Shown: one piece after another, positions 1 to 64,000 of the stretch
Numbering within the stretch: the stretch's first letter is position 1
Layout of the letters: each line of letters opens with the position of its first letter
The notes under the pieces: model-generated
Seen by the model: only the letters and a program-made list of their open reading frames with translations
Databases searched by the model: none
What the model was told of the DNA's origin: nothing
Translations under genes and position numbers: made by a program
Assembly (NCBI RefSeq): GCF_037081775.1
Contig: NZ_JBAMHQ010000001.1
Span: 186,001-250,000, forward strand
DNA length: 64,000 nt
Source: Haladaptatus sp. ZSTT2
GTDB taxonomy: Archaea; Halobacteriota; Halobacteria; Halobacteriales; Halococcaceae
Direction: 5' to 3'

Positions 1-1016
1 AGTTCTCGTCGGTGCTCGACCGCTACGAAGACCGGGCGACCGACCGCGACGACTTACAAGGCTACATCGAGTTCCGCGAGCAGATGGCGGAGGTGCTCAG
101 CTCCGTTTCTGAGGACCTGCCACACTACGACGCCTTCACCGCCGCGGACGACGAACTCACGACCAGCGTCACGTCGGTGCTCAAACACGCGAACTTCGAC
201 CGAGCGCGCTCGCAGCTCGAACCAGCACGAGAATACGCGGAGCTTCGCAGCCGCGAACAGGACGTACGAGACACGTACCGCACCGCGCGAAACGAACTCC
301 AGAAACAACAGCGAACACTCGAAACCCAACTCGACGACCTTGAGCGTATCAAACGGCTGGGCGAGGCGGATTTAGACGCGCCCGTCTCGCTCTTGCGTGA
401 GCCAATCGAGGCGTACAACGACGCGGTGGCCGAGGCATTCACCTCGTTTAAACAAACTGCCTCTGCGCGCGCCGTCCTCCAGTTGGTGGCCGAAACGACG
501 GCGTACCCGTTGGTCGAGTACCGGCCGCCGCCGGAGAACTTACACGACTACGTCCACGAATCGGCAGTTGGCGAGGAGTCGCTGAATCGCTTGCTCGACC
601 TCGCGGGCTACTCTCCGTCGAAACTCGACCACTACGTCGATACTCCACAAGCGTTTCGCTCGAACGTTGCGACGAATCAGTCGTATCTCCGCAGCCTTTC
701 TGCAACCCCACTCCAAGTGTCGTGGCCGCCGGTCTCTGCGGACGCACTCGGCTGGCACATGCGCGAACGAATCGCTGTCGTCGGTCGGTTTGCGTCAGAC
801 GAGGTGGTGGCACGCGCCCGCGCCGTTCGTGACCTCGGCCACCGCGACGATTACGAGCAGTTGCGCACGAGCGCGTCGGCACGCGAAGAATTGTCTGCGG
901 AAGAACGCACTCGACTGCAGGACGGCGCTGTCGAACGCGACTGCAAGGAACATCGTGCGTCGCTCGACGCCCTCCGCGAAACGCTCGCAGCGTACCCGCC
1001 GCTTGGTCGCAGATAG
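1..1016 (+). CDS. Coiled-coil haloarchaeal protein, 5' end cut by window edge
   Basis: The reading frame is open from the first bases of the window, so the true start lies upstream; an internal GTG at 12 is probably not the start. At least 334 residues are visible. The protein is rich in Glu, Asp, Arg and Gln, with a long heptad-like helix around residues 75-115 of the visible part and a second charged helical stretch near the C-terminus, ending in a Pro-rich tail and two Arg. No signal peptide, membrane segment or catalytic motif is visible. I recognise it only as a soluble conserved-looking haloarchaeal coiled-coil protein and assign no function. About 280 bases without a clear gene follow it. 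Confidence 0.7.
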   Translation, partial: FSSVLDRYEDRATDRDDLQGYIEFREQMAEVLSSVSEDLPHYDAFTAADDELTTSVTSVLKHANFDRARSQLEPAREYAELRSREQDVRDTYRTARNELQKQQRTLETQLDDLERIKRLGEADLDAPVSLLREPIEAYNDAVAEAFTSFKQTASARAVLQLVAETTAYPLVEYRPPPENLHDYVHESAVGEESLNRLLDLAGYSPSKLDHYVDTPQAFRSNVATNQSYLRSLSATPLQVSWPPVSADALGWHMRERIAVVGRFASDEVVARARAVRDLGHRDDYEQLRTSASAREELSAEERTRLQDGAVERDCKEHRASLDALRETLAAYPPLGRR

Positions 1017-1091
1017 TTGGCAGCCAACACACTCTGTAGTCCCAACGCGTCAAACCCCAACCAGTCAACAAACTCACACTATTGGGGTGGC

Positions 1092-1150
1092 TGTGGGAAA
1101 TCACGGAAGAAATCGGGTTAAGCGCCGTGATTTCCCCACAATTTCCCACA
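1092..1150. repeat. Nested inverted repeats upstream of the asparagine-synthetase-like pair
   Basis: GGGAAATCACGG (1095-1106) is exactly complementary to CCGTGATTTCCC (1125-1136), a 12-bp stem with an 18-base gap. The left arm, extended as TGTGGGAAAT (1092-1101), is also exactly complementary to ATTTCCCACA (1141-1150), so two mutually exclusive pairings exist. A third weaker pair joins CCCCAA (1055-1060) and TTGGGG (1082-1087). The cluster lies 150-200 bases before the next start codon. It could be a regulator binding site, a terminator for the upstream gene, or a switchable leader. Confidence 0.55.
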
Positions 1151-1299
1151 ATCACTCTGTGTGGTGGCACTTCGCACGACGGCCGAAGCGCACTTCTATA
1201 TGAACGGCTATCTGTCAACGAAGACAGTGTCAGCGCAATCTCACGGGCCTCTCAAATCGGTGTGGTTGGGCCACGACCGACGGTTGGAGACGAACTAGA

Positions 1300-3228
1300 A
1301 TGGTTGGATTAACTGGCGTACTTGGAACCGGCTCGCTCTCGGACGAGATGCGAGCGACGGCTACGTGGCGCGCAGAAGAGGTGACGTTCGCCGCGTCGGC
1401 TCCGCGTTTCGACCTCGCCTTCTCTGTCCACGAACTGCTCGCGGGCGACCAGCCGGTCGCGTGTGGCGACGAGCGCCGCCTGTGGCTCTGGGGCGACGTG
1501 TACGGCCGTGGTGGCTTGGGCGACTACACGCCGCGAGAAGACGACGTCGACGCCCCGACGTACGTTGCGTCGCTGCTTGACGCACACGGCGAGTCGATTC
1601 TCTCCGAGTTGAACGGCGAGTTCCTCATCGTCATCCACGACGAGCGCACAGACGAACTCAAACTCATCACCGACCGGTTTGCGACGCGGACGCTCCATTA
1701 TACACGCCCCACGGACGACTCACTCATCTTCTCGTCGTGTATCCAAGGGCTTGCGGCCGCCCCCGAGTTCGAACCGGAGTTCGACCTTCCGCACCTGTAC
1801 GAGTACCTCGAACTGCGCCGAGTGTTCGGTGTCGAAACCGCGCTCACAGGCGTTTCTGAACTCCAGCCGGGTGCGGTGACGACCATCGACCTCACCGACC
1901 TCTCACTTTCGGTCGAGTCGTACTGGCGGCCACACTACGACCCGGTCGACAAGCCATTTTCGTACTTCGTCGATACCCTTGCAGACACCCTCGAAGACCT
2001 CTTTGCCGAGTGGACGCGCGACGACTGCACCTACGGCACCTTCCTCAGCGGCGGTGGCGATTCGCGCCTGATTCAAGCGACGCTCAACCAGCCCGCAGTG
2101 AGCTTTCACAACGCCGGGTGGATGAGCCGGGAGGCACAGGTTGCAAAGCGCGTCGCAACCACGGCAGGCGACGAGTTCCGGCTGCTCGAACGCTACGACG
2201 ACCACGAGGCGCGCTCACTCGAAACCACGCCGCAGCTCTCTGATTTCAGCGGCTGGTTCGACCAAGCCTACTTCTCCGAGTTCGAAGAGCAAATCGTCAG
2301 CGAGGCTGACGTGCTCGTGACGGGCCTGTTCTCAGACCAGTTGTTCGACGGCATCGCCCTCAAAACCAAGGAGTTGAGACTCGGATCGCTTGGCACCGTC
2401 CCGCTCCCGGCCCGGGCGTCTGTTTCGACCATAGACGACTACATCGACACGAAGGTTGACGAGGCAAACGAACCGCTCCCGTATTTTACCCCAGATTACT
2501 CATTGCGCGAGGTACTTCGAGAGAACATCCACTGGGATGGAGACGACATCGTGAGCCATGGCGTACGCTATAACTCACTCACCGACCTCGCCATGTACAG
2601 CGACTACTACCCGCTCGGGGGCAGCACAGAGTCTATCTTCCCGCGGAGTCTCATGCAGATGCGGCCGTATCGCACGCCGATGCTCGACAACCGTATCTTC
2701 GACCTCCACCAGCAGATTCCAATGAAATACTGTGCCCGACGCAACGTCGTGAACGCGGCCATCGCCAAACTCAGCCCTGAGTTGGCGGCCATCCCTCACG
2801 CGCGAACGGGCGTCCCGCTCAAATACTCCTTCCCGGTCGAATACGTTGGCGGGATGGTCACGGCGTTCTACCGCAAACACATCCACGACCAGCCCACGCC
2901 CGCCTCGCACTTAGACCACAATCCGTGGCCAAATCGCCCCGAACTCCTCCGCGTGAAATCGTTCGCCCCGGACACCTTCCGCGAGAAAGAAGCCTTGCTA
3001 GCACAGTTGCCCTTCCTCGACGAGACACAGGTCGCGGCCGTCTACGACGCCCACCTGAACGGTGAGAACAACATGACGTTGCTCTACTCGTTGCTCACGC
3101 TGCTCAAAATGCCGCTCACCGAAGCCGTCGGGGACGCAGAGAACACAAATGCCCTCTCCTCGCCACCGCCGGTTGGCGGTCCTGGCTCGGCAGGTGGGAT
3201 ACCAGTGACGGAGGACGACGCCTCGTGA
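1300..3228 (+). CDS. Asparagine-synthetase-like protein lacking the glutaminase cysteine (first of tandem pair)
   Basis: A 642-residue AsnB-family protein. The N-terminal Ntn-hydrolase-like domain (about 1-200) keeps the family layout, with ELNGEF and TDRFATRTLHY in the places of the glutaminase signatures, but residue 2 is Val, not the catalytic Cys, so it probably cannot hydrolyse glutamine. The ATP-pyrophosphatase domain carries the PP-loop SGGGDS at 250-255 and continues to about 600; the last 35 residues are a disordered Pro/Gly tail. The expected chemistry is adenylation of a carboxylate followed by amide formation with ammonia or an amine. A TATA-like CTTCTATATG at about 1194-1203 would leave a leader of 70-80 bases, long for this group. 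A paralogue follows immediately. Acceptor substrate unknown. Confidence 0.85.
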   Translation: MVGLTGVLGTGSLSDEMRATATWRAEEVTFAASAPRFDLAFSVHELLAGDQPVACGDERRLWLWGDVYGRGGLGDYTPREDDVDAPTYVASLLDAHGESILSELNGEFLIVIHDERTDELKLITDRFATRTLHYTRPTDDSLIFSSCIQGLAAAPEFEPEFDLPHLYEYLELRRVFGVETALTGVSELQPGAVTTIDLTDLSLSVESYWRPHYDPVDKPFSYFVDTLADTLEDLFAEWTRDDCTYGTFLSGGGDSRLIQATLNQPAVSFHNAGWMSREAQVAKRVATTAGDEFRLLERYDDHEARSLETTPQLSDFSGWFDQAYFSEFEEQIVSEADVLVTGLFSDQLFDGIALKTKELRLGSLGTVPLPARASVSTIDDYIDTKVDEANEPLPYFTPDYSLREVLRENIHWDGDDIVSHGVRYNSLTDLAMYSDYYPLGGSTESIFPRSLMQMRPYRTPMLDNRIFDLHQQIPMKYCARRNVVNAAIAKLSPELAAIPHARTGVPLKYSFPVEYVGGMVTAFYRKHIHDQPTPASHLDHNPWPNRPELLRVKSFAPDTFREKEALLAQLPFLDETQVAAVYDAHLNGENNMTLLYSLLTLLKMPLTEAVGDAENTNALSSPPPVGGPGSAGGIPVTEDDAS

Positions 3229-3266
3229 GAGCGACCGAACAGACCGAAGTGGCCACCCGCGCGTCG

Positions 3267-4922
3267 ATGAACACTGAACTGTTTGGCGTGTTCGGCACGC
3301 AAAGCGACTTCGAGCGATTTCGCTCCGTAAAGGAGTTCGACGAAGTCGTAAGCGAGACCGAAGCGACCGTGGGCATCCGTTCACATAGCCTCGACATCCG
3401 TGGGTGCAGTTCGTCGTATTCTGACAGTGACGGGACGTGCATCATCTTTGGCGAGGCGTATCCCGCAGGCGAGAGTTCACCGAACACCGCCCACTGGCTC
3501 TTAGACCAGTTTTCGACGGCGGGCATGGACGCCCTTTCGCAACTGAACGGCTCGTATCTCGCGTACATCGAGCACGCAGGTGAGTCGGTCGTCGTCACCG
3601 ACCCGATTCGGTCGTGGGAGTGTTACTACGCAGACGTTGGCGGCGCGCGCGTGTTCAGTACGGACATTGCGATGTTGAAACACCTCGTCGCAAACCCCAC
3701 ACCAAATCGGACGGCGGTTCTCGAATTCCTCCACCTCGGCACCGTCCTCGGCACCAAAACCCTGTTCGAGGAAATCCGGCGCGTCCCCATCGACAGCTAC
3801 CTGACGGCGACGACCACCGAGTCGCTGTCACGCTTCGTGTACGACCCACAGGAGTTCGATTACGTCACCGAACTCGCAGACCGCCTCCAACGCGCCGTCC
3901 ACCTCCGCTCGCACTTCCCGGGCAAGAAAGGCATCTTGCTTTCCGGCGGGAAAGACTCCCGCGTCTTCCTCTCACAGCTTCCCGACATCAGCCAAACCTA
4001 CACGATTGGGCGCAACGAGTCACGAGAGGTGCGGGTGGCAAAGAAGATTGCCCACCAGTACAACGCAGAACACACGGTTCTCGAACCGAGCGACCGCTAC
4101 CTCTCTACGAGCGACGAGAAACTGCGCTACTCACAAAGCATCAAAGAAGCGCTCCACATCCACCACGCCGGGTACGACGACCTCCTCGACGTGGACGTGA
4201 TGTACCACGGCCTGTTGTTTGATACGCTGTTCAAAGGCTACTTCCTAGAGTGGGACGGCATGGAAGTCCTCGGCTCAAAGCTCCCTTCGACAACGCTCGT
4301 CCGCGACCCAGACCCCGTCGATTCTCTGCTCGCGACGCTTGGCTACTTCCCGACGCCGAGCGAGCACATGGCGTCGCTGGTCGAACAAGTGTTCCCGACG
4401 CTCGACCTCGACCACGTGTCACCGAGGAAGTTTTTAGAAACCCAGCTGAGCGAGGAGCTGTCACGCTGTTGGGAGCGCACCGACTCGGTGCACAACGCGA
4501 TGGACTTGCTCGTCATCAGCAACCAGCCGGTGATGCCGTTTCGGACGCAGCTTGCGGACAACTACTTTGAGCCGTTCGTCGCCATCGACACGACGTTGCT
4601 CGATTGGCACCTGAAGACGCCACCGGAGTACAGAAACAGCGAGACGTTCCGCAAGGCGCTCGAACGCATCGACCCGAACATCCTCCACCACCGGCCGCCG
4701 AGCCAGCCACACGACTCGAACAAACTCAACCAACTCGAACGCTTCATTCGGCGGAAGCTCCCGTTCGTAGAAGAGTTCGAACCGGCGTGGCCAGACCGCA
4801 ACCAGATTTACGCAGACTACGGCCTCGCAGAGAAGCTGTTCCCGAACCAGCCCGCGGTGCACGCCCTCCCCGTCCGCCTCCAATTACGCATCCACAACAC
4901 CCACTGGTGGCTCGACCGGTAA
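3267..4922 (+). CDS. Asparagine-synthetase-like protein, second of tandem pair
   Basis: A 551-residue homologue of the preceding gene. I start it at ATG 3267 because MNTELFGVFG aligns with the N-terminus of the family; an in-frame GTG at 3225 overlapping the previous stop would add 14 residues and translational coupling. Residue 2 is Asn, so this copy also lacks the glutaminase Cys. The PP-loop is canonical, SGGKDSR at 226-232, followed by the strand-helix pattern of the synthetase domain (TYTIGRNESREVRVAKK). The two genes almost certainly form one transcription unit and may act as a pair. Both could be ammonia-dependent amide ligases or cyclases of the kind seen in beta-lactam and lasso-peptide pathways, but nothing here names the substrate. 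Confidence 0.85.
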   Translation: MNTELFGVFGTQSDFERFRSVKEFDEVVSETEATVGIRSHSLDIRGCSSSYSDSDGTCIIFGEAYPAGESSPNTAHWLLDQFSTAGMDALSQLNGSYLAYIEHAGESVVVTDPIRSWECYYADVGGARVFSTDIAMLKHLVANPTPNRTAVLEFLHLGTVLGTKTLFEEIRRVPIDSYLTATTTESLSRFVYDPQEFDYVTELADRLQRAVHLRSHFPGKKGILLSGGKDSRVFLSQLPDISQTYTIGRNESREVRVAKKIAHQYNAEHTVLEPSDRYLSTSDEKLRYSQSIKEALHIHHAGYDDLLDVDVMYHGLLFDTLFKGYFLEWDGMEVLGSKLPSTTLVRDPDPVDSLLATLGYFPTPSEHMASLVEQVFPTLDLDHVSPRKFLETQLSEELSRCWERTDSVHNAMDLLVISNQPVMPFRTQLADNYFEPFVAIDTTLLDWHLKTPPEYRNSETFRKALERIDPNILHHRPPSQPHDSNKLNQLERFIRRKLPFVEEFEPAWPDRNQIYADYGLAEKLFPNQPAVHALPVRLQLRIHNTHWWLDR

Positions 4923-4979
4923 CCGTCTCGCGTGTCGCGTTCAGCCAAGGCTTAAGCGTCGTCCGACCCACCTGTCCGT

Positions 4980-5378
4980 ATGGAAGATATTTTTGTGGCG
5001 CAACTCATGTCGACCGGCATCAAGACCGTCTCTCCGGACACGCTCGTAGAGGAGGCCGCACAGCTCATGCTGGAACACCGAATCGGGTCGGTCATCGTCA
5101 CGAACGACAACAACGAACTCGCGGGCATCCTCACGACTACCGACTTCGTAAAAATCGTCGCAGAGCAGAAGCCAAAAGACCAGACGCCCGTGTCCGCCTA
5201 CATGACGACGGACGTCATCACCACGACGGCCCAACGGCCCATCAGCGACGTCGCAGACGAGATGATAGAACACGGCTTCCACCACATGCCCGTCGTAGAC
5301 GGCGACGACGTGTTGGGCATGATTACGACCACAGACCTCGCAAAGTACCTCTCGAACATGCGGCCACAGAGCGCGTAA
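4980..5378 (+). CDS. Two-CBS-domain protein
   Basis: 132 residues comprising two CBS motifs and nothing else: the first at about 8-60 (LMSTGIKTVSPDTLVEEAAQ, then GSVIVTNDNNELAGILTTTD) and the second at about 72-125 (YMTTDVITTTAQRPISDVAD, then HHMPVVDGDDVLGMITTTD). Such Bateman modules bind adenine nucleotides or S-adenosylmethionine and act as energy or ligand sensors, usually by binding another protein; the partner is not evident. It lies 57 bases after the second synthetase-like gene on the same strand, so a shared transcript is possible but unproven. It is convergent with gatE. Confidence 0.92.
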   Translation: MEDIFVAQLMSTGIKTVSPDTLVEEAAQLMLEHRIGSVIVTNDNNELAGILTTTDFVKIVAEQKPKDQTPVSAYMTTDVITTTAQRPISDVADEMIEHGFHHMPVVDGDDVLGMITTTDLAKYLSNMRPQSA

Positions 5379-5405
5379 GCGGTACGAAAAAACAGGTCGC
5401 GACCG

Positions 5406-7274
5406 TTACGATCGCTTTTGAATCTCCTCGCGGAGAATCGAACTCACGACTTCGCCCTCTGCCTTCCCGCGGAGCGCGCCCATCGACTCGCCCATGAGCG
5501 CGGAGAACGCGCCCATGCCCTGTTCTTTGACCTGCTCCTCGTTGCGTTCGACGACTTCCACGATGATGTCACGGACTTCGTTTTCGCCAGCAGAGCCAAG
5601 GCCTTCTTGTTCTGCGGCGGTTTCTGCGTCGAGTTCCGGATTCTCCGCGAGCGCGGTGAGGAGTTCTGGAATCCCCTCTTTTGCGAGGTCGCCGTCTGCG
5701 AGCAAAGCGAAGACACCCTCGAAGTGTGATTCGGTGAGTTTCGTCACGGGCACGTCGTCGCGGCGGAGTTCGATGACCGTACTCTCGACAACGTTTGCGG
5801 CGGTGTTCGCGTCCACGCCCATCTCGATGCCGCGCTCGAACAGCGGCATGCGTCGGGAGTAGGCCATCTGGTTTGCCAAATCCTCGGTGAAACCGAACTC
5901 CTGTTGGTAGCGTTCGACCTTTTCGGTCAGCAGTTCTGGAATCTCGACCTCGGATGGGTCTAAGTCAACCGGCGGCACGTCCGTCTCGGGGTACATCCGT
6001 GCCGCGCCGGGGAGCGGGCGGAGGTACTGGGAGGTGCCGTCCTCGTTCGCGCCGCGTGTCTCTTCTGGCACTTCTTCGAGGGCGACCTGTGCACGGGCGG
6101 CGACGGCCTCGATTGCCTGTGCTGCCACGTCTGCGGAAGCGGCGACCATCGCGACGGCGTCGTCCTCGCCCGCGCCAACGGCTTCGCGGAGGGCAGCGAC
6201 TTCGTCCTCGGTCACGCCGTAGGCAGGGAGTTCGTCGGTGTGGAAGATGCCGCCCGCGCCGTTGCGTTTTGCGTGGTCTGCGAACTCGGTGCCGAGGCGG
6301 CGGTCTGGCTGAATCTCCGCGCCGACGAGGCCGTCGAAACCGAAGAGGGGGACGGCCATCGCCTTCCCACCCGCGTCGAGTGCGCCTTTGATGACGCCGC
6401 TTTCTGAGTCTTCGAACACCGCGGTCACGTCCTGCACCTCGCCGACGGTCGCGCCGCGTTCTGCCAGTTCGTCTTTGAGTTCGAGCAGGCGCACCTGTCG
6501 GTGAACCTCGTTTGCCACGAGGTCTTCGATGCCGTCGAGGCTCTGGACGCCTTTCATCTCGACACGCGCGCCGTCTGCGATGGAGACGTTCACGTCCTGG
6601 CGGATGGTGCCGAGCCCGCGTTTGACCTGCCCCGTCGAACGCAGGAGCATCCCGATTTGCTCTGCGGCTTCGCGGGCCTGTGCGGGCGTGCGGATGTCCG
6701 GTTTGGTGCCGATTTCGACGAGCGGGATACCGAGGCGGTCTAAGCCGAAGGTGACTGCGCGGTCGGATTCTTCGATGCGCTGTGCGCTCTCCTCTTCGAG
6801 CATGAGGTCTTCGATGCCGACTGCGCCCTCTGAGGTTTGAATCTCGCCGTCGTTTGCGACGAGCGTCGTGCGCTGGAAGCCGGAGGTGTTTGAGCCGTCA
6901 ACGACGATTTTCCGCATGATTTGGGCCTGGTCGAGCGCCTCCATGTCGAGCAGTTGGGCGACTTCGAGCGCCACGGTGACGGCCTCGTGGTCTAAGCGGT
7001 GCGGGGGTTCATCGTCCTCTTCGACCAGACAGGTGGAGTCGAAGGCGAGATAGGTGAATTCGCGTTCGACGCGGCTCTCTTCTACGGCGGCGTCGTCGAG
7101 TTCACCGAGTTCTGAGCGCGTGGGATGGAGATAGCGAGTAAAGGAGCGCACCGATTCCTCGGGTTCTCGACGCACCGTCGGGCAGTTACAGTACAGTTTG
7201 CTCGCGGTATCGAGTTGCTGGTGAATCTCGAGTCCCGCGATAAGACCGAGTTCCTCGTAGTCGTACTCACTCAT
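5406..7274 (-). CDS. gatE: Glutamyl-tRNA(Gln) amidotransferase subunit E
   Basis: 622 residues, the usual length for archaeal GatE. With GatD it converts Glu-tRNA(Gln) to Gln-tRNA(Gln) in the cytoplasm, the archaeal route to glutaminyl-tRNA. Visible hallmarks are the GatB/GatE cradle start (GLIAGLEIHQQLDTASKLYCNCP), VVDGSNTSGFQRTTL, GIPLVEIGTKPDIRTPAQA, LGTIRQDVNVSI, the GatE-specific insert domain (about 270-400, ending in RRLGTEFADHAKRNGAGGIFH) and the C-terminal helical YqeY-like tail. I begin at MSEYDYEELGL; an upstream in-frame start would add 12 residues without family support. GatD is not in the window. A possible 51-residue reading frame overlaps its start by 8 bases. Confidence 0.97.
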   Translation of the reverse strand: MSEYDYEELGLIAGLEIHQQLDTASKLYCNCPTVRREPEESVRSFTRYLHPTRSELGELDDAAVEESRVEREFTYLAFDSTCLVEEDDEPPHRLDHEAVTVALEVAQLLDMEALDQAQIMRKIVVDGSNTSGFQRTTLVANDGEIQTSEGAVGIEDLMLEEESAQRIEESDRAVTFGLDRLGIPLVEIGTKPDIRTPAQAREAAEQIGMLLRSTGQVKRGLGTIRQDVNVSIADGARVEMKGVQSLDGIEDLVANEVHRQVRLLELKDELAERGATVGEVQDVTAVFEDSESGVIKGALDAGGKAMAVPLFGFDGLVGAEIQPDRRLGTEFADHAKRNGAGGIFHTDELPAYGVTEDEVAALREAVGAGEDDAVAMVAASADVAAQAIEAVAARAQVALEEVPEETRGANEDGTSQYLRPLPGAARMYPETDVPPVDLDPSEVEIPELLTEKVERYQQEFGFTEDLANQMAYSRRMPLFERGIEMGVDANTAANVVESTVIELRRDDVPVTKLTESHFEGVFALLADGDLAKEGIPELLTALAENPELDAETAAEQEGLGSAGENEVRDIIVEVVERNEEQVKEQGMGAFSALMGESMGALRGKAEGEVVSSILREEIQKRS

Positions 7275-7422
7275 TACTCGACGATGGGGTATCGATGGGC
7301 AAAAAACCATCCAGTCGCCGCCGCCGTACTCTCACCGCTATTGAGCGCTCGATTCGGTCATCAACGCCGTCGAAGACGCGTTCGACCAGTTGCTCTACAT
7401 GAGCACGTCTACGGTCTGACAT
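7267..7422 (-). CDS. Possible small basic/acidic protein overlapping the gatE start
   Basis: A 51-residue reading frame beginning MSDRRRAHVEQLVERVFD and ending SSNE, whose last codons overlap the gatE ATG by 8 bases in the order expected for translational coupling. Composition (Arg, Asp, Glu, Val) fits haloarchaeal coding sequence and one amphipathic helix spans most of it. I recognise no domain. It lies between the DUF4395 gene and gatE, which otherwise leaves 160 bases unexplained. The short length makes chance a real alternative. Confidence 0.35.
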   Translation of the reverse strand: MSDRRRAHVEQLVERVFDGVDDRIERSIAVRVRRRRLDGFLPIDTPSSSNE

Positions 7423-7436
7423 TGCAATCGCTCGGC

Positions 7437-7907
7437 TTAGACGACGCCGAGTCGGCGGAAGAACGAAACCTGCTGGTACATCCGACAGCCGATGCACAAG
7501 CCGGTCGTGGCGGCCACTCCGGCGAGCACCGCGACCATACCGGCGAGGAGGTAGGCCGCGAGTGGGACGCCCGCGAGCAGCAAGGCACTCGCCACGACGG
7601 TGCACCCCGCGCCCATGAGTTTCGCAAACCGATGTGGCGCTGCTGGTTCGCGCCGTTCTGAAGTCCCAACAAGCGGTATCATCACGGTCCGCCAGCTAAA
7701 GCCATAGAGGTCGAGTCGCCATCTCGAAAGCAGTGCCATCCCGAGAATCGCGGCAATGGCGTAGATGAGGAGGGGTTCTGCAAACACCACGCCAGCCGTG
7801 AGCACCGTCGCGGTGATAGCCTGCCCAAAGCGCGGTGCCCGCGGGTCTACGTACGTGAGTCCCGAATCGGAAGCCGCGGTGGGCGCGGTGGTCGTTGTCG
7901 CCGTCAT
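7437..7907 (-). CDS. DUF4395 family membrane protein
   Basis: 156 residues. After a Thr/Ala-rich N-terminus it shows the DUF4395 opening DPRAPRFGQAITATVL, then about four hydrophobic segments (roughly 35-60, 95-115, 115-135) and the family's C-terminal Cys motif GLCIGCRMYQ. DUF4395 proteins are small integral membrane proteins of unknown role, often found near thioredoxin-like or sulfur-transfer genes; no such partner is seen here. The gene may lead a minus-strand unit running into gatE. Confidence 0.85.
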   Translation of the reverse strand: MTATTTTAPTAASDSGLTYVDPRAPRFGQAITATVLTAGVVFAEPLLIYAIAAILGMALLSRWRLDLYGFSWRTVMIPLVGTSERREPAAPHRFAKLMGAGCTVVASALLLAGVPLAAYLLAGMVAVLAGVAATTGLCIGCRMYQQVSFFRRLGVV

Positions 7908-8005
7908 TGTGCCCTCCGTACGTGGTGAATACGTATCTCCACACGTTATCCGGCACCGTTCTCCGCCGTCGTTGACGGGTCGTCAGAAAAAGCGGCAAAA
8001 CAGCC

Positions 8006-8437
8006 TTAATCGCCAGACCACTGTCCGACGTTCTCGGGTGTAACGCTCGAAAGGTCGACGCGGGCTGCGTAGGCCATCAGTTTGTCGTAGAGGTCGCCAA
8101 AGTCGTAGGCACCGTTGTGTGCATCTAGGCTGATGAACACGCCAGAGTCGGTCGTTTCCTCACCGAAGAAGGTTCGAAACTGCTCGAACTCGTCGAACCC
8201 ATGTACAGAATACTGGTAGGTCGCGTGTGAGAGGGCGTTGTACGTATCGCGGGTGATGTAGCCGTAGCGTTCGTTATCCACGAAATTGTTGACGTTGATA
8301 TCCTCGATGTTCGCCTCCACGTCATCACGAATGTAGAGCGCCTCGTAGCGAGTTGGATTAAAAAGCCAGATATCGCGGAGTGCGTCCTCACCGAATGCTT
8401 CGATGCACTCGACGAGTTTGCGTTTGGCATCTGCCAT
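8006..8437 (-). CDS. Conserved-looking haloarchaeal soluble protein
   Basis: 143 residues from the ATG giving MADAKRKLVECIEAFGED; an upstream in-frame start would add 14 residues containing a poor basic stretch. The N-terminal helix is followed by LRDIWLFNPTRYEALYIRDDVE and a strand-rich acidic half (GVFISLDAHNGAYDFGDLYDKLMAYA). There is no signal peptide or membrane segment. I believe related proteins are common in haloarchaea, but I know no function. A TATA-like CTTATTAC lies just upstream on the minus strand, consistent with an independent, nearly leaderless transcript. Confidence 0.75.
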   Translation of the reverse strand: MADAKRKLVECIEAFGEDALRDIWLFNPTRYEALYIRDDVEANIEDINVNNFVDNERYGYITRDTYNALSHATYQYSVHGFDEFEQFRTFFGEETTDSGVFISLDAHNGAYDFGDLYDKLMAYAARVDLSSVTPENVGQWSGD

Positions 8438-8536
8438 AGTATGCATTCTCCGGCGCGGTAATAAGAAGGTTTTTGTCATTCACTTTCTCGAAAAATAATA
8501 ATTCTCGGCGACAGAGAGGTAGTCGAACGTGCGCCG

Positions 8537-9949
8537 TTAGTCGTCCTTGCTCAGGATGCCGCGCTCGGTCATCTTGATTGGTTCGAGCACTTTATCGACC
8601 TCGTCTTCGGTGAGGTAGCCCTTTTCGAGCGTGACCTGTCGGACGGTCTTGCCTTCTTTGAGTGCCGTTTTCGCCACGTCAGAGGCCTTGTCGTAGCCAA
8701 TCTGTGGGTTGAGCGCCGTAGCGAGTGCCATGCTCTGTTCGACCTGGTTTGCACAGTGTTCGCGGTCGGCTTCGAGTTTGGCGACGAAGCGCTCTGCGAA
8801 CACCGCAGACGAGTTTGCGAGGAGTTCTGCGGATTGGAGGAAGTTGTAGGCGAGCACCGGTTTGTAGAGGTTCAGGTCAATCTGTCCCTCTGCGGCTCCC
8901 GCGGCGACGGCTGCGTCGTTGCCGACGACCTGCTTGTGCACCTGATTGACGGCCTCTGCGACCACCGGGTTGATTTTGCCGGGCATAATCGACGAGCCGG
9001 GCTGGTTCTCCGGTTGGTCGATTTCACCAAGGCCGTTGCGCGGCCCGGAGGCGAGCAGGCGCAGGTCGTTTGCAATCTTGTTCAGAGAGCCTGCGATGGT
9101 GCGCAGCGCGCCGTGTGCTTCGCCCATCGCGTCGTGGGCGGCCTGTGCTTCGAAGTGATTGTCGGCTTCGCGGAAGGCGAGGCGGGTCTCCGTTGCGATG
9201 TACTGCGCGGCTTTCTCCGGGAACTCTGGGTGCGTGTTGAGTCCCGTGCCGACGGCCGTGCCACCGAGGGCGAGTTCAGCGAGGTGCGGGCCGATGTTGT
9301 CGAGACGGACGAGTCCCTTTTCGACCTGCGTGCGGTAGCCGCCGAACTCCTGACCGAGACGAACCGGCGTCGCGTCCTGCAGGTGGGTGCGGCCGGTTTT
9401 CACGACGTCGTCGAACTCTTCTTCTTTCGCGGCGAGGGCGTCGCGGAGCTGTTCGAGCGCCGGACGGAGGTCCTTCTCGACGGCTTCGTAGGCGGCGACG
9501 TGCATCGCCGTCGGAATCACGTCGTTAGAGGACTGGCCGAAGTTGACGTGGTCGTTCGGGTGAATCTCTCGAGAACCGATTTCGCCGCCGTAAATCTCGG
9601 TGGCGCGGTTGGCGATGACCTCGTTTGCGTTCATGTTCGAGGACGTACCAGAGCCGGTCTGGAATACGTCGACGGGGAACTGGTCGTCCAGTTCGCCCGC
9701 GATGACCTCGTCTGCGGCCTCGATGATGGCGTCGGCTTTGTCCGCGGGGATCATGTCGAGGTCCTTGTTTGCCTGGGCGGCGGCCTTTTTCACGACGCCG
9801 AGCGCGCGGACGAACCGTCGCCCGAAGGAAATTCCCGAGATGGGGAAGTTCTGAATCGCGCGCTGGGTCTGGGCACCCCAGTACGCGTCTGCCGGTACCT
9901 GCATCTCTCCGAGACTGTCGCGTTCGGTCCTGAACTCCTGGTCACTCAT
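8537..9949 (-). CDS. fumC: Class II fumarate hydratase
   Basis: 470 residues, the normal length of a class II fumarase. It interconverts fumarate and L-malate in the tricarboxylic acid cycle as a cytoplasmic homotetramer. Diagnostic segments are SGTSSNMNANEVIANRA near residue 100, HPNDHVNFGQSSNDVIPTA, TGRTHLQDATPVRLGQE and the superfamily signature GSSIMPGKINPV at about 318-329 carrying the catalytic Ser loop. I start at MSDQEFRTERD; the in-frame ATG 39 bases upstream is not supported by the family. Aconitase, another cycle enzyme, lies 22 kb away. Aspartase is the main alternative in this superfamily but the N-terminal segments match fumarase better. Confidence 0.96.
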   Translation of the reverse strand: MSDQEFRTERDSLGEMQVPADAYWGAQTQRAIQNFPISGISFGRRFVRALGVVKKAAAQANKDLDMIPADKADAIIEAADEVIAGELDDQFPVDVFQTGSGTSSNMNANEVIANRATEIYGGEIGSREIHPNDHVNFGQSSNDVIPTAMHVAAYEAVEKDLRPALEQLRDALAAKEEEFDDVVKTGRTHLQDATPVRLGQEFGGYRTQVEKGLVRLDNIGPHLAELALGGTAVGTGLNTHPEFPEKAAQYIATETRLAFREADNHFEAQAAHDAMGEAHGALRTIAGSLNKIANDLRLLASGPRNGLGEIDQPENQPGSSIMPGKINPVVAEAVNQVHKQVVGNDAAVAAGAAEGQIDLNLYKPVLAYNFLQSAELLANSSAVFAERFVAKLEADREHCANQVEQSMALATALNPQIGYDKASDVAKTALKEGKTVRQVTLEKGYLTEDEVDKVLEPIKMTERGILSKDD

Positions 9950-10009
9950 GCGTAGTAGAGACTCCTTCGCATGGGGCGTAAAAGGCATCGAAAGCGGTCA
10001 ACGTTCCGG

Positions 10010-10255
10010 CTACTGGCGGGCGTCGTACTCTTCCGGTGTGTACGTTTTCAGTTCGAGCGCGTGGATGTCCGTTGTCATGTGCTCTGAGAGCGCGTCGTAC
10101 ACCATCTGGTGTTGCTGGACGAGCGTTTTCCCCTCGAACGCCGGGGAGACGACCAGCGCGGCGAGATGTTCGCCATCGTTTCGTGGGTCGCTCACGGTCG
10201 CCTCTGCACCCTCGATTTCCTCCTCGATGAGTCGCTCGATTACTGTGAGGTCCAT
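10010..10255 (-). CDS. BolA family protein
   Basis: 81 residues covering the whole BolA fold: IERLIEEEIEGAEATVSDPRNDGEHLAALVVSPAFEGKTLVQQHQMVYDAL, with the conserved H of DGEHLAALVV and the V-x-R/K-H-like region near LVQQHQMVYDAL. BolA proteins partner with monothiol glutaredoxins in Fe-S cluster handling in other organisms; no glutaredoxin gene is visible here. It sits 60 bases upstream of fumC on the same strand and 43 bases downstream of the RDD gene, so the three may be cotranscribed. Confidence 0.93.
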   Translation of the reverse strand: MDLTVIERLIEEEIEGAEATVSDPRNDGEHLAALVVSPAFEGKTLVQQHQMVYDALSEHMTTDIHALELKTYTPEEYDARQ

Positions 10256-10298
10256 ACCAACAGAAGATAGCCCGACTCTGAAAACCGTTCCCTCTGGC

Positions 10299-10733
10299 CT
10301 ATGCCTGTGAGTCTACTCTCACGACCACCGTATCTGCGAGCATGTCGCCAAGGCGTTGGTCGCGGTCACTGAACCAGATGAACAGCAGGCCAACGAGGTA
10401 GATGAAGGGAAAGTTATCCACCAGCCGGAGGACGTTGCGAATCAGTGACGCCTCCATGTCGGTTGGCCCGCCATCTTCTTTCACGACGACGATTTTCATG
10501 AGCCGTTTCCCGAACGTCTGGCCGTAGGTGGCCTCCATGTAGATGAAGTACGCGAGCGTCAAGAGCAGGCCAATCGACCCGCCAAGCGTCACGCGCGCAT
10601 TCCCGAAGATGTTGAGCGGTGCGACGAGCGCACCGGTGATAAGTCCCATGAGAATCGCGTCGATAATCCAGGCGACAATTCGTGCGCCCAAGGTATCCGT
10701 TTCGGTGCCCAATTGCGGCGTTGGCCGTTTCAT
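10299..10733 (-). CDS. RDD family membrane protein
   Basis: 144 residues with three hydrophobic segments (about 22-42, 50-72 and 108-128). The first helix carries the RDD pattern as ARIVAWIIDAILM, and the family's QTFGKRLMKIVVVKEDGG follows the second helix. RDD proteins are small membrane proteins of uncertain transport or assembly function; one group supports Na+/H+ exchange in other organisms. It precedes bolA and fumC on the minus strand. Confidence 0.92.
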   Translation of the reverse strand: MKRPTPQLGTETDTLGARIVAWIIDAILMGLITGALVAPLNIFGNARVTLGGSIGLLLTLAYFIYMEATYGQTFGKRLMKIVVVKEDGGPTDMEASLIRNVLRLVDNFPFIYLVGLLFIWFSDRDQRLGDMLADTVVVRVDSQA

Positions 10734-10817
10734 CGAAACAAAACTCTCACGGAAACAAGATAAACTTCGGGTTTGGGTGCGCTACTGATAACTGTTCAAG
10801 ACTATCACTAGCAAAAA

Positions 10818-10827
10818 ACATATATGA
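10818..10827 (+). promoter_or_regulatory. TATA element of the DEDDy exonuclease gene
   Basis: The sequence ACATATATGA is centred about 25 bases before the ATG at 10848 in an A+T-rich gap, the spacing expected for a leaderless haloarchaeal transcript. Confidence 0.5.
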
Positions 10828-10847
10828 AACTCATCAATAATTAAGAT

Positions 10848-11564
10848 ATGACTGGTAGTGAACCGCCTGTTGTGACCATCGATATCGAAACGACGTCACC
10901 GACTCTCGACGCTGGACAGCGACCGAACTTTCAAAATCCTCGAGATTTCGAAATTTTTACCATCAACGTGGGAGCCATCGACCCGGACGGCTCGCAATCG
11001 ACGGCGGTGTTCTTCCGTGAAGATTCGAGCCCGGAGAGCGAATTGGCCGTCATCGAGTCGGCGGTCGAATGGTGTCTCGAGAAAAATCCAGACGTCGTGT
11101 ACAGTTACAACGGTGAGTCGTTCGACTTCATCCACCTCGCTGGGAGACCGTCGCTCGCCGCACAGGAAGCGCACGTCGAAGATACCGTCTCACCGCTCGT
11201 CACGGAGTTTCTGCAGGGTACCAAGAGCATCGACCTGAAAAAGCCCATCTGGACGAAGTTCGGTGCCGCGCTGTCGTTCGAAGACGCCGTCTCTCGGGCG
11301 ACTGGCCAACCCGTGCCCCAGACGATGTGGCAGGAGTTCGACCACGGCATCCCGCTCGCCAAAGAACGGGCAGAAGCAGGCCTCAATCCGTTGCCCTCAG
11401 AACTCCGCCCGTCCGACATTCCGATTCTCGGTGAGTACTATCTCAGCTATTGCGACGCGAAGAAGGGTTCCACGACGGCGCTCGAGGAACTAGAACGCAT
11501 GCTCACGCACTACGGAAACAACGACATAGCCGCCCAGTTCGACCTCGCACAGGCAGTCGCGTAA
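10848..11564 (+). CDS. Stand-alone DEDDy 3'-5' exonuclease-like protein
   Basis: 238 residues with the RNase H-like fold of family-B polymerase proofreading domains but no polymerase. All three exonuclease motifs can be placed: ExoI DIETT (Asp12, Glu14), ExoII YNGESFDF (Asp93) and ExoIII YGNND (Tyr222, Asp226), so the active site looks intact. The likely reaction is metal-dependent removal of 3' nucleotides from DNA or RNA in the cytoplasm. Its stop codon directly abuts that of fen1, which is transcribed towards it. A role in repair or replication is inferred from fold and neighbour only. Confidence 0.8.
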   Translation: MTGSEPPVVTIDIETTSPTLDAGQRPNFQNPRDFEIFTINVGAIDPDGSQSTAVFFREDSSPESELAVIESAVEWCLEKNPDVVYSYNGESFDFIHLAGRPSLAAQEAHVEDTVSPLVTEFLQGTKSIDLKKPIWTKFGAALSFEDAVSRATGQPVPQTMWQEFDHGIPLAKERAEAGLNPLPSELRPSDIPILGEYYLSYCDAKKGSTTALEELERMLTHYGNNDIAAQFDLAQAVA

Positions 11565-12545
11565 TCAGGTCCATCGGTCGAGGCCGGTCTGAACCACCGA
11601 CGCTTCGATGCGTTCGAAGCCGCGGGCAACCTCGTCTGCTGGGATTTCCCACGTTTCGGTGACGTACGCTTTCGCCGCTTTCAGATCAGGCGAGATGTCC
11701 GTATTGAACGCGTAGTCATCGGTCACGTCGGGTTCGAGAAACAGCCCGCGGATGATGTCTGCGTGTTCGATGTACTCGTCTTTCGCCTCCAGCACCGCCC
11801 AGAGGTCGCCGTGTTCTTTGACCAACTTGACGGCGGTTTTCGGGCCAATTCCCGAGATGCCCTCGTTGAAATCGGTGCCCATGAGGATGCCAATGTCGAC
11901 CAACTGCTCCCATGTGATGTCGTGTTTTTCCAGCGTCGCCGCCAAATCCATCAACTCGGGGTCGCCCTTGCTCGTGAGCTGGCGAAGCGTGTACGGCGCG
12001 CCGAGCAACAGCGTGTCGTAGTCCTCGCTACCCACGTAATCTACGTCGCCGTTTCGCGCCATGTAGGCGGCCTGTGCCTCGCCCTCTGCGGGCGCTTCGA
12101 TGACCGGCACGTCGAGCAGTTCGAACAGCGTTCGCGTCGTCTCGTGGATGGTGTCGGTGAGCCGAATCGTGCGGGCTTCCTGTCGGGCCGCCTCGATGGC
12201 GTCACCGCGCTCTCTGGCCTCTTCTGCGGCTTTCTCGGCCTTCTGTTTCTGTTCGCGGCGCGCTTCGATTTCAGCCTCTTTGAAGTCGGTAATCGCGCCG
12301 TCGAACACCATCACCGGCGTCAGGTCGTTCTCGAAGAACTTGGGCAGTCCTTGAATCACGCCTATCAGATTTGCGACTTCCGCGCCCTCGCTCGTGGTGT
12401 ACACCTCGTCGCGTGTCCATTTGACCGTCGTCGTGAGGTAGCGATACAGCCAGTTGTGGGCGTCAACGGCCACGACGGAGCCCTTCAGTTTCTCGAAGGG
12501 GATGTCCTCAATGGCCGCAAGTTGGCGGAGGTCTGCGTTTCCCAT
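11565..12545 (-). CDS. fen: Flap endonuclease 1
   Basis: 326 residues, typical of archaeal FEN1, which removes 5' flaps during Okazaki-fragment maturation and base-excision repair. The N-terminal XPG domain contains [14 protein letters not shown] and PVMVFDGAI, each with a metal-binding Asp. The internal domain contains [14 protein letters not shown] and [11 protein letters not shown] with further acidic ligands, followed by the helix-hairpin-helix [17 protein letters not shown]. The C-terminus QTGLDRWT is a PCNA-interacting (PIP-box-like) tail. A charged helical arch rich in Lys, Glu and Arg lies at about 90-130. It ends without any spacer against the exonuclease gene. Confidence 0.97.
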
Positions 12546-12592
12546 ACCGCCTCTATTCGGCGCAGCGTGTTTGAATCCCCCGACCGGCGGTG

Positions 12593-12602
12593 GCTATTTA
12601 TC
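12593..12602 (+). promoter_or_regulatory. TATA element of the cold-shock gene
   Basis: GCTATTTATC lies about 40 bases before the ATG at 12636, which predicts a transcript start near 12622 and a leader of roughly 14 bases. The element is in the short gap between divergent fen and the cold-shock gene. Confidence 0.45.
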
Positions 12603-12635
12603 GTCAGAGAGGCTATAGAAGGGCGGAGCTTTCGA

Positions 12636-12830
12636 ATGGCTACAGGCAAAGTGACCTTCTTCCACGACCGGAAGGGGTACGGATTTATCGAGACCGACGA
12701 TTACGACGACGATGTGTTCTTCCACATGGAAGACATCGGCGGCCCCGACTTAGAAGAGGGTCAGGAGCTTGAGTTCGACGTGGTCGAAACGGACAACGGT
12801 CCTCGCGCACAGAACGTAAAGCGGCTGTAA
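12636..12830 (+). CDS. cspA: Cold-shock domain protein
   Basis: 64 residues forming a single cold-shock domain. RNP1 appears as KGYGFIETD and RNP2 as DDVFFHM, with the aromatic residues that stack on single-stranded nucleic acid. Such proteins bind RNA or single-stranded DNA and act as RNA chaperones or transcription antiterminators. The start is the ATG of MATGKVTFFHDRKG, the normal family N-terminus; the frame is open upstream but without family similarity. It is monocistronic and convergent with the GNAT gene. Confidence 0.95.
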   Translation: MATGKVTFFHDRKGYGFIETDDYDDDVFFHMEDIGGPDLEEGQELEFDVVETDNGPRAQNVKRL

Positions 12831-12848
12831 CGGCAAACGAGTTTTCCC

Positions 12849-13361
12849 TTATTTTGGCGGCTGAGCCGCGGCTTTGCGCGCCAGAAACGAGCGTTCTTCA
12901 GCCGACAATCCCTCGCGCGCTCGATACACGTCGAGTCCGTCCTGATATCGTGCTTGGGTCCGCGTGCCGGGGTGCGCACAGACGAGTTCTGCAATCCCCG
13001 TTTGCTCACCCGTGTAGCCAAACCTTGCTTTCCAGACGGCTTCGTACGCAAACGGGTTGTTAACCGCGATTTTGACGGTTTCGTACCCGCGCTCGTGGGC
13101 GACCTCGGTCACGAACGAAACGAGCGATGCGCCGATACCCTCACCGCGGCGGTCGCCTCTGACCGTCACGTACCGGAGCCAGAGCGTTGTCTCGTCGGTT
13201 CGGTCTTCGTTGAACGCGAGAGCGCCGAGCAGTTCCTCATCCTCACGGGCGACGGCCTTCCCGGTGTTCGACATGACGAACTTTCCAGCATACGAAAACT
13301 GACGATAATCGAGTCTGAGTTTCGGGCCATCGGGCGGCCAGCCGAGCACCGCGTACTCCAT
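12849..13361 (-). CDS. GNAT family N-acetyltransferase
   Basis: 170 residues from MEYAVLGWPPDGPKLRLDYR; an upstream in-frame start would add 25 residues of low similarity. The acetyl-CoA-binding motif A is visible as LRYVTVRGDRRGEGIGASLVSFV (Arg-Arg-Gly-Glu-Gly-Ile-Gly), followed by AHERGYETVKIAVNNPFAYEAVWKARFGY, the usual motif B region. The acetylated substrate (small amine or protein) cannot be told from sequence. No operon partner; it is convergent with the cold-shock gene. Confidence 0.9.
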   Translation of the reverse strand: MEYAVLGWPPDGPKLRLDYRQFSYAGKFVMSNTGKAVAREDEELLGALAFNEDRTDETTLWLRYVTVRGDRRGEGIGASLVSFVTEVAHERGYETVKIAVNNPFAYEAVWKARFGYTGEQTGIAELVCAHPGTRTQARYQDGLDVYRAREGLSAEERSFLARKAAAQPPK

Positions 13362-13399
13362 ACACACTCCCTCGTGGCTGATGGCGAAGTAGGCTTCGA

Positions 13400-14623
13400 C
13401 TAGCAGTTTTCGCCGAGTTCGACCTCGTCGGTCCACGCCGCGGGACTGAGGGTGGTGTCGTTTATGTCCCGGAGCGTGCGCGTCTCTCCGAACGTGACGG
13501 TTCCGCCGTCTCTGGTGAGCGTCACGGAGGTGTGTGAGTACTGCACCAGCCCGGACTCTGAGACGACGAGGATGGCACGATATTCTTCGAGGGTCGTGTC
13601 AGACCCCGTCAAAAGCGTATCTTTCGGGTCGGTAGTCGCGTAGACGGTCGCGTCCATGCCGTCGTAGCGGATTGTCTCGACCTGTCGGAAGTCGAGTTCC
13701 GTGATGAGGTAGGAAAGACGGTTTACGTCTGCGACCGACGCCACGTCAACCGGCACGCGCAGCGAGTCGTCTTGGTACGGTTCACAGACTTTTCCCGTGA
13801 GATAGTTCGTCGGTTTCTCGGGGAACACCGTCGTCGCGTTGTACGCCGTCCACGAATCCGTCGTCACGCGGCGGTCGAAGTGGCGCGTCGTACTGCCTGC
13901 GTTCGTCACGCGGTCGGCCCAGTGCAGGTGAGACACGTCGCGGCTCTCGTCGATTTCGATGGTCTCCTCTGCGTGGAAGACGCGCTCTTCGAGCTCGTTT
14001 TCAGACCAGTAGCGCCCAAAGCTGGTCACGCTCTCTAAGTCGTTGAGAGCCGCTTCGTGGGCGGAGACGAGGCGGCTTGCGCTGAGCGAGGCGAGCGGAC
14101 TGTTGGTGATTTCTGTGTCGGTGTACGTCGGCCCCTCAAACCGACCAAGCGGCTCAGGTTCTGGCGTCTGTGACTCCGTGGTATCCTGCGTCGGTGCCGC
14201 AGTCGTCGTCTGCTCGGTTGTCGACCCACTTTCTGGTGGCGTGCTACTCCCGCCACCCGTGGCACCCGCCGATGCGGGTTGCGTATCAGCCTGCGTGGAA
14301 GTTGCTATCGTGGTGACAGGTGTCTGTGTCGTGGTGGTCGTAGTCGGTGTTTGCGTCGTCGTGGCTGGCGTCGCTGTGGTCGTTGTTGCCTGTGGAGTGT
14401 GCGTTGACTCAGCCGTCGTTGTCGTGGCTGACGACGATTCCGGTGTGGTTGTCGTATTCGGCGTTGTGGCCGCTGTCGCCGTTTCCATCGCATTTTGGGA
14501 TGCCGCTTCAGTTGCGGTAGTTGGTGGGGCTTCGGTCGTGAGCTGCTGGTTCGTTTGGCTGACCGCACCACAACCTGCGAGGGAGATGAGGAGGGCGAGA
14601 AAAAGAGGGAGGGCTCGTTTCAT
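13400..14623 (-). CDS. Thr-rich haloarchaeal lipoprotein
   Basis: 407 residues. A signal peptide with lipobox LAGC (Cys18) predicts a lipid-anchored surface protein. Residues about 25-145 are a low-complexity Thr/Ser/Pro/Gln linker, probably heavily O-glycosylated and extended through the S-layer. The folded C-terminal half (about 165-405) begins LASLSASRLVSAHEAALNDLESVTSFGRYW and looks like the beta-rich LolA/LppX-like fold of a large haloarchaeal paralogous lipoprotein family. The ligand is unknown. It is divergent from the methyltransferase gene. Confidence 0.85.
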   Translation of the reverse strand: MKRALPLFLALLISLAGCGAVSQTNQQLTTEAPPTTATEAASQNAMETATAATTPNTTTTPESSSATTTTAESTHTPQATTTTATPATTTQTPTTTTTTQTPVTTIATSTQADTQPASAGATGGGSSTPPESGSTTEQTTTAAPTQDTTESQTPEPEPLGRFEGPTYTDTEITNSPLASLSASRLVSAHEAALNDLESVTSFGRYWSENELEERVFHAEETIEIDESRDVSHLHWADRVTNAGSTTRHFDRRVTTDSWTAYNATTVFPEKPTNYLTGKVCEPYQDDSLRVPVDVASVADVNRLSYLITELDFRQVETIRYDGMDATVYATTDPKDTLLTGSDTTLEEYRAILVVSESGLVQYSHTSVTLTRDGGTVTFGETRTLRDINDTTLSPAAWTDEVELGENC

Positions 14624-14720
14624 ACTTCGACATGTTTCGTGATTATCTTAATACTTGTCATGCTTTGAGTAACAACCTGACTGGGGTGAATCTAAGAGGT
14701 GTCGGTCACAACACGTCCGT

Positions 14721-15323
14721 ATGGGACACGGCCGCGACGTCACGCTGTTCGACCGGTTTGCCAGTGCGTACGAACGGGCGATGCCCGCAGCAGATAGGGC
14801 CACGCTCGAAGCCGGGTTGTCTCGCGCCACTCGCCCCATAGAGCGCGTCCTCGACGTGGGTGGCGGCACCGGGCGGGCGTCGCGGGCGCTCACAGCGACA
14901 GAGAGAATCGTCGTTGACGCCGCGAGAGGGATGCTCGTGGAGGCGCGCACACACGGCCTCGACGTGGCACAGGGCGATGCAACGCGCTTGCCAGTCGCCA
15001 CCGACAGCGTGGATGCGGTGGTCATCGTAGACGCCCTCCACCATATGCCGAACCATCGGTCGGTCGTCCGTGAAGCTGCGCGCGTCGTGCGCCCCGGCGG
15101 CGTGGTTGTCATCCGTGAGTTCAACCCCGAAACGCTGCGCGGTGGGGCGCTCGTCGCACTCGAACGTCTCGTCGGCTTCGATTCGACGTTCGACACGCCA
15201 CACGAACTCGCGGGACTGGTGAAAGCGGCGGGTCTCGAACCAACTGTTCCAGAGACCGGCTTTGGCTACACCATCGTCGGCGTGGCGACCGAAAACGATT
15301 CGCCCATTATCGAGGAGCGATGA
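14721..15323 (+). CDS. Class I SAM-dependent methyltransferase
   Basis: 200 residues with the Rossmann-type methyltransferase fold: motif I VLDVGGGTGRASRAL, the acidic residue after strand 2 in VVDAARGML, GDATRLPVATDSVDAVVIVDALHHM (motifs II-III) and LRGGALVAL near the C-terminus. The arrangement resembles UbiE/COQ5-like small-molecule methyltransferases rather than RNA or protein ones; the acceptor is unknown. The next gene starts 9 bases after its stop and is probably cotranscribed. Confidence 0.9.
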   Translation: MGHGRDVTLFDRFASAYERAMPAADRATLEAGLSRATRPIERVLDVGGGTGRASRALTATERIVVDAARGMLVEARTHGLDVAQGDATRLPVATDSVDAVVIVDALHHMPNHRSVVREAARVVRPGGVVVIREFNPETLRGGALVALERLVGFDSTFDTPHELAGLVKAAGLEPTVPETGFGYTIVGVATENDSPIIEER

Positions 15324-15332
15324 GACTGAGCA

Positions 15333-15719
15333 ATGAGTGACACCGCCTCCGCTCGTGTCGCTGTAACGCCGCGTACCGCACTGCTCGCGCTCGGTGATGT
15401 CGCGCTCATCACGCTGTTCGTCTTTCTCGGGCAGATGGAACACGGCACGCAAGGCCTCCTCATGACGACTTCCCCGTTTTTACTGGGCTGGCTTTTCCTC
15501 GCGCCCCTCGCGGGCCTCTACGACGGTCGCCGTCGTGACCTCAAAGCCACAATCGGTCGAACCGCCGGCGCGTGGGTGGGCGCGGCGCTCATCGGACAGG
15601 CGCTCCGTGCGACAGAATTTTTCCCCGGTGGGTTCGCCATCGCGTTCGTCATCGTCTCGATTCTCGTCGGCCTCGTGTTGCTCGTCCCGTTCCGGACGGC
15701 CGTGGCCTACACGTCCTGA
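15333..15719 (+). CDS. DUF3054 family membrane protein
   Basis: 128 residues with four predicted membrane helices (about 18-36, 46-62, 78-94, 102-122). The family pattern is visible in LALGDVALITLFVFLGQMEHG and the central PLAGLYDGRRRDLKATIGRTAGAW. Function is unknown. It follows the methyltransferase by 9 bases and overlaps the end of the oppositely oriented MFS gene by 13 bases. Confidence 0.88.
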   Translation: MSDTASARVAVTPRTALLALGDVALITLFVFLGQMEHGTQGLLMTTSPFLLGWLFLAPLAGLYDGRRRDLKATIGRTAGAWVGAALIGQALRATEFFPGGFAIAFVIVSILVGLVLLVPFRTAVAYTS

Positions 15720-16954
15720 GACCGCCGGATGAGGACGAAGCCGAGGGTCGAGCCAATCGCGCCAAATCCTGCAAGCACCGTAAACAGCACCATCGGCGAG
15801 AAGTAGGTCAACAGCGTCCCGGCGATGACGCCGCCAATCGCCCCCACGCCGAAGACAAACAGGTAGGTGTAGCCATACGAGAGCCCCCGCGCCTCGGCGG
15901 GCGAGTACTCCGCAATGGACGCCTGATAGATTGGCTGGACGAGAAACAGCGTAAAGCCGAGTGCAACGCCGATAAGCAGGAAGGGGATGACGCCCGCGCT
16001 CGCGGCAGGGACGATGAGCAACGCAATGAGCGCGAGTGCGCCGAACCCGAACAGGATGCCGTACTCAACGGGGAAGCGGTCGGTGAGCTTGCCGCCTGTG
16101 TACTGGCCGATGACCCCGACCATGAGGAGCCCGGAGTAGACGTAGCGGCTCAGTTCATCGCGCGCGATGTCGAAGGCGAAGCCAGCGACGGTGACGGTCG
16201 CGCCGTCGAAGCCGAGGAACTCGGTGATGAGCGCAGGCAGGAACGTGAGCGAGCCACGATAGTAGAGGCCGGACATCATGGCAACCGTGAGCACGAGCGC
16301 GAAGCCGCCAACGAACAGCGCACGCGACTCTTCGACGAACTCAGACACCGATGAGATGGGTTCGCTCTCTGCGTTCTTGCCGCCGTCTGCGGAGACCGCA
16401 GCGCGCTCATCGACGTTGACGCGCGCAGCGTAGAGCGCGGCGGCCCCGGCGGGGATGGCAAGTAGGCCGACGACGATGCGCCAATCGTAGACGAGCAAGA
16501 GCAGCGAGGTGATGAGTGGGCCGAGGGCGATGCCGAGGTTGCCCGCCATGCCGTGGTAGGCAAAGGCGCTGCCGCGCTCGGTGACGCCACGACTGATGAG
16601 CGCGAGGCCGGAGGGGTGATACACGCTCGCTGCGAGCCCCCAGAGCAAGAGCGCGGCGGCGACGACGAGCAGGTTCGGCGCGAGACCAAGAAGCAAGAAA
16701 GAGCCGCCCATCCCGAGCAAACAGGCGGTGATGAGTGGGCCGGAGCCGAATCTATCGACGAGCACCCCACCGGGAAGCGCGCCGAGGCCGAACAGCGCAA
16801 AGCCAGCGGAGACGACGAGGCTGATGGTGGCCTCGTTCACGCCGAACTCTGCCATCCAGATGAGCAACAGGATGGGAACCGAGAGTTCGTAGGTGTGGAC
16901 CATCGCGTGGGCGACCATCACGAGCCCAACGATAGACCGGTCGTTATGGTTCAC
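15707..16954 (-). CDS. MFS transporter
   Basis: About 415 residues with 12 predicted membrane helices and the major facilitator motif after helix 2, GALPGGVLVDRFGSGP, repeated less well in the second half as GQYTGGKLTDRFPVEYG. I choose GTG 16954 (MNHNDRSIVGLVMVAHAMVH) because helix 1 follows directly; the frame is open 26 codons further upstream without any hydrophobic or conserved sequence. An acidic soluble loop of about 45 residues lies between helices 6 and 7. Substrate unknown; drug, sugar or organic-acid efflux are all possible. Confidence 0.88.
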   Translation of the reverse strand: MNHNDRSIVGLVMVAHAMVHTYELSVPILLLIWMAEFGVNEATISLVVSAGFALFGLGALPGGVLVDRFGSGPLITACLLGMGGSFLLLGLAPNLLVVAAALLLWGLAASVYHPSGLALISRGVTERGSAFAYHGMAGNLGIALGPLITSLLLLVYDWRIVVGLLAIPAGAAALYAARVNVDERAAVSADGGKNAESEPISSVSEFVEESRALFVGGFALVLTVAMMSGLYYRGSLTFLPALITEFLGFDGATVTVAGFAFDIARDELSRYVYSGLLMVGVIGQYTGGKLTDRFPVEYGILFGFGALALIALLIVPAASAGVIPFLLIGVALGFTLFLVQPIYQASIAEYSPAEARGLSYGYTYLFVFGVGAIGGVIAGTLLTYFSPMVLFTVLAGFGAIGSTLGFVLIRRSQDV

Positions 16955-17381
16955 TGAACGGGCAATTGCTTGCCGAGGCTGAAAAGTCGTCGGTATCGGC
17001 AGATGATAGGTCGTGCCGGGCCACACCGGCATTCCTATCTGTATCGTGCGAGCTGACAGTAACAGCAGTTATGCTGTGTTGGGTGGATGCACTCGCTCAT
17101 TGCGCTATGTTCTCACGCCTCAAGAGCCTACAGTTTGGGCCAAATTTCGCCGTCAGTTTTCAAACATATATTTTTCCTGCCCTTTTCAAAAACTGTTTCA
17201 AATATCACGAATGTTCGAAACAGAGGCGTCGGGATTCGGTTTCTACGCAATCAGGCTCCCTCATAAGTTATGAGAATAATTGTAAAAACACACTCAAAAT
17301 AGGCAGACTACCTTCTTAGAATAATACCACCCACTTATGGGAAACACTTATACATCTAATTCCCCTTGTTACTAACAGATT
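16955..17381. other. A+T-rich intergenic region with palindromes, no gene recognised
   Basis: About 430 bases separate the divergent MFS gene from the small membrane protein gene. I find no convincing reading frame on either strand. It holds TGCCGG/CCGGCA arms at 17012-17029 upstream of the MFS gene, several T-rich runs around 17160-17210, and a perfect 15-base palindrome CTCATAAGTTATGAG at 17260-17274 about 120 bases before the next start. Confidence 0.6.
17347..17355 (+). promoter_or_regulatory. TATA element of the small membrane protein gene
   Basis: CTTATACAT is centred about 30 bases before the ATG at 17382, placing the transcript start at or just before the start codon, as in leaderless haloarchaeal messages. 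Confidence 0.5.
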
Positions 17382-17606
17382 ATGACGGGTTATTACGACA
17401 TTATCCTTGGTCTCATCCCTGTATCTCTCGGGGGGATCACCGCATTGCTCACACTCATCGGTTTTGAACTCACAACCGCAGTTCCAATCGCCGCACTCGT
17501 GAGTGTCGCCCTCATCGGACACGGCCTGTTCGTAAACGGCCCCGTCGATACACCGGCACCCCAAACGACCAACGAACGACCGCCGAAAATCGGCTCTGCA
17601 GACTAA
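17382..17606 (+). CDS. Small two-helix haloarchaeal membrane protein
   Basis: 74 residues: MTGYYDIILGLIPVSLGGITALLTLIGFEL forms one membrane helix and TAVPIAALVSVALIGHGLFV a second, followed by a short polar tail. Near-identical layouts (MTGYYD start, two helices, HGLFVNGP) occur widely in haloarchaea as an uncharacterised family. It appears monocistronic, with its own TATA element and a T-rich stretch after it. Confidence 0.8.
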   Translation: MTGYYDIILGLIPVSLGGITALLTLIGFELTTAVPIAALVSVALIGHGLFVNGPVDTPAPQTTNERPPKIGSAD

Positions 17607-17626
17607 TACTCGTCACCGACTCCGTT

Positions 17627-17651
17627 CTTTTTCCTTTTCCGGTCTTTTTTA
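17627..17651 (+). terminator. Poly-T archaeal terminator
   Basis: Three T runs (TCTTTTTCC, CCTTTTCC, TCTTTTTT) follow the small membrane protein gene by about 20 bases without a strong hairpin, the usual form of an archaeal transcription terminator. Confidence 0.55.
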
Positions 17652-17704
17652 CCACACGTTCTGCTGTCACCACACCTAAGACACAGACCCCCTAACTCAG
17701 GCGT

Positions 17705-18715
17705 ATGCCTCATGAGAGCGGTGCAGTTAGATTTCTCCCGAGCGATGCACTGAGCGGACTCGCAACACCTGAAGAGTACGTCGCGGCCGTCCGCGAGGGC
17801 TACCGCGAGCGCGGCACCGGTGCGCCCGCAGAGCCACGAACCAGCCTCTTTAACGACTCCCCACCGGGAAAACTCACGAGCTATCTCGCCATCCTCCCCG
17901 AGATGGGCGCGATGGGCGGCTACATGTACGCCGCCGGCTTTGGCAACCGCGACGCCCAGTTCGTCCTCCCGCTGTTCGACGCAGAGAGCGGCGCGATGAA
18001 GGCGCTCTTAGACGGCGCGAACATCAACCCGTTTAAAACCGGTGCCGTCGGCGCGGTTGGCGTCGATGCGCTCGCCCGCGACGACGCCTCCACGCTCGCG
18101 CTCATCGGCAGCGGCGCACAGGCCCGCGGGCAACTCAAAGCCACCGCAATCGTCCGCAACCTCGACTCGGTGTACGTTTACTCACCAACGAAGGAGAACC
18201 GCGAGGCGTTCGCCGCCGAGTTCAACGAACAGTTAGACGCCACCGTCGCCGCCGTCGCCTCAAGCGCGGCTGCCGTCGAAGACGCGGACATCGTTATCAC
18301 CGCCACGAAGGCCAACGAACCCGTCTTCGACGGCGACCTCCTCTCGCCGGGGACGCACGTCACGGCGATGGGCCAATACCACCCGAAAAAGCGCGAACTC
18401 GACGCGACGACCATCCAGCGCGCGAAGTACGTCCCGGACCTCCGTGCGCGGGCGCTTTCTGACGCCGGGTCGTTCCTCCTCGCCATGGAAGAGGGCGCGG
18501 TCACCGAAGACGACATCTACGCTGAACTCGGGGAGGTCGTCGCCGGAGAAGTGCCGGGCCGCGAATCTGCCGAGGACATCACCGTCTTCGACAGCGGCGG
18601 GACGGCCATCGAAACCGTCGCGGCGGCGCAGATGCTCTACGAAAAGGCCGTCGAGCAGGACTTGGGTGAACAGATGGAGTTCTCGCCCGCGAGTCAGGCA
18701 TTGACGGGCGAATAA
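17705..18715 (+). CDS. Ornithine cyclodeaminase / mu-crystallin family dehydrogenase
   Basis: 336 residues with the family's NAD(P)-binding core LALIGSGAQARGQLKATAIVRNLDSVYVYSP and the substrate-side LDGANINPFKTGAVGAVGVDALAR. The N-terminal half contains SYLAILPEMGAMGGYMYAAGFGN. Members include ornithine cyclodeaminase, archaeal alanine dehydrogenase, and ketimine or pyrroline-carboxylate reductases, so the exact substrate is open; an amino acid or cyclic imine is expected. No neighbouring amino-acid pathway gene settles it. It is monocistronic, with a Tat lipoprotein gene 38 bases downstream. Confidence 0.9.
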   Translation: MPHESGAVRFLPSDALSGLATPEEYVAAVREGYRERGTGAPAEPRTSLFNDSPPGKLTSYLAILPEMGAMGGYMYAAGFGNRDAQFVLPLFDAESGAMKALLDGANINPFKTGAVGAVGVDALARDDASTLALIGSGAQARGQLKATAIVRNLDSVYVYSPTKENREAFAAEFNEQLDATVAAVASSAAAVEDADIVITATKANEPVFDGDLLSPGTHVTAMGQYHPKKRELDATTIQRAKYVPDLRARALSDAGSFLLAMEEGAVTEDDIYAELGEVVAGEVPGRESAEDITVFDSGGTAIETVAAAQMLYEKAVEQDLGEQMEFSPASQALTGE

Positions 18716-18753
18716 GGAGAAAATATTTAGCCAATTTGAGAGAAGGGTGGCTT

Positions 18754-19161
18754 ATGTCGCCCGGTTCGACTCGTCGTCATTTTCTAACACTTGCGTCTGT
18801 GGTCACTGGAACCGCGATAGCTGGTTGCAACGCTCCTCTCGGCGGGAGTGAGTACTACCCCATTACTATCGAAAACGACCACGACCAGAATCACATGGTG
18901 GTGGTTTCGATTACGATATTTGATGACCACGGTCTGGGATTTTCGACTGCGTTTTCCGACAACATGTTGGTCGGCGCTGGGCGTAGCCAAGAGTTCGAGG
19001 AGGGAATCCCAGCACCCGACTCGAATCCCGAGTATACCGTCTTAGTAATGCTAGAGAATGAGACGACGAATAGGTTGGATTTCACGCTCGATAATGGAAT
19101 AGCGGAACTGAAAATTCAAATTACGGCTGGGGGAGAAATCGAAATACAACCGGTCAGGTAA
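18754..19161 (+). CDS. Small Tat lipoprotein
   Basis: 135 residues starting MSPGSTRRHFLTLASVVTGTAIAGCNAPL: a twin-arginine signal with lipobox IAGC, predicting Tat export and lipid anchoring. The mature part is a single beta-rich domain (YYPITIENDHDQNHMVVVSI) with an Asn/Asp-rich strand pattern resembling small Ig-like haloarchaeal surface domains. I start at ATG 18754; an in-frame start 18 bases upstream would merely lengthen the signal. Function unknown. Confidence 0.8.
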   Translation: MSPGSTRRHFLTLASVVTGTAIAGCNAPLGGSEYYPITIENDHDQNHMVVVSITIFDDHGLGFSTAFSDNMLVGAGRSQEFEEGIPAPDSNPEYTVLVMLENETTNRLDFTLDNGIAELKIQITAGGEIEIQPVR

Positions 19162-19186
19162 CCTCAGGAACCCAGTAAGGAATCGT

Positions 19187-20170
19187 TTACAGATACGACG
19201 CCAACCCGACCGCCTGCACCAGCGAAATCCCGCTCACGAGCGCGCCGAGCAAGTACCCTCCAATTGCGCCGCCGTTGAGGAGCGGCAATCCGGCGTGCGG
19301 GCGGCCTTTCATCACCATGAACATCAACACGAGCAGCCCCAGCAGCGTCCCGATGAGCGACGTGAGCGCGGGGAGATTCAGCGTCAGTACCCCGAGGTTG
19401 AACATCGGCGCGGGGGCGAACACGGCTGCGCTTGCGACCATCACAGTTGGCATGACGGCGTCACCGAGGCCGATAAAGAAGGCGTCGCGCGAGCCATCAT
19501 CTTCACTTTCGTCTGTTTCTTCATCGTCTTCGTTCACCCCGTCGCCCGCACCTTCTGCGAGAAACGAGTACGAGAGCGTGAGCGGGATGATGAGGATGAC
19601 GGGGACTTTGATGTCCATTACGCCCTCTGCGAGCGTGAGCATGTGTTCGGTGCCGTAGACGCTGATGGCGTCGTAGATGGCGAGCGCCGAGAGCAACACG
19701 ATTGCGGGCAGGAGACCGAAGCTAATGCCAAACAGCCCCGCCGCGCCAGCGCCCATCACGATGCCCACCGCGTCGATGACGTACCACTCGGGGTAGGCGA
19801 GCAGGAGAATCCCGAGCAGGCCCGCGGCGACAAAGGGGAGGACGTTCACCGCGCTGCCGCCAATCGTCGCCGTCACGACGGGTGGGATGAGGATGCTGAA
19901 AACGTAGAGCGAGACGAGCGAACTCGAAAACACGATGAGGCCGCGAATCACCCACGTCAAGTCGAGTTTAAACGCGAGCAACATGACGCCGGTGGCGACG
20001 AGAATGGCGGCGAGATAGACGAAACTGTTCGTCGGGTCGTCGGGGTTCTCAACTGCCTGATAGCCAGCAGCGTCGAACGGTTGGACGAGCGCGAGCGCGC
20101 CCATCTGCACGAGCAGAAAGATGCCGACTGTCGCGGCGGTTGCGAGATACATCCGCGAACGGTGTTCCAT
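19187..20170 (-). CDS. Presenilin-like intramembrane aspartyl protease (A22 family)
   Basis: 327 residues with about nine membrane helices. The two catalytic motifs are present: YD in LAIYDAISVYGTEHM (Asp167) and GxGD in FFIGLGDAVMP (Asp237), with a PAL-like motif in GRPHAGLPLLNGGAIGG. A long acidic loop (about 210-230) lies between the catalytic helices, as in archaeal presenilin homologues. The expected role is cleavage of transmembrane helices within the membrane; haloarchaeal substrates are unknown. It lies downstream of srp19-gar1 on the same strand, 36 bases after gar1. Confidence 0.93.
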   Translation of the reverse strand: MEHRSRMYLATAATVGIFLLVQMGALALVQPFDAAGYQAVENPDDPTNSFVYLAAILVATGVMLLAFKLDLTWVIRGLIVFSSSLVSLYVFSILIPPVVTATIGGSAVNVLPFVAAGLLGILLLAYPEWYVIDAVGIVMGAGAAGLFGISFGLLPAIVLLSALAIYDAISVYGTEHMLTLAEGVMDIKVPVILIIPLTLSYSFLAEGAGDGVNEDDEETDESEDDGSRDAFFIGLGDAVMPTVMVASAAVFAPAPMFNLGVLTLNLPALTSLIGTLLGLLVLMFMVMKGRPHAGLPLLNGGAIGGYLLGALVSGISLVQAVGLASYL

Positions 20171-20206
20171 ACTGAAACGTTGTGAGCCGCCGCCTTTTCC
20201 GTTTCG

Positions 20207-20428
20207 CTACCGGGCGTAGAGTTTCACGCCGATGAGCGTCGCCGGACGACGGTCAGAAGAGATGGCGACGTAGGGGTTCGAGACGGGACCGAACACGTCC
20301 ACGATGCGCCCGACTTCGTCCAGATTCTCGTCGATAACGGCCGTGCCGATGTTCGGATGCTCCTCGCCGGGCAGTCGCACGATTGCGAGGCCTTGGGCGA
20401 CCCGGGAAACCTCACCGACCCGCTTCAT
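20207..20428 (-). CDS. gar1: H/ACA ribonucleoprotein Gar1-like protein
   Basis: 73 residues forming a small beta-barrel: [52 protein letters not shown], typical of archaeal Gar1, which with Cbf5, Nop10 and L7Ae guides pseudouridylation. Its start overlaps the end of srp19 by 4 bases (ATGA type), so translation is coupled. The gar1-srp19 pairing is a well-known archaeal arrangement and supports both calls. Confidence 0.94.
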
Positions 20429-20703
20429 TCGCGCAGGACTCCGACGTAGACGGCGACGGCTTGGATGAGATCGCTCTTTCCGGCGTCGTCTGCGTTTTTC
20501 ACGAGGACGCGACCGCGTTCTTCGAACTCGCGTGAGTAGGCTTTGTTCCGTTCGATGACTGCGTCGTAGCCGACCTGCTGGACGGCCTTCGCAATTTCCT
20601 CGACCGTGGGGTCTGTGACGGCGAGGTCTTCTGGGACGCGACGGCCTTCGCTGCGCGTGAGTTCCGCATCGAGATAGGCGGGCCAGATGACGTTCTCGAC
20701 CAT
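20425..20703 (-). CDS. srp19: Signal recognition particle subunit SRP19
   Basis: 92 residues from [23 protein letters not shown]. The motif [20 protein letters not shown] is the RNA-binding core of SRP19, and [37 protein letters not shown] completes the fold. It binds SRP RNA and promotes SRP54 assembly for co-translational membrane targeting. An upstream start would add three residues. It leads a minus-strand unit of srp19, gar1 and probably the presenilin-like protease. Confidence 0.96.
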
Positions 20704-20772
20704 ACAGTTCAATCAGCGGTCACGGATTAAACGCCTTCTGTTGTCGAAAAGCCCGCGAGAAAGCGGTGGCGA

Positions 20773-21885
20773 TTAGGTTCGACGCAGCGCGACCAGCGCG
20801 GCACAGACGAGCGCGAGGAGCGCGGCAGTGATGCCGAAGCCCGGTCCGTCGGTGCTGGTCGTGGCCGTCGCGTCCGTCGTTGTTCCAGACGTTGTGCCAT
20901 CGGTCATTTCCGTCTGCTGTGCAGTAGTTTCCGTCTCGGTGATGTTCGCTGCTGCGTAGGCTTCGGGGTGGAACGCCTTCGCCATCTGCGTGAGTGGGTT
21001 CACGATGCGTGGTGCAGGCTGGTTGAGTTCGTTCGCCTCAAGCACCACGACGTTGCCCTCTTTGACGGCCGTCGTGTTCGTGTACGGTTCTTTTTCTGGG
21101 ATTCGCGGCTCTGGCACGCCCGTGTCCACGACGATAAACTCGGGGTCGTACTCCGCGACGACCTCGTCTGAAATCTGCGCGTAGCCCGAAATGCCTGCCT
21201 CAGCGGCGACGTTCTGGCCACCCGCGCGCTCGATGAGCGAGTGGATGAACGTTCCGTTCCCGGCGGTGAAGCCACCGGTCAGGTAGAGGACGCGCGGTTT
21301 GTCCTCGTCTTCCGTGGCTTGCTCAATCGTATCCACTTGGGCTTTCATCGCGTCAACGCGCTCCTGTGCGCCGCCACAGGCACCGACGAGCTTGCCGGTC
21401 AGGAGCGTCTTTTCGTACACCGCCTCAATGGAGGCGGCTGACTCGAATTTGTAGACGGTGAGGCCCGCGTCACGGAGTTTGCTCACGGTGTCGTCGGGGA
21501 CGATGTTCGGCGCGAGAACGAAGTCAGGGTCGAGCGCGACAACCTTCTCTACGTTCACGGTGAACTGGTCTTCCGCGACGATGTTCTCTCGGGACTCTGC
21601 GCCCGCAAGGTCGCTCGTGTAGTCGTTCACGGGCATTCCCGTCACTTTTTCTTCGGCACCGATTTCCCACATCGTCTGGGCCGCACTCGGTTGGAGCGCG
21701 ACGACCGATTCGACTTCCGCGTCAACGGTGACGTCGGTTCCCGTCGCATCCGTCGCGGTGAATGGGAAGCTACAGGATTCCTGTGTCATCGCGTGTGTCT
21801 GGCCCGGTGTGACAGCCATCGCGGGGCCAACCCCAGCGAGAACCACCACAAAAACGGCGACGAGCCGCACGAAATTTTTGTGCAT
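20773..21885 (-). CDS. btuF: PGF-CTERM-anchored cobalamin/iron ABC substrate-binding protein
   Basis: 370 residues. The Sec-type signal MHKNFVRLVAVFVVVLAGVGPAMA has no lipobox; instead the C-terminus is a Thr-rich linker followed by PGFGITAALLALVCAALVALRR, the PGF-CTERM sorting signal that archaeosortase A processes. The body is a class III periplasmic-binding fold: VESVVALQPSAAQTMWEIGAEEKVTGM, VEKVVALDPDFVLAPNIVPDDTVSKLRDAGLTV and the long connecting helix. It is divergent from the permease and ATPase genes. Haloarchaeal BtuF captures cobalamin; a siderophore or heme ligand is the alternative. The signal plus anchor puts it on the cell surface. Confidence 0.92.
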   Translation of the reverse strand: MHKNFVRLVAVFVVVLAGVGPAMAVTPGQTHAMTQESCSFPFTATDATGTDVTVDAEVESVVALQPSAAQTMWEIGAEEKVTGMPVNDYTSDLAGAESRENIVAEDQFTVNVEKVVALDPDFVLAPNIVPDDTVSKLRDAGLTVYKFESAASIEAVYEKTLLTGKLVGACGGAQERVDAMKAQVDTIEQATEDEDKPRVLYLTGGFTAGNGTFIHSLIERAGGQNVAAEAGISGYAQISDEVVAEYDPEFIVVDTGVPEPRIPEKEPYTNTTAVKEGNVVVLEANELNQPAPRIVNPLTQMAKAFHPEAYAAANITETETTAQQTEMTDGTTSGTTTDATATTSTDGPGFGITAALLALVCAALVALRRT

Positions 21886-21946
21886 CGTACTTCCCCCTCG
21901 CCGGTTACACAATAAGTATTTACCTAATGCAAGCACGCTTTCATAC
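21886..21946. promoter_or_regulatory. Bidirectional promoter region between btuF and btuCD
   Basis: Only 61 bases separate the two divergent starts. AAGTATTTAC (21914-21923) sits about 27 bases before the permease ATG, and the TTATTG of the opposite strand at 21910-21915 is similarly placed for the binding protein, so the two promoters overlap and could be controlled together. I see no cobalamin riboswitch. Confidence 0.45.
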
Positions 21947-23056
21947 ATGCGTCAAGAGCTTCGTCTCACCGTGTGGGTCTCGGGCCTACTGGTCGCGCTT
22001 TTCTGCGTTATTCTCGTGAGCGCCGCCATGGGTCCGGTACAAATCGACCCGCTCATCGTGGCGAAGATTCTCCTCCAACACACGCTCGTCGTTCCAACGG
22101 GCCTCTCGCTGCACATGAACTCTGTCCCACTCCCGCTCACCAACGCGGGCCTTCCGTGGCCGGGTTTCGACCTTGCAACACGCCCACTCTTTTCATTTTC
22201 AGTCCCTGAAACGAGCGAAACCATCGTGTTCAAACTTCGTTTACCCCGAATTTTGCTCGGGGCAATTGTCGGCGTCGCCCTCGCTACCGCGGGGACAGTG
22301 ATGCAGGGCTTTTTCCGTAATCCAATGGCCGACCCCTCCATCGTCGGCGTCTCCTCGGGGGCGGCGCTCGGAGCCGTCATGACCATCGCGTTCCCTCTCG
22401 CCATCCCCTTTGGCCTCCAACTCTCGGCGTTCGTCGGGGCGCTCGTCACCGCCTTCGGTGTCTACATCCTCGCAACAGAAAACGGTCGAACCCCCGTCGC
22501 CACGCTCTTGCTCGCGGGCGTCGCTGTCCAGACGTTTCTCGGTGCGGTCATCTCCTACGCACTGCTCCAGAGCGGTGACGGCCTCAGAGAAGCCGTGTTC
22601 TGGCTCATGGGCCATCTCCATTCGAGCACGTGGGAAAGCGTCACCACGACGCTCCCCTTCGTCGTCGTCGGCGTCGGGATTCTGTTCGCCTACACGAGCG
22701 ACCTGAACATCCTGCTCATGGGCGAGGAGGACGCCCACTCACTCGGCGTCGAAGTCGAGCGGACGAAACGCATCCTCCTCGCCGTTGCGAGCATCGTCAC
22801 CGCGGCCGCGGTCGCCGTCTCCGGCGTCATCGGCTTCGTCGGCCTCATCGTTCCCCACGTCATGCGCCTGCTCGTCGGCCCCGACCACCGCATCCTGCTG
22901 CCGACGAGCGCCATTGCCGGAGCCGTGTTCCTCGTAGCGACCGACACCGTGGCGCGGGCGGGCGCGGCCGAACTGCCGGTGGGCATCGTGACCGCCGCCC
23001 TCGGCGCACCCTTTTTCCTCTATCTCCTTCGCCGCCGGGAGGTCCACCGCCTATGA
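21947..23056 (+). CDS. btuC: BtuC-type ABC importer permease
   Basis: 369 residues with about ten membrane helices of the FecCD/BtuC fold. Family segments include LRLPRILLGAIVGVALATAGTVMQGFFRNPMADPSIVGVSSGAALGAV, GVAVQTFLGAVISYALL and the coupling-helix region VSGVIGFVGLIVPHVMRLLVGPDHR. The start is ATG 21947, which precedes helix 1 and lies 27 bases after a TATA-like element. Its TGA overlaps the ATG of the ATPase gene by three bases. It forms the channel for cobalamin (or a related chelate) delivered by the divergent binding protein. Confidence 0.95.
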   Translation: MRQELRLTVWVSGLLVALFCVILVSAAMGPVQIDPLIVAKILLQHTLVVPTGLSLHMNSVPLPLTNAGLPWPGFDLATRPLFSFSVPETSETIVFKLRLPRILLGAIVGVALATAGTVMQGFFRNPMADPSIVGVSSGAALGAVMTIAFPLAIPFGLQLSAFVGALVTAFGVYILATENGRTPVATLLLAGVAVQTFLGAVISYALLQSGDGLREAVFWLMGHLHSSTWESVTTTLPFVVVGVGILFAYTSDLNILLMGEEDAHSLGVEVERTKRILLAVASIVTAAAVAVSGVIGFVGLIVPHVMRLLVGPDHRILLPTSAIAGAVFLVATDTVARAGAAELPVGIVTAALGAPFFLYLLRRREVHRL

Positions 23057-24300
23057 TTTCGCTCGACGACATCTCCGTTTCCTACGGCAACGTCTCGGTA
23101 CTCGATTCGATTTCTGCGAGCGTCGAGGACGGAACCTTCGTCGGCCTCATCGGGCCAAATGGCGCGGGTAAGACCACGCTTCTCCGCGTCCTCAACGGCG
23201 CAATCGAGCCGGATGCCGGCACCGTCTCAATCGACGACCAGTCAATTCGCGGGCTCTCTGCGAAAGCCGTCAGCCAACTCGTGGCGACCGTCCCACAGGA
23301 CACCTCCGTCGCGTTTCCGTTCCCAGTCCGCGAGGTGGTGGCGATGGGCCGAAACCCGTACAAAACGCGCTTCGACCGGCGAACCGAAGAGGACACGACG
23401 GCGGTGTCGCGCGCGCTTTCTCGCACCCAGACCACCGAGTTCGCAGACCGAACCGTCGATGAACTCTCGGGGGGCGAACGCCAGCGCGTCATCCTTGCCC
23501 GCGCACTCGCCCAAGAGACGCCCGTGCTCTTGCTCGACGAGCCAACCGCGAGCCTCGACATCAACCACCAGGTCAGAACGCTCGAACTCGTCTCGGGGCT
23601 GGTCGAAGAAGGGAAAACGGCAGTCGCCGCGATTCACGACCTCAATCTCGCCGCCCACTACTGCGACGAACTCTTGTTGCTCAGCGACGGGCAGGTGCTC
23701 GCCGCAGGACCACCGGAGGACGTGCTCACCGAAGACGCCCTCGCGGCAGCGTTCGACACCCGCGCAGTCGTCGCCCGCCACCCAGTGACCCACTCCGTCT
23801 ACGTCACGGCACTTCCCGAGATGGGCACCGAACAGGACGCGCACGTTCACGTCATCGGCGGCGGCGGAACGAGTTCTCGGCTTCAGTATCTGCTCTCTGC
23901 GGCGGGCTACAAAGTGACCGTTGGCGCGCTCAACGAAGGCGATTCAGACCTCGAAACCGCTCGACTGCTCGGTCTCGAAGCCGTGGTCGAAGAGCCGTTC
24001 GCGCCGCTCTCTGCGGACACGGTCGCTGCTGCGAGAACACTCATCCACGAGGCTGACGTGACGGTGTTCGCGGACGTCGAAATCGGCATCGGGAATCGCG
24101 CAATCCTCGACCTTGCCGGCGAAGCAACCCGCCTGCTGATAGTCGAAGAGCGGCCGTTCGAGGCACGAAACTACGCGGGCAGTGAGGCGGGCATGGCGTA
24201 CCGAGACCTCTGTTCGCAGGGCACCGTTATCGACCCGGGTGACGTGCTGCGGGCTGTGGACACGCTCACTGCCACGACATCCACCAGTCTTGAACCATGA
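23053..24300 (+). CDS. btuD: BtuD-type ABC ATPase with C-terminal extra domain
   Basis: 415 residues. The ATPase domain (1-250) has Walker A GPNGAGKTT (34-42), the signature LSGGERQRV, Walker B VLLLDEP and the switch His in AIHDLN. Beyond it, about 160 residues (HVHVIGGGGTSSRLQYLLSAAGYKVTVGAL onward) form a separate alpha/beta domain with a Gly-rich nucleotide-binding-like turn; classical bacterial BtuD stops before this. The extension occurs in haloarchaeal BtuD proteins but its task is unclear, possibly regulatory. The gene overlaps the permease, so the two are cotranscribed. Confidence 0.93.
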   Translation: MISLDDISVSYGNVSVLDSISASVEDGTFVGLIGPNGAGKTTLLRVLNGAIEPDAGTVSIDDQSIRGLSAKAVSQLVATVPQDTSVAFPFPVREVVAMGRNPYKTRFDRRTEEDTTAVSRALSRTQTTEFADRTVDELSGGERQRVILARALAQETPVLLLDEPTASLDINHQVRTLELVSGLVEEGKTAVAAIHDLNLAAHYCDELLLLSDGQVLAAGPPEDVLTEDALAAAFDTRAVVARHPVTHSVYVTALPEMGTEQDAHVHVIGGGGTSSRLQYLLSAAGYKVTVGALNEGDSDLETARLLGLEAVVEEPFAPLSADTVAAARTLIHEADVTVFADVEIGIGNRAILDLAGEATRLLIVEERPFEARNYAGSEAGMAYRDLCSQGTVIDPGDVLRAVDTLTATTSTSLEP

Positions 24301-24471
24301 GTGCCTTTCTGTCGGTTTTCTAGCACTATCTGCTTCGACCACACTGGTGACCGGAACTATGGCTGCGTGAACCGCTTCGATGACCTGGTCTGAAAACGTT
24401 GTCCACAGTGGCTCATCCGATAGTTTTAGGGATTGATGGCCTGGCTTTCGGGGCGGTTCAGTAACCCTCAC
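24301..24471 (-). pseudogene. Possible N-terminal fragment of an unidentified gene
   Basis: On the minus strand a GTG at 24471 begins about 57 codons, opening VRVTEPPRKPGHQSLKLSD and continuing through EPLWTTFSDQVIEAVHAA, that read like real protein. The frame then runs without interruption into the antisense of btuD, where the sequence stops looking like protein. The simplest reading is a truncated relic abutting btuD; a chance frame is possible. I do not recognise the parent family; a transposase is one guess. Confidence 0.25.
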
Positions 24472-24535
24472 ATAACAGTCAGTTCATCCTGACCGTCCGA
24501 TAGGTTAATCTATCTATTCTTCGTATATATCGACA

Positions 24536-25237
24536 ATGGTAAACAAAGCCGTTATCATCATTCTGGCGGTTATCGTGTTTACCTCCCTCGCGGTTGGAGG
24601 GTTGCTGGGGATGCAACTTGCGAAGAATCAGGGCGGCAATTTTGACATTGGGGGAGACAGCACGCAGACGCAAACGGACGACACAGACCAGACAGCGCAG
24701 GCCACCGAAACGCCTGCAGCAACGCAAACCACGGCAGTGCCGGAGACTGACCCCGACTCGTTTAACGAAACGAAGGTCGCGGTGCTCGTCTATGAGGAAA
24801 TCAACGCAGCGCGGGCAGACCAAGAAATTAGCGAACTTCGCTTCAAAGACGAGTTGACCGAGATGGCGCTGTACCACAGCACGGACATGGCGGACGGCGA
24901 GTACTACGCCCACGAATCACCGAATGGCGAGACGGTCGAAGATCGGTACCGCAAATACGAACTCTACGAACAGTGTAAAATCTTAGACGACTCGAAAGGC
25001 TACTACCACCGGGGCGCAGAGAGCATCGGGAAAACCACCGCGGGTTCCTACTACACGGTAAACGGCGAACAACGCATCAACGCCGATGAGCAAGCGGTCG
25101 CCGCCACACTCGTAAACCAGTGGCTGAACACCACGACGGACGCAGAGTACATCGGCCTCGACAACGCCCGCTCGCTTGGCGTGGGCGTGCGCATCACCGC
25201 AGACGGCACCGTGTACGCGACCGCTACCTACTGCTGA
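24536..25237 (+). CDS. Membrane-anchored CAP (SCP/PR1) domain protein
   Basis: 233 residues. An N-terminal helix (about 5-27) anchors the protein, followed by a Thr/Gln/Asp-rich linker to about 80 and a CAP domain: VLVYEEINAARADQEISELRFKDELTEMALYHSTDMADGEYYAHESPNGETVEDRYRKYEL, then GAESIGKT and the C-terminal ARSLGVGVRITADGTVYATATYC. CAP domains bind lipids, metals or peptides outside the cell, but archaeal roles are unknown. The fold's His and Glu residues (AHESPNG, GAESIG) are kept. It is monocistronic, convergent with the next membrane protein gene. Confidence 0.9.
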   Translation: MVNKAVIIILAVIVFTSLAVGGLLGMQLAKNQGGNFDIGGDSTQTQTDDTDQTAQATETPAATQTTAVPETDPDSFNETKVAVLVYEEINAARADQEISELRFKDELTEMALYHSTDMADGEYYAHESPNGETVEDRYRKYELYEQCKILDDSKGYYHRGAESIGKTTAGSYYTVNGEQRINADEQAVAATLVNQWLNTTTDAEYIGLDNARSLGVGVRITADGTVYATATYC

Positions 25238-25250
25238 GACACACTTTTTA

Positions 25251-25646
25251 TTACGCGCGTTGGGCCAGATACGCAACACCAGCGCCGACCCCACCCGTCG
25301 GAAGCGAGAAGGCAACTACCCCAATGCCGAGTTGGATGACCGGAAGCCCACCGCCCAGCGAGAGGATGAACACGGCGAGCAGTCCACAAAGGAGGTAGCC
25401 AGCGACACTCTGTCGCCCCACGGAAAGCGGGGCTGTTTCTGCGCTCCACAACCCATATACGAACGCGAGTACCGGCCCGGAGAGGAGCGTTATAGCGACC
25501 GCGACGAGCCTGAATATCGAACCGAGAAACTGTCCGAGTAAGAGGGTTCCGAGCAGGCCAACGACGCCGAGGCCCACGCCGACGAGGCCGAAGACGGCAA
25601 CAATCCAGTTTGGCTCAGGCCCGAATGCAATCGGTTCGTCCGCCAT
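25251..25646 (-). CDS. Small haloarchaeal multi-helix membrane protein
   Basis: 131 residues with four hydrophobic segments (about 14-36, 42-66, 78-98, 104-128) and an N-terminus of MADEPIAFGPEPNWIVAVFGLVG. Gly-rich helices and the lack of charged residues inside them suggest a structural or unknown membrane role. I recognise no named family. It has no operon partner; the DASS transporter gene diverges from it after about 80 bases. Confidence 0.75.
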   Translation of the reverse strand: MADEPIAFGPEPNWIVAVFGLVGVGLGVVGLLGTLLLGQFLGSIFRLVAVAITLLSGPVLAFVYGLWSAETAPLSVGRQSVAGYLLCGLLAVFILSLGGGLPVIQLGIGVVAFSLPTGGVGAGVAYLAQRA

Positions 25647-25724
25647 TAGCCGTGGCTACTGAGGTGAGCGGTTTAGCTGTTGTGACAGTCCGTCTGCAAG
25701 TACTTTTGCGGATAGGCGACAATT

Positions 25725-27248
25725 GTGTTCTCAATGGGGCTGCGAAATGTGCTGTTGGTGGGACTCGCTCTCGTCGTCGCCTGCGTGTTCGCCGCCCTTC
25801 CCACGCCCGCGGGACTCGACCAAGCAGGTCAGTTCGCGCTCTCGACCGCGCTGTTCGCCGCGATACTCTGGGTTACAGGCGCACTCCCGCTCCCCGTGAC
25901 TGCCCTCTTGATACCGGTGTGCCTGACGCTGCTTGGCGTGTTTCCACGCCTCTCCGGTGCCCTCACCGGATTTGCAGACCCAATCGTGTTCTTACTGCTC
26001 TCGGGGTTCATGCTCGCAGCAGCACTCCAGCGCCAGAATCTCGACCGGAAAATCGCCTACGTACTCTTGGTTCGCCTCGGTACCTCCCCGCGTCGCCTCG
26101 TCCTTGCGGTGATGGTGACGACAGCGCTGCTTTCGATGGTGATTTCGAATACGGCGACCACGGCGATGATGGCACCCATCGCCCTCGGCCTCGCGACGCA
26201 GGTGACGGGGGCGCACGAAGAGCACTCGAATCTCCACCGCTCGTTGCTCCTCGGGACGGCCTACGCCGCGAGCGTCGGTGGCGTGGGAACCCTCATCGGC
26301 ACGCCGCCAAACGCCATCGTGGTCGCAGCCCTCGCTGAGTTTGCTGACATTCAGATTAGCTTCGTCGAGTGGCTCGCGATTGGCCTGCCCGTGGTCATCG
26401 TCACGCTCCCGCTCGTCTGGTACGTCCTCACTTTCGTCGTGTTCCCACCCGCAGCCCACGACGTGTCTGTGGTCCGCGACGAAACACGCGCCCTGCTCGA
26501 AGCAGACGGGCCACTCTCGCCGCACGCGAAACGCGTCGCACTCATCTTCGCTGCGACGGCGACGCTATGGATACTCGGTGGCCTCGGCTTTCTCTTTGAA
26601 GGCGTGCTTTCCCCACGGCTGTACGTCACCCTCTTTGGCGGCTCTGGGCCGAGCCTCGTCGGCGCTGGCGGCCATCAGGGCGCACTCTACTTCGTGGTCG
26701 TTGGCCTGCTCTCGATTCCGGCGCTCGTGCTCGCAGACACCGTCGAATGGGACGACCTCCTCGCCATCGACTGGGGAACGCTCCTGTTGCTCGGCGGCGG
26801 TCTCTCGCTCGCGAACGCGCTCACCGAAACCGGGGCAACCGAATGGCTTGCGACCAACACCTTCGGTGTGGTGATGGACGCGCCGCTTTTCGTCTTGTTG
26901 TTCGTCATCATCATCGTCACGATTCTCGCGGGCGAACTCGCCTCGAACACCGCGATGGCCGCGATTCTCGCCCCACTGCTCATCACGGCCGGGCTTGCAA
27001 CCGGTGGCGCGTTCGGGGCAGCCCCGGCGGCCGTCGCGCTCACGCTTGCGCTCTCGGGGGCCATCGCCGCAAGCTTCGGATTCGCGCTTCCGGTTGCCAC
27101 CCCACCAAACGCCATCGTGTTCGGTACGGGCGAACTCACTCGCGGGGAGATGCTTCGCGCAGGAGCGTTGCTCGACGTGCTCATGGCGCTCGTGCTCACG
27201 GTGTTGTTCAGCCTATTGCTCCGCGTGTGGCCGTCGATTGTCGCCTAA
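25725..27248 (+). CDS. SLC13/DASS-type anion symporter
   Basis: About 507 residues with 11-12 membrane helices. Two copies of the divalent anion/Na+ symporter signature are visible: VISNTATTAMMAPIALGL followed by GGVGTLIGTPPNAIVV, and in the second half AGELASNTAMAAILAPLLI followed by ALPVATPPNAIVFGTGELT. The paired SNT motifs bind Na+ and a carboxylate. Likely substrates are dicarboxylates (succinate, malate) or sulfate. Start is GTG 25725 or ATG 25734, three codons apart; neither changes the helices. It converges on and overlaps azlD by four bases. Confidence 0.93.
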   Translation: MFSMGLRNVLLVGLALVVACVFAALPTPAGLDQAGQFALSTALFAAILWVTGALPLPVTALLIPVCLTLLGVFPRLSGALTGFADPIVFLLLSGFMLAAALQRQNLDRKIAYVLLVRLGTSPRRLVLAVMVTTALLSMVISNTATTAMMAPIALGLATQVTGAHEEHSNLHRSLLLGTAYAASVGGVGTLIGTPPNAIVVAALAEFADIQISFVEWLAIGLPVVIVTLPLVWYVLTFVVFPPAAHDVSVVRDETRALLEADGPLSPHAKRVALIFAATATLWILGGLGFLFEGVLSPRLYVTLFGGSGPSLVGAGGHQGALYFVVVGLLSIPALVLADTVEWDDLLAIDWGTLLLLGGGLSLANALTETGATEWLATNTFGVVMDAPLFVLLFVIIIVTILAGELASNTAMAAILAPLLITAGLATGGAFGAAPAAVALTLALSGAIAASFGFALPVATPPNAIVFGTGELTRGEMLRAGALLDVLMALVLTVLFSLLLRVWPSIVA

Positions 27249-27583
27249 AGCACGAACGTGAGCGTCCACAGCACGCCCATGCCCGTCACAATCGTCGCCA
27301 CCATGTTCTCGGTGCGCCACGCAACCGCACCCGCGACCAGCCCAGCGAGGAGTTTTTCGTTGCCGATGCCGAGCGCGAGCGATTCATTGACGAAGACGAA
27401 ACTCGGGATGACGAGGGCGGCGAGCACCGCCGCCGGAACGAACGACAGCGCGCGCTCTGCGCGCGGTGGGAGGTCATCGAGTTGTCCGAACAACTGGATG
27501 AACGACAGTCGGATGAGGAACGTGCCAACGCCCGCCGCTATGATGATGGCCCAGAGCAGCGTCGGCTCGATTGACGTTGGCAT
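27245..27583 (-). CDS. azlD: Branched-chain amino acid exporter subunit AzlD
   Basis: 112 residues with four membrane helices, beginning LLWAIIIAAGVGTFLIRLSFIQLFGQLDDLPPRAERALSFVPAAVLAALVIPSFVF, a typical AzlD sequence. With AzlC it forms a two-component exporter for branched-chain or related amino acids. Its ATG directly follows the azlC stop. Its own stop overlaps the end of the convergent DASS gene. Confidence 0.93.
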   Translation of the reverse strand: MPTSIEPTLLWAIIIAAGVGTFLIRLSFIQLFGQLDDLPPRAERALSFVPAAVLAALVIPSFVFVNESLALGIGNEKLLAGLVAGAVAWRTENMVATIVTGMGVLWTLTFVL

Positions 27584-28264
27584 CTACGCCCACCTCTCTG
27601 CGACGAGGAGGCCGGTTGCAATGCCACAGAGCGAGCCGATGAGCAAGCCGAGGTTAAACGGCAGCCCTGCGCCCACGACGGCAATCACGCCGCCGCCGAC
27701 GCCCGCCGCAATCGACGGCCGGTCTTTCATCGCGGTGATGAGCAAGGTGAGGAAGATGAGCGGGACGGTAAAGCCGAGGTTCCACTCTGCGGGAATGCTC
27801 GCGCCGAGGACGATTCCCACGATGGTGGCGATTTGCCAAACGACCCAGAGGGTGATGGCCACGCCGAAATAGTACCAGTGTTTTTTCACGTCACTTTGCT
27901 CGAACTTGATAATCGATACCGCAAACGCCTGGTCTGTGAGGATGTAGGAAAGCAACACCTTCCAGCGTTCGTTCAACTTCTGAAAATGTGGCGCGAGTGA
28001 CGCGCTGTACATCATCATCCGCAGGTTGATGACGAGCACCGTGAGGACGATGACCAGCGCCGGGGCGTCTTGGCCGATGAGTTCGATGGCGGCGAGTTGT
28101 GACGCGCCCGCGAAGATGATGACGGACATCCCAACCGTGTGGACCGCCGGAATTCCGGCGCTGACGGCGGCGACGCCCGCGATAAGTCCGAACGGAATAA
28201 CGCCGAGCATGAGCGGGATGCAGTCGATAACCCCCGCTCTGAAACTGGCGCGTGCAGCAGACAT
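27584..28264 (-). CDS. azlC: Branched-chain amino acid exporter subunit AzlC
   Basis: 226 residues with about seven membrane helices. The AzlC signature is FRAGVIDCIPLMLGVIPFGLIAGVAA, then GMSVIIFAGASQLAAIELIGQDAPALVIVLTVLVINLRMMMYSASLAPH. It is the large subunit of the AzlCD amino-acid exporter; the stop is contiguous with the azlD start. No regulator gene is adjacent. Confidence 0.95.
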   Translation of the reverse strand: MSAARASFRAGVIDCIPLMLGVIPFGLIAGVAAVSAGIPAVHTVGMSVIIFAGASQLAAIELIGQDAPALVIVLTVLVINLRMMMYSASLAPHFQKLNERWKVLLSYILTDQAFAVSIIKFEQSDVKKHWYYFGVAITLWVVWQIATIVGIVLGASIPAEWNLGFTVPLIFLTLLITAMKDRPSIAAGVGGGVIAVVGAGLPFNLGLLIGSLCGIATGLLVAERWA

Positions 28265-28312
28265 GTAAAAATGTCCACGATAGTGGGGGTTAACGCTTGC
28301 TGTATGAGCAGT

Positions 28313-29401
28313 TTAGACCATCGCGTCCCAGCCCAGTTTGGGGTGTTTCTGCATGAACGAAACGAGCGCGGGGGCGTAGGTTACGAGCGGTGGACACGCG
28401 ATACCCGACCCGTGTAAATCACGAATCGTGTTCGGGCAGACGTAGCTCGTCGGGTGGTCGAAGTAGTCGACGACCGCCGGATGAATCTTGAACAGGTCGT
28501 AGACGCCCGGCACGTAGTCGAGAGCGTTCTGTACCACGACTTTCGGCATCGGAATCCGGAGCAGGGTTCGGTCGGTTGCCGCTTCGAACGCAGAGAGTAC
28601 TTCCGCCGCAGTCGGTGGGTCTGGGTCACAGAGCTGGTACACCGTATCTTTCGAGTTCTCCAGTTGGCTCAGGTGTGCAATCGCTCTCGCAACGAAATCG
28701 CGGGGCACGAGGTTCACTTCCGTCCGCTTCGCGTTGCCAACGACGGGGAGGACGACGCGCTTTCGCCGTCTGAGCATCCACTGGAGGAGATAGTACGGCC
28801 CATCGAATTTCTGCGTCCCACCCGTGTCGCTGTCACCGACGACGATAGCCGGGCGATAGATGGTCGTCGCCAACCCGCGGCGCATGGCCTGCTGAACCGC
28901 AACTTCCGCCTCGAACTTCGACTCCTCGTAGTGGTTGTTGAACGACTGGCCCACGTCGAGGTAGGTCTCTTCGAAGATACCGACGTGCTCACCGCTCACG
29001 TAGCACGTCGAGACGTAGTGAAAGCGGTCTGCATCTGCGGCCTGCGCGAACGAGAGGACGTTTTTCGTCCCTTCGACGTTCACCGCCAACGCAACCTCGC
29101 GCGAGACGCCGAGGTCGTAGACGGCGGCGAGATGGAACACCGTATCCACCGAGTCATAGAGGGCTTCGACGTCGCTCAGTCCGAGATTCTCAGCAGTGAT
29201 GTCGCCCGTGACGAGCGACACGCGCTCCGGACTCGTCTCTGCCCACGCCGCGATGACCGGAAGCCGACGCTCGGCTTTTTTCATGAACTTGGGCTGGATG
29301 AGGCAGGTGACGGTCGTCTCTTCGTCGGTTTCTGCAAGCAGTCGTTCGAGCACCGCAGACCCGAGAAAGCCGGGATAGCCGGTGAAGAAAATATGGGTCA
29401 T
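28313..29401 (-). CDS. Extended SDR, fatty acyl-CoA reductase-like (NAD_binding_4)
   Basis: 362 residues. The Rossmann motif is FFTGYPGFLGSAVLERLL (Gly8, Gly11, Gly14), the active-site pair is Tyr158-x3-Lys162 in HYEESKFEAE, and TIYRPAIVVGDSDTGG is the thioester-reductase/male-sterility-type segment. Such proteins reduce acyl thioesters to aldehydes or act as sterol/lipid dehydrogenases. It begins 4 bases after the stop of an aldehyde dehydrogenase, implying an aldehyde-linked lipid pathway. Cofactor preference cannot be read reliably. Confidence 0.85.
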   Translation of the reverse strand: MTHIFFTGYPGFLGSAVLERLLAETDEETTVTCLIQPKFMKKAERRLPVIAAWAETSPERVSLVTGDITAENLGLSDVEALYDSVDTVFHLAAVYDLGVSREVALAVNVEGTKNVLSFAQAADADRFHYVSTCYVSGEHVGIFEETYLDVGQSFNNHYEESKFEAEVAVQQAMRRGLATTIYRPAIVVGDSDTGGTQKFDGPYYLLQWMLRRRKRVVLPVVGNAKRTEVNLVPRDFVARAIAHLSQLENSKDTVYQLCDPDPPTAAEVLSAFEAATDRTLLRIPMPKVVVQNALDYVPGVYDLFKIHPAVVDYFDHPTSYVCPNTIRDLHGSGIACPPLVTYAPALVSFMQKHPKLGWDAMV

Positions 29402-29405
29402 CGGC

Positions 29406-30980
29406 TCACCGAAGCCCCGGGATACGCCGCATGAGTTTCAGAATCGCGCTCATTCCCTTCGCGTACAGGCGCATTGGCACCCGCCGGGGCGGCGCAATCG
29501 GGTGGAATCGCTGTTCTGCAACCGTCTGGGTTTGGGTGTACTTGAGGAAGCCTTCGTCGCCGTGTCGGCGGCCAAGTCCCGACTGCTTCATCCCGCCCAT
29601 CGGCGCGTCCACAGACCCCCACGCGGCGGTGTAGGGGTCGTTGAGGTTGACCGTGCCACACTCGATTTTTCGCGCCACGTCGTGCCCGCGGTCTGTATCC
29701 CCAGTCCAGACGGCCGCGTTCAGTCCGTACTCAGAATCGTTCGCGAGCGAAATCGCTTCCTCGTCGCTACGGAACGACCGGAGCGTGACGACCGGCCCGA
29801 ACGTCTCCTCGTGGGCGACCAACATCTCGTCGGTGACGCCTTCGAGGATGGTTGGCTCGTAGAAATACGGCCCGAGGTCGGGGCGGTGACGCCCGCCAGT
29901 GAGAAGCTTTGCGCCCTTCTCGACGGCGTCATCAACGTGTGTTCGCACTCTCGCGAGTTGCTGTTTCCCCATCAACGACCCGACTTCTGGGTCGTGGTCG
30001 TAGCTCGCCGCGAGGTGGAGGCTACGCGTTCGATTCACGAGTTCGTCGCGGAACTGCTCGTAGATGCCAGACTGCGCATAGAGACGCTCGAAGGAGAGAC
30101 AGAGTTGTCCGGCGTTGGTGAAACAGCCGCGAATTGCGCCATCGACGGCCCATTTCAGGTCGGCGTCGTCGAAGACAACCATCGGATTCTTCCCGCCGAG
30201 TTCGAGCGACGAGGGAACGAGGTTTTTCCCTGCTCGCTTCGCAACTCGTCGGCCCGTCTTCGTGCTCCCCGTGAACTGGACGAAATCCACGTTGTCGATG
30301 AGCGGCGGCCCAAGCTCCTTCCCCGAGCCAGTCACGACCTGAAACACGTTCGGTGGGACTCCCGCTTCCCTGAGCAGTTTCACCGCGAGAAGCGCGGTAA
30401 ACGGCGTCTCTTCTGCGGGTTTAAGAACCACCGAATTTCCGGCGAGCAGTGCGGGAATCGCGTCGGAGACGGCGAGCGTCAGCGGATAGTTCCACGGCGA
30501 GATGACACCCACCACGCCGACCGGGTGGCGATGCTGGCGGGCTTTCGTGAGTACCGGAAAGCCGCCTTTTCGCTTCTCGTCTGCGAGATACCCTTCTGCG
30601 CGAGTGGCGTAGTGGCGCGCGTTGTTCGCCACGTCGAGCACCTCTTCGAGGGCATCACGGCGCGCCTTCCCGCTTTCGAGTTGCATCACGTCGAGTAACT
30701 CGTCTTGGCGCGAGAGCACCATGTCGTGATACCGGGTGAGAATGGTCGCTCGTTCGCTTACATCACGGGCAGCCCACTCTTCTTGTGCGTTTCTGGCGCG
30801 CGAGATGGCGAGTTCCACGTCCTCGCCTGTACAATCGGGAACCGACCCAATCTCTTCGTCCGAGTAGGGCGCGTGGACGGAGCGCAGTTTACGGTCGTCG
30901 CCCGAGCGCGTAACCGTCAGCACGAGGTCTTCGAGCTGAGCGGCGTCGGTTCGCGGGGGCCAAATGGTCGAAGCAGTCAC
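29406..30980 (-). CDS. Aldehyde dehydrogenase (succinic-semialdehyde dehydrogenase-like)
   Basis: 524 residues with all ALDH landmarks: PWNYPLTLAVSDAIPALLAGNSVVLKPAEETP (cofactor site), FTGSTKTGRRVAKRAG, the catalytic Glu in LELGGKNPMVV and the catalytic Cys in FTNAGQLCLS. EETFGPVV and GGMKQSGLGRRHG close the fold. After the normal end it carries about 35 extra residues rich in Arg, Pro and hydrophobics (APPRRVPMRLYAKGMSAILK), which could form an amphipathic membrane-binding helix. Annotation of relatives is often succinate-semialdehyde dehydrogenase, but the SDR partner four bases downstream suggests a lipophilic aldehyde. Confidence 0.9.
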   Translation of the reverse strand: MTASTIWPPRTDAAQLEDLVLTVTRSGDDRKLRSVHAPYSDEEIGSVPDCTGEDVELAISRARNAQEEWAARDVSERATILTRYHDMVLSRQDELLDVMQLESGKARRDALEEVLDVANNARHYATRAEGYLADEKRKGGFPVLTKARQHRHPVGVVGVISPWNYPLTLAVSDAIPALLAGNSVVLKPAEETPFTALLAVKLLREAGVPPNVFQVVTGSGKELGPPLIDNVDFVQFTGSTKTGRRVAKRAGKNLVPSSLELGGKNPMVVFDDADLKWAVDGAIRGCFTNAGQLCLSFERLYAQSGIYEQFRDELVNRTRSLHLAASYDHDPEVGSLMGKQQLARVRTHVDDAVEKGAKLLTGGRHRPDLGPYFYEPTILEGVTDEMLVAHEETFGPVVTLRSFRSDEEAISLANDSEYGLNAAVWTGDTDRGHDVARKIECGTVNLNDPYTAAWGSVDAPMGGMKQSGLGRRHGDEGFLKYTQTQTVAEQRFHPIAPPRRVPMRLYAKGMSAILKLMRRIPGLR

Positions 30981-31042
30981 TACAATGCACTACTCCTTCC
31001 CGGTGGAAAAACGTTAGCGCGGAGACACGCCGCGAAAATTCG

Positions 31043-31864
31043 TTACTGCCGAAGCCGCTGAATCCGCTTTTCGATTGGCGGGTGCGTCGCAAACAGGGAG
31101 GCGAACAGCCCCTTCTGGACGCCGAAGATGCACATCGCGCTCACACTGTCGTTGATGTTCGTCTCCTCGACTTGGCGGTTGACGTGACCAATCTTTTCGA
31201 GCGCGCTTGCGAGGGCTTCTGGGTTGCCCGTATACTGCGCCGCGTCTTCGTCTGCGGCGTATTCGCGCACCCGCGAGATGACGAGCACGAAGATCATGAC
31301 CAGCATGTTCGCGATGATGCTCGCAATCCACGCGAGGATCCAGCCGAGAATGCCGTCTGCGACGTTGCGCACGACGAAGTAAACGCCCCAGCCGATGAGC
31401 ATCGCCACGGACTGGCCGAGCACCATCGTCACCACGTCGCGGTTCTTGATGTGCGCGAGTTCGTGGGCGATGACGCCCTCCAGTTCGTCGTCGTCGAGAA
31501 CCTCCATGAGTTCAGTGCTGATGACGACCGTTCCGCTCTTCTTGCGCCCGACAGCGAATGCGTTTGGCGACCCCATCTGCGCGTACATAAGCCGCGGCTT
31601 TGGGATGTCCATCTTCTCACAGAGTCGCTCTGTCTTCTCGTGGATGTCAGCGAACTGGTCGCTCGGGAGGTCTTTTGCGCCGACGCTCCGAACCGCGACC
31701 CATTTGCCGAACTTGTACTGCCCGGCGACGAGCAACAGACTGAGCACCGCGACGAGGGCGATAGAGCCGGTCATCGCCCACGCGATTGAGGCGATGACGA
31801 TGTAGAAGGCGAACAGGATGCTCCCTGCAATCGCCATCCGTACCTTGAGGCCTAAATGTCTCAT
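31043..31864 (-). CDS. htpX: HtpX family membrane zinc metalloprotease
   Basis: 273 residues from MRHLGLKVRMAIAGSILFAFY. Two N-terminal helices (about 8-48) precede the peptidase M48 domain with HELAH at 134-138 and the third ligand Glu in REYAADEDAAQYTGNP; two further helices lie between these motifs. ATHPPIEKRIQRLRQ is the M48 C-terminal signature. It degrades misfolded membrane proteins from the cytoplasmic side. An in-frame extension of 52 codons upstream is ignored because it is Cys-rich and overlaps the acnA end. Confidence 0.95.
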   Translation of the reverse strand: MRHLGLKVRMAIAGSILFAFYIVIASIAWAMTGSIALVAVLSLLLVAGQYKFGKWVAVRSVGAKDLPSDQFADIHEKTERLCEKMDIPKPRLMYAQMGSPNAFAVGRKKSGTVVISTELMEVLDDDELEGVIAHELAHIKNRDVVTMVLGQSVAMLIGWGVYFVVRNVADGILGWILAWIASIIANMLVMIFVLVISRVREYAADEDAAQYTGNPEALASALEKIGHVNRQVEETNINDSVSAMCIFGVQKGLFASLFATHPPIEKRIQRLRQ

Positions 31865-31970
31865 TTCATAACACACCTTCGTCCCAGTATTTAAAATCTC
31901 ACGACAGTTGATAGCTTTGGTCGTGGCTGTCGCTTTTGCCGTGAAAAATGGGAAAATCGGTGTCAGGCGT

Positions 31971-34751
31971 TCAGTTATTCTGCAACAGACGACGTAGCAC
32001 GAGGTGCAGGATGCCGCCATTTTCGACGTACTTTACGGCAGCAGGGGTACCGACCTGTGCGGTGACTGGGAACTCAAGGGTCGAGCCGTCTGCGCGCTCT
32101 GCGGTGACGGTGAGTTCGTCGTTCACAGAGAGGCCATCATCGAGCCCGCTGATGGTGAATACTTCGTCGCCGTCGAGTCCGAGGCTGTCCCAGCCGTCGC
32201 CGTCGTGGAACTGCAGCGGCAGGACGCCCATGCCGACGAGGTTGTCGCGGTAGATGCGCTCATAGCTCTCTGCGATGGTCGCGCGGATGCCGAGCAGGTC
32301 GGTCCCCTTCGCCGCCCAGTCGCGCGAGGAACCGGTCCCGAACTCGACGCCCGCCATGACGATGAGCGGGGTGTCCTCGTCGCGGTAGCGCCCACTCGCG
32401 TCGAACACGGTGGTCTCGTCGTTCGTCGGGAAGTGGATGGTGTAGCCGCCCTCCACGTCGTCCAGCATCTCGTTTTCGATGCGGACGTTGGCGAACGTCC
32501 CGCGCATCATGACCTCGTGGTTCCCTCGGCGAGAGCCGTAGGTGTTGAAGTCAACGGGTTCGACGCCTTGGTCCATGAGCCACTGGCCAGCCGGCAGATT
32601 TGAGCTAAACGGCCCGGCTGGGCTGATGTGGTCTGTCGTGACGGTATCCCCAAGAAGCATGAGACAGCGCGCGTCTGCGATGTCCTGTACGCCCGGTTCT
32701 TCGAGCGGGAAGTCCTTGAAGAACGGCGGCTCGCGGATGTACGTCGAGGTTTCGTCCCAATCGTACACGTCGCCGGTCGGAGCTTCGAGCGCCTCCCAGC
32801 GTTCGTCGCCCTTGAACACGTCTGCGTACTTCTCTTTGAACATCTCCGGGGCGACGCTTTCCTGGATGGCCGTCTGAATCTCGTCGACGCCCGGCCAGAG
32901 GTCTGCGAGGTACACCGGTTCGCCCTCGTCGTCGGTCCCGAGTGGGTCTTTCTCTAAGTTGATGTCCATCCGCCCGGCGAGGCCGTATGCGACCACGAGC
33001 GGCGGGCTGGCAAGGTAGTTCGCGCGAACCTTCGGGTGGATGCGCGCTTCGAAGTTGCGGTTGCCAGAGAGCACCGAGGTTGTCCACAGGTCGTGGGCGT
33101 CGATGGCGTCTTCAATCGGCTCCGGGAGCGGCCCGGCGTTCCCGATACACGTCGTACAGCCGTAGCCAACGACGTTGTAGCCGAGTTCTTCTAAGTACGG
33201 CATGAGGCCGGAAGCTTCGAGGTAGGCCGTCACAACCCGACTGCCGGGGGCGAGGCTCGTCTTTACGAACGACGGCACTTCGAGGCCCCGGTCGATGGCG
33301 TTCTTTGCGAGCAGTCCGGCGGCAATCATCACCGACGGATTTGAGGTGTTCGTACAGCTCGTGATTGCACTCACGACGACCGAGCCGTGGCCAATCTCTG
33401 TTTCCGTGCCGTCGGGCATCGTGACCGGTACTTTCTTCGAGAGTTCGCCCACGTCGGGCAAGTCTGGGTGTTTGGCGTGTGGGTCGTCATCGTGACCGCC
33501 CTCTCCGAGCCAGCGGGCGAGTTCGCTCTCGTCGATTTCGTGGAGTTCGTCTTCGAACTCGCCGTGGACGAGTTGGCGGAAATGACGCTTCATGTCCGGC
33601 AACGAAACGCGGTCTTGTGGGCGCTTTGGGCCGGCGAGACTTGGCGTAATCGCAGAAAGGTCGATTTCGACGACTTCCGTGTATTCGGGTTCCTGCTCGC
33701 CGTAGAGGCCCTGTGCCTCCAGATACGCTTTCACGCGTTCGATGTGGTCTGGGTCGCGCCCGGTGAGTTCGAGGTAGTCGAGCGTCGCGTCGTCAACCGG
33801 GAAGACGCTGATGGTCGAGCCCTGTTCGGGGGCCATGTTGGAAATGGTCGCGCGGTCTGCGACCGTCAAATTGCCAACGCCGGGACCGAAGAATTCGACG
33901 AAGCGGTCGACCACGCCGACTTCGCGCAGGTCTTCGGTGACGTGGAGCACGAGGTCGGTCGCGGTTGCGCCCTCGGGGAGTGCGCCCGTGAGCCGGACAC
34001 CGACGACTTCGGGGAGTTTCATCGTGATCGGTTGGCCGAGCATCGCGGCTTCGGCCTCGATGCCGCCGACACCCCAGCCGACGACGCCGATGCCGCCAAT
34101 CATCGGGGTGTGGCTGTCGGTCCCGACGAGGGTGTCCGGCAGGAGCCAGTTTTCACCGTCTCGTTCGCGGTCGTGGACGACCTGACCGAGATACTCCAAG
34201 TTGACCTGGTGGACAATCCCGGTTCCCGGCGGGACGACACGGAAGCCGTCGAACGCCTGCTGGGCCCACTTGAGCGCGCGATAGCGCTCTGCGTTGCGCT
34301 CGTATTCGAGTTCGACGTTCTGTTCGTAGGCTTCCTCAGAGCCGTAGAAGTCGACCTGCACACTGTGGTCGATGACGAGGTCGATTGGGACGTCCGGTTC
34401 GACGAGCTTCGGGTCTTTGCCCTTGCGCTCGACCGCAGAGCGGAGTGCGGCGAGGTCAACCACGGCGGGAACGCCAGTCAAGTCCTGCAAAACGACGCGC
34501 GACGGCGTGAACGGCACTTCGACGTCCGGCACGTCTGGGGCCCACGACGCGGCGTTGCGCACGTCTTCTTCGGTAATCATGTCGCCGTCTACGTTACGGA
34601 GGACAGATTCGAGGAGGATTCGGATGCTAACGGGCAGGCGAGACGGGTCACAGATGCCCTCGTCTTCGAGGACTGTGAGGTCTGCCATCTTGTAGGTAGT
34701 GCCATCGTGTTCGAACTCGCGAATGGCACCAAAGGGATTCGGTCCGTCCAT
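31971..34751 (-). CDS. acnA: Aconitate hydratase (AcnA/IRP type)
   Basis: 926 residues, the size of the AcnA/IRP1 group. It isomerises citrate to isocitrate in the tricarboxylic acid cycle. The [4Fe-4S] ligands lie in SAITSCTNTSNP and GYGCTTCIGNAGPL; substrate-site segments include VGTDSHTPMIGGIGVVGWGVGG, SRDWAAKGTDLLGIRATIAESYERIYRDNLVGMGVLPLQ. I start at MDGPNPFGAIREF because the residues before it are not conserved. It appears monocistronic, with htpX 106 bases downstream on the same strand. Confidence 0.97.
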   Translation of the reverse strand: MDGPNPFGAIREFEHDGTTYKMADLTVLEDEGICDPSRLPVSIRILLESVLRNVDGDMITEEDVRNAASWAPDVPDVEVPFTPSRVVLQDLTGVPAVVDLAALRSAVERKGKDPKLVEPDVPIDLVIDHSVQVDFYGSEEAYEQNVELEYERNAERYRALKWAQQAFDGFRVVPPGTGIVHQVNLEYLGQVVHDRERDGENWLLPDTLVGTDSHTPMIGGIGVVGWGVGGIEAEAAMLGQPITMKLPEVVGVRLTGALPEGATATDLVLHVTEDLREVGVVDRFVEFFGPGVGNLTVADRATISNMAPEQGSTISVFPVDDATLDYLELTGRDPDHIERVKAYLEAQGLYGEQEPEYTEVVEIDLSAITPSLAGPKRPQDRVSLPDMKRHFRQLVHGEFEDELHEIDESELARWLGEGGHDDDPHAKHPDLPDVGELSKKVPVTMPDGTETEIGHGSVVVSAITSCTNTSNPSVMIAAGLLAKNAIDRGLEVPSFVKTSLAPGSRVVTAYLEASGLMPYLEELGYNVVGYGCTTCIGNAGPLPEPIEDAIDAHDLWTTSVLSGNRNFEARIHPKVRANYLASPPLVVAYGLAGRMDINLEKDPLGTDDEGEPVYLADLWPGVDEIQTAIQESVAPEMFKEKYADVFKGDERWEALEAPTGDVYDWDETSTYIREPPFFKDFPLEEPGVQDIADARCLMLLGDTVTTDHISPAGPFSSNLPAGQWLMDQGVEPVDFNTYGSRRGNHEVMMRGTFANVRIENEMLDDVEGGYTIHFPTNDETTVFDASGRYRDEDTPLIVMAGVEFGTGSSRDWAAKGTDLLGIRATIAESYERIYRDNLVGMGVLPLQFHDGDGWDSLGLDGDEVFTISGLDDGLSVNDELTVTAERADGSTLEFPVTAQVGTPAAVKYVENGGILHLVLRRLLQNN

Positions 34752-34808
34752 GTGGGTTGTTACAGAGCCACGCGTATTCAATGGTGTCGGTGTGCACATT
34801 TCCGGACG

Positions 34809-35993
34809 CTATTTTTCCCCACCCCAGTAGAGCAACGCCGCCGCGACGAGCAGACAGACGGCGTAGCCGCCGAACGCCGCCGCGTAGCTCGCGTAAGTCG
34901 CAACGATGCCGACGTACGCTGGGCCAACCGCATTGGCCATGAGAAACAGCGCGCGCGCCGCCCCAAGGTTTGCGCCCAGTTCGCCCTCTCGCGCTCCGTC
35001 CATGATGATCGCGTCTGCGAGCGGGAACTGTGTCTTGTAGCCAAGCGCCAACAACGCGACGCTTCCGGCGATGACCGGCAGCGAGTTTGCGACGACGAGC
35101 AGCGTCATCGCTCCAGCCGCGAGTGTGAGTCCGACCATCGAGATTACTCGGCGTGGAAACCGGTCGCTGAGACCGCCCGCGATTGGTTTGATTCCGATAC
35201 CGACGAGGAAGACGATGGCGAACGTCGCGCTCGCGAGCGAGACGGGAAAGTCCTTTGCGTTGGTGAGGTACGTCGGAAAGAAGCTGATGAAGCCGCCGAC
35301 CATGAAGTAAAACAGCGAGAAGGCAACGAGCGTGACGCGCTGGTGGGAACTTGCCACCAAGCCAGAGAAGGTCGCGGTAACGTTGAGGCGTGTCTCCCCA
35401 ACGTTGTACTCCTCTGTCGTCCACGACCAGTACAGTAGCCCGAGCATCGCAAGCCCGATGGCGATGGGGAAAAACGGCGCGCGCCACGTCGCATACGTCA
35501 GCGCGAGGATGGCGATTCCGGAAGCGAGCAAGCCCCCGAGGTCGGTGCCCGCCGCATACACCCCGAGCGCCCGCCCGCGATTTGCGACGAACAGGTCAGA
35601 GACGAGCGCGCGCGAGGGGGTTGCGAACAGCCCCTTTCCGAACCCGATGAGAATTGATGCGGCGAAAAACGCCGCCAGTCCGCCCGCGAGACCGAACACC
35701 GTGAAGCCGACGACGAGGAGGCCGAGTCCGGGAAGGATGAGCGCGGTGCGACTCCACGTGTCCGAGTACGCCCCGCTCGGAAACTGGGCGACGCCGTACA
35801 CGCCTTGAAACAGCGCGAGGGCGATGCCTGCCGTCGCCTCTGACATGTTGAGATCGATGAGAATCGCGGGTAAAAGCGGCGAGAGGAGGGTTCGACCAAG
35901 CTGGAGTAACGCCCAGCCAAGCGAGACGGTGAGGAGCATCCGACCAGCATACCCGCGAAAGAGGTGTTCGTCGGATGCCGATGTTCGTGGCAC
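34809..35993 (-). CDS. MFS transporter
   Basis: 394 residues with 12 predicted helices. The inter-helix 2-3 motif appears as GAYSDTWSRTALILPG and its counterpart as AGGLSDRFPRRVISMVG. KGLFATPSRALVSDLFVANRGRALGVYAAGTDLGGLLA is typical of the anion/sugar-phosphate and drug-efflux-like clades. Substrate unknown. It is divergent from the old-yellow-enzyme gene with 127 bases between the starts, and its stop lies 57 bases from the acnA start on the same strand. Confidence 0.9.
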   Translation of the reverse strand: MPRTSASDEHLFRGYAGRMLLTVSLGWALLQLGRTLLSPLLPAILIDLNMSEATAGIALALFQGVYGVAQFPSGAYSDTWSRTALILPGLGLLVVGFTVFGLAGGLAAFFAASILIGFGKGLFATPSRALVSDLFVANRGRALGVYAAGTDLGGLLASGIAILALTYATWRAPFFPIAIGLAMLGLLYWSWTTEEYNVGETRLNVTATFSGLVASSHQRVTLVAFSLFYFMVGGFISFFPTYLTNAKDFPVSLASATFAIVFLVGIGIKPIAGGLSDRFPRRVISMVGLTLAAGAMTLLVVANSLPVIAGSVALLALGYKTQFPLADAIIMDGAREGELGANLGAARALFLMANAVGPAYVGIVATYASYAAAFGGYAVCLLVAAALLYWGGEK

Positions 35994-36120
35994 GCTACCA
36001 TTTCTCTCCCCGACTTACCAGTGGGTTGTGATACCGGACAGGAACGCCTGCTCATTGCCCGAGTCGGCAAGTCCCTCCACCAAACGCGCCCCTATAAGGC
36101 AATCTACCCTACCTCCGGGT

Positions 36121-37194
36121 ATGTCACACCTCTTTGCGCCACTCACGCTTCGTGAAACCACGGCACGAAACCGCATCATGGTCTCACCGATGTGCCAGTA
36201 TTCGTCCGAAGAAGACGGCCTCGCAACCGACTGGCACATGGTTCACCTCGGCAGCCGTGCGACCGGCGGAGCGGGCATCGTCATGACCGAAGCAACTGCC
36301 GTCTCCCCCGAGGGACGCATCTCACCGAACGACCTCGGCCTGTGGAGCGACGCCCACGCAGACGCCCTCGCGCCCGTCACCCAGTTTATCCGGTCGCAGG
36401 GCGCAGTGCCCGCCATCCAACTCGCCCACGCCGGGCGCAAAGGAAGCCACGCGCCGCCGTTCGAGGGCGGTCAGGGCCTCCAACCCGACGACGGTGGGTG
36501 GGAGACGCTCGCACCGAGTGGCCCGTATCCGCGCGACGACGCACCGCTCGCCCGCGAGATGTCGGCCGACGACATCGAGGAGGTGAAGGCGCAGTTCGTC
36601 GAATCCGCACAACTCGCCCTCGACGCCGGATTCGACATCGCAGAGGTTCACTCCGCCCACGGCTATCTGCTCCACGAGTTCCTCTCGCCTGCGAGCAACG
36701 AGCGCGACGACGAGTACGGCAGGAGTTTCGAGAATCGGGTTCGCCTCACCCGCGAGGTAACCCGCGCCGTCCGCGAGGTGTGGCCCGACGACAAGCCACT
36801 GTTCGTGCGCATCTCCGCGACCGACTGGCTCCCTGACCGCGACTCGTGGACACTCGAAGACTCGGTGCGCCTCGCACCGCTGCTCGCAGCAGACGGCGCA
36901 GACCTCATCGACGTGAGCGCAGGCGGCCTTCACCCCGACCAACAGATTCCCCATACCGGCCCGAACTACCAAGTGCCGTTCGCAGAGCGCGTTGGCGAGG
37001 TCACCGACGCACTCATCGGCGCAGTCGGCGGCATTACGGATGCAAAACAGGCGGACGCGCTCATCAGAAACGGGCGGGCAGCCCTCGCCATCATCGGCCG
37101 TGAACACCTCCGCGACCCCTACTTCGCACTCCACGCCGCAGAAGCACTCGGTGAGGAAGCCGACTGGCCGAAACAGTACCGCCGGGCCGTCTGA
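36121..37194 (+). CDS. Old-yellow-enzyme family NAD(P)H:flavin oxidoreductase (YqjM type)
   Basis: 357 residues from MSHLFAPLTLRETTARNR. YqjM-class features are Cys25 in SPMCQYSS (flavin-tuning Cys), the His pair in AEVHSAHGYLLHEFLSP, QLAHAGRKGSHAP and GGITDAKQADALIRNGRAALAIIGREHLRDP for FMN phosphate. The enzyme reduces activated C=C bonds (enones, 2-enoates) with NAD(P)H. The frame is open 99 codons upstream but that part is antisense to the MFS gene. A DUF4112 gene follows after 40 bases. Confidence 0.95.
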   Translation: MSHLFAPLTLRETTARNRIMVSPMCQYSSEEDGLATDWHMVHLGSRATGGAGIVMTEATAVSPEGRISPNDLGLWSDAHADALAPVTQFIRSQGAVPAIQLAHAGRKGSHAPPFEGGQGLQPDDGGWETLAPSGPYPRDDAPLAREMSADDIEEVKAQFVESAQLALDAGFDIAEVHSAHGYLLHEFLSPASNERDDEYGRSFENRVRLTREVTRAVREVWPDDKPLFVRISATDWLPDRDSWTLEDSVRLAPLLAADGADLIDVSAGGLHPDQQIPHTGPNYQVPFAERVGEVTDALIGAVGGITDAKQADALIRNGRAALAIIGREHLRDPYFALHAAEALGEEADWPKQYRRAV

Positions 37195-37234
37195 GCACAC
37201 AACACAGAAAGCCCCGGCCCGTGTTTTCCCGACT

Positions 37235-37717
37235 GTGAGACAAACGCCAGAGGAGCGCACCGAAGAACGGCTCGACACGCTTCGCTCGCTGAGCACGCTG
37301 CTCGACAACTCGATTCGCGTCCCGGGGACGAACTACCGTATCGGCCTCGACCCAATCGTCGGCATGCTCCCGGTCGCAGGCGACCTCCCAACGACAGCGC
37401 TGTCCGTCTACATCGTCTTCGAAGCCGCCTCTATCGGCGTCCCACGGGCGACGCTCTGGCGGATGGTCGTTAATCTCGTCGTAGACGCGGTGTTCGGGTC
37501 GATTCCCGTGGTCGGTGACGTGTTCGACGCGGTGTGGAAGGCGAACGCGCGCAACGTCGCCCTGCTCGAAGCCCGGCGAGGCGACGCCACCGGCGCGGTC
37601 GCAGACGAACGCTATCTGTTGCTCGCAAGCGCTGGACTCCTGTTCGTGCTCGTCGTCCTCGCGCTCGCGGTGGTGTCGCTCGTCTTCGTGCTCGCAAATC
37701 AGTTCGGTCTCCTGTAA
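37235..37717 (+). CDS. DUF4112 family membrane protein
   Basis: 160 residues from a GTG at 37235 (MRQTPEERTEERLDTLRSLSTLLDNSIRVPGTNYRIGLDPIVGMLPVAGDLPTTALSVYIV). DUF4112 hallmarks are IRVPGTNYRIGLDPIVGMLPVAGD and its echo FGSIPVVGDVFDAVWKANARN. Two or three hydrophobic helices (about 50-75, 85-105, 130-155) place it in the membrane. Function unknown. No ATG fits, which favours the GTG. Confidence 0.9.
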   Translation: MRQTPEERTEERLDTLRSLSTLLDNSIRVPGTNYRIGLDPIVGMLPVAGDLPTTALSVYIVFEAASIGVPRATLWRMVVNLVVDAVFGSIPVVGDVFDAVWKANARNVALLEARRGDATGAVADERYLLLASAGLLFVLVVLALAVVSLVFVLANQFGLL

Positions 37718-37760
37718 CGTCTGCGAGAGGGTTATTCTGAGTTCGCACCTACAGAGTGTG

Positions 37761-38132
37761 ATGACACAAACCGGGAGTACAATCACCTGGTTCGAAATTC
37801 CGGTTCGGGACATACACCGAGCCGTGACGTTCTATACGACCGTTCTCGCCATCGACCTCCAGGTGACCACCCTGCGTGGGGTTCCCCACGCGCTGTTCCC
37901 CGATTCGGAGGGCGTAAGCGGCGCGCTCACCCAGCGCAGAGACGTAAAACCCGCAGAAAACGGCACTCGCATCTATCTGCACGTCGAGGGCGACATCAAC
38001 GACGCACTCTCGAAGGTCGAACACGCAGGCGGTCGCGTACTCACACCAAAGACCTCACTCGGCCACGAGGGCTTTTACGGCGTGTTACGCGACTCGGAAG
38101 GCAACGCCGTTGGGCTGCACTCGGCGCGCTAG
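37761..38132 (+). CDS. VOC (glyoxalase/bleomycin-resistance) family protein
   Basis: 123 residues forming one glyoxalase-fold module pair: ITWFEIPVRDIHRAVTFYTTVLAIDLQ and GRVLTPKTSLGHEGFYGVLRDSEGNAVGLHSAR, with the metal-binding-type positions of the family (Glu16, the His of YLHVEG, Glu of DSEGN). Such small members include lactoylglutathione-lyase relatives and antibiotic-binding proteins; the ligand is not evident. The gene lies 43 bases after DUF4112 and its end abuts DUF3006 within three bases, convergent. Confidence 0.88.
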   Translation: MTQTGSTITWFEIPVRDIHRAVTFYTTVLAIDLQVTTLRGVPHALFPDSEGVSGALTQRRDVKPAENGTRIYLHVEGDINDALSKVEHAGGRVLTPKTSLGHEGFYGVLRDSEGNAVGLHSAR

Positions 38133-38134
38133 CG

Positions 38135-38419
38135 TCAGGGCTCTTTTGACTCGGGTGGTCGCTGTGCAAGCCGGTCGAAGCGGCTCTGGGCGTCCTGCAT
38201 GCGTTCGTCGGTCGCCTCGCGGTCTGCCTTCACTGATGTTACCGTGCCTCCTTCGAGAACGATGTGCACGACGAGATTCGCCTCACGCATCTCGAACGGG
38301 AGTTTCGACTCGTGGAGTACGAGTTCGTCCACGTCCCGCCCCGCTTCTTCGATAAGTAATACCGCCTGACCGTCTTCGATGCGGTCGATAACCGCAGTGT
38401 ACGTGCCGTCTGTGACCAT
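38135..38419 (-). CDS. DUF3006 domain protein
   Basis: 94 residues from MVTDGTYTAVIDRIEDGQAVLLIEEAGRDVDELVLHESKLP, the whole DUF3006 domain: a small beta-barrel-like cytoplasmic protein. DUF3006 genes commonly sit beside ComEC/Rec2-like metallo-beta-lactamase genes, and here the ATG overlaps the stop of exactly such a gene (TGATG), so the pair is translationally coupled. A Gln/Arg-rich tail of about 25 residues follows. Function unknown. Confidence 0.88.
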   Translation of the reverse strand: MVTDGTYTAVIDRIEDGQAVLLIEEAGRDVDELVLHESKLPFEMREANLVVHIVLEGGTVTSVKADREATDERMQDAQSRFDRLAQRPPESKEP

Positions 38420-39810
38420 CAGTAAGTTACCTCCACTACGAGGGTACCTTCGTCGTCCGTGACAGTAACCGTATCGCCGTCGTTGTTCCACACCGGTCCC
38501 GAAGCGCCCCAGTAGCGCTCAGTTGGGGAATCCGTCCCCGAACCAGTGTGAAGCGTCACCGTCGCGCCGGGGTCGAGCGTCAGCTCGGAGAACGTGTACG
38601 TCTTGCCGGCTTCGTCGCGCACCGTCCACCCGGCCAGCGAAATCGAGTCACTGCCCGTGTTCTCGAAGACGAGATATTCGTCGTTCAGATTCTCGACATC
38701 GCGGCCTGCGGCGTCCGCGTGTACCTGTTTCACGACGAACGAGACGCCACCGTCGGGCGTGACCTCGGTGGTCGTCGGCGTTTCGCCCACTCCAGTCGTG
38801 GTCCCATCACGAACCACGAGGCGGGTTTCGACAGGCGCGTCCAGTCCGGGTGAGACGGGCGACGCTTTTCGCAGGTCGGCAGCGTCCGTCGGCGCAGCGC
38901 GCTGTGTTTTCACGGTGAACGCCGTGCCGTTGCTCTCCATGACGACGTTGCCGTGGGTCGCCGTCCAGAACGTCGTGATGTCGTGGGCGGCAAATCGGTC
39001 GATGATTTCCTGATGTGGGTGTCCGTAGCGCGAATCGTAATCGCTCGAAATCACCGACACGGCGGGCGTCGCCGCATCCAGTAGCTCCGGGCTGTTGCTC
39101 GTCGAACTGCCGTGGTGGCCTGCTTTCCACACCGTCACGTCGAGATTGTACGTTTCGACGAGATAGTCCTCGGCTTCGCGCTCTGCGTCGCCCGAGAGAA
39201 GGACGCTGTTCGCGCCGTGGGTGACCTTGAGAACGAGACTGTTCTCGTTCCGGTCTTCATCCGCGAGGTAGCCCGCAGGCGGGCTGAGAACCGAAATATC
39301 GACTCCAGCCATCGGAATCGTGTCACCAGCCTGCGTCTGATACAGGGGAACTTCGTACTCCTCTACGGCGTCTAAGTAGCGCTCATAGGTGGCCGTCGAA
39401 GCGACGATGCCGGAGTCGTACACCGCGCCGACGCCCTCGCCTTCGGTTTCGAAGTATTCGATGACCGCGGCGTTGCCACCGATGTGGTCTGCGTCCGCGT
39501 GCGTCGAGACGAGTGCGTCGAGGCGGGTGATTCCTTGGGCTTTGAGGTAGGCGATGACGTGCTCCCCGTCGTCTTTGAAATCGCCCGTATCGACGAGTAC
39601 GGTTTCGCCCTCTGGGCCGACGATAAGCGTGCTATCGCCTTGGCCGACGTTGAGATAGTGAATCGCGAGCGTGCCGCTCGCCGTCTGAACCGTGGTCGTC
39701 TCCGCTGTAGTGGGTGTGGAAGTCTCGTCTCCCCCACCAAGCCCGCCGAGACAACCGGCGAGAACGACGAGAAGCACGACCAGTCCGGTCGCAACCTGCG
39801 CGCGTTTCAT
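38419..39810 (-). CDS. Secreted ComEC-like metallo-beta-lactamase lipoprotein with lamin-tail-like domain
   Basis: 463 residues. MKRAQVATGLVVLLVVLAGC is a lipoprotein signal. A Thr-rich linker leads to a metallo-beta-lactamase domain of the ComEC/Rec2 type: IHYLNVGQGDSTLIVGPEG, the metal motif STHADADHIGG, LVLKVTHGANSVLLSGDAE and WKAGHHGSSTSNSPEL. The C-terminal 110 residues (VSFVVKQVHADAAGRDVENLNDEYLVFENTGSDSISLAGWTVRDEAGK) are a lamin-tail (LTD)-like beta domain, often nucleic-acid or protein binding. The enzyme is probably an extracellular nuclease or phosphodiesterase. It lacks the ComEC channel. An in-frame ATG nine codons upstream is an alternative start. Confidence 0.9.
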   Translation of the reverse strand: MKRAQVATGLVVLLVVLAGCLGGLGGGDETSTPTTAETTTVQTASGTLAIHYLNVGQGDSTLIVGPEGETVLVDTGDFKDDGEHVIAYLKAQGITRLDALVSTHADADHIGGNAAVIEYFETEGEGVGAVYDSGIVASTATYERYLDAVEEYEVPLYQTQAGDTIPMAGVDISVLSPPAGYLADEDRNENSLVLKVTHGANSVLLSGDAEREAEDYLVETYNLDVTVWKAGHHGSSTSNSPELLDAATPAVSVISSDYDSRYGHPHQEIIDRFAAHDITTFWTATHGNVVMESNGTAFTVKTQRAAPTDAADLRKASPVSPGLDAPVETRLVVRDGTTTGVGETPTTTEVTPDGGVSFVVKQVHADAAGRDVENLNDEYLVFENTGSDSISLAGWTVRDEAGKTYTFSELTLDPGATVTLHTGSGTDSPTERYWGASGPVWNNDGDTVTVTDDEGTLVVEVTY

Positions 39811-39923
39811 CAATTTTTGTAGGTGTCGGGGCCTCATTATCCTTCCCGCGTGGTGGCTCCCTCGCGGGGACACAGAAACGCACATACAACTCCACGAAAA
39901 AAGGCACACAATCATGCTACGGA

Positions 39924-41261
39924 ATGGGGGCACTCGTGTTCGATAATCGGTCGGCACACGCCACGACACCGGCGCGAACCGTCGCACTCGACAGCCTCGA
40001 AGCGGGCATCGAAGCCGCCCACCCGCGCCGGGTCATCCGCGAATCGGTCTCACTGGATGGCGACGTGCTCACGATTGCCGGAGAGAGCTACGACCTCACC
40101 GACATTGACGAACTCGTGGTGCTCGGCGGGGGCAACGCCGCCGCCCACGTCGCCGCGGCGCTCGAACCCATCGTCGGCGACCGACTCGTGGAGGGCGTCG
40201 TCGTCACCGACGACCCAACGGAAACCGACCGCGTGACCGTCCACCGCGGCGACCACCCCGTCCCGAGCCAGCGGGGCGTCGATGGTGCGACGGCTGTCCG
40301 TGAAGCGGCCGAAGCAGCTTCCGAATCGACGCTCGTCCTCGCGGTCATCACCGGCGGCGCGAGCGCCTTGCTCCCCGCACCCACAGCCGATATTTCGCTC
40401 GACGACCTGCAAGCGACCACGAACGCGCTGCTCGAATCGGGCGCGACCATCCACGAAATTAACGCCGTCAGAAAACATCTTTCAGCCCTGAAAGGCGGGC
40501 AACTCGGGCGCATCGCTGCGCCGGCGACCGTCGTCTCGCTCATCTTCTCGGACGTGGTCGGCAACGACCTCTCGGTCATCGGCAGCGGCCCGACGGTTCC
40601 CGATGAGTCCACCTACGCAGACGCGCTCGCTGTCCTCTCCGCGTACGACGTGACGGTTCCTGATGCTGTCAAAACGCATCTCGAACGCGGCGCGAACGGC
40701 GACCTCGCGGAAACCCCGCGTGCGGGCGACTCGATTTTCGAGCGCGTCTCGAACCACATCCTCGCGGACAACTTCACTGCGCTCTCAGCCGCAAGCGACG
40801 TGGCCGAATCGCACGGTTTCACGCCGCTCATTCTCTCTTCGAGCGTTCGTGGCGAGGCGCGCGAAGCCGCCAAATCGCACGTCGCCGTAGCCGAAGAAGT
40901 GTTCGCCACCGGCAACCCACTTTCTGCGCCCGCCGTGCTTCTCGCAGGCGGCGAGTGTACCGTGACGGTTCGCGGCGACGGCGAGGGCGGCCCGAGCCAA
41001 GAGTTCTGCGTGAGCGCGGCGCTCGAACTCGATGACGAACGCATCACGGTCGCCGCGGTGGACTCAGACGGCATCGACGGCGCAACCGACGTTGCCGGGG
41101 CGATTGTCGATACAGACACGATAACCGACCACACCGCTGGCGCGCAAGCGCTGCGTGAAAATGACGTGTATCCCCTGCTTGCCGAGGCAGGTGCGCACCT
41201 GCACTCCGGTGCGACGGGGACGAACGTAAACGACCTGCGAATCGTCGTCGTCGACGCTTAG
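39924..41261 (+). CDS. gck: Glycerate 2-kinase (MOFRL family)
   Basis: 445 residues. Glycerate kinase of the MOFRL type phosphorylates D-glycerate to 2-phosphoglycerate with ATP. Seen are LVVLGGGNAAAHVAAAL, the phosphate-loop-like VLAVITGGASALLPAP, HEINAVRKHLSALKGGQLGRIAAPATVVSLIFSDVVGNDLSVIGSGPTVPD, and the C-terminal MOFRL part GGECTVTVRGDGEGGPSQEFCVSAAL with the final SGATGTNVNDLRIV. A GTG four codons downstream is an alternative start. Its stop overlaps that of a GntP permease, which could supply glycerate or gluconate. Confidence 0.93.
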   Translation: MGALVFDNRSAHATTPARTVALDSLEAGIEAAHPRRVIRESVSLDGDVLTIAGESYDLTDIDELVVLGGGNAAAHVAAALEPIVGDRLVEGVVVTDDPTETDRVTVHRGDHPVPSQRGVDGATAVREAAEAASESTLVLAVITGGASALLPAPTADISLDDLQATTNALLESGATIHEINAVRKHLSALKGGQLGRIAAPATVVSLIFSDVVGNDLSVIGSGPTVPDESTYADALAVLSAYDVTVPDAVKTHLERGANGDLAETPRAGDSIFERVSNHILADNFTALSAASDVAESHGFTPLILSSSVRGEAREAAKSHVAVAEEVFATGNPLSAPAVLLAGGECTVTVRGDGEGGPSQEFCVSAALELDDERITVAAVDSDGIDGATDVAGAIVDTDTITDHTAGAQALRENDVYPLLAEAGAHLHSGATGTNVNDLRIVVVDA

Positions 41262-42619
41262 AGCGCCACGGCGACGATATTTCTGAGCACGAGAATCCAG
41301 AGAATACTGGTCACCCCGAGCACGAGCGTTGCGAGCGTCCACGCCTGATACGCCGTGGCCGTCTTCATGTCGGTGAACTCCTTGATAATCCAGAAGTAGG
41401 AGTCGTTTGCGTGGCTCACGGTCATGCTCCCTGCGCCGATTGCGAGGACGGCGAACACGCGTCCCCACGTCGAGGCGAGACCGAGTTCAGGAAGCAGTGG
41501 CGCGATGAGGCCCGCCGTCGTGACGATAGAGACGGTCGAAGAGCCAAGCGCCGACTTGAGCGCAGCGGCGATGATGAATGCGGCGACGAGGCCGATGCCG
41601 AGACCGCCGAAGGTGTCGCCGATGAAGCCCTTGAGTGGGAGGGCGCTGAGTACCGAGCCGAACGCACCGCCCGCGCCGGTCACGGCGAGGATGATGGCAG
41701 CGTTCTTGATGCCGTCGCCAACCCACTCGCTCGTCACGTCTTCTGAGTAGTCGGGGACGACGGCGAACCCGACGAACGCACCGATGAGGAGCGCAACGGC
41801 CGGGTCACCGATGAACAGAAGCGCGGTCTGTGCGGTTCCCGTGACGAACGCAGGATCCGACGCTTCAGGGTATGCCGCGATGCTCCCGAGCGTGATGAGC
41901 ACGATCGGGACGAGCAGCGGCGCGAACGAGGCAGCCTTCGAGGGAAGCTGACCGTATTCGGCCTTGATGTCCTCGATGGTCATGTCCGGGTTCGGGTCGA
42001 TGTGGTACTTCGAAGCGACCGTTGACGCCCACTTCGCGGCGACGAGCGTCACGGGAACCGAGACGACGATTCCGGCGAGCATGACGAGTCCGATGTCCGC
42101 GCCGAGAATCCCGGCGGCGGCGATTGGGCCGGGCGTTGGCGGCACGAAGACGTGCGTGGCGTAGAGGCCACCTGCGAGCGCCACGCCGAGCGTCGCAAGG
42201 GAGAGACTGGAACGCTCTGCGAGCGACCGGTTCAGCCCGGAGAGGATGATGAACCCGGAGTCACAGAACACGGGGATACTGACGACGCTGCCCGTGATGG
42301 CCATCACCGTCGTCGTGTGTTCCTCGCCGATGAGGTCCAAGATGCTCTCTGCGATGACGATTGCGGCACCCGTCCGTTCTAAGATGATGCCAATAATCGT
42401 CCCCGCGAGGATGACTATGCCAATATACGCGAGCACACCGCCGAAGCCGTCGGTGACGAGTGAGGCAACCTCGGTCGGGTCAAGTCCGGCGAGCAGTCCC
42501 GTCCCGTAGGCAGCGATTAGCAACGCGAGAAATGCGTGGAGGTTCAACTTGGCCGTCGCCAAAATGATGAAGGCGACTGCACCAAGGAGCAACAGTACCA
42601 AAGGGAGTCCTTCTAGCAT
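41258..42619 (-). CDS. gntP: GntP family gluconate/glycerate:H+ symporter
   Basis: 453 residues with 12-13 membrane helices. GntP features include LATAKLNLHAFLALLIAAYGTGLLAG, ERTGAAIVIAESILDLIGEEHTTTVMAITGSVVSIPVFCDSGFIILSGLNRSLAERSSLSLATLGVALAGGLYATHVFVPPTPGPIAAAG. Substrates in the family are gluconate, glycerate and related aldonates; the adjacent glycerate kinase favours glycerate. The GntP stop TAA overlaps the kinase stop by three bases. A TATA element sits just upstream of its ATG. Confidence 0.92.
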   Translation of the reverse strand: MLEGLPLVLLLLGAVAFIILATAKLNLHAFLALLIAAYGTGLLAGLDPTEVASLVTDGFGGVLAYIGIVILAGTIIGIILERTGAAIVIAESILDLIGEEHTTTVMAITGSVVSIPVFCDSGFIILSGLNRSLAERSSLSLATLGVALAGGLYATHVFVPPTPGPIAAAGILGADIGLVMLAGIVVSVPVTLVAAKWASTVASKYHIDPNPDMTIEDIKAEYGQLPSKAASFAPLLVPIVLITLGSIAAYPEASDPAFVTGTAQTALLFIGDPAVALLIGAFVGFAVVPDYSEDVTSEWVGDGIKNAAIILAVTGAGGAFGSVLSALPLKGFIGDTFGGLGIGLVAAFIIAAALKSALGSSTVSIVTTAGLIAPLLPELGLASTWGRVFAVLAIGAGSMTVSHANDSYFWIIKEFTDMKTATAYQAWTLATLVLGVTSILWILVLRNIVAVAL

Positions 42620-42642
42620 ACACCAAAGCCTCAGTAACCGTC

Positions 42643-42654
42643 GGTATAAAATTT
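42643..42654 (-). promoter_or_regulatory. TATA element of gntP
   Basis: On the minus strand AAATTTTATACC is centred about 29 bases before the gntP ATG, giving a leaderless start. A 12-base dyad TTTGTTGACAAA lies farther upstream at 42689-42700, a plausible operator. Confidence 0.5.
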
Positions 42655-42667
42655 AATAATGAGGAAT

Positions 42668-42820
42668 ATGGCGAAAATATTGCGCAAATTTGTTGACAAA
42701 CGTGAATGTGTCGTCTGTCGATCACTCCATGGTGAGGTTTTCGACGATGAATTCAGTGACGTCGTCGTCTCAGATAACAGATTTTATAAGAATTTAAACA
42801 TGTCTGTTGCCGACAGTTAG
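42668..42820 (+). CDS. Candidate 50-residue CxxC mini-protein
   Basis: ATG 42668 to TAG 42818-42820 encodes 50 residues, opening MAKILRKFVDKRECVVCRSL and continuing acidic (HGEVFDDEFSDVVVSDNRF) to SVADS. One CxxC (Cys14, Cys17) is present, as in many haloarchaeal zinc-binding mini-proteins, though one pair alone needs a partner or dimer to hold zinc. A weak ribosome site GAGG precedes the ATG by three bases. No TATA is correctly spaced for it. It overlaps the end of the convergent downstream gene by four bases. It may be chance. Confidence 0.3.
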   Translation: MAKILRKFVDKRECVVCRSLHGEVFDDEFSDVVVSDNRFYKNLNMSVADS

Positions 42821-43197
42821 AACGTGTGCTCGTGATTCGCAGCGAACTCGACGATGCGCGATTTCGCTGTTTCGACCGTGTACGTCCCCCCGACGAGTCC
42901 GTCGAGAATCTCGCGGTGGAGCACGAGTTCGTCGCTCACTTGCTCGTTGTACCGCGCCATCTCTTCTAAGTGGGCGGCGACCGAGAGCGAGTCGTCTGCG
43001 ACGTCTTCGGGGTTGAGCGTGTCTGTTTCTTCGAGGCGCTGGCCGAGTTCGTCGAGCGTCGAATCTTGCTCGGTTCGAATCGCCTCGAGTTCGTCAAGCA
43101 CGCTTGCTAAGTGTTCGATGCGGTCGGTGAGCACGACTGTGAGGTGTTCTACGTCGCCGGGTTCAATGGCAGAGACACGTCGCAGAAATTCGTCCAT
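42817..43197 (-). CDS. Haloarchaeal helical protein
   Basis: 126 residues starting MDEFLRRVSAIEPGDVEHLTVVLTDRIEHLASVLDELEAIRTEQDSTLDELGQRLEE. Almost the whole sequence is predicted helix with heptad spacing (about 20-60 and 75-115), highly acidic, no membrane part. It may be a small coiled-coil or four-helix protein. It follows the ABC exporter gene by 38 bases on the same strand and may be cotranscribed, but no function is known to me. An upstream start would add 17 residues overlapping the spacer. Confidence 0.7.
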   Translation of the reverse strand: MDEFLRRVSAIEPGDVEHLTVVLTDRIEHLASVLDELEAIRTEQDSTLDELGQRLEETDTLNPEDVADDSLSVAAHLEEMARYNEQVSDELVLHREILDGLVGGTYTVETAKSRIVEFAANHEHTF

Positions 43198-43235
43198 GAG
43201 TAGTGAGGGAGATGCAGGCAAAAAAGCGCGCTGCC

Positions 43236-45191
43236 TCAATTTTCCCAACCAGCGTCCGCTTCGGCAAACTCAGTCTCGGCAACTTCGGCGCGCCGACGAA
43301 TCGCCCGTTCGATGAACTCCGGCGGTAAGTCGTCGATTTCACCCGCCTGCACCCGCCAGAGATTGGCGTAGAGGTCGTCGTTATCGATGAGATCGCGGTG
43401 GGTGCCGCGTTCGACCACGCGGCCGTCGTCTAAGACGATGATTTCGTCTGCGTGCCGAATCGTCGAGAGGCGGTGGGCAATCGCAAACGTCGTCTTCTCT
43501 GCGGCGAGGCGGTTCAGACTGCGCTGGATGAGGGCCTCCGTCTCAGTATCGACGTGGCTCGTCGCCTCATCTAAGATGAGCAGTGGTGGGTTTTTGAGAA
43601 TCGTTCGCGCTATGGAGATGCGCTGGCGCTGGCCACCCGACAGTTTCACGCCGCGTTCGCCCACCATCGTGTCGTAACCATCGGGGAGGTTCATGATGAA
43701 CTCGTGAGCTTCGGCGCGTTTTGCGGCGTCCACGATTTCCTCGTCTGTGGCGTCGAAGGTGCCGTAGGCGATGTTCTCCTTGACTGTCCCGTAAAACAAG
43801 AACGGGTCTTGGCTGACGTAGCCAATTGCCCGCCGGAGACTTTGCGTGTTCACCTCGCGGATGTCCGTGCCGTCGATGCGGATGGTCCCCTCGTCCGTGT
43901 CGTACATCCGGACGAGGAGTTTGAGGAGCGTCGATTTGCCCGCACCTGTCGGGCCGACGACGCCGAGCAATTGCCCGCGCGTGGCGGTGAGCGAGACGTT
44001 GTGCAACACCGGTTCGTCTGCTTTCGCGTAGCCAAAGGATACGTCGTCGTATTCGACCGTGCCCTCTGTGACGGTGAGGTCAGGAGCGTCCGACGATTCC
44101 ATGTGCTTTGCCGTCTCGCCCATCAGCCCGAAGATGCGCGCGCTGCTCGCCTTTGCGCGCTGGTACATGTTGATGATTTGCCCGAACTGTGCCATCGGCC
44201 AGATGAACTGCTGGGTGTACACCATGAACGTCACGAACTGTCCCGCAGTCAGGGTTCCCGGCAGCCCCGCAGGTGCGCCGTTCAACACCCAGAAGCCACC
44301 AACTGCGAAGGTGATGGCGAAGCCAAGGCCGGTAATCACGCCGAGACCGGGGAAGAAGACGATGCGCGTCGTGATGGCGTCCCAGTTGGTGTCGAAGTAG
44401 TGCTGTGAGGCCCCTTCGACGCGTTCGACTTCGTAGGACTCTGCGTTCTCTGTTTTGATGACCTGAATTCCGCCGATGTTGTTTTCGAGGCGGCTGTTTA
44501 ACGCCCCGACGCTCGCGCGGACGGCGGCGTACTTCGGCTGAATCTTCTTGACGAACAAGTAGGTGAATACGGCGAGGACGGGCACGGGAAGCAACGCAAC
44601 GAGCGCGAGCGGCCAGTTGATGGCGAACATGATGACGCCGATGCCGAGCACCATCACGCCAATGCGCAGCGCAGAGCTGATGCCCTCGTTCAAGAACGTC
44701 TCCAGTTGGTTCACGTCGTTGTTGAGAATCGAGAGCATCTCGCCGGTCTGCTTCTCGTCGAAAAAGCCCATGTCGAGCAGTTGCATCGTGTCGTAGGTGT
44801 CCACGCGCAGGGCGTGTTGGACGTGCTGGGCGAAGCTGTTCCAGCCCCAGTTTGCGAGCCACTGGAAGACCGCGCCGACGACGGTTGCGCCGGCGATGAC
44901 GGCAATCGAGAGCCAGAGCAGGCCTGTGGGCGTCGATGGAACCCACGCCTGTGGGAGGAACGGAAGCGTATACTCGCGCTGGCTCAGGAACACGGCGTCG
45001 ATGGCGAGCCCGAGGACGAACGGCGAGATGAGGCCGACGCTGCGCGAGGTGAGCGTGCCGAAGACGCCGAGGATGGCCTGTGGAACCTGTGCCCTGCCGT
45101 ACTCTGCGTACAGCCGCCACATGGGGTTCGTCTGCACCTGCGTGCGCAGCCGGGCGGCGCGTGTCGTGTCGGGTGTGTGCGGCTCAGTCAC
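43236..45191 (-). CDS. ABC exporter, fused permease-ATPase
   Basis: 651 residues in MsbA/MdlB-like order. The membrane domain (about 30-340) has six helices; the ATPase domain has Walker A GPTGAGKSTLLKLL, Q-loop YVSQDPFLF, signature VKLSGGQRQRI, Walker B LLILDEATSHVD and H-loop AIAHRLST. Half-transporters of this type dimerise to export lipids, drugs or peptides; the substrate is unknown. The C-terminal tail (GEIDDLPPEFIERAIRRRAEVAETE) is a helical acidic addition common in haloarchaeal versions. A small helical protein gene follows. Confidence 0.94.
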   Translation of the reverse strand: MTEPHTPDTTRAARLRTQVQTNPMWRLYAEYGRAQVPQAILGVFGTLTSRSVGLISPFVLGLAIDAVFLSQREYTLPFLPQAWVPSTPTGLLWLSIAVIAGATVVGAVFQWLANWGWNSFAQHVQHALRVDTYDTMQLLDMGFFDEKQTGEMLSILNNDVNQLETFLNEGISSALRIGVMVLGIGVIMFAINWPLALVALLPVPVLAVFTYLFVKKIQPKYAAVRASVGALNSRLENNIGGIQVIKTENAESYEVERVEGASQHYFDTNWDAITTRIVFFPGLGVITGLGFAITFAVGGFWVLNGAPAGLPGTLTAGQFVTFMVYTQQFIWPMAQFGQIINMYQRAKASSARIFGLMGETAKHMESSDAPDLTVTEGTVEYDDVSFGYAKADEPVLHNVSLTATRGQLLGVVGPTGAGKSTLLKLLVRMYDTDEGTIRIDGTDIREVNTQSLRRAIGYVSQDPFLFYGTVKENIAYGTFDATDEEIVDAAKRAEAHEFIMNLPDGYDTMVGERGVKLSGGQRQRISIARTILKNPPLLILDEATSHVDTETEALIQRSLNRLAAEKTTFAIAHRLSTIRHADEIIVLDDGRVVERGTHRDLIDNDDLYANLWRVQAGEIDDLPPEFIERAIRRRAEVAETEFAEADAGWEN

Positions 45192-45285
45192 TTCCTTCTA
45201 GAGAGGCGCGGAATCGTTATCCCCTTGCCGCCGGGAAAGCGCCACACACAAACCGGCAGCCCACAGAGTGTGGTAGCAAGCACCT

Positions 45286-46488
45286 ATGACCAGCCACGAT
45301 GTCGCCGTCATCGGCGGTGGCTGCGTCGGGTTATCGGTCGCAAAGCACCTCGTCGCGCGTACCGACCTCGACGTCGCCGTCCTCGAAAAAGAGCATCACC
45401 TCGCTGCCCACCAGAGCGGTCGCAACTCGGGCGTCCTCCACCCCGGCTTTAACTACCCTCCAGAGTCCAAAAAAGCCCGATTCGCCACCGAAGGCACCCA
45501 CCGGATGAAGGCCTACTGTGCAGAACACGACATCCCGTGTGACGAACTCGGCGTGCTCGTCGTCGCAACTACTGACGAAGAGGAACGCCGCCTCCACGAC
45601 CTCGCAGACCAAGCCGAAGCAAACGGCGTCGAGTGGGAACTCTTCGAATCGCAAGCAGAAATCCGCGAGCACGAACCCCACGCCGTCGGCCAAGCCGCCC
45701 TCTACGCCCCGGAAGCCGCCTCCGTCGATTCTCAACAGTACGTCTACACGCTCGCCCGCGAGGTGCAAAAGGCGGGTGTCTCGCTCTATCTCGGCCACGC
45801 TGTCTCGCAGATTCGCCACACGAAAGCTGGCTACCGACTCACCACGTCGAACAGCACCATCGACGCCGACTATCTCGTGAACGCAGCGGGCCTCCACGCG
45901 GACACCCTCGCAAAGCAAGTTGGCGTCGGCGAGGAGTATCAGGTCGTCCCCTTCCGCGGCGAGTACTACGAACTCACCCCCGAGAAGTCCCACCTCTGTC
46001 AGACGATGATTTATCCGACGCCCGACCCGGAGTTGCCGTTTCTTGGGGTTCACTACACCCGCCGGGCAGACGGGAAGGTCATCGTCGGTCCGAACGCCGT
46101 CCTCGCCTTTGGCCGCGAAGCCTACAAGAACACCCAGTTCGACCTTGCGGAATTCAAAGAGACACTGACCTACGAGGGATTCTTGAAACTCATCGCCTCG
46201 CCGATGATGCTCAAGGTGGCGTGGGAAGAGCTCAACAAATCCTACCGCAAGGAGAAGTTCGCAGAAGCCTCCCAAAAACTGGTTCCCGAGGTACGAGAAG
46301 CAGACCTGAACAAGAGCTATGCGGGCATTCGCGCCCAGCTCGTCACCGACGACGGCGAACTGGTTAAAGACCCACTGTTCATCGAAACCGAGGATGCCGT
46401 CCACATCTTAAACGCCGTTTCTCCCGGCTTAACGTCCTCACTGCCGTTCGGTGAGGAGATTGCGAAAAAGCTCGAAGCGAAGGAGTGA
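45286..46488 (+). CDS. lhgO: L-2-hydroxyglutarate oxidase
   Basis: 400 residues of the DAO-type FAD oxidoreductase fold. VAVIGGGCVGLSVAKHLVAR is the FAD Rossmann motif; GRNSGVLHPGFNYPPESKKARFATEG is diagnostic for LhgO/L2HGDH, as are PFRGEYYELTPEKSHLCQTMIYPTPDPELPFLGVHYTRRADGKVIVGPNAVLAFGREAY and ALNPGL-like NAVSPGLTSSLPFGEEIAKKL. It oxidises L-2-hydroxyglutarate to 2-oxoglutarate, passing electrons to oxygen or the quinone pool. The start immediately precedes the Rossmann strand. It is probably monocistronic, but lies 7 kb from glutaryl-CoA dehydrogenase. Confidence 0.94.
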   Translation: MTSHDVAVIGGGCVGLSVAKHLVARTDLDVAVLEKEHHLAAHQSGRNSGVLHPGFNYPPESKKARFATEGTHRMKAYCAEHDIPCDELGVLVVATTDEEERRLHDLADQAEANGVEWELFESQAEIREHEPHAVGQAALYAPEAASVDSQQYVYTLAREVQKAGVSLYLGHAVSQIRHTKAGYRLTTSNSTIDADYLVNAAGLHADTLAKQVGVGEEYQVVPFRGEYYELTPEKSHLCQTMIYPTPDPELPFLGVHYTRRADGKVIVGPNAVLAFGREAYKNTQFDLAEFKETLTYEGFLKLIASPMMLKVAWEELNKSYRKEKFAEASQKLVPEVREADLNKSYAGIRAQLVTDDGELVKDPLFIETEDAVHILNAVSPGLTSSLPFGEEIAKKLEAKE

Positions 46489-46596
46489 ACGACAGTCTCT
46501 GCAATTGATGCTTAACGGCGAGCACACCACACCGACTGCTCGTTTTTCAATTTATTACTTTACCGCCTGCCAGTAATCCAGTACTGAGGTTTTCAG

Positions 46597-47022
46597 ATGA
46601 ACCGTACGCTAGTTATCGCTGTTACCTTCGTATTGCTCTTTTCCCTATCAGGTGTCGCTGTCGCGCATCCCGGACTCGGAATCTACAAAGACATCAATCG
46701 AGCGGAAGCGGACGGCTACGTCCAGATTTCTCCGTGTGTACCGGGCATGGGGTATCACTACGGAAAATTCGCTGAGATAGACGGTGACGTGAATACGGCC
46801 TCGCCAGAGGTACTCGTGTACGCTTACAAAGACGGTGAACTCACGCTCGTCGCCGTCGAGTACATCGCAACTGAAGAGTTCAGACTCTACGGTAAGCACG
46901 CCCACCCATTCGACGTGATCCCGGGAACGTACGCGATTCACTCGTGGCTGTTCCTGCGGAACCCCGACGGGCTGACGACCGACTTCAACCCGCGGGTTGA
47001 CGGGAACTGCAACGTCGTCTAA
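46597..47022 (+). CDS. Small secreted protein of unknown function
   Basis: 141 residues. MNRTLVIAVTFVLLFSLSGVAVAHPG is a Sec signal peptide with an Ala-His cleavage region; no lipobox. The mature part contains two Cys (ISPCVPGMGYHYGKF and the C-terminal NCNVV) and several His (GMGYHYG, GKHAHPFD, IHSW) that could bind a metal. VLVYAYKDGELTLVAVEYIATEEFRLYGKHAHPFDVIPGTYAIHSWLF looks like one compact domain. I recognise the PCVPGMGYHYG-type pattern as occurring in secreted bacterial and archaeal proteins but know no function. The TRAP permease gene converges on it. Confidence 0.78.
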   Translation: MNRTLVIAVTFVLLFSLSGVAVAHPGLGIYKDINRAEADGYVQISPCVPGMGYHYGKFAEIDGDVNTASPEVLVYAYKDGELTLVAVEYIATEEFRLYGKHAHPFDVIPGTYAIHSWLFLRNPDGLTTDFNPRVDGNCNVV

Positions 47023-47069
47023 CGCCGTCGCTATTTTTCGAGAAGAACCAAGAAAGCAGAGAGAAACCG

Positions 47070-49064
47070 CTAGTCTGCGCCAGCCGTTGGCGTCGCCCCC
47101 GGCCCTTTGTTCAGCGTGTACTGTTTGAGGAACACAGCTGCGATGATGCCAAAGCCAACCAGGTCTGTCATCAGGCCGGGTGCGATGAGCACCACGGCAC
47201 CAGTGACGAGTGCTGCGCGTTCGAGATAGCTAGCCGCCGTGTAGAAGAACCCTTGCGTCCCTGCAGAGAGGGCGAGGACGCCGATGATGGCGCTCGTTGC
47301 CCCGATGACGATTTCTGTCGTACTCCCGATGAGCAGGAGCTGTGGCCCATACACGAACATGTAGGGTACGAGGAAGCCAGCAGCGGCGAGGTTCAGCGCG
47401 GTAAACCCGGTTTTCCACGGGTCAGATTCCGCAATCCCACTCGCGGTGAAGACGGCGAGCATGATTGGCGGCGTAATCGCACTGATGATGCCGAAGTAGA
47501 AGATGAACAGGTGCGCCGCCAGGAGTTCCACGCCCATCGCGGTGAGGGCGGGTGCGCCGAGTGCAGCGAGCACGACGTAGGCGGCCGTCGTTGGCAGCCC
47601 CATCCCGAGGATAACCGAGGTGAACATCGTTAGGATGAGTGCGATGATGAGCACGCCACCCGACGCGCTCGTGATGAGCGTGCTGAACTTCAGCCCGAGG
47701 CCGGTGAGCGTGACCATGCCGACGACGAGACCGGCGGTGGCACAGGCTGCGGCCACGACGATGGTCATGCGCATCCCGCGTTCCATCGCAGCGATGCCCA
47801 TCTCGACGGCGTTGCGCCCGAGGCGCGTTACCGTACTCGTATCGCCGTTCGTGAGCGCGCCGACGAACTCTTTGGCCGTCGAGAGCGGAATCGCAACGAC
47901 GAGCGTCAGCATGATGGCGTAGAACGCAGCCTTCATCGCGGAGTTACCCTGGACGAGCATGTAGACGAGCAAGACGAGCGGAATCAGGAAGTGTGCGCCC
48001 GTCTTGAGCAGGTGCCATGGGTCGGGCAGGTCTTCTGAATCGACGCCCTCTAAGCCCTGCTTTTTCGCGCGGAAGTGGACGGCCGCGCCAATCGAGAGGA
48101 AGTAGAGCAACGCCGGAATCGACGCAGCGGCGATGATGGTCACGTAGGAGATGCCCGTCCACGAGGACATGATGAACGCGCCTGCGCCCATCACGGGTGG
48201 CATAATCTGGCCGCCCGAGGAAGCCGCAGATTCGACGGCGGCGGCGTAGCGCGATTTGAAGCCGGTGCGCTTCATCAGCGGGATGGTGAACGCGCCGGTG
48301 GTCGCGGTGTTTGCGACGGCACTGCCGTTCAGGCTGGCGAGGAAGCCACTTGCCATCACGGAGGTTTTTGCGGGGCCGCCGGTCGTCTTGCCCGTCGCGC
48401 CGTAGGCGAGGTCGATGAACCAGTCTCCGATGCCGGTCACTTCGAGGAACGCCCCGAGGATGATGAACACGACGACGAACGTCGCGGAGACACCGAGTGG
48501 AATCCCGAAGATGCCCTCGGTCGTGAGGTAGGTGTGAGAGATGATGCGCTCGATTGAGTAGCCACGGTGGATAATCGGCTGTGGCATCAGTCGCCCCCAG
48601 TAGGCGTAGGCGAGGAACGACCCGGCGATGATAGGCAGGGCGCGGCCCGTTGCCCGACGCGTGATTTCGAGGACGACGAGAATGGTGATTGCGCCGAATA
48701 CGAGGTCGGCCATCACGGGATCACCAGAGCGTTCTGCGAGCGTCCCGAACTCGATTGTGTAGGCGATGTAGAGGATGCTCGGAACCGAGATTATCAGGAG
48801 CAACCAGTCGTACCACGGCACGCCCTCGTCGTCCTTCTCACGCGCGGGAAAGAGCAGGAACGCGAGGATGGTGACGAACGCGAGGTGCAGGGGCCGGTTG
48901 ATGAACGCGCCGGGCGTCCCGAACCCGGCGGTGTACACGTGATACGTGCCAGCGATGACGGCCACGGCCATCGCGAGGTAGCGAGCGAATCCGGCGATGC
49001 GTCTCGTCTTTTTTGTTTCCGCTTCGGTCTTTTCTTCGGTGTCTGCGTCAGGTGTATCGGTCAT
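47070..49064 (-). CDS. TRAP transporter fused permease (TAXI-associated)
   Basis: 664 residues with about 17 hydrophobic helices, the 4TM/12TM fusion of small (DctQ) and large (DctM) permease subunits typical of TAXI-TRAP systems. Recognisable segments include VGLFIILGAFLEVTGIGDW-like text, GGPAKTSVMASGFLASLNGSAVANTATTGAFTIPLMKRTGFKSRYAAAVESAASSGGQIMPPVMGAGAFIM and GMGLPTTAAYVVLAALGAPALTAMGVELLAAHLFIFYFGIISAITPP. It takes up organic acids using an ion gradient. Its start overlaps the DUF1850 stop by four bases; the binding protein gene is upstream in the same unit. Confidence 0.95.
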   Translation of the reverse strand: MTDTPDADTEEKTEAETKKTRRIAGFARYLAMAVAVIAGTYHVYTAGFGTPGAFINRPLHLAFVTILAFLLFPAREKDDEGVPWYDWLLLIISVPSILYIAYTIEFGTLAERSGDPVMADLVFGAITILVVLEITRRATGRALPIIAGSFLAYAYWGRLMPQPIIHRGYSIERIISHTYLTTEGIFGIPLGVSATFVVVFIILGAFLEVTGIGDWFIDLAYGATGKTTGGPAKTSVMASGFLASLNGSAVANTATTGAFTIPLMKRTGFKSRYAAAVESAASSGGQIMPPVMGAGAFIMSSWTGISYVTIIAAASIPALLYFLSIGAAVHFRAKKQGLEGVDSEDLPDPWHLLKTGAHFLIPLVLLVYMLVQGNSAMKAAFYAIMLTLVVAIPLSTAKEFVGALTNGDTSTVTRLGRNAVEMGIAAMERGMRMTIVVAAACATAGLVVGMVTLTGLGLKFSTLITSASGGVLIIALILTMFTSVILGMGLPTTAAYVVLAALGAPALTAMGVELLAAHLFIFYFGIISAITPPIMLAVFTASGIAESDPWKTGFTALNLAAAGFLVPYMFVYGPQLLLIGSTTEIVIGATSAIIGVLALSAGTQGFFYTAASYLERAALVTGAVVLIAPGLMTDLVGFGIIAAVFLKQYTLNKGPGATPTAGAD

Positions 49065-49555
49065 AGCTTTGCTTTGGCTTTCAGATAGGCATATTCGAGA
49101 TACGAAACGCGCTCTGTAGAGAACTTAAGGGTGTCCCACCGGTCCGCATACGCTGTGAGCGGTGTCTCTTCGTCCCCGACGACGAGCGACTGGTTGGTGT
49201 ACGTCGCAACCCGGAGGGCGAACGAATCGAACGACCGGTTCATGTGGAGGACGGTGAAGTTCCCGACCCGCTCTTGGTCTCGTTCCGTGTATTCGAGGCC
49301 GATTGCAAAGTACTGAAACTCCTCGCGTATCTGGACGAGCTTCCCATCTCTGCTGACGAACACTTCGTGGATGGGCGTTTTATCGAACGAGTGGATGTAG
49401 TGGATTGCGAACTCTTGGCCGGGATCTAGTTGCTCTACGCCGACCGTTTCCCCAGTCTGGGCGTCTTGAATGTGAAGAACAGTCACACCCGTTGTTGCGC
49501 CAGCACCCACGAGTAAACAACACGCGACGAGGATGGCGGCTAGACGGGTGCGCAT
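49061..49555 (-). CDS. DUF1850 family exported protein
   Basis: 164 residues with an N-terminal signal/anchor helix (MRTRLAAILVACCLLVGAGATTGVTVL) and one DUF1850 domain: LDPGQEFAIHYIHSFDKTPIHEVFVSRDGKLVQIREEFQYFAIGLEY. DUF1850 genes are regularly found between the TAXI binding protein and the fused TRAP permease and are thought to be accessory to uptake; the mechanism is unknown. It overlaps the permease gene by four bases and follows the TAXI gene by 10 bases. Confidence 0.9.
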   Translation of the reverse strand: MRTRLAAILVACCLLVGAGATTGVTVLHIQDAQTGETVGVEQLDPGQEFAIHYIHSFDKTPIHEVFVSRDGKLVQIREEFQYFAIGLEYTERDQERVGNFTVLHMNRSFDSFALRVATYTNQSLVVGDEETPLTAYADRWDTLKFSTERVSYLEYAYLKAKAKL

Positions 49556-49565
49556 GGTGTCGTGA

Positions 49566-50576
49566 TTAGAGTCCGGCTTCGTCGAAGTATTTCTTGGAAC
49601 CGGGATGGAGTTCGATTGGTGCGGCGCGGGCCGTCCCTTCGAACTGGTTGGCCGCTGGGTGGACTTCAGCGAGCTTGTCGAGGTGCTCGAAGATGGTCTT
49701 CGTCAGGTTGTAGGCGAGGTCTTCGCTCATGTCGCTCTGGACGATCATCGTGTTGGTGACACCGGGGACGTTCACGTCTTCGTCGACGCCGTCGTAGGTG
49801 CCTGCTGGGATGGTACCTTTTGCGTAGTAGTCGTACTCGGAGGTGATCTGGTCTAAGTCTTCGTCGGGGAACTGCACGAACGCGATGTCGCGCTGGCTTG
49901 CGAGGTTCTGAATCGACGATGCCGGGTAGGCAACCGACCAGAAACCGGCGTCGACCTGTCCGTCCTGAATCGCCGTTGCGGTCTCAGAGAAGGAGAGACG
50001 CTGGGCGTCGATGTCGTCGTAGGTGAGGTCGTACCAGTTGAGCAGTTCCTTTGCGATGACTTCCGTCCCGGAGCCGGGCGCACCGACTGAGATGGTCTTG
50101 CCTTCCATGTCCGGGATGGTCTCGATGCCCGAATCCTTCGTCGTGATGACCTGCGTGCTGTTCTGGTAGGCACCGAACGCAGCCTTGAGGTCGAGTGCTT
50201 CGTCGAAGTCGCCTTCTCCGTTTACGGCGAGGAGGACGGCGTTCCCGAGTGCGAGCGCCATCGTCATCTCGCCGCCTGCAACGAGACGGCAGTTCTCGAC
50301 AGAGGCCCCCGTGGACTCTGCGGTTGCTTCGACGTTCTCCATGTTGTTGTTGAGGATGTCTGCCATCCCACCGCCGAGTGGGAAGTAGACACCGCCTGTA
50401 CCACCGGTGCCGATGGTGACGAACTGCGGGCTTCCGTCTTCACCGTCGCCACCAGAGCCACCAGAGCCACCAGGGCCGCCGGAACAACCGGCGATTGCGG
50501 CCGCTGCGGCCACTCCTGCACTTGATTTTAAAAAGCTACGGCGGTCGATACCGTTTTCTGAATTGCCACGAACCAT
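49566..50576 (-). CDS. TAXI family TRAP solute-binding protein
   Basis: 336 residues. The N-terminus DRRSFLKSSAGVAAAAAIAGCSGG is a Tat signal with lipobox IAGC, so it is exported folded and lipid-anchored, with a Gly/Ser linker after it. The TAXI fold is clear: FVTIGTGGTGGVYFPLGGGMADILNN, AEYSTGAS-like ATAESTGASVENCRLVAGGEMTMALALGNAVLLA, MEGKTISVGAPGSGTEVIAKELLNWYDLTYDDI and DAGFWSVAYPASSIQNLASQRDI. Characterised TAXI proteins bind glutamate or 2-oxoglutarate-like acids, fitting the C5-acid genes nearby. It leads the TAXI-DUF1850-TRAP operon. Confidence 0.95.
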   Translation of the reverse strand: MVRGNSENGIDRRSFLKSSAGVAAAAAIAGCSGGPGGSGGSGGDGEDGSPQFVTIGTGGTGGVYFPLGGGMADILNNNMENVEATAESTGASVENCRLVAGGEMTMALALGNAVLLAVNGEGDFDEALDLKAAFGAYQNSTQVITTKDSGIETIPDMEGKTISVGAPGSGTEVIAKELLNWYDLTYDDIDAQRLSFSETATAIQDGQVDAGFWSVAYPASSIQNLASQRDIAFVQFPDEDLDQITSEYDYYAKGTIPAGTYDGVDEDVNVPGVTNTMIVQSDMSEDLAYNLTKTIFEHLDKLAEVHPAANQFEGTARAAPIELHPGSKKYFDEAGL

Positions 50577-50687
50577 ACCCGAAAACCCTGATAGATAGTA
50601 ATAAAAGTGACGAATAGACTATTTCTTCATCATTATTGCTATTAGTTAGAAAACCGGTAAGAGACGGTCGATTGAGTTCGAATTTTT

Positions 50688-50737
50688 CCAATATTGGTCA
50701 GGTTCATATTAACAATATTAACTGTGCGAATAGCGGT
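50688..50737. promoter_or_regulatory. Palindrome and A+T repeats upstream of the TAXI operon
   Basis: The 268-base gap between the FAH-family gene and the TAXI gene carries no reading frame I trust. It contains the perfect palindrome CCAATATTGG at 50688-50697 and, just after it, two copies of TTAATAT on the minus strand two bases apart around 50708-50723, in a stretch suited to promoters and regulator binding. They lie 110-150 bases upstream of the TAXI ATG. Confidence 0.35.
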
Positions 50738-50844
50738 ACTTTATATTCTATCACGGTGTTCCTGCTCAACCCGTGTAGCCGAGCCGTCGAAATTCCACAA
50801 ACAACAAATACAATAGGGTGAAATGGGCGTCCCCAGTCGGGAGG

Positions 50845-51663
50845 TTACTTCACGTCACTTTCGAGGACGCCAACCGGCTTCACGACGGCTTTGACCGCGT
50901 CTCCCGGCTTGATGACACCAGCTCCGGGCGTCCCGGTGCTAATCACGTCGCCCGGCTCAAACGTCATGACCTGTGAGTGAAACGCCACGAGCTCCGGCGG
51001 CTTGAACAGCATTCCTTCGAGGGTGTTCTCTGCGACAATTTCGTCGTTTACGACCGTTTGCACGGACACATCATCGAGGAAGGCAGCAGGCGAGTCGGGG
51101 ATGGCAATCCACGGCCCGGCAACGAGGAACGTGTCAAAACTTTTGGCGCGTGTGAGAAATCGTGGATTCTTCTCAAGGATGTCTTCGGAGGTCATGTCGA
51201 TGATGGGGACGAAGCCAGCGACTACGTCGTCGAACTCGTCTTCTTCGACGTGCGAGAACGTCTGCCCCATCACGACACCGAGTTCTGCCTCTGCAGTCAC
51301 GCGATTCGTAACCTCCTCGTCGGGGAGTCGAATCGGGCCGCCCGGCCCGGTGGCCGTGCTCGGCGGTTTGACGAAGCTCGCCGGTTCCTCTGGGCGAACC
51401 TCGTCTAAGTCTGCGGCGTGGTCTGCGTAGTTAAGGCCGATTCCCCAGAGCTTCTTGACCGGCGAAAGCGGTAGGCCGAACGAAATCTCGTCTGCGGGAA
51501 TGCGCTGTGCGCGTGCGTCACCCGGCGCAGGAAGGCCGTCGGGAGCCTGTTTGAGCGCGTCTTGGATGGTCTCTAACGACGGGCCGGCCGCCGCAAGTGG
51601 CACGAATCCCTCGTCGTCTCCGAGCAGTGGCGTGCCGTCTGCACTGCGTGCGAGATACCGCAT
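50845..51663 (-). CDS. Fumarylacetoacetate hydrolase family protein
   Basis: 272 residues. The FAH-fold core is LWGIGLNYADHAADLDEVRPEEPASFVKPPSTATGPGGPIRLP, then VTAEAELGVVMGQTFSHV (metal-binding Glu pair), VAGFVPIIDMTSEDI (metal Asp), and the ending FEPGDVISTGTPGAGVIKPGDAVKAVV. Members cleave acylpyruvates, fumarylpyruvate or decarboxylate/isomerise 2-hydroxyhepta-dienedioate-type acids with Mg2+. The cupin gene's stop directly abuts its ATG, so they are cotranscribed. The HpaI-like aldolase 7 kb away would fit a meta-cleavage-like pathway. Confidence 0.93.
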   Translation of the reverse strand: MRYLARSADGTPLLGDDEGFVPLAAAGPSLETIQDALKQAPDGLPAPGDARAQRIPADEISFGLPLSPVKKLWGIGLNYADHAADLDEVRPEEPASFVKPPSTATGPGGPIRLPDEEVTNRVTAEAELGVVMGQTFSHVEEDEFDDVVAGFVPIIDMTSEDILEKNPRFLTRAKSFDTFLVAGPWIAIPDSPAAFLDDVSVQTVVNDEIVAENTLEGMLFKPPELVAFHSQVMTFEPGDVISTGTPGAGVIKPGDAVKAVVKPVGVLESDVK

Positions 51664-52011
51664 CTATTCCTCCCGGTCGGTCCAGAAGTCGAAGCTCCGC
51701 CCCGGTGCGAACACGTCGAGGCCGATTGCGAGTTCGTCGCCCGTGTTCTCGACGCGGTGGGACTCCCACGCGTCCAGCCAGACGGAGTCGTACTGCCCGA
51801 GCGTGACGTCGTCGTCTTCGGTGTAGATGGTGAGTTCGCCCTTGAGCACGAGACAGACCTGCTCGTTTTCGTGGTCGTGCATCGGCGAGGAGTGACCCGG
51901 TGGCTTCTCGAACCACTCGAACGTGAACTTGTCACTGCCAGCGAGCGAAACCCGCCGCCACCCCTCGTCCGGTTCGTACGTTTCTGCCGCGTCAAAATCG
52001 ACTTCCTTCAT
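51664..52011 (-). CDS. Small cupin domain protein
   Basis: 115 residues forming one cupin barrel: WFEKPPGHSSPMHDHENEQVCLVLKGELTIYTEDDDVTLGQYDSVWLDAWESHRVENTGDELAIGLDVFAP. Motif 1 His residues (HSSPMHDHENEQ with Glu) and motif 2 His (ESHRVEN) could bind one metal ion. Single-domain cupins include dioxygenases, isomerases and sensors. It is contiguous with the FAH-family gene, suggesting it acts on the same metabolite or protects it. Confidence 0.9.
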   Translation of the reverse strand: MKEVDFDAAETYEPDEGWRRVSLAGSDKFTFEWFEKPPGHSSPMHDHENEQVCLVLKGELTIYTEDDDVTLGQYDSVWLDAWESHRVENTGDELAIGLDVFAPGRSFDFWTDREE

Positions 52012-52092
52012 GCCCGCTTGCTAATTGGGGCGGTGCTATTAGTCTAGCGATACCCTGTCACATACTGCAAAAAAGACGAGCGGAGAAGCCAG

Positions 52093-52884
52093 TTACAGGT
52101 TGGAGTTGCCGAGGCCGCCGTCGATTGGCAGTGCCGTGCCGTTGATGTAGCCCGAAAGCGGCGATGAGAGGTAGGCAACGGTGTCACCGAGCTCCATTGG
52201 CTTGCCAATCCGGGTGAGCGGGTTGGACTCTCCGCGGGCCGCGAGGCCGTCTTCGTAGGAGGCGTAGTCGCCGCGCTCGACGCCCTGTTCGATGAGGTCG
52301 CGGATACGTCGGGTCTCGTGGGGGCCGGGGAGGACCGCGTTCACGCGCACGTCAGGTGCGAGTTCCGTAGAGAGCGTCTTTTCTAAGCCGATGACGCTCA
52401 TGCGCACCGAGTTAGAGAGCACGAGCGACGGGATGGCTTCTTTGACGCTGCGGGAGGTGATGTTGACGACGGTGCCGCCGTCGCCCGCGGCGAGGTGGTC
52501 TGCCGATTCGCGGACGAGGCGAACGACACTCATGACGAGCAGGTCGAAGGCGTCGTACCAGTCTTCGTCGGTCGTTTCGAGGAACGGCCCGGACGGTGGG
52601 CCGCCCGCGGAGGTGACGAGGTGGTCGAGACCACCGAACTCGTCGACCGTCGTCTGGACGAGGTTTTCGATGTCGTCGGCTTCGGTGAGGTCTGCCCTGA
52701 CGCCGATGACCTCGCCGGTTGCGACCTCACAGACTTCTTCGATGGCGGCGTCGAGTGAGTCCTGTGAGCGACCGTTTACGACGACGTTCGCGCCTTCGCG
52801 GGCGAGCGCCTTCGCGGATGCTTTGCCAAGACCACTGCTCGATGCGGTCACGAGCGCGGTGTTGCCCGAAAGTTGCAGGTCCAT
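52093..52884 (-). CDS. SDR family protein with Tyr/Lys active-site replaced
   Basis: 263 residues from MDLQLSGNTALVTASSSGLGKASAKALAREGANVVVNGRS, a clear SDR Rossmann start, with LDHLVTSAGGPPSGPF (NNAG-type motif altered to TSAGG) and VVNITSRSVKEAIPSLVLSNSVRMSVIGLEKTLSTELAPDVRVNAVLPG. Aligning VIGL with normal SDRs puts Ser157 and Arg161 where the catalytic Tyr and Lys should be; the catalytic Ser of NITSRS is kept. A subgroup of FabG-like proteins with this SNSxR pattern exists in bacteria too. It may be a non-canonical reductase or a binding protein. Confidence 0.88.
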   Translation of the reverse strand: MDLQLSGNTALVTASSSGLGKASAKALAREGANVVVNGRSQDSLDAAIEEVCEVATGEVIGVRADLTEADDIENLVQTTVDEFGGLDHLVTSAGGPPSGPFLETTDEDWYDAFDLLVMSVVRLVRESADHLAAGDGGTVVNITSRSVKEAIPSLVLSNSVRMSVIGLEKTLSTELAPDVRVNAVLPGPHETRRIRDLIEQGVERGDYASYEDGLAARGESNPLTRIGKPMELGDTVAYLSSPLSGYINGTALPIDGGLGNSNL

Positions 52885-52953
52885 GTGTGACAGCAATTGA
52901 GCCCCATACTTAGGGTTACTGTTGGCGGTATTCGTCGAACGAACACGTCGCCG

Positions 52954-52968
52954 GCACGGCCGCCGTGC
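52954..52968. promoter_or_regulatory. 15-base palindrome between the SDR and gcdH genes
   Basis: GCACGGC-C-GCCGTGC is a perfect dyad in the 191-base gap between divergent genes, 70 bases upstream of the SDR start and about 110 bases upstream of glutaryl-CoA dehydrogenase. Its GC-rich make-up contrasts with the A+T-rich promoter near 53040. It could be an operator for both genes. Confidence 0.35.
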
Positions 52969-53075
52969 GCGTGCGCGATTGGGACTAAAAATCGCTCCGC
53001 AGAGACGGTGGAATTTGCCGAGAAAAACCCCATCGAAATAGTTTAACCCGGTTTTTCCAAATGCCCTAGTAGACT

Positions 53076-54239
53076 ATGTTAGATTTCGTCTCACTAGAAT
53101 CTGACCTTTCAGCCGAAGAGCGGATGGTCATGGAGACCGCCCGCGAATTCGTCGAACAAGAGGTCAAACCAGACATCGCAGAGCACTACATAGAGGGGAC
53201 GTTCCCGACGGAACTCATCTCACAACTCGGAGAACTCGGCTTTTTCGCACCAAATCTTGAGGGGTACGGGCTGCCGGGCATCAGCGAAACCGCCTACGGC
53301 TTGTTGATGCAGGAACTCGAAGCGGGCGACTCCGGCCTTCGGTCGATGGCCAGTGTGCAGGGGGCGCTCGTCATGTATCCCATCCACGCCTACGGCAGCG
53401 AGGAACAGAAAGAGCAGTGGCTCCCCGACATGGGTCGCGGTGAAGCGATTGGGTGTTTCGGCTTGACCGAGCCAAACCACGGGTCGAATCCGACGGCGAT
53501 GGAGACGTACGCCGAAAAAGACGGCGACGAATACGTCTTGAACGGCGCAAAGACGTGGATTACGAATTCGCCCATCGCAGACGTGGCAATTGTCTGGGCA
53601 CGCGACCGGTCTGCTGAAGACACACCTGTCCGCGGCTTCCTCGTCGAGACTGACCGCGACGGCGTGACGACGAACAAAATCGACGAAAAGCTCTCGCTTC
53701 GTGCGTCGATCACGGGCGAAATCGGACTGAGCGACGTGCGCATCCCCGAAGACAACGTCCTGCCGGGCGTCTCCGGCATGAAGGGACCGCTTTCGTGTCT
53801 CACCCAGGCGCGCTACGGCATCGCCTGGGGCGCAATCGGTGCGGCCCGCGACTCGTTCGAGACGGCGCGTCAGTACGCTATCGACCGCGACCAGTTCGGG
53901 GGGCCAATCGCGCGCTTCCAACTCCAACAGCAGAAACTCGCGGAGATGGCCACCCAAATTACGACTTCTCAACTCCTTGCGTTCCGGCTTGCTGAACTCA
54001 AAGAGCGCGGTGACATGCGTCCCCAGCACGTCTCAATGGCAAAGCGCAACAACGTTCGGATGGCGCGCGATCAGTCGCGCATCGCTCGTGAAATCCTCGG
54101 TGGCAACGGCATCACGGCCGATTACTCGCCGATGCGCCACATGGCGAACATGGAGACCGTTTACACCTACGAAGGAACCCACGACATCCACACCCTCATC
54201 CTCGGCCATGACTTAACGGGTATCCCCGCCTACGAGTGA
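53076..54239 (+). CDS. gcdH: Glutaryl-CoA dehydrogenase
   Basis: 387 residues of the acyl-CoA dehydrogenase fold. Features that single out glutaryl-CoA dehydrogenase are LRSMASVQGALVMYPIHAYGSEEQKEQWLPDMG (Arg89 in the position that binds the substrate's distal carboxylate) and the catalytic base Glu366 in TYEGTHDIHTLILG. FAD contacts include CFGLTEPNHGSNP and WITNSPIADVAIVWAR. It oxidises and decarboxylates glutaryl-CoA to crotonyl-CoA, donating electrons to ETF (no ETF gene here). The CoA-transferase starts 6 bases after its stop. Confidence 0.95.
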   Translation: MLDFVSLESDLSAEERMVMETAREFVEQEVKPDIAEHYIEGTFPTELISQLGELGFFAPNLEGYGLPGISETAYGLLMQELEAGDSGLRSMASVQGALVMYPIHAYGSEEQKEQWLPDMGRGEAIGCFGLTEPNHGSNPTAMETYAEKDGDEYVLNGAKTWITNSPIADVAIVWARDRSAEDTPVRGFLVETDRDGVTTNKIDEKLSLRASITGEIGLSDVRIPEDNVLPGVSGMKGPLSCLTQARYGIAWGAIGAARDSFETARQYAIDRDQFGGPIARFQLQQQKLAEMATQITTSQLLAFRLAELKERGDMRPQHVSMAKRNNVRMARDQSRIAREILGGNGITADYSPMRHMANMETVYTYEGTHDIHTLILGHDLTGIPAYE

Positions 54240-54245
54240 GCACAC

Positions 54246-55472
54246 ATGGTTGGTGAAGCAAAGAATCCAGAGACGAACACCGGGCCGTTAGACGGCGTTA
54301 CCGTCTTAGACGCCTCGCGCGTGCTCGTCGGACCGTTCTGTACGATGCAGTTGGGCGACCTCGGCGCAGATGTCATCAAAATCGAGCGTCCAGACGGCGG
54401 CGACCAGACGCGCGGTTGGCACCCGCCGACGTACGGCGACTCAGAAGAGAGTGCCTACTACCTGAGCGTCAACCGCAACAAGCGCTCGATGACGCTAAAT
54501 CTCGCGAGCGAAGACGGCCGCGAATTGTTCCGCGACCTCGCAAGCGAGGCGGACATCGTGGTCTCGAACTTCCGCGTCGGCAAGATGGAGGACTGGGGCC
54601 TCGACTATAAAACACTCCGTGAAGAGAATCCGGGGCTCGTCTACTGTGCGCTCTCGGGGTACGGCGAGTGGGGTCCCGACAAGGACCGCCCTGCCTACGA
54701 CCTCATCATGCAGGCAGAAGGCGGCCTCATGAGCATCACTGGTGAGGAAGACGGCGCACCCGTCCGGGTCGGCGTCGCCATCGCGGACATTGGGGCGGGC
54801 ATGTACGCCACCCAAGCCATCCTCGCCGCGCTCTTAGAACGCGAACTCGGTGACGGAACGGGCCAGAAAATCGATGTCTCGCTGCTCGACGGCCAAGTTG
54901 CGTGGATGAGCTACATGGCCTCTAATTACTTCGCCACCGGGACTCCGCCGGGACGCATGGGGAGCAAGCATCCGACGATTGCACCGTACCAAGCGTTCCC
55001 GACGAAAGACGGCTACGTCGTCATCGCGGTTCCCTCTCCGAATCTGTGGCCGAAGTTTTGTGCGGCCATCGACCGCGAGGACCTCGTAGACGACGACCGC
55101 TTTTCGGACAACGCTTCGCGCGTCGAAAATCGCGATGTGCTTGACGCCCTGCTCGACGAGGAGTTCGCGCAGTTCACGACCCAAGAAATCCTTGACACGA
55201 TGGACGACTTTGGCGTCCCTGCGAGCGATGTAAAGGACATGGAAGACGTCTTCGAGAACCCGCAGGTCGAAGCCCGCGGGATGCACCAATCAGTCTCCCA
55301 CCCAACCGCAGGCGACGTCGAGATGGCTGGCAGTCCGATGCACCTCTCGAAAACGCCCACGAGCATTCGCCAGCACCCGCCGTTGCTCGGCGAGCAGACC
55401 GCAGAAATCTTAGAAGAGTACGGCTATACCGACGCGGACATAGAACGGCTCGAAACCGACGGCATCATCTAA
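54246..55472 (+). CDS. Family III (CaiB/BaiF) CoA-transferase, probably glutarate-activating
   Basis: 408 residues. VTVLDASRVLVGPFCTMQLGDLGADVIKIERPDGGDQTR is the family N-terminus; the catalytic Asp181 lies in VGVAIADIGAGMYATQAIL; GRMGSKHPTIAPYQAFPTKDGYVVIAVPSPNLWPKFC follows. Such enzymes swap CoA between carboxylic acids through an aspartyl thioester. Being coupled to gcdH by 6 bases, it matches succinyl-CoA:glutarate CoA-transferase in function, making glutaryl-CoA for its neighbour; other dicarboxylate or hydroxyacid acceptors cannot be excluded. Confidence 0.92.
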   Translation: MVGEAKNPETNTGPLDGVTVLDASRVLVGPFCTMQLGDLGADVIKIERPDGGDQTRGWHPPTYGDSEESAYYLSVNRNKRSMTLNLASEDGRELFRDLASEADIVVSNFRVGKMEDWGLDYKTLREENPGLVYCALSGYGEWGPDKDRPAYDLIMQAEGGLMSITGEEDGAPVRVGVAIADIGAGMYATQAILAALLERELGDGTGQKIDVSLLDGQVAWMSYMASNYFATGTPPGRMGSKHPTIAPYQAFPTKDGYVVIAVPSPNLWPKFCAAIDREDLVDDDRFSDNASRVENRDVLDALLDEEFAQFTTQEILDTMDDFGVPASDVKDMEDVFENPQVEARGMHQSVSHPTAGDVEMAGSPMHLSKTPTSIRQHPPLLGEQTAEILEEYGYTDADIERLETDGII

Positions 55473-55511
55473 CGTCGGCTCAGCCCACTTTCTTCGCGCG
55501 CGCAAAGTAAC

Positions 55512-55565
55512 ATATTATGATAGAAACCGCAGTGTTTGATATTATGATAGAAATCGCAGTGTTTG
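55512..55565. repeat. Tandem 27-base direct repeat, two copies
   Basis: Positions 55512-55538 and 55539-55565 are the same 27-base unit with one difference (55527 C versus 55554 T). Directly after, ACTGCC recurs three times with 13-base spacing (55571, 55584, 55597). The cluster lies in the 165-base gap between two convergent genes, so it is downstream of both. Two copies with no spacer do not make a CRISPR. Confidence 0.85.
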
Positions 55566-55637
55566 GTATTACTGCCCAGTAACACTGCCTACTAGCACTG
55601 CCAAAGGTTTCCGACTGGCTGCGTCCGATTTACACGT

Positions 55638-56303
55638 TCATTCAAGCGTTACCGTGAACCCCCACGCATCGGATTTTTGCTCGGCTGTTTCCATCGACTC
55701 GGTTGGCACGACGTTGTAGGTGGTGGTGAAGTGGAAGTTGCCGACGGGGAGACAGCCGTCACCCTCGGGCGCTCCGTAGAGGTCAATCTTCTCAGAGATG
55801 GATGTACCGGGGTCTACGGTGCGCATTCGGTACTCCTCGGTGACGGCAATCGGCTCGTTGAGTCGCCAGCAACCGGGTTCTGCGTCGTACTCCTCAGCGG
55901 CGGGGAGGAGCATCAACTGACGGTCATCGTCCGTTTTGTACTGGAAGAAGATGGCGCGGCCTTCGCCAACCGTGAGTTGTTCGTCGCTCGTGTTCGTGAG
56001 CGTGACTTTGAGTTGCGGTGGGGCGTCGTCGGTCGCAACGTCGTGGGTGACTTTCACGGCCAGTTCGAGCGGGAGATTCGGCTGCTCGTCGGTCGAGTGA
56101 AGCGAGAGGCCGGGGCCGCCCGTTCCGGTGGGCCGCGTTCCACCAGCGCCGTTGCCAGTCGTGTTGTTCGACCCCGGCAGGCCGCCGTCAGTGGTGGTCG
56201 TGTCGGTTGTGTTCGGAGAGGCACCGTTCGAGACACAGCCAGCGAGCAAGCCGGTGGCTGCAAGTCCACTGAAGCGGAGCAGCGAGCGTCGTGTTGGGGA
56301 CAT
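55638..56303 (-). CDS. Tat lipoprotein, haloarchaeal surface protein
   Basis: 221 residues. MSPTRRSLLRFSGLAATGLLAGCVSNG is a twin-arginine signal with lipobox LAGC, then a Thr/Gly/Pro linker to about 75 and a beta-rich domain: PLELAVKVTHDVATDDAPPQLKVTLTNTSDEQLTVGEGRAIFFQYKTDDDRQLMLLP, two Cys (GCWRLNE, GDGCLPVGNFHF) possibly bridged. The fold resembles intracellular proteinase-inhibitor or Ig-like domains of haloarchaeal lipoproteins. Role unknown; convergent with the CoA-transferase gene. Confidence 0.82.
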   Translation of the reverse strand: MSPTRRSLLRFSGLAATGLLAGCVSNGASPNTTDTTTTDGGLPGSNNTTGNGAGGTRPTGTGGPGLSLHSTDEQPNLPLELAVKVTHDVATDDAPPQLKVTLTNTSDEQLTVGEGRAIFFQYKTDDDRQLMLLPAAEEYDAEPGCWRLNEPIAVTEEYRMRTVDPGTSISEKIDLYGAPEGDGCLPVGNFHFTTTYNVVPTESMETAEQKSDAWGFTVTLE

Positions 56304-56416
56304 GCTGTATGAGAGGACAGTTCGGGCATTAACTGTCGTGTAGTCTCAAACACCTGTTTGTCACATGGGTCGCCGTGACCAGTACTGTTTTTGCGGTACG
56401 AGCGATTGGATTGAGT

Positions 56417-58087
56417 ATGCTTCACGCACGCGGGCCACTGCTCTCTGTCGATGTGGGAGCGAAAACGACCGAGGAAGTGAACATCGACGACGTACTCGCC
56501 CAGTTCATCGGCGGGCGCGGACTTGCAACACGGCTTTCCCACGAGCGCACGCCGTTCGACGCAGATCCATTCGGCCCAGAAAATCGTCTCTTTTTCACGA
56601 CCGGGCCGATGCAAACCTCGAATATGAGTTTCACGGGGCGAATGAACGCGACGGCTATCTCACCGCTCACGAACGGAATTCTCTCGTCGAATGCCGGCGG
56701 CTTCGTCTCGCGCAACTTCGGTGCGACGGGTTACAGCGCCGTCGAATTCGTCGGGGAAAGCGACGAGTTACTCGCCATCCACGTCACTGATAAGGGCGTC
56801 ACCTTCGAGGAAGTCCCCGAGCTTGAAGAAGCGACCGTCAGCGAGACGGACGAGTACATGGCAGACCACCACGACCTCGGTGAAGACCAGCTCTGTGTCA
56901 TCGGCCCGGCGGGCGAAAATCGCGTCCGCTTTGCCTCCATCATGACCTCAGAGTCGCGGGCGTTCGGCCGCGGCGGGCTCGGCGCGGTCATGGGCGCAAA
57001 AGGCATCAAAGCAATCAGTTTCGACGGCGATTCTACCCCTGATATCGAGATTTCTGCGACGCAGATGGACATCCATCGCGAGGCCGCCACCTCAGATCAC
57101 ATCATGAAGCGACAGGGGACGACGAGCGTCACCGACCTCGCAAACGAGGTGGGCGCGTTCCCAACCAAGTACTTCGCAGAAACGTCTTTCGAGGGAGCAA
57201 GTGGCATCAACGGCGACGCAGTCGAGTCGAAAAAGTACAAGAAAGGTACCTGCTCGTCGTGTGCGTTCGCGTGCAAACTCCCGACCAAAGACGAAGAGCG
57301 CGGCGTCGAAACCGAAGGTCCCGAGTTCGAGACGGTGATGGCCTTTGGCTCGAACGCGCTCGTAGACGACATCGTGGACGTGATGAAATCGAACGAACTC
57401 TGCGACGAGTTCGGCGTCGATACCATCAGCGCCGGTGACGTGGTCTCCGCGTATCTCGCCGCAAACGACGAATTCGGCAACGTCTCGCTCATCCACGAGT
57501 TGGTCGAGAAAATCGCCTACCGAGAGGGCGACGGCGACCTCCTCGCGGAGGGAATCGACCGCTTCCACGAGGAGTTAGGCGTCGAGAACTGGACGGTCAA
57601 AGGCATGGAGTTCCCCGCCCACGACGGGCGTACGCTGAACGGGCAGGGACTTTCGTTCGCCACCGCAAACCGCGGTGCAGACCACATGTACGCCACCTTC
57701 TACGCGCTCGAATACCCGCTCGTGGCCCACGACGATGCCCTGCCTCCTGAAGGCTTCGAGGGCAAGCCTGCCGCACTCATCGAAAAAGAGAACGTGATGG
57801 CGCTGAACGACAGCGGCATCGTCTGTAAGTTCTCGCGCGGGTCGATGACGCCAGAACGCTACGAGAAACTCTTCGATGCGAGTTACGACGACCTGCTCGC
57901 AGTGGGCAGTCGGGTGGTCGAACTCGAACGGCACTTCAACAACCAACGCGGCTTCTCGCGCGAAGACGACGTGCTCCCCTACGAGTTAGACGGCTTCGAT
58001 TCGGCACTCTCTGAGTACTACGAACTCCGTGGCTGGGCAGAAAACGGCGTCGTGCCCGACGACGCAGTGACCGAATTCGTCGCGTAG
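56417..58087 (+). CDS. Aldehyde:ferredoxin oxidoreductase family tungsto/molybdoenzyme
   Basis: 556 residues from MLHARGPLLSVDVGAKTTEEV. The AOR N-domain is seen in IGGRGLATRLSHERTPFDADPFGPENRLFFTTGPMQTSNMSFTGRMNATAISPLTNGILSSNAGG, the [4Fe-4S] ligands are Cys279, Cys282, Cys286 (CSSCAFACKLP) and Cys470 (SGIVCKFSRG), with GVETEGPEFETVMAFGSN and the pterin contact near FATANRGADHMYAT. It would oxidise an aldehyde to acid (or reverse) with ferredoxin and a bis-pterin W or Mo cofactor. Upstream in-frame codons lack family similarity. Substrate unknown; aldehydes from the neighbouring aldolase are one option. Confidence 0.93.
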   Translation: MLHARGPLLSVDVGAKTTEEVNIDDVLAQFIGGRGLATRLSHERTPFDADPFGPENRLFFTTGPMQTSNMSFTGRMNATAISPLTNGILSSNAGGFVSRNFGATGYSAVEFVGESDELLAIHVTDKGVTFEEVPELEEATVSETDEYMADHHDLGEDQLCVIGPAGENRVRFASIMTSESRAFGRGGLGAVMGAKGIKAISFDGDSTPDIEISATQMDIHREAATSDHIMKRQGTTSVTDLANEVGAFPTKYFAETSFEGASGINGDAVESKKYKKGTCSSCAFACKLPTKDEERGVETEGPEFETVMAFGSNALVDDIVDVMKSNELCDEFGVDTISAGDVVSAYLAANDEFGNVSLIHELVEKIAYREGDGDLLAEGIDRFHEELGVENWTVKGMEFPAHDGRTLNGQGLSFATANRGADHMYATFYALEYPLVAHDDALPPEGFEGKPAALIEKENVMALNDSGIVCKFSRGSMTPERYEKLFDASYDDLLAVGSRVVELERHFNNQRGFSREDDVLPYELDGFDSALSEYYELRGWAENGVVPDDAVTEFVA

Positions 58088-58127
58088 AAGCGTGCGTTTT
58101 TGTAGCCGCTCGCCCAGAGCATGACCC

Positions 58128-58493
58128 ATGCCTGAATCATTTGCCGATACGCTTCCGAACAACCCCGTCCCGGCGAGCCTCGCAGACGACTTAGAAGCCT
58201 TAGACGGCATCGAGCAGTGCGTGGCCGTGCGCGGGAACTTCGAGGGCGAAGAACTCGCCTACCAGTTGCTCGTAAACATCGTCGACCGAGGCTTGCTCGC
58301 GCTTCATTTTGACGACAACGCCGGATGGCAAGTCGTGTACGATTCGGCAGACGAAGACCCCGAAGAAATCGAATCGGACGAAATCCTCTATCGTCACGCA
58401 CATGACGCGCTCTACGAATTCGCGCCGGACGACCTCGATTCGAACCACTACGAAACGACGCCGACGTTCTGGTCGCCGCCGGAAGACCAGTAA
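58128..58493 (+). CDS. Small acidic haloarchaeal protein
   Basis: 121 residues from MPESFADTLPNNPVPASLADDLEALDGIEQCVAVRGNFEGEELAYQLLVNIVDRGLLALHFDDNAGWQVVYDSADEDPEEIESDEILY. It is soluble, strongly acidic, with an alternating alpha/beta pattern. I do not know its family by function. It starts 40 bases after the AOR stop on the same strand and may be cotranscribed. Its stop abuts that of the convergent aldolase gene with no gap. Confidence 0.75.
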   Translation: MPESFADTLPNNPVPASLADDLEALDGIEQCVAVRGNFEGEELAYQLLVNIVDRGLLALHFDDNAGWQVVYDSADEDPEEIESDEILYRHAHDALYEFAPDDLDSNHYETTPTFWSPPEDQ

Positions 58494-59282
58494 CTACACC
58501 GGACGCTCAAAGTCGTCGAGCAGTCCTTCGACCGCGCCTTTGAGCGCGCCCGTTGTACTCCCGATGTTGAGGAGTTGATAGCCGTTTTTCGCCTTCTCGT
58601 TTACATCGTCCATTCCGAAGCCGAGGCCACCGAGTGGCACGCCAGCGTCGACGGCCGCCGCACGGATGGTTTCGACGGCTTCTGTCACGTCCGCGTGGTC
58701 GAGTTCGCCGGGGTGGCCGTAGGCGACCGAGAGGTCGAGCGGCCCGGCGAAGACGAAGCCCAATTCCGGTACCGAAAGAATGTCGTCGATGGACTCGACG
58801 GCTTCGCGAGTTTCGATGGTCACGCCAATCACCGTCTCTGTGTCTTCACTCTTCACATAATCTTCTGCGAGCCCCCACCGCGCGGCGCGCGGATTTGCAA
58901 GCCCACGCTCGCCTGCGGCATCTTGGTAGCGAAACTGTGTCGCACTGACTGCGTCTTCGACTTCTCCCGGCGAATGTACGCGCGAGAGAAACAGGTTCCG
59001 CGTGCCCACGTCGAGCGCTTTCCTGATGAGGCCGGGTTCGGTTGAAGGCAACCGAACGAGCAATTCGGTGTCGACGAGTTCTGCTGCGCGGAGCAGTCCG
59101 GTCAAGCGCTCGCCGTCCCACGGACTCGGCCCGCCATGCTCAAAGTCAATCCACACGAAATCGAGACCGAGTTCGCCGTAGTACTCGACCAGTGTTGGGC
59201 TGTAGGTGTTATCCAGAATACCGAGGGCGACCCCACCCGATTCCAGCGTTTTTCGCAGTGAGTTCTGTCGAATGCGCTCCAT
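58494..59282 (-). CDS. HpcH/HpaI family aldolase
   Basis: 262 residues from MERIRQNSLRKTLESGGVALGILDNTYSPTLVEYYGELGLDFVWIDFEHGG; an open frame upstream runs through the structured element and is ignored. Class II aldolase landmarks are VWIDFEHGG, LLVRLPSTEPGLIRKALDVGTRNLFLSRV, VTIETREAV with the metal-binding Glu and FVFAGPLDLSVAYGHPGE with the metal-binding Asp. HpaI-type enzymes cleave 4-hydroxy-2-oxo acids to pyruvate plus an aldehyde; 2-keto-3-deoxysugar acid and malyl/citramalyl substrates are also known in the family. Confidence 0.92.
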   Translation of the reverse strand: MERIRQNSLRKTLESGGVALGILDNTYSPTLVEYYGELGLDFVWIDFEHGGPSPWDGERLTGLLRAAELVDTELLVRLPSTEPGLIRKALDVGTRNLFLSRVHSPGEVEDAVSATQFRYQDAAGERGLANPRAARWGLAEDYVKSEDTETVIGVTIETREAVESIDDILSVPELGFVFAGPLDLSVAYGHPGELDHADVTEAVETIRAAAVDAGVPLGGLGFGMDDVNEKAKNGYQLLNIGSTTGALKGAVEGLLDDFERPV

Positions 59283-59325
59283 ACACCCTACTCGCTGACA
59301 GGGGAGATAACTCTGCGTCGTTGGC

Positions 59326-59393
59326 GGATACCAGCGGCTCACCACCAGTTGAGTGCTTGGGCGTAAGGTCGCCCAAGCGGGCTGCTGGTATCC
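59326..59393. other. Cloverleaf-like inverted-repeat element upstream of the aldolase gene
   Basis: GGATACCAGC (59326-59335) pairs perfectly with GCTGGTATCC (59384-59393). Inside lie a perfect 9-bp hairpin GCTTGGGCG/CGCCCAAGC (59355-59363, 59370-59378; loop TAAGGT) and a weaker CTCA/TGAG hairpin (59338-59341, 59350-59353). It is not a tRNA: arm lengths and the T-loop do not fit. On the minus strand it would be in the aldolase leader, ending 44 bases before the ATG. It could be a structured leader, a small RNA or a mobile-element end. Confidence 0.55.
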
Positions 59394-59492
59394 TACGTCA
59401 GCAACCAAGCGACCGTTTGCACTTGCGAGGGAAGTACGTTCTGAAACTCACGTGATTCGAAGTGCAGATGGTACCGCGAACGCACCAATTCT

Positions 59493-59517
59493 ATATAGCA
59501 ACATACAGTTTATATGT
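59493..59517. repeat. Left arm of an inverted repeat bracketing the recombinase region
   Basis: Starting with ATATAGCAACAT, these 25 bases match the reverse complement of 62381-62405 at 21 of 25 positions, the first 12 exactly. The arms enclose 2.9 kb containing the relic sequence, the DUF5805 gene and the tyrosine recombinase. Confidence 0.5.
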
Positions 59518-59541
59518 GTGCGGTCGGACATGCCGTTTCGA

Positions 59542-59859
59542 CTATTTTCGCCACACTCGGCCACTTTGGGTGAACAATTGGGCGAATCGAGTGAACTGGG
59601 CTGCCAGTCGTGTCTCGATGAGATCACTCGAAGTCATACCACGGAGGTGAGCCCGCCAAAGTGACCGCAATCCAGTCTCCGGCTCTGACAGGCGTTCTGT
59701 GCGCATTCCCAAGGTGTCTGCATATTGCCCCAGATTCTCACCTGCGAGAGTGCACTGGACGCGCTGTGAGCCAGATCTTCTTCTCGTGGCTACGGCCTTT
59801 GGGAGACTACAGCAGCGGTGTAGCGTGTCGTGGCTGTGATCCCCGGTGCAAGCCAGCGG
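59542..59859 (-). pseudogene. Reverse-strand coding relic without a start codon
   Basis: The minus-strand frame is open for 105 codons between a TGA at 59860-59862 and a TAG at 59542-59544. It reads like protein: a His/Cys-containing start (ACTGDHSHDTLHRCCSLPKA), then AGENLGQYADTLGMRTERLS, then SLWRAHLRGMTSSDLIETRL and AAQFTRFAQLFTQSGRVWRK at the end. It has no plausible start near its beginning. Upstream frames are broken by stops. I take it as the 3' part of a decayed gene; family not recognised. Confidence 0.3.
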
Positions 59860-60723
59860 TCAGGCCTCACAAACTCACACGGGCGCCACAGGCGGCTGCT
59901 GCGCGCTTGTTGGCTGGTGCACTGAACGGGCACTGAGTCCACGCTGGGGCGCTATCGAGCGGTGTACCACCACTGTATCTGCCCCCGCGTGTTTCGGCAA
60001 TGAGCTCGGTGTATCGCTCGCGACAGGGCGCTATTCAACAGAAAGGAGATAGTCAGTGAGCAGCCATTCAAGTTTGAGAGTGAGCGAGGACTGCGATGTA
60101 CGTTCACACCTATTGCTAACATATAGCAGAGCAACCCGGCCCACAACCATCGTCGAATGAACAAACACAAATCGGTTGGTCAAACACCCACGTTTGACCG
60201 GCCGGAATTTTCACGTAATTCGATTCGTCACCCTAAAACCAGAAAATCTAGAAGCACGTTCTCGGCACGTAACTCCGGGGGTACACATAGTGAGAATGCA
60301 CCTCCGCGAAAACCGCCGAATTTTGCGCACTCACGCCGCTAATTCACGATATTTTCTTGGTTCTACGCCACTGGAATTCGAGGACAATTTAAATGAAAAT
60401 ATTCAGATAAATAGGGTGGATGTTGCGTTTTCTCAAGAGCGTACACGAGGCGAGATTATCGTCGCAATTTCCTCGATTGTTGGTCGGGAAAACTCGCGTG
60501 TTCTTCCCTCCGAATAGGCAGACCCATTGGCGAAAAATGACGGGTATCCCAGTCGGGCATCGGGCCGAGTTTCACCCGCTGATTTTCGATCAATTTGCCC
60601 CGCACATTTAACCAATCTCTATAAAATTTGACACAGTAGAATTTCTGTGATGATTGCGATGATTTGACTGCTCCGTTCGGTCGTAAACCAGAAATATTCT
60701 CAACCAGCAAAATTTGTTGTCTC

Positions 60724-60749
60724 TAGACCAACGCAATGGTCTATTTTTT
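60724..60749 (+). terminator. Hairpin followed by T run
   Basis: TAGACCA (60724-60730) and TGGTCTA (60737-60743) form a 7-bp stem with a 6-base loop followed by six T. The form is that of an intrinsic terminator, but no gene precedes it on the plus strand, so it may belong to the decayed element or to an unannotated RNA. Confidence 0.35.
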
Positions 60750-60841
60750 AGCAATAAATATAGGGCTATTAGGTCGAAAAAGCAGCACCATATTTATGGA
60801 TTAGCCTATATCTTGACCGCCATTTGAGTCCTGCAACTCGT

Positions 60842-60857
60842 GATAAGATACTTTATC
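60842..60857 (+). promoter_or_regulatory. Dyad overlapping the TATA region of the DUF5805 gene
   Basis: GATAA (60842-60846) and TTATC (60853-60857) form a dyad around the TATA-like ATACTTTATC, 50-60 bases before the DUF5805 ATG. A repressor bound there would block transcription; the encoded DNA-binding-type protein is a natural candidate for autoregulation (inference). Confidence 0.35.
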
Positions 60858-60906
60858 CAGTCATGTGGGGATACACTGATGTGGGTGGCGTGAGTGTTCA
60901 CATTCA

Positions 60907-61308
60907 ATGACTGACGTCGAGGTCGATACCGAGCGAACGGTGGTCAAAACGTATCTTCCGGCCTACCAGAAAGAAATTTGGCAGGAACACGCAGCCGAGC
61001 TGGACATGAGCCAAAGCGAGTACGTCCGGGCCATGGTACAGGCCGGAAGAAAGGGGTTCGAAGCCGACCGTTCGGAAGGCCGTTCTGCACCCGCGAACCC
61101 CGGGGGTGATGGCCTCGAAACACGCATCCTCGCACTCCTCGAAAACGGGAAATATTTGTCGTGGGATGCGCTCGTCGAAGAACTATCAAATTCGTTTGAA
61201 GACCGGCTCGAATCGGCGCTCGATTCGCTCCAGCAAGCCAATCAAATCCAGTACTCTGGACGCCACGGCGGGTACACCGTTTCCGGGGGTACGGATGGGC
61301 GTCAGTAA
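60907..61308 (+). CDS. DUF5805 domain protein, partner of the tyrosine recombinase
   Basis: 133 residues. The first 50 (VVKTYLPAYQKEIWQEHAAELDMSQSEYVRAMVQAGRKGF) look like a ribbon-helix-helix-type DNA-binding unit, the rest (LETRILALLENGKYLSWDALVEELSNSFEDRLESALDSLQQANQIQYSGRHGGYTV) a winged-helix-like domain. DUF5805 proteins are known in haloarchaea directly upstream of a XerC/D-like recombinase, as here: the recombinase ATG overlaps this gene's end by 14 bases. Probable role is DNA binding and control of recombination or of its own promoter. Confidence 0.85.
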   Translation: MTDVEVDTERTVVKTYLPAYQKEIWQEHAAELDMSQSEYVRAMVQAGRKGFEADRSEGRSAPANPGGDGLETRILALLENGKYLSWDALVEELSNSFEDRLESALDSLQQANQIQYSGRHGGYTVSGGTDGRQ

Positions 61309-62350
61309 CCAGACCGACGCGGCAGAAGACCCGGTTGGCTACTTCCTCCAGGACATGGTGTACCACGGCAAAAGCGAACGGACGAGGAATGCCTACGAAC
61401 GCGTTCTTCGGGAGTTTGAGGCGTTTTTAGCCGACGAGACGCGCAATCCACGCGGGACGGCAATCACCCCTGCCGAGGCCGGCCAACGCGACTGTATGGC
61501 GTGGGTACACACCATGCGCGGACAGCTCGCAGAGAGTACGGTTGCGACCTACGCCTCCTACCTCCACCGGTTTTACGCCTATATGACCCAGGTCGGGGCG
61601 TTCGACTCGAACCCCATGACGCTCGTCCGCGAGGAGATGGACGAACGCATCAACAAAGACCCGACGCGTCGCGAAATCGCGCTTCCCGCGATGCGCGAAT
61701 TCGTCCGAGGGCTCGGCCATCCCCTCGAACAGGCCGTTGTCGTCACGCTCCTCAAGACAGGGATGCGTGTTGGGGAACTCTGTAACGTCGATTGCAGGGA
61801 CATTCACCTCGAAGACGAGTGGGTGAAATCGACATACGAGGATACGATACGAGTGGCTATCGAGGCGCGACCTGACTCGCTTTTTGTCGCGAGCGAGCCG
61901 TCTCGTGGGCTGGTCGTAAACGGCGAAAAACGCACGGCCTCGAACAAGCGCAAACGAGATACGGTGATACCAATCGACGCAGAACTGCGTCGCGTCCTGA
62001 AACGCTGGCTCGCAATTCGGCCGGATGCGGCATCTCCGGCCGACCCGCTGTTCGTGAGCACCGGCGACGACTGGGGTAAACGATTGACTCCCGAAATGGT
62101 GCGCGGGATGGTCAAAACCCACGCACGGGAGGCGGGTTGGTATCGCTCTGGCGGCGGGGCAGAAGAGAACGTCACGCCGCACTACTTCCGGCACTTTTTC
62201 ACCACCCATCTTCGGGATGCAACGGGCGAGAGAGGCGTCGTGAAGTACCTCCGCGGCGATGTGGCGGAGGACATCATCGACACCTACACCCACAACTGGG
62301 GCGACCGCGTGCGCGAGGTGTACGAGGAAAATATCTATTCGTTGCTGTAG
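61295..62350 (+). CDS. Tyrosine recombinase/integrase (XerC/D-like, haloarchaeal)
   Basis: 351 residues. The SAM-like core-binding domain (about 10-120) contains YHGKSERTRNAYERVLREFEAFL and STVATYASYLHRFYAYM. In the catalytic domain Arg158 (LLKTGMRVGELCNVDC), His296 and Arg299 (TPHYFRHFFTTHLRD) and the nucleophile Tyr331 (DTYTHNW) are present. Where most family members have the LLGH histidine this protein has RGD, a notable change. Overlap with DUF5805 implies coupled translation. It could act on the chromosome dimer site or on a resident element; the bracketing inverted repeat favours the latter weakly. Confidence 0.92.
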   Translation: MGVSNQTDAAEDPVGYFLQDMVYHGKSERTRNAYERVLREFEAFLADETRNPRGTAITPAEAGQRDCMAWVHTMRGQLAESTVATYASYLHRFYAYMTQVGAFDSNPMTLVREEMDERINKDPTRREIALPAMREFVRGLGHPLEQAVVVTLLKTGMRVGELCNVDCRDIHLEDEWVKSTYEDTIRVAIEARPDSLFVASEPSRGLVVNGEKRTASNKRKRDTVIPIDAELRRVLKRWLAIRPDAASPADPLFVSTGDDWGKRLTPEMVRGMVKTHAREAGWYRSGGGAEENVTPHYFRHFFTTHLRDATGERGVVKYLRGDVAEDIIDTYTHNWGDRVREVYEENIYSLL

Positions 62351-62351
62351 A

Positions 62352-62401
62352 AGCAACATAACTCAACCGTCGGTTGTGCGACTTGTAAAGTGCATGTTGC
62401 T
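62352..62401 (+). terminator. Inverted-repeat structure after the recombinase gene
   Basis: AGCAACAT (62352-62359) pairs with ATGTTGCT (62394-62401), and inside lies the near-perfect dyad CAACCGTCGGTTG. The structure begins one base after the recombinase stop and includes the right arm of the bracketing inverted repeat, so it may end the transcript, mark the element's edge, or both. Confidence 0.4.
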
Positions 62402-62405
62402 ATAT
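62381..62405. repeat. Right arm of the inverted repeat bracketing the recombinase region
   Basis: The reverse complement of these 25 bases matches 59493-59517 at 21 positions, with an exact 12-base core ATGTTGCTATAT at 62394-62405. It lies 30 bases after the recombinase stop. Confidence 0.5.
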
Positions 62406-62579
62406 CGAAACTGCGTGTTCGAGCCACCCTCAGTTGGAGGAAAATCCACAAATTCGACTCACGACCCAACCCGTTTGGTTCGGGTGGACGTCGTAGAATT
62501 ATTTGGAGTGTCGTAGTGGGCTAATTTGCGTGATTGGACGGGAGAAAGTATTCACCATCAACTATTCCACATTTTGTCA

Positions 62580-63059
62580 ATGCGCCTCCACACTGCCCTG
62601 ACGCTGGTTTTGGTCTGCAGTATTGGTCTTGCAGGCTGTGTTGGGACTCCAAGCGGCCAGTCTACAACGACGACCACGACGACAGTGTCGACGACGACGC
62701 AGGCCATCTCGACAGGGGAGCCGACCGAAACGACGAGTACTACAACGAGAAAGGCCGATTACACCAGTCCGCCCGAACACAATCTCAGAATCAAGAGCGA
62801 GCTCAATAAAACGGCGAACGTCACGCTCACGATTGCCACTGAATCGAACGGAACCGTACTCCAACGCCACTTCAACATTGATTCAAACGCCGGTATTAGA
62901 CAGAATCTCAATTACACCGGTCCGCGAGGGGCTGAATACACAGTCACAGTTACTCACGGGAACACGACCGTCACCAAGCGCGTAGAAGACCCGTGGCGCC
63001 ATCAGTTGTACATCAAAGTAACTGCTGATGACTTGTCTATCTCCGTTTTTGCAGTGTGA
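62580..63059 (+). CDS. Small haloarchaeal lipoprotein
   Basis: 159 residues. MRLHTALTLVLVCSIGLAGCVGT is a lipoprotein signal with lipobox LAGC. A Thr-rich linker (about 28-62) leads to a small beta domain: HNLRIKSELNKTANVTLTIATESNGTVLQRHFNIDSNAGIRQNLNYTGPRGAEYTVTVTHGNTTVTKRV, Ig-like, with several N-glycosylation sequons (NKT, NVT, NTT). No function known. The start is ATG 62580; an earlier in-frame codon gives no signal peptide. Monocistronic. Confidence 0.82.
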   Translation: MRLHTALTLVLVCSIGLAGCVGTPSGQSTTTTTTTVSTTTQAISTGEPTETTSTTTRKADYTSPPEHNLRIKSELNKTANVTLTIATESNGTVLQRHFNIDSNAGIRQNLNYTGPRGAEYTVTVTHGNTTVTKRVEDPWRHQLYIKVTADDLSISVFAV

Positions 63060-63154
63060 CATGGCACTGATTTTGTAGAGATCTCTCAGCAGCATTCTTT
63101 CTGAGCGACCGATTCTGAGCAACCTATTTGCACCGTGTCACTGTTGGTCATACA

Positions 63155-64000
63155 ATGGCCGGGCGATACCCAACGAAACGACCGATTGACGCGGCGGTGG
63201 TCGAAAGTGACTCTGCGTTCGAGCCGCCCACCGAACTGCTCTCGATGCCGTGGATAGACATCCATAACCACGCGCACACGCTCTCGTGGGGCGACCGAGA
63301 GAAATTCGCCCTGAGTGGGTGTGAAAAAATGGTGATGATGGCGGCGGCGTACTACTGGCTACCGTACAAACCCGTCGCCCCCGACGACGTGCGATTTCTC
63401 TGGGACGACGCGCTGAATCGCCTCGCGCAGATTCGCCAGTCGCACTTGTTCGACGCGAAACTCGGCATTGGCATTCACACGGGCACGCGCGTTTCCGATG
63501 TCTCAGAACTGCTCGACCTGATGCCCGACTACTGCGCGCTCGGCGAAGTCGCTGCGGTGGGTGAAATCGGGATAACTGCCTCTCAGCACGTCGAAGGCTG
63601 GAGCCTCGGCGAGCAAAAAGAAATGATGCGCCGCCAGTTCGAGATTGCCCGCGACGCAGACCTTCCCGCAATCGTTCACACGCCCGCAGACCTCGATGGC
63701 GTAGACATCCCAGACCGCGTGCGCGGCGGCTTGCCGGGGTACGAATTAGACCTCTCGATGCAACGAGAACCCGTGCTTACTGGAGAGAACGTGAAACAGC
63801 AAGCCACCGAAATCGACATTGCCCTCAAAGACGAGGCAGGTCTGCCGGATGAGCAGATGGTGATCTCTCATGGCGACCAGCAGATTGCGCCGACCGTGCT
63901 CGAAACGACGGATTGCTACCTGAGTTTCACCGTGAGCTACCCGTGGCTCCTCGGGGTTACGGCAGCAGACGTTGCGGCGGTCATCGACGAGTACGGCCCC
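63155..64000 (+). CDS. TatD-like metal-dependent hydrolase, 3' end cut by window edge
   Basis: At least 282 residues from ATG 63155 (MAGRYPTKRPIDAAVVESDS), still open at the window end. After about 35 residues comes the amidohydrolase/TatD metal motif MPWIDIHNHAHTLSWGDRE, then LGEVAAVGEIGITASQHVEGWSLGEQKEMMRRQFEIARDADLPAIVHTPAD (the Glu and His ligands of the TatD fold) and VISHGDQQIAPTVLETT (third His). It should be a Zn/Mg hydrolase; haloarchaeal relatives are larger than bacterial TatD nucleases and their substrate is unknown. No operon partner in the window. Confidence 0.88.
   Translation, partial: MAGRYPTKRPIDAAVVESDSAFEPPTELLSMPWIDIHNHAHTLSWGDREKFALSGCEKMVMMAAAYYWLPYKPVAPDDVRFLWDDALNRLAQIRQSHLFDAKLGIGIHTGTRVSDVSELLDLMPDYCALGEVAAVGEIGITASQHVEGWSLGEQKEMMRRQFEIARDADLPAIVHTPADLDGVDIPDRVRGGLPGYELDLSMQREPVLTGENVKQQATEIDIALKDEAGLPDEQMVISHGDQQIAPTVLETTDCYLSFTVSYPWLLGVTAADVAAVIDEYGP

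Follow-up and report, generated by a model that had tools for sequence, protein, structure and literature searches.

Within the window, that is, the whole 64,000-nucleotide stretch of DNA that was analysed, a densely paired segment at 59326-59393 stands before an aldolase gene. The initial annotation described it as a cloverleaf-like element that would belong to the leader of the aldolase message or, alternatively, would be a small RNA or the end of a mobile element. The question raised by the locus is therefore which structure is kept there and to what it is related. As judged from the sequences, the window copy is probably a divergent relative, located in an aldolase leader, of an undescribed set of transposon-related hairpins which stand alone in other haloarchaeal genomes (solos) and which are probably small RNA genes.

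Structure and conservation of the element upstream of the aldolase gene

The perfect 10-bp stem (Table 1) and the perfect 9-bp hairpin, GCTTGGGCG (59355-59363) with CGCCCAAGC (59370-59378), were both confirmed at their reported positions, and the third, smaller hairpin of the segment was weak. The RNA folding of the 68 nt resulted in -43.8 kcal/mol (z -6.0) for the plus strand and -37.2 kcal/mol (z -5.4) for the minus strand. None of 200 shuffles folded as well on either strand, which bears out the claim that the pairing is not expected by chance. With flanks (121 nt), the corresponding z values were -4.3 (1/200 shuffles) and -3.0 (0/200). The neighbouring gene was identified as an aldolase by PF03328 (E 1.6e-24), and its start at 59282 on the minus strand places the element upstream of it.

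Table 1. Features of the element and of the adjacent aldolase gene, in positions of the window.
Feature	Position	Strand	Remarks
Left arm of 10-bp stem	59326..59335	.	GGATACCAGC, in sense GCUGGUAUCC; follows P2; fully paired in the window and G017, lacking in G016
Right arm of 10-bp stem	59384..59393	.	GCTGGTATCC; overlaps the P1 loop and 3' strand
HpcH/HpaI-type aldolase gene	58494..59282	-	downstream of the element; its start and the P1 loop are 116 nt apart
P1, conserved hairpin	59380..59406	-	8-bp stem, 59406-59399 with 59387-59380; loop ACGUAGGAUAC (59398-59388)
P2, second hairpin	59355..59378	-	kept in 3/3 genus members; one double-sided pair change
Place of solo-type upstream block	59441..59452	-	weak likeness only (GTGAGTTTC); -54 to -43 from loop start

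Several known classes of elements were rejected. In agreement with the initial annotation, ARAGORN gave no tRNA or tmRNA gene in the window. No match to Rfam 15 was obtained in the window at the gathering score, and at E<=10 the region 59200-59500 gave one match only, which was at chance level (E 5.1); a tRNA and an Rfam family were thus rejected for the element. In the case of a dispersed repeat or MITE, several similar copies per genome would be expected, and a single place was found. The search for dispersed copies that the initial annotation had proposed returned nothing in the window genome apart from the element's own place and 18-20-base partial matches, and the stem pattern had one occurrence in this genome. 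The plasmid collection gave one 22-base chance match and the phage collection none. Further candidates were set aside as seemingly ill-matched in orientation, boxes or context, namely integron attC, K-turn/H-ACA and rolling-circle nick sites.

In a family-level search of 18 genomes, matches were obtained only in the window's own genome and in two others of the same genus, G017 (90% over 99 bases) and G016 (85% over 45 bases). In all three genus members, the element precedes the HpcH/HpaI aldolase gene and shares its strand, and the distance from the P1 loop to the aldolase start codon is 116-119 nt. The common gene order, as far as it was read, is AOR-family oxidoreductase, 120-121-aa gene, aldolase, element, gap, DUF5805-like gene and tyrosine recombinase, the genes being identified with Pfam and NCBIfam in the window and by eye in G016 and G017.

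The conserved structure is formed by the minus-strand (aldolase-sense) hairpins P1 and P2, not by the 10-bp closing stem. All three members keep P1, in which two pairs show double-sided changes, and in the window all 8 of its pairs are formed. The P2 loop reads (G/A)ACCUUAC in the genus alignment, and its ACCUUAC part would allow pairing with GUAGG in the P1 loop; this loop-loop helix stays a candidate because it never varies among the three genus members. In the alignment of the three sequences, all 60 cells of P1, P2 and the 5-bp loop-loop helix are paired. The three pairs changed on both sides belong to P1 and P2, and with three sequences only, 11 of 500 shuffles reached the score. The 10-bp stem is perfect in two species, those of the window and G017, and G016, which is devoid of it, keeps P1 and P2. 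Of the reported cloverleaf, the pairing is thus real and a structure is conserved, but the closing stem is not part of the conserved fold. As the 10-bp stem pairs with part of P1, the two folds are mutually exclusive. The determined energies were -43.5 with the 10-bp stem versus -41.0 with P1 forced in the window (difference 2.5 kcal/mol), and -48.5 versus -43.8 in G017 (difference 4.7 kcal/mol); the best fold of G016 contains P1.

The constant place and strand upstream of the aldolase, the complete pairing of P1, P2 and the loop-loop helix and the mutual exclusion of P1 and the 10-bp stem would be in accordance with a cis-acting, riboswitch- or attenuator-like leader, in which kissing P1 and P2 alternate with the long-range stem and alter translation. 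Within the window's genus only, it resembles riboswitch-like leaders in that a metabolic gene is preceded by a pair of hairpins whose loops are complementary and by a competing stem. However, there are three sequences only, one of which is without the 10-bp stem, and the pattern with both loops was confined to the window's genus (3 of 391 genomes of the class). None of 64 haloarchaeal aldolase loci outside the genus carries the element (up to 2 kb upstream, E<1). In contrast to riboswitch-like leaders, there is no Rfam match, and outside the genus the hairpin has no fixed downstream gene and is tied to no single gene. Such a leader is therefore unlikely to be the main explanation, and the place upstream of the aldolase is kept within the genus, no link to this gene being seen beyond it.

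Between the element and the DUF5805 gene (60907), about 1.5 kb of the window (59410-60906) are without a convincing gene, and a comparable gap of 1.7-2.0 kb, from the aldolase start to the DUF5805-like gene, is present in G017 (L008) and G016 (L009). In the window, the DUF5805 gene and the gene of a XerA/XerC-like tyrosine recombinase which follows it occupy 60907-62350. Since a similar pair adjoins in G016 and G017, it looks resident and not recently inserted.

Solo hairpins in other haloarchaea

A covariance model of the three genus sequences (R1) was searched on 391 genomes. At E<=0.02, it matched 12 genomes, comprising the three of the genus, five in which other paired stems bear an identical loop (G243, G082, G273, G162, G056) and four chance-looking ones. 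R1, built from the genus alone, thus found solos in other families. The same 391 genomes were searched with a 27-nt model (R2), which matched 83 genomes at E<=0.1; exact-loop hairpins were present at 20 of the 50 R2 places read (19/30 and 1/20), and G136, outside these 50, recurred as a solo among the matches of the third model. The latter (R3) was made of 16 solos from the upstream block to the tail, without IS sequences, and was searched on 170 genomes of the richest family, where at least 85 genomes were matched at E<=0.01. Among the matches listed, a strong class of 20 was distinguished, with 59.9-97.1 bits, one match per genome and the exact loop in all; 13 of these were used in building the model and 7 were new. 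The weaker class had 52.8 bits and below, often with several matches per genome, a few rows representing the opposite strand of a solo. R3 tolerates loop changes, yet the 20 strongest of the matches listed had none. The invariance of the loop is partly a matter of definition, because the members were collected by the exact loop, and the pairing was partly selected for, as R2, R3 and A4 were built from the matches of earlier models.

The exact-loop hairpins collected amounted to 27, three in the window's genus and 24 elsewhere (G249 included), from four families. The occurrence is thus not limited to one site: the structure is kept in all three genus members, and in the sets searched the same loop, GACGUAGGAUACC, is placed on covarying stems in 24 further haloarchaeal genomes with unrelated gene neighbourhoods. 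In a plain search of the 170 genomes, the 13-mer GACGTAGGATACC was located at 23 places in 22 genomes, compared with 0 for the reversed-pattern control. Twenty of the 23 places lie in a hairpin, 19 with 6-7 of the 7 inner pairs and one with 4, and these 20 have the upstream block and a GAAGC-type outer arm, shifted by one base in one copy; the remaining three, with 2-3 of 7 inner pairs, are unrelated. The viral contigs gave 22 matches to the two-loop pattern and the exact 15-mer loop in 12 stretches. At the 15 viral loop places inspected, a comparable stem was absent by eye, and a script over the loci collected picked up a single hairpin, in L078, which has two mismatches in its loop and is attributed to chance. 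Solo hairpins were not found described in Rfam or, by title or abstract start, in the open-access literature.

The stem of the solos is two-tiered, with an outer GAAGC/GCUUC part and a variable inner part which carries the loop. In the 16 solos outside the genus, 90.0% of the cells are paired and 10 of the 15 pairs are changed on both sides. The double-changed cells numbered 42, compared with 14.4 in shuffled data (0/500) and at most 11 when slid, and RNAalifold alone predicted the same helix with 14 pairs. The covariance check suggested by the initial annotation was thereby positive for the solos as well as for P1 and P2 of the genus (3 pairs). The identities, determined with one copy per genus (11 copies), were 0.96 for the outer 5' arm, 0.78 for the upstream block, 0.52 for the spacer and 0.43-0.44 for the flanks.

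The upstream block, CnAC-G--TTTT, is located at a fixed distance of -54 to -43 from the loop start. In the 11 copies, the C, A and C at -54, -52 and -51 and the T at -43 are constant. The T-run precedes the stem foot by 26-29 nt, a distance at which a haloarchaeal TATA box (given as TTWT in PMC4983044) would direct the start to this foot. The block could be a promoter with the transcription start at the hairpin foot; however, of 23 solos, only 11 have a strict TTWT where this box is supposed to be. Each genus has other genes around the solo, and in 12 of 16 cases the gene to its right is encoded on the opposite strand (crude ORF caller), which argues for the solo as a gene of its own. A complement of GUAGG was detected in the 30-nt tail of 8 of the 23 solos versus 3.1 in shuffled tails (fraction 0.0045), these sequences being related, and in 2 of 23 upstream controls, which hints at a loop-to-tail pseudoknot.

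The covariation of the stem fits folded DNA as well as RNA, and the hairpin could be a DNA-level element, such as a cruciform or a protein-binding site used in recombination or replication. The upstream block at fixed spacing and the tyrosine recombinase gene, about 2 kb off in the window, G016 and G017, are in line with it. However, no recombinase was seen by eye among the listed neighbours of the other solos, a promoter also explains the fixed spacing, and a fixed loop with varying arms is unusual for recombinase sites. A DNA-level role is thus very doubtful.

The surroundings of some solos are of separate interest. In L174, L175 and L176 (G336, G170, G362), which belong to one genus, the solo lies between Orc1/Cdc6-like and binding-protein-like genes, as identified by eye. 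The Rfam search over five solo loci gave no match on a solo, a tRNA match (L149:1201-1285, 44 bits) some hundreds of bases away from the G291 solo, and one sub-threshold match elsewhere, Acido-Lenti-1 (L146:1440-1468, 23.6 bits, E 0.093). Downstream of the solo of G354 (L146) there is a palindrome, AAGCCCACGACTTCAGTCGTGGG, which is reminiscent of IS200/IS605-type ends.

Relation to IS5-type transposase starts

The solos outside the genus align over 101 positions, in the antisense direction, with the beginning of transposase genes of the IS5 type (leader and first ~25 codons), the start codon being absent from the solos. With four IS5 transposase starts, R3 resulted in 52.8, 49.0, 47.4 and 45.9 bits over positions 1-101, and with more distant IS copies in 28.8-34.3 bits. 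At the 31 weaker R3 places read (10 + 21), the same upstream block and hairpin were recognisable, in decayed form in G043, and the hairpin was opposite in strand to the transposase start (MSKISRF...LAKNAVG and relatives). The transposase N-terminus was visible at 17 of 21 places and in three ORF lists (crude ORF caller), and the family was determined to be IS5 (NF033579, E 2.2e-79; also DDE_Tnp_1).

In the IS message, as read from the sequence and the folds, the hairpin holds the transposase start codon in its loop, which is likely a translation control of the IS itself. In the IS5-type elements of L212-L241, this hairpin is formed by the leader and the first codons. The solos share with the IS5-family start hairpin (NF033579) the hairpin and the upstream block, colinear over 101 model positions; in contrast, they have another loop, are without a start codon or transposase, and occur once per genome. 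As to the locus of the window, an IS5 insertion sequence was rejected, since a DDE transposase would be expected beside the hairpin and the window genome has no transposase relative at E<=1e-15. G017 has none either, and G016 has one 77-residue match.

In the transposase frame, the solos are still N-terminus-like (e.g. YPTSRTVRFDRRCVALAKKAVERR); they have lost the start codon, and many of them contain stops. Transposase relatives at E<=1e-15 were found in 18 of the 26 solo genomes. Both the likeness and the relatives would be expected if the solos were functionless relics of IS5-type transposase genes with a start hairpin kept by chance. However, the same start-less loop is present in all, despite different loci in different genera, the stems remain paired through double changes, and the upstream block and spacing are kept with flanks at baseline. 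Decay with chance retention is therefore improbable.

Compensated stems, a recurrent loop and a block at fixed distance in a start-less copy indicate selection on the hairpin, most simply as a small RNA. There is good support for the set of hairpins and for its link with IS5 starts: outside the genus, the structure, covariation and distribution of the solos and their IS relationship were observed. It is probable that the solos are RNA. The best explanation overall, held tentatively and somewhat short of probable, is that the solos are small RNA genes which are tied by ancestry to IS antisense RNA and which their hosts have retained, with a possible cis role in the window's genus. The solos would descend from IS antisense RNA or share ancestry with it. 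The RNA would run in the orientation of the loop ACGUAGGAUAC and be antisense to the start of the transposase gene, and the loop would contact a partner, which may be a protein, the start hairpin of a transposase or some other message. By hand, CGACGUAGG could be paired with CCUAUGUCG at the transposase start in 9 pairs, one of them G-U. The likeness of the solo loop to the transposase start is due to common ancestry and does not by itself prove targeting, and as 8 of the 26 solo genomes, that of the window included, have no transposase relative at E<=1e-15, a transposase target is not always present.

The closest known systems, taken here from the cited portions of the papers, make an antisense small RNA plausible. 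In Halobacterium salinarum, 10 antisense RNAs over the 5' ends of transposase genes were described (PMC6523106), in Haloferax volcanii 134 antisense transcripts over transposase genes (PMC4983044), and a control of transposition by antisense RNA and SmAP1 has been reported (PMC10134880). The antisense RNAs of H. salinarum and H. volcanii have the same orientation to the transposase start as the solos; in contrast, they are encoded inside the IS, whereas the solos stand alone, without a transposase, and are known from sequence alone. In Pseudomonas putida, a structured leader together with two small RNAs governs the transposase of ISPpu9 (PMC8450116). The combination of a structured transposase leader with antisense RNA is similar, but the IS and the domain of life are other ones, and the antisense RNA of ISPpu9 is said to favour expression. 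The cited portion of that account has no solo copies, and those of PMC6523106, PMC10134880 and PMC8450116 hold no description of the solos.

Both further alternatives of the initial annotation, a small RNA and a mobile-element end, are thus relevant through the solos and their IS5 relation, but not as dispersed copies in the window genome. If the preferred explanation as host-kept small RNA genes is true, an archaeal structured small RNA would be traceable across several families by one fixed loop, and a transposon control hairpin turned host RNA would be available as a testable case with clear covariation. The motif is concrete enough to be sought in existing haloarchaeal transcriptomes. A more far-reaching version is distinctly unlikely: stand-alone RNAs originating from the antisense strand of the IS start hairpin, with a frozen loop, would act in trans on transposase messages as a CRISPR-independent heritable RNA immunity against IS5, and one genus would have built such an RNA into an aldolase leader as a switch.

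The window copy in comparison with the solos

The window copy carries the loop of the solos on a paired inner stem, and the outer GAAGC/GCUUC stem is absent in the window's genus. R3 gave 25.1 bits for the window copy (E 0.011, positions 48-74), which is below many IS copies, 26.8 bits for G017 (44-78) and 29.1 bits for G016 (1-101); the match spans the upstream block, of which the genus shows a weak likeness, in G016, not in the window or G017. A second R3 match in the window genome (L260, 22.5 bits) is without such a loop. The tie to the solos is drawn because of the 13-base loop with the inner stem, the similar place of the block, and R1, which was made of genus sequences only and led to the solos. 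Due to the missing outer stem, the window copy is called a divergent relative and not a member.

Under the small RNA explanation, the genus copies would share the descent of the solos, and the hairpin together with P2 may act in cis in the aldolase leader via the competing 10-bp stem. This explanation is weakened by the energy preference for the 10-bp stem in the window and G017, as well as by the low R3 score obtained for the window copy. The antisense relation to the transposase start is given by homology for the solos outside the genus, and for the window copy it would go only via the loop and the inner stem.
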